Positions 1 to 6,984 of a stretch of DNA of 6,984 nt are shown piece by piece. The position numbers and the translations under genes are program-made. Every line of letters starts with the position of its first letter. Within the stretch, counting starts at the first letter, position 1. The notes under the pieces were generated by a model. That model had not been told where the DNA came from, did not search any database, and saw nothing but the letters and a program-made list of their open reading frames with translations. Origin of the DNA: JBHIER01 sp046760705 [NCBI: bacterium]. GTDB lineage: Bacteria > JBHIER01 > G020348925. The stretch is from NCBI GenBank assembly GCA_046760705.1, contig JBHIER010000179.1, forward strand, positions 1 to 6,984. Reading direction: 5' to 3'.

Positions 1-23
1 CAGCACCCCCTGCTTCTCATGAC

Positions 24-92
24 GTAGCCGCGGATTCCATTCCGCGCTCTCTGCTGCCCATCCCCCCTGCGAACTTTGGAAAGTTCGGCTAC
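24..92. repeat. BIME-like pair of inverted GTAG-headed REP hairpins
   Basis: Two 23-nt units face each other. The left unit, read on the plus strand (24-46), is GTAGC followed by the 18-nt hairpin CGCGGATTCCATTCCGCG (6-bp stem 29-34/41-46). The right unit, read on the minus strand (92 down to 70), is GTAGC followed by CGAACTTTCCAAAGTTCG (8-bp arms, 2-nt centre). Both share the GTAGCCG head, the hairpin length and a TTCCA centre at the same place, although their stems differ. The spacer is the C/T-rich stretch 47-69. A GTAG tetranucleotide 5' of a short hairpin is the hallmark of bacterial REP sequences mobilised by RAYT (TnpA_REP) transposases, and an inverted REP pair is a BIME. No transposase is in the window, so dispersal in the genome is inferred. 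The element lies about 130 nt past the phosphatase stop, a typical REP position. Confidence 0.62.
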
Positions 93-220
93 ACCCCCCG
101 CTCACACCCCAGTATTTCTTAGTAAGAGCCAACAGGTTCTTGGCCTGATACGCGGCTGGCTGAGGGCTGGAGTTAGTGTTGACGGGTCTCAACTGCGGAT
201 GGGGATCTCAATTTGCACCG

Positions 221-1678
221 CTACTCAAAGCTCTCCCGCATCACCCGCGCTACGTCGGTGTTATCCACAAAGGGACCGCGCACCGGGTCGCTTCCCTTCA
301 CACAGCCGTGGAAACGCTCGCTACCAGGGCCTTTGGCGTAGAGAGGTATTAACGAATTTGTATGGCTATCGCTGTGCCATTCCATTCCCGGTAGCTTTCC
401 TGTGCCGTTATTCTCGATGGGATTCCACACGGCAAATGGCTTACCGCGGGGATCGTCCACACGAAGCCCGGAACCGGGGCCGGTGAGATAGCCACACTCA
501 TGATCGCCTGTGACGATCACGAGCGTCTCATCCCAACTGCTGTTGCCCTCAACCCATCGAATCACCGCCTCTACCGAGCGGTTGAAGTCGATCTCTTCTT
601 CGATCATACGCGCGGAATGATTGTCATGGCCGGCCCAGTCCACCGCGCCGCCTTCGACCATCAGGAAGAAGCCATCCGGGTCGTCATCCAGCACGTTCAA
701 AGCCGCCCGTGTCATCTCCTCAAGCGTGGGCACGGTCTCTATGGGCGGGGTGGAGTAGGGGGCCTCGACTGCCTCCAGAGCGGGTGTGCCGATAAAGCCT
801 GAGCGATCGTACTGAAGAGTTGAGCGCACCTGCGGGATTCCGAATACGCGCTTCGGCGTGGGACCTGTCATCAGGGCCTGGAACTGCGAGCGAGTCTGCA
901 CGAGCGTCCACGGGTCGGGCACACCGTCCCCGTCCACATCCGGGACGACTTTGTCGCTCACTCCGTCGCCGTCCACATCGAACTCGACCGCACCTGTCAC
1001 CAACCCATCCCACACCCCTTCACCGCCGAGGTACTTATATTCAATTCTGTCGGCAGATCGGCCATCGCTGTCAAACAGGGGATGGCCGCAGCCCATGATC
1101 ACTTCACAAGCGCTATCCAGGATCATCTCCCGCGCGATTTCGACATAATTGTGGCGCGAAACATTGTGAGCGACAAAGCCCGCCGGGGTGGCATGGCTCC
1201 ACTGGACGCTGGTGACCACTCCTGTCGCTTTGCCCAGATCTTCCGCAAACTGGGTAATGTGTCGCAGCGGACGCTTCTTCGGATCGACACCGATGGCCCC
1301 GTTGTAGGTCTTGACCCCGGTGGAGATGGCCGTCGCTGCGGCCGCCGAGTCGGTGGAATATTGCATAACATAATCGAACGAGTTCCAAGCCTGGGTGGGG
1401 TCATAACCTCTTTCCATCACATTGCCCAGGCTGTCCACGTACACCATGTACGTGCTCATCCCGCACACGACCGGGAAGTGCTCATAGGCTTGTGTTCCTG
1501 TTGCCCCGTACTGATAGATGCTGGCGGCGTCCACGTGGAAATACCCACATCCGTCGCTGATGAGGAGAATGATGTTCTTGGCGGTATGCGCCTTATGTGA
1601 TGCCAGCCCAGCAGAAGCGCTTGAAAATAAAAGAATAAAGACAGCGATCGAAACCGATTTGCTCTTAACCCCCTCCAT
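221..1678 (-). CDS. Secreted alkaline phosphatase, PhoA family
   Basis: Predicted 485-residue phosphomonoesterase that would release inorganic phosphate from organic phosphates outside the cytoplasm. Residues 1-27 form a Sec signal peptide (K5/K7, a hydrophobic stretch 9-22, possible cleavage after ASA23). Family motifs are in order: metal ligand D42 in LLISDGCG; nucleophile S111 in DSAAAATAISTGVKTYNGA; H162-A-T164; E342; D347 and H351 in VEGGAVDWAGHDNH; D392-H393 in VTGDHECG; H439 in SDSHTNS. The positions matching E. coli Asp153 and Lys328 are H162 and W348, as in Bacillus and Thermotoga enzymes. Residues 234-255 contain two DVDGDGVxD repeats, probably Ca2+-binding, between the catalytic motifs. 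The length is normal and no lesion is visible. The ATG at 1678 is chosen because it precedes the signal peptide directly; no good Shine-Dalgarno is seen upstream. It starts 4 nt after the stop of the esterase relic, so its promoter may lie inside that relic. The stop is TAG. Confidence 0.95.
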   Translation of the reverse strand: MEGVKSKSVSIAVFILLFSSASAGLASHKAHTAKNIILLISDGCGYFHVDAASIYQYGATGTQAYEHFPVVCGMSTYMVYVDSLGNVMERGYDPTQAWNSFDYVMQYSTDSAAAATAISTGVKTYNGAIGVDPKKRPLRHITQFAEDLGKATGVVTSVQWSHATPAGFVAHNVSRHNYVEIAREMILDSACEVIMGCGHPLFDSDGRSADRIEYKYLGGEGVWDGLVTGAVEFDVDGDGVSDKVVPDVDGDGVPDPWTLVQTRSQFQALMTGPTPKRVFGIPQVRSTLQYDRSGFIGTPALEAVEAPYSTPPIETVPTLEEMTRAALNVLDDDPDGFFLMVEGGAVDWAGHDNHSARMIEEEIDFNRSVEAVIRWVEGNSSWDETLVIVTGDHECGYLTGPGSGLRVDDPRGKPFAVWNPIENNGTGKLPGMEWHSDSHTNSLIPLYAKGPGSERFHGCVKGSDPVRGPFVDNTDVARVMRESFE

Positions 1679-1682
1679 TCTG

Positions 1683-2240
1683 TCAACACATTTTTAAAGA
1701 GTTCCCGTCCACTTCTCCCTTGTAATACTCTCTCTGAGTTGTGTCCGCGGGGAAGAAGAGTTCCAGTGCATTATCAATGCGTGCCTCGCTGGAGCTCTCG
1801 TACCCCGGCGGCGTATAGACCCGGCTGGTCCGGCAATTGTTCAGGTAGGTGCCGTAAAAGGTCGTGTCGCGGAGGGTGCCGTGGGGGATGTCAGGGTAAT
1901 ATTCGATCTCCGGCGCGGGGATATACTGGGGCATGCGCAGCTCAGAATTTGGTCCGAAGCCACCGGAACAGGTGTACGGGTTCAATGGGTCAAGGATTCA
2001 GTTGCTCCTGTTCAGGACGAACTTGTAGTCGAGACGTGCATCGGCCTCAAAGGTCTGGGTTATATACCAGAAATCGGTGCCGGAGACTCGTCTCATAGGG
2101 TACGCATTCGGATCCCAAGCATTGGCATCTCCAGGTGCGTTCACTCTGTTTGCCTCGCCGCGATAAATGAAACGGGCGAACATGTCCTGCTCAATATAAG
2201 GGAAACTTTCGACCGCATCCATGAAACTCTCTACGATGGC
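1683..2240 (-). pseudogene. Enterochelin-esterase-like gene relic, core deleted
   Basis: One reading frame, interrupted once, resembles secreted enterochelin-esterase-like proteins: an N-terminal carbohydrate-binding-like (E-set) domain followed by an alpha/beta hydrolase. The part 2240-1998 reads into SFMDAVESFPYIEQD, then VNAPGDANAWDP, FEADARLDYKFVLNRSN, and stops at TGA (1998-2000). The same frame continues as ILDPLNPYTCSGGFGPNSEL to TPPGYESSSE, so TGA sits where I recall the family having Trp (NWILDPLNP). Near 1779-1787 the frame passes directly from ESSSE to ARIDNALELFFPAD. The latter resembles the recalled C-terminal end of these esterases (HIDNALE-FFP), so roughly 200 residues with the whole catalytic core (GxSxG nucleophile, Asp, His) are missing without a frame change. 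The 5' end is also lost: signal-peptide sequence is absent and the frame merges near 2240 with the end of the DNA alkylation repeat gene. No enzyme activity is possible. The family assignment is from memory of motif patterns. Confidence 0.78.
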
Positions 2241-2937
2241 CGGAAGCCCATTTCTTCTGCACTTTCTCGCTGGTCAATTCTCGCAGAGCATTTGCGGCAA
2301 TCCACCTGGCGCTCTTTGAATCGATCTGTTGAATGTCCCTGGCAATGCCAATAGCGAGTGTGTTCAAAGTCTCGTTCCTCTTTCCAATTTGCCGCAGCGC
2401 CCAGTTGACTGCTTTTTTGACAAAGTTTCGCTCATCCGATGCCTCCCTCCCTATGATCGGGAAGAACTGCTCAAACTGAGAGTCTTTGGCTTTCTTGTCG
2501 TGAACGGCGAGAGTCGCCATCATGGCGAAGCCAGCACGTTTCACAAACTCTTCACTCCGTCCGCTCCACTCGATTGCCTTCTGATAAGCCCATTCAGTTT
2601 TATCAAAGAGATTCATGCAGCACTGGTCGCACACATCCCAGGAGTTGAAATCTGTAACCCATCCCTCCAGTTGCTCTTCGGTGACCATTTTTGGGTCATC
2701 AATCAAGCAGGCCAATATCCGCGCCTCGTGGATACCCGACAACCACAGTTGTTCGGCCAACTGGTGATCTTTGCCGATTTCCCTGGCTGTTTTGCGGAGC
2801 GTGGGCATGGAGACCCCATAGGTATTCTCAGGATTGATACCAAACCGAGCCATCCCCGCAACTGCTTCAGGGTTCACGAAATCGTTGATGAAATTATGGG
2901 CTTTCCAAAAATCCCGGAGAAATAAAAGGTATCCCAC
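2191..2937 (-). CDS. DNA alkylation repeat (AlkD-like) protein, both ends unusual
   Basis: 248-residue HEAT-like DNA alkylation repeat protein (PF08713/COG4912), a cytoplasmic family related to AlkD glycosylases that remove alkylated bases. Recognisable segments are NPEAVAGMARFGI (22-34), GVSMPTLRK (41-49), HEARILACLIDDP (70-82), NSWDVCDQCC (98-107), EEFVKRAGFAMMA (129-141), NFVKKAVNWALRQIGKRN (171-188) and DSKSARWIAANALRELTSEKVQ (206-227). W100 and D104 match the spacing of AlkD Trp109/Asp113 and W179 may match Trp187, but activity is not certain because many members are uncharacterised. The start is uncertain: GTG at 2937 is the only start codon before the conserved core, has no Shine-Dalgarno, and gives an odd leader (GYLLFLRDFWKAHN). 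The last ~18 residues after KVQKKW are not family-like; they are the out-of-frame 5' part of the esterase relic, so the natural end was probably lost by a deletion. The protein may still fold. The DUF4177-like gene ends 16 nt upstream. Confidence 0.85.
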   Translation of the reverse strand: MGYLLFLRDFWKAHNFINDFVNPEAVAGMARFGINPENTYGVSMPTLRKTAREIGKDHQLAEQLWLSGIHEARILACLIDDPKMVTEEQLEGWVTDFNSWDVCDQCCMNLFDKTEWAYQKAIEWSGRSEEFVKRAGFAMMATLAVHDKKAKDSQFEQFFPIIGREASDERNFVKKAVNWALRQIGKRNETLNTLAIGIARDIQQIDSKSARWIAANALRELTSEKVQKKWASGHRREFHGCGRKFPLY

Positions 2938-2953
2938 ACACTGGTGTTAGATT

Positions 2954-3202
2954 TTATCGCTTTAAGAGCACCAGGTCGGCAACGGGGTAGATGTAAACCA
3001 CCTCCCAGCCCTCTTGGCCCAATTCGTTCAAAGTCGCCACAAGCTCCTCTGGATGTCTGTGAATGGGCTTGGTATCGACGACTTTGTATTCGATGGGCTC
3101 GTATTTTTTGCCGTTATTTGCTGCCGTCGTGGAAAAAACCAAATTCAAAACCAGCAGCACACCCACTGTCACCAACGCCAACTTTAAGAATTTGTCTTTC
3201 AC
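2954..3202 (-). CDS. Small membrane-anchored DUF4177-like protein
   Basis: 82 residues. Residues 1-29 carry three lysines (K2, K4, K7) and then a hydrophobic helix (LALVTVGVLLVLNLVFS), giving a single N-in anchor or an uncleaved signal, followed by TTAANN. Residues 34-82 resemble the DUF4177 domain: a beta strand (YEPIEYKVVD), a helix ending in LNELGQEGWEVVYIYP (the characteristic LN-LG-EGWE-V pattern) and a final strand ADLVLLKR. The domain would sit outside the membrane. The family's function is unknown. The GTG start at 3202 is well supported by AAGGAGGTGAAC ending 6 nt upstream. That sequence contains the stop codon of the upstream truncated reading frame, so translation may be coupled. 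It looks intact and is one of the best-preserved small genes here. Confidence 0.8.
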   Translation of the reverse strand: MKDKFLKLALVTVGVLLVLNLVFSTTAANNGKKYEPIEYKVVDTKPIHRHPEELVATLNELGQEGWEVVYIYPVADLVLLKR

Positions 3203-3207
3203 CTATT

Positions 3208-3219
3208 GTTCACCTCCTT
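3208..3219 (-). promoter_or_regulatory. Near-perfect Shine-Dalgarno with embedded upstream stop
   Basis: On the minus strand AAGGAGGTGAAC lies just before the GTG start at 3202, with 9 nt between AGGAGGT and GTG. It pairs with about ten bases of the usual 16S rRNA 3' tail. The TGA at 3212-3210, within GGAGGTGA, is the stop of the preceding frame, so ribosomes ending there sit on this site. This site decides the GTG start of the DUF4177-like gene. Confidence 0.8.
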
Positions 3220-3467
3220 CCGATGGCGCAAAGACGGTTGAAGAGCAAACATATTCCAACGAAATACCCTTCGGCGCCGTCAAAAACTCCTTGGGTTTTT
3301 TTCATGGCGGTATCGTCGGCATACTTGTGATTTGCGATTTTGCCGAACTTCCTCGGATTCATGCCCCATTCTAGGGCCATGTGGATGTGAGCATGGGAGA
3401 GACGAAATCTTTTCCGAGCATCAATCCAGATCTGGTATTTATCGGGAATCTTTCTCTTTTTGGACAT
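3210..3467 (-). pseudogene. Truncated small basic protein, N-terminal half conserved-looking
   Basis: From ATG 3467 the frame reads MSKKRKIPDKYQIWIDARKR, FRLSHAHIHMALEWGMNPRK and FGKIANHK, which matches a small basic bacterial hypothetical family I remember by its SHAHIQMARELG-NPKKFGKL-NHK pattern. In that family the next part is rich in W, P and F (EPWKAPLPEFIE-LYFKRFG) and ends in a lysine-rich tail. Here residue 49 onward changes to YADDTAMKKTQGVFDGAEGY and a short hydrophobic end, with no such segment. I read this as loss of the C-terminal half by deletion or sequence replacement. The frame could be extended upstream to TTG 3521, but MSKKRK is the natural family start. It overlaps the upstream 103-residue gene by 29 nt and has no Shine-Dalgarno, so any translation would be coupled. 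The function of the family is unknown, and the truncation claim rests on remembered homologues. Confidence 0.5.
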
Positions 3468-3750
3468 GGGAATAGTATTTGATGAGTTTAGATATGAGTT
3501 TATCTGCCCTGCAATTCTCAATGTCGGCTAATTCATTGAGCTTTTTGAAATTGGCGATGGCCCTCTTTTTCGTCTGATTCCATGCCTCATTGATATCGCG
3601 AGTGGTAGACATTTGGCCTAAGAAGCCCACATTGTATACTACGGTCTCCTTGAGGTGCGTAGTTCCTACGGGAAGCTGCAAGAGAATCTCCAGCATAGCT
3701 TGGGACAGTTTGGCTTTAGATAGTCCAACGCTCATCCCGGCTCTTCTCAT
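3439..3750 (-). CDS. Hypothetical protein, 103 residues, helical
   Basis: Not recognised. The sequence looks protein-like rather than random: a helical N-terminal part (SKAKLSQAMLEILLQLP, 11-27), a short Val/Gly-rich middle (TVVYNVGFLGQM), then a lysine-rich, probably alpha-helical second half (INEAWNQTKKRAIANFKKLN, 53-72, then ADKLISKLIKYYSHVQKEKD). It has one Cys (80) and no signal peptide or membrane segment, so it is probably cytoplasmic. ATG 3750 has only a weak GGTGA 3-7 nt upstream; ATG 3735 is an alternative start. Its 3' end overlaps the start of the truncated basic protein by 29 nt, as in a coupled pair. A small nucleic-acid-binding or adaptor role is possible from composition, but nothing specific supports it. 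Confidence 0.55.
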   Translation of the reverse strand: MRRAGMSVGLSKAKLSQAMLEILLQLPVGTTHLKETVVYNVGFLGQMSTTRDINEAWNQTKKRAIANFKKLNELADIENCRADKLISKLIKYYSHVQKEKDSR

Positions 3751-3793
3751 TTCACCGACAGACTTTGCTCACTAATGGGACTGCCTCCTTTGC

Positions 3794-3831
3794 CTGGAGG
3801 AAGACCCGAGCCGCGGCGGGTGGGCCTCCAG
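3794..3831. repeat. Strong GC-rich intergenic hairpin
   Basis: CTGGAGG (3794-3800) pairs perfectly with CCTCCAG (3825-3831). Inside, after a symmetric 3x3 internal loop, ACCCG (3804-3808) pairs with CGGGT (3817-3821) around an 8-nt loop containing CCGCGG. It lies just past the UPF0158 stop (3845) and before the 103-residue gene, and is far more GC-rich than its surroundings. No T-run follows on either strand, so it is not a canonical intrinsic terminator. It could stabilise an mRNA 3' end or be a dispersed palindromic repeat. Confidence 0.55.
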
Positions 3832-3844
3832 CTCCAGCGGCACT

Positions 3845-4312
3845 CTACTCATCTATCAGTTCTATGTTATTCTCCCGGCACCAGTCGATAGCAATTTCTC
3901 TTATTGCCTCATCTCGGTACCGATACCATTCCTCCGCTATATTGTGTCGGTGTATATTCTCTTTAAATCTTCGAAAAGCGCCGCGCCCCTTTATCGAGCT
4001 GTACATAATATCTCTCGTCTCATCATCATCTATGGACAAGCAGAACCGCTCCATGATGCTATATTCGTGTATATCAAACTTCGAAGGCAATGGGATGTAA
4101 TCTTGTGTCTTTAATACTCTCTTAGCTGTTTCTATCATCTCATGTTCCCATTCGGGAAAATTTTCGACAGGTCTATCGTGTTGGGCAGCAGTGAATGCCT
4201 CATCTGTGATTATGACCACCTCCCCCGTTTTCTTGTCAAGATATGAGGTAATTTCATCAGATTGAGATTCCATCCCATCTATGATGTCATCCAAATTGAC
4301 AGTAATAGCCAT
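3845..4312 (-). CDS. UPF0158 family protein
   Basis: 155-residue acidic cytoplasmic protein with the full pattern of UPF0158 (PF03682): LDDIIDGMESQSDEITSYLD (7-26) with KKTGEVVIITDE, then EWEHEMIETAKRVL (54-67), YIPLPSKFDIHEYSIMERFC (82-101), RGAFRRFKENIHRHNIAEEW (110-129) and YRYRDEAIREIAIDWCRENN. The length matches the family, and the biochemical function is unknown. ATG 4312 is preceded by AGGAG with a 10-nt spacer, a good Shine-Dalgarno. The Cys-cluster gene ends 47 nt upstream on the same strand and no terminator is visible between them, so they are probably one transcript from the promoter at 5095-5123. The gene ends just before the GC-rich hairpin. Confidence 0.93.
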   Translation of the reverse strand: MAITVNLDDIIDGMESQSDEITSYLDKKTGEVVIITDEAFTAAQHDRPVENFPEWEHEMIETAKRVLKTQDYIPLPSKFDIHEYSIMERFCLSIDDDETRDIMYSSIKGRGAFRRFKENIHRHNIAEEWYRYRDEAIREIAIDWCRENNIELIDE

Positions 4313-4359
4313 AGGCAGTTTGCTCCTGATTTTTGCGGTATTGCCACCTAAAAGGTAAG

Positions 4360-4890
4360 TTACATATCAATTATGTCCCGGTAAGTTTCAACGTCCCTCT
4401 GATACAAAATGTCTTCTATTTTTCGCTTGAGGCGATAGGAGAATCGCTTTTCGCTTAACATTCTCGTGAGAGGCTCGTGTACTTTTGGGTCAGGATCTCT
4501 CAAATTCTCTGCGTGCTTATCAACTGGTAAGGTTGTGAAGTCAATCTTTCTGATCTGCTCCATAATAAGCAGTTCCTCGAAGGTTTCTCTGTTCAACTGG
4601 CCACTCTTCATCAAGGACCTGAGTTCCCGTGCAAATTCACTATCTTCATCAATCTCAAAGCCCTCTTCAATCTCACTGAAATCAGGACAGGCTTCACGGT
4701 CCCGTATAAATTTCTTACGATCAACCAAACTCTGGCAACATGCGTAGTTAGAATTGTCTATCAATTCCTCAAGAAATGGCTCGAATTCTTTATCATTCAA
4801 ACAGATGCCGAATTCGGTATATTCCTCCATAGTTGCTGGGAAGAAATAATTACAGTTATTGCAGATACGTACCAAATATTCTTCTTCCAC
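4360..4890 (-). CDS. Cys-cluster protein of unknown function
   Basis: 176 residues with two parts. Residues 1-75 hold six cysteines (C10-x-x-C13, C30, C51-C52, C68) with many Asp/Glu and aromatic residues (NNCNYFFPATMEEYTEFGIC, then NYACCQSLVDRKKF and ACPDFSEIE). This is a likely Zn2+ or Fe-S site, but the metal is inferred from spacing alone. Residues 80-176 are charged and helical (ELRSLMKSGQLNRETFEELL, then IRKIDFTTLPVDKHAENLRD). I recall uncharacterised bacterial proteins with this Cys-rich start followed by longer HEAT-like tails, so this copy may be a short version, and its last part (FSYRLKRKIEDILYQRDVETY) may be a shortened end. The GTG start at 4890 is preceded by AAGGG at a plausible distance; no better in-frame start is seen. 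It is the first gene after the promoter at 5095-5123 and is followed by the UPF0158 gene. Confidence 0.75.
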   Translation of the reverse strand: MEEEYLVRICNNCNYFFPATMEEYTEFGICLNDKEFEPFLEELIDNSNYACCQSLVDRKKFIRDREACPDFSEIEEGFEIDEDSEFARELRSLMKSGQLNRETFEELLIMEQIRKIDFTTLPVDKHAENLRDPDPKVHEPLTRMLSEKRFSYRLKRKIEDILYQRDVETYRDIIDM

Positions 4891-4938
4891 TTTATTCTGC
4901 CCTTAATTTCTTCGTAAAGGTTTTGCTCTTGTGCATTA

Positions 4939-5061
4939 TCATAAGTGGTCAGGGCCGAAATACCACGCAGCCCGCAGTCTAATCTCAACCGGCAGAGAGA
5001 CACTACCCATGTGTTCTTCAAGGGTGGTCAAGAGGGTTGCGGGCGCTTTGTCCTCCTCTAT
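4939..5061 (-). pseudogene. Possible decayed coding remnant in the leader
   Basis: The minus-strand frame after TGA (5064-5062) reads EEDKAPATLLTTLEEHMG, then SVSLPVEIRLRAAWYFGPDH, and ends at TGA 4941-4939. Shifting by one base, the next frame continues as TYDNAQEQNLYEEIKGRIK up to the start of the Cys-cluster gene. Both pieces look like real protein (amphipathic, few rare residues), and one single-base indel would join them. There is no proper start codon with a Shine-Dalgarno; the GAGGAGGA here is just Glu-Glu codons. It may be the tail of a lost gene or chance. I do not recognise a family. Confidence 0.25.
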
Positions 5062-5094
5062 TCAAGAGGAAAATCGCAGATCGTGCCTCTGTAA

Positions 5095-5123
5095 AATATG
5101 GATAACTCTTTTAGTAAAGTCAA
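5095..5123 (-). promoter_or_regulatory. Sigma70-like promoter for the Cys-cluster/UPF0158 unit
   Basis: On the minus strand TTGACT (5123-5118) is followed by exactly 17 nt and CATATT (5100-5095). The -35 matches TTGACA at five of six positions and the -10 matches TATAAT at four of six. The surrounding sequence is AT-rich and lies between two genes. Transcription would start near 5088 and give a leader of about 200 nt before GTG 4890. The long leader leaves room for regulation, but no known element was recognised. Confidence 0.6.
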
Positions 5124-5215
5124 GGATTTTTTACCCACGGAGGCGAATGCGAGAGCAAGCAAGATGAAACAGGCTTTAAGCCCCAACCTCGCTCCAGACA
5201 GGGCCCGCCTGGTTG

Positions 5216-6382
5216 CTATCCAACCTCGACAGATTGCTTCACCGCTCTTCTATTCATCACCCAGTTTCCGAGAGCCCCCCAATCGACGCTGACGGCCCTC
5301 TGGGGGCAGAGTTCCTGGCAGCAGAAACAGCGGATGCAGGCATCGAGATCAAAGGCTGGACGGCCATCGCCCATTGAGACGGCCCCTGCTGGACATACCT
5401 CCTGACAGTGACCGCAGCCCACACACCGGGCGGGGTTCACCTTCGGGTCCTCTCTGAAGGTGACGAGGCGCCCGAGAGTGAAGAAGAGGTGGCTCCCCAG
5501 GATTGAGGCGAAGCGTCTCGGGGCAAGAGGGACAGGTTCAAGCTCCTCCAACACGGTGCCGACGACGTCGATGGCCCCAAGATCGGCCGTTCCCAGGCCG
5601 CGTTCGGCGGCGATCCGGATGGTTGGAATCTCCTTCGGATCGAATCCGCCGATGTGAGCCGCCACGGCATCCACGGCCACCGAGTCCTCTCCGGCGATGA
5701 TGAGCCCCGGGCTCAATCGATCCGACTGTCGCCACCAGCCGCTCAGTCCGACCACCCCGTCCATGAGGGCCAAATTCGGACGGATGACGGTGTGGAGGTC
5801 GACCAGCAGGTGAGCAAAACGCTCCGGCGTCGAGCCAATCCGGTGGGCGATCGTCTTCTGCCCGCCTGGCAGACAGCCCAGTTGGTTCTTCACCGCTCCG
5901 GTAAACTTGGTCAGAGTATGGGTCTTCAGCTTCGGCACGGTGATGATGACATCCGCTTCGAGGACAGGCCTGGCAATGTGGCACTCCTTCAGGATGCGGC
6001 CGCCAGGGATTTCCACTCGGTGTGCAGGGACGGAGTCGAAGCTCACCACCTGGGCCCCGGCGGCCTCGCAGGCCGCCCGGGTGCCCGTTTCCTGGATCAC
6101 CCTCTCGCTGGCCCCGTGGAAGCGCATCCCCGATGAGTCGCCCACAACGGCCGCGGCCCCCTGCTCCCTGACCATCCTCACCAGTGCTGCCGTCACCCGC
6201 CGATCGGTGGTCATGCCCGACTCGCCGCCGCGTACATCCAACAGATTGGGCTTTATGAGAACCTTCCGGCCAGCCTGGGCAGCATGCCCTGGGCCACCAA
6301 TGAGGTTGACAGCTTCCCTGACGGCCCTTTCGACGTCTGAATAGTCCGTTCTGGTCCGGACAACGGCCACCGGTGTTTTCAT
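5216..6382 (-). CDS. DUF362 protein with C-terminal double [4Fe-4S] ferredoxin domain
   Basis: 388 residues, the usual length for DUF362-ferredoxin fusions (COG2006). The DUF362 part (about 1-300) shows VLIKPNLLD (41-49), DSSGMRFHGASE (82-93), the paired LEADVIITVPKLKTHTLTKF and TGAVKNQLG (141-169), LALMDGVVGL (204-213) and VAVDAVAAHIGG (235-246). The ferredoxin part has C320-x2-C323-x2-C326-x3-C330-P and C349-x2-C352-x2-C355-x3-C359-P, the ligands for two [4Fe-4S] clusters. It has no signal peptide, so it should be a soluble cytoplasmic electron carrier or redox enzyme; the DUF362 reaction is not established. ATG 6382 lies 2 nt after the nitroreductase stop, with AGGGT in the end of that gene as a likely Shine-Dalgarno, so the two are translationally coupled. 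It is much more GC-rich than genes to its left. No lesion is seen. Confidence 0.93.
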   Translation of the reverse strand: MKTPVAVVRTRTDYSDVERAVREAVNLIGGPGHAAQAGRKVLIKPNLLDVRGGESGMTTDRRVTAALVRMVREQGAAAVVGDSSGMRFHGASERVIQETGTRAACEAAGAQVVSFDSVPAHRVEIPGGRILKECHIARPVLEADVIITVPKLKTHTLTKFTGAVKNQLGCLPGGQKTIAHRIGSTPERFAHLLVDLHTVIRPNLALMDGVVGLSGWWRQSDRLSPGLIIAGEDSVAVDAVAAHIGGFDPKEIPTIRIAAERGLGTADLGAIDVVGTVLEELEPVPLAPRRFASILGSHLFFTLGRLVTFREDPKVNPARCVGCGHCQEVCPAGAVSMGDGRPAFDLDACIRCFCCQELCPQRAVSVDWGALGNWVMNRRAVKQSVEVG

Positions 6383-6384
6383 CT

Positions 6385-6984
6385 CTACCAGACCCTGCCG
6401 ACCGATAGGATGTAGAGTGGATCCTCATCCTCAGGCAACCCGAGCACTCTTTTTATGCCATCGTCTTCGAAACCGCCGATAGGGCACACGCCCAGGTTCA
6501 GACACTCAGCCTGGAGACAAATATTCTGCCCGGCGTGGCCCACCTCGATGTGGACGTAGCGCCGGCCTCTTTCGCCGTATTTTTCTGTGGTTCGTTCGTA
6601 GACGGCCGCAATGACAATGTCCACCGCCGCCTCTCCGATTTGACTTTGAGAAAGAGCCTCTTCGGACAGGGCCGGCCTGAAATCGCCCTCACGGACCTTT
6701 ATCAACTCATGTCTTAGAGAAGAGTATTTGTAGATGCCTGTTTTCAACCCCTCAACGTTGCCAACCACCGCATAGGTCTGGAGAGGGTAGAGGGCTCCGG
6801 CCGAGGGAGCCGTCCGAAAGCCTTCGTCCGAAGTGATCCCCTGGGCAGCCCACAGCAGTTGGGAGAGCTCCTCAAGGGTTATCGGTTCGTCGGTATAGCT
6901 TCGCACCGAGCGCCGCAGTTGAAGTGCCTCCTCCAGGGTCATCTCGCCCACTCGCGCCGGTTCTGGCAGGGAGATGCGCCTTTT
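6385..6984 (-). CDS. SagB/ThcOx-type nitroreductase (5' end outside window)
   Basis: FMN-dependent nitroreductase-fold oxidoreductase (PF00881, SagB-like). The 199 visible codons include the core, numbered from the first visible codon: GEMTLEEALQLRRSVRSYTD (13-32), LEELSQLLWAAQGIT (37-51), APSAGALYPLQTYAVVG (59-75), RRYVHIEVGHAGQNICLQAE (141-160), LGVCPIGGFEDD (164-175) and LGLPEDEDPLYILSVGR (181-197). APSAGALYPLQ is typical of the SagB/ThcOx group. GTG 6951 could be a start, but the frame stays open to the window edge and reads KRRISLPEPARVGEM, which resembles the LPEPR-x-GEMSLEEAL lead-in of intact homologues. The true start is therefore outside the window, perhaps with a signal or anchor. 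Small members of this group not linked to a peptide-cyclisation cluster are often of unknown substrate. It is coupled (2-nt gap) to the DUF362-ferredoxin gene, which could pass electrons to or from its flavin. Confidence 0.93.
   Translation of the reverse strand, partial: KRRISLPEPARVGEMTLEEALQLRRSVRSYTDEPITLEELSQLLWAAQGITSDEGFRTAPSAGALYPLQTYAVVGNVEGLKTGIYKYSSLRHELIKVREGDFRPALSEEALSQSQIGEAAVDIVIAAVYERTTEKYGERGRRYVHIEVGHAGQNICLQAECLNLGVCPIGGFEDDGIKRVLGLPEDEDPLYILSVGRVW

What the first reader, a model, noticed from the sequence alone, without database searches (positions are those of the whole stretch)
24..92. Inverted pair of GTAG-headed hairpins: a BIME-like mobile repeat
Two 23-nt units share GTAGCCG, an 18-nt hairpin and a TTCCA centre but have different stems (CGCGGA/TCCGCG versus CGAACTTT/AAAGTTCG), and they face each other across 23 nt. 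Shared head and centre with divergent, still self-complementary stems implies compensatory change. A GTAG head is the known mark of REP sequences moved by RAYT transposases, so this could mark an undescribed REP family in this lineage.
Basis: partly seen in the sequence, partly recalled or inferred. Interest (0 to 1): 0.62.

Follow-up and report, generated by a model that had tools for sequence, protein, structure and literature searches.

The report
REP hairpin pair of RAYT type
Two short DNA hairpins face each other behind a phosphatase gene; they belong to a known kind of tiny repeat that bacterial RAYT enzymes are thought to scatter, here a variant seen in Chloroflexota and Latescibacterota, interesting but ordinary in kind.

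Summary
It is a head-to-head heterodimer of GTAG-type REP sequences. The pair pattern occurs at 36 places in 14 genomes of a public collection: 30 Chloroflexota, 5 Latescibacterota, 1 unassigned; one Thermoflexia genome has 107 units. Stems covary. A RAYT matching E. coli TnpAREP has close relatives at 8 loci in 5 of 24 genomes; all 8 lie within 300 nt of such hairpins, against 6 of 23 other Y1 loci, 1 of these with this family's hairpin. In Latescibacterota the dispersed unit is mainly the heterodimer, always with the same two stem types, but no close RAYT was found in the four carriers. The window's own genome is not held, so copies and RAYT there are untested. The kind is known (Di Nocera 2013; Bertels and Rainey 2011); whether this exact family is catalogued could not be checked.

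The parts
24..46 (+). REP unit 1: GTAGC foot plus 18-nt hairpin, stem CGCGGA/TCCGCG, centre TTCCAT (a T.T mismatch sits above the sixth pair)
   Evidence: the identical 23-mer occurs in L021, L151, L157 and L158
47..69 (.). 23-nt spacer between the two units
   Evidence: spacers of 8 Latescibacterota dimers are 12-16 nt; spans of the 36 collection pairs are 54-72 nt, the window's is 69 nt
70..92 (-). REP unit 2, inverted: GTAGC foot plus 18-nt hairpin, stem CGAACTTT/AAAGTTCG, centre CC
   Evidence: this stem is seen in no other of the 32 distinct units collected; by eye nearest to the Latescibacterota stems CGAAGTTT and CGAGCTTT
93..220 (.). 128-nt intergenic stretch between the pair and the stop codon of the alkaline phosphatase gene
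   Evidence: in 1-1000 the only terminator-like site is at 156-170 (+), at chance level (1 found, 0.7 expected)
221..1678 (-). neighbouring gene, alkaline phosphatase (PF00245); the pair lies beyond its 3' end

Best explanation
Window 24-92 is a head-to-head heterodimer of two GTAG-tagged REP hairpins, a REPIN/BIME-like non-autonomous element, parked behind an alkaline phosphatase gene. Shown: the anatomy, recurrence of the same design in two phyla, stem covariation, dispersal of (mainly) the dimer in Latescibacterota, and close linkage of the same kind of hairpin to one group of RAYT genes in Chloroflexota. Inferred from published biochemistry on TnpAREP: a RAYT binds the single-stranded hairpin through the GTAG foot and the loop or mismatch, cuts next to it and joins the strand elsewhere, so that the stem may vary as long as it pairs while foot and TTCC centre stay fixed. 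Also inferred: that the copy in the window moved in this way, and that it now acts at most as a stable hairpin at the 3' end of the phosphatase transcript.
For: Exact pair, absent from 400 shuffles. Pair pattern at 36 places in 14 genomes, against about 0.03 expected for 24 fixed bases (my arithmetic, uniform composition). Unit counts against the reversed pattern: G006 107 v 0, G008 35 v 1, G012 23 v 0; 13 of 396 sampled genomes of the class of G012 have at least 8 units and at least four times the control, 5 of them picked by the pattern beforehand. Covariation on 22 distinct 18-nt-type units: 91.7% of cells paired v 76.3% shuffled, 19 cells changed on both sides v 4.8, score 0.429 v 0.146, slid versions at most 0.095. 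RAYT: L061 65-643 hits NF047646 with 141.6 bits (cut-off 80) and PDB 4er8 at E 1.2e-25; its matches at E <= 1e-15 lie at 8 loci in 5 of 24 genomes, and 8 of 8 have hairpins within 300 nt, other Y1 loci 6 of 23. Eight Latescibacterota dimers share the dimer at different places.
Against: No genome of the window's organism is held, so neither further copies nor a RAYT are shown there. Latescibacterota carriers G001-G004 have no match to the RAYT at E <= 1e-15, though these MAGs are only 0.8-1.8 Mb; nor have 9 further unit-rich or sampled genomes and G014 among the 24. Flanks of the Latescibacterota dimers are not wholly unrelated: several comparisons run on for about 10-40 nt beyond the dimer (such as L121/L126, L124/L126, L126/L129, L125/L127). 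The one filled/empty comparison is not a clean excision: 132 nt in G003:C141 against 1 nt in G002:C233, more than the 62-nt dimer. Copies at orthologous sites show vertical inheritance too. In one search two of the five measures are not above shuffles (pairs changed on both sides 79 of 500, further pair types 172 of 500), and its controls do not remove relatedness. Of 23 other Y1 loci 6 also have a loose GTAG hairpin nearby, one of them (L050) of this family.
Confidence: 0.9

Rival explanations
1. A local pair of transcription terminators or mRNA 3'-end hairpins of the phosphatase gene, not a mobile repeat.
For: It lies 128 nt behind the stop codon of the phosphatase gene, and REPs are hypothesised to play a part in termination and mRNA stability (PMC3733652 abstract).
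Against: No T-run follows either hairpin, and the terminator scan did not pick them. The same head, centre and pairing occur at 36 places in 14 genomes. A GTAG foot is not needed for a terminator (recalled).
Confidence: 0.05
2. End hairpins of a decayed IS200/IS605 insertion sequence.
For: RAYTs and IS200 transposases are related, and IS200 elements carry small subterminal hairpins (PMC6006769 passages). One IS200-like Y1 gene, L050, has a hairpin of this family 270 nt away on one side.
Against: The 23-nt spacer holds no gene; units stand inverted with a GTAG foot and are linked to the RAYT group (8 of 8) rather than to other Y1 genes (1 of 23 for this family).
Confidence: 0.03
3. Chance pair of small palindromes.
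For: A loose head pattern alone is at chance level in the window.
Against: 0 of 400 shuffles; recurrence and covariation elsewhere.
Confidence: 0.01

Closest known systems
GTAG-tagged REP families with RAYT genes (REPtrons), Di Nocera et al. 2013, PMC3733652
   Same: GTAG foot, stems mostly of 6-9 pairs, mostly very short loops, subfamilies with alternative complementary stems, head-to-head dimers mostly 20-100 bp apart, heterodimers, RAYT genes flanked by the repeats, Chloroflexi among the phyla (abstract, sections 5, 14, 16 and passages read).
   Different: The one Chloroflexi species I recognise in the passages seen, T. [quoted passage not shown] the units here are dispersed. Consensus sequences are in a figure that is not held, so identity with one of the 24 families is not excluded. 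The word Latescibacter does not occur in the paper's text.
REPINs of Pseudomonas fluorescens SBW25, Bertels and Rainey 2011, PMC3116915 (passages read; authors recalled)
   Same: An inverted REP doublet plus spacer is the dispersed unit; linked to a RAYT; compensatory changes.
   Different: There the two ends are the same 16-mer inverted and the doublet is predicted to form one hairpin; here the two stems differ and the 69 nt fold as two separate hairpins.
E. coli BIME and TnpAREP (PMC8266576, passages read; PDB 4ER8)
   Same: GTAG foot; pairs of unlike REPs (y with z1 or z2); the RAYT found here matches 4er8 at E 1.2e-25.
   Different: E. coli REPs are 29-37 nt with a bulge; these units are 22-23 nt, in size like the 23-nt REP of Stenotrophomonas maltophilia in the same paper.

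Membership tests
GTAG-type REP sequences | unpaired GTAG at the foot of a 20-40 nt palindrome | tested here: met
GTAG-type REP sequences | stem changes that keep pairing within the family | tested here: met
   on 22 of 32 distinct units; 8 of the 17-nt type and 2 unpaired chance matches left out; three of five measures above all 500 shuffles, two not
GTAG-type REP sequences | many dispersed copies in the same genome | not testable with these tools
   no genome held; met in some other genomes with the same design
GTAG-type REP sequences | extragenic position, mostly downstream of genes | tested here: met
   128 nt behind the phosphatase stop codon; whatever lies to the left is outside the window
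RAYT/REPtron system | RAYT gene flanked by the same hairpins | tested here: inconclusive
   not testable in the window's genome; met at 8 of 8 loci in 5 Chloroflexota genomes; 0 matches in Latescibacterota G001-G004
RAYT/REPtron system | enzyme cuts and joins the REP strand | not testable with these tools
   needs biochemistry; cutting is published for E. coli, S. maltophilia and Marinomonas enzymes (PMC8266576 passages)
REPIN | inverted doublet is the dispersed unit | tested here: met
   8 Latescibacterota dimers, none of it in the window's genome; some share about 10-40 nt beyond the dimer
REPIN | whole doublet folds as one long hairpin from like ends | tested here: not met
   two separate hairpins from unlike stems

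The most novel reading that the evidence does not exclude
An uncatalogued REP family, defined by GTAGC plus a TTCC centre, has spread between Chloroflexota and Latescibacterota, and in the latter moves as an obligate heterodimer with fixed unlike left and right ends without a resident cognate RAYT, that is, supplied in trans or lost.
Probability: 0.25. Interest if true: 0.5.

Novelty: new member of a known kind. Interest (0 to 1): 0.33.

Why it matters
It extends RAYT-linked REP elements in little-studied phyla and gives a natural series in which foot and centre stay fixed while the stem varies, which fits the published view of what RAYTs recognise. Fixed unlike ends in Latescibacterota offer a test of why heterodimers are favoured, which Di Nocera et al. 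say has no obvious explanation.

Tried and rejected
Rfam: no family at the gathering score. Pair pattern in viral contigs: 0 matches. Placing the window's lineage failed: its DUF362 protein is 35-39% identical to the best matches in Latescibacterota (5 of 64 genomes at E 1e-40) and in the phylum of G005 (18 of 80 at E 1e-60); none at E 1e-80 in 396 genomes of the class of G012 (a strict cut-off that proves little); its phosphatase, sought in 22 genomes, matched in 2, best a piece at 54% in G533, which also carries 14 units, too far to assign. Clean empty sites were looked for at two Latescibacterota sites and not found. My first flank scan demanded unbroken stems and missed L053; redone. One search picked the wrong strand for L053, L059 and L074; searches give the frames of the first two, and L074 (again as L184) rests on the tool's own frame. 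The unit scan requires pairing, so it was not used for covariation; one search collected by head and centre only. The 8 RAYT loci are grouped by match to one protein; no tree was built. Two papers that one search listed for RAYT plus Latescibacter hold only an author name beginning with those letters (passages).

Full report
What is there. The window holds two inverted 23-nt units, 24-46 (+) and 70-92 (-), each GTAGC followed by an 18-nt hairpin, separated by 23 nt, GTAG ends outward. The stems differ at four neighbouring positions but both pair. In 400 dinucleotide shuffles of the window no such pair arose. The pair lies 128 nt beyond the stop codon of an alkaline phosphatase gene; what lies to its left is outside the window. 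Neither hairpin is followed by a T-run, and the terminator scan of 1-1000 did not pick them. Rfam has no match at its gathering scores.

Recurrence. No genome is held for the window. I therefore scanned the public genome collection for both heads and centres at a variable distance (24 fixed bases). It found 36 places in 14 genomes: 30 in Chloroflexota records (14 in one Thermoflexia MAG), 5 in four Latescibacterota MAGs and 1 in an unassigned MAG (sequences). By single unit, counts against the reversed pattern are 107 v 0 in G006, 35 v 1 in G008, 23 v 0 in G012 and 4 to 5 v 0 in each Latescibacterota genome G001-G004, one of G002's five being an unpaired match; G005 (2 v 6) is not above its control. 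In the 64 genomes of the phylum of G001, 31 have a match, but only G001-G004 have 4 or 5; the other 27 have 1 to 3, as expected from the control. In 396 sampled genomes of the class of G012, 167 have a match, most at control level; 13 have at least 8 units and four times the control, of which 5 had been picked by the pattern itself. The distribution is thus patchy. Viral contigs gave none.

Stems covary. Collected by head and centre alone, 156 units gave 32 distinct sequences (loci overlap, so some units are counted twice in the 156). Of the 32, 22 are of the 18-nt hairpin type, 8 of a 17-nt type, 2 do not pair. On the 22, 91.7% of cells pair (76.3% in shuffles, 0 of 500 as high), 19 cells are changed on both sides (4.8 in shuffles, 0 of 500), and the covariation score is 0.429 (0.146; 0 of 500; at most 0.095 when partners are slid). 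Two measures are not above shuffles: pairs changed on both sides, 4 of 6 (79 of 500), and further pair types, 8 (172 of 500). Relatedness of the units is not removed. The window's first unit is identical to units in L021, L151, L157 and L158; the second has a stem seen nowhere else in the set.

RAYT link. Of 14 carrier genomes, 10 have a Y1_Tnp match and 9 one over the cut-off; 30 loci in all. One group is a true RAYT: L061 65-643 scores 141.6 bits to NCBIfam REP_Tyr_transpos (cut-off 80) and matches E. coli TnpAREP 4er8 at E 1.2e-25. A search of 24 genomes with it at E <= 1e-15 gave 9 rows at 8 loci in 5 genomes; of the 8, 4 are interrupted by a stop or incomplete (G013:C90, G012:C189, G006:C33, G008:C208). 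All 8 have GTAG hairpins with a TTCC-like centre within 300 nt: seven of the GTAG-plus-CGCG design, one of these (L180) with centre TTTCTTA, and one (L187) of a GTAGGGCGGG variant. Of the 23 other Y1 loci, 6 have any such hairpin and one, L050, is of this family; the reversed control gave 6 units in 88,918 nt. No match was found in G001-G004, nor in 15 others of the 24 genomes, among them unit-rich G014, G159, G228, G401 and G413; MAGs are incomplete, so this is weak evidence of absence.

Unit of dispersal. A 1.3-kb Latescibacterota query matched other sites in G001-G004 only over the dimer or part of it, the longer matches ending within 7 bases of its ends. Eight dimers at different places align over both hairpins, with a CGAAGTTT stem on one side and a CGAGCTTT stem on the other, 12 to 16 nt between; three carry point changes, in L121 in one head and stem, in L124 in one stem, in L126 in one centre. 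Their flanks mostly differ, but several pairs of sites share about 10-40 nt beyond the dimer, so the element may be longer at some sites or the targets alike. Some sites are orthologous and keep the dimer, so it is also inherited. One site is filled in G003:C141 and lacks 132 nt in G002:C233, where 1 nt stands instead: presence and absence, but not a clean excision. A second site differs by unlike stretches and is uninformative.

Reading. The published enzymes bind the folded REP strand through GTAG and loop or mismatch and cut at CT or CA next to it (PMC8266576, passages). The pattern here, fixed foot and centre with free but paired stem, fits that, although foot and centre were part of my search pattern, so their constancy is in part by selection; the RAYT-flanking hairpins, found with a looser search, show some variation in both. 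REP heterodimers and REPtrons are known (PMC3733652), as is the doublet as replicative unit (PMC3116915, passages). So the finding is a new, possibly uncatalogued, member of a known kind. Paper searches pairing RAYT or REP terms with Chloroflexi, Chloroflexota or Latescibacter listed no paper on this family that I could see; two surveys, PMC3733652 and PMC6006769 (passages and section 13), name Chloroflexi; figures with family consensus sequences are not held. Not shown: mobility, copies or RAYT in the window's own genome, whose lineage I could not place.

Noticed in passing
window 1683-2230 (-): The open frame 1683-1985 continues upstream on the same strand in the frame, interrupted by one in-frame stop; it looks to me like a broken esterase-type gene (recalled resemblance; a Pfam scan of 1683-1985 gave nothing).
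   Followed up: partly
window 5216-6984 (-): A DUF362/ferredoxin gene and a nitroreductase-family gene lie 2 nt apart, probably one operon.
   Followed up: no
L128 (G004:C31), about 278-414: About 140 nt stand beside the REP dimer in G004 and are missing in the 95-97% identical G003:C79; possibly a small mobile element of another kind.
   Followed up: partly
G006 loci L133-L152: Many units in this Thermoflexia genome are preceded by CCCGTTTT and some dimers carry the same motif in the spacer, so a longer repeat than the dimer may be dispersed there.
   Followed up: no
L184 (G013:C29) 2028-2505: Eight head-to-tail hairpin units at a 68-69 nt period stand directly behind a RAYT gene.
   Followed up: no
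G004:C142 (L129), about 481-576: A second dispersed repeat, unlike the dimer, overlaps this flank and matches about ten places in G001, G002 and G004.
   Followed up: no
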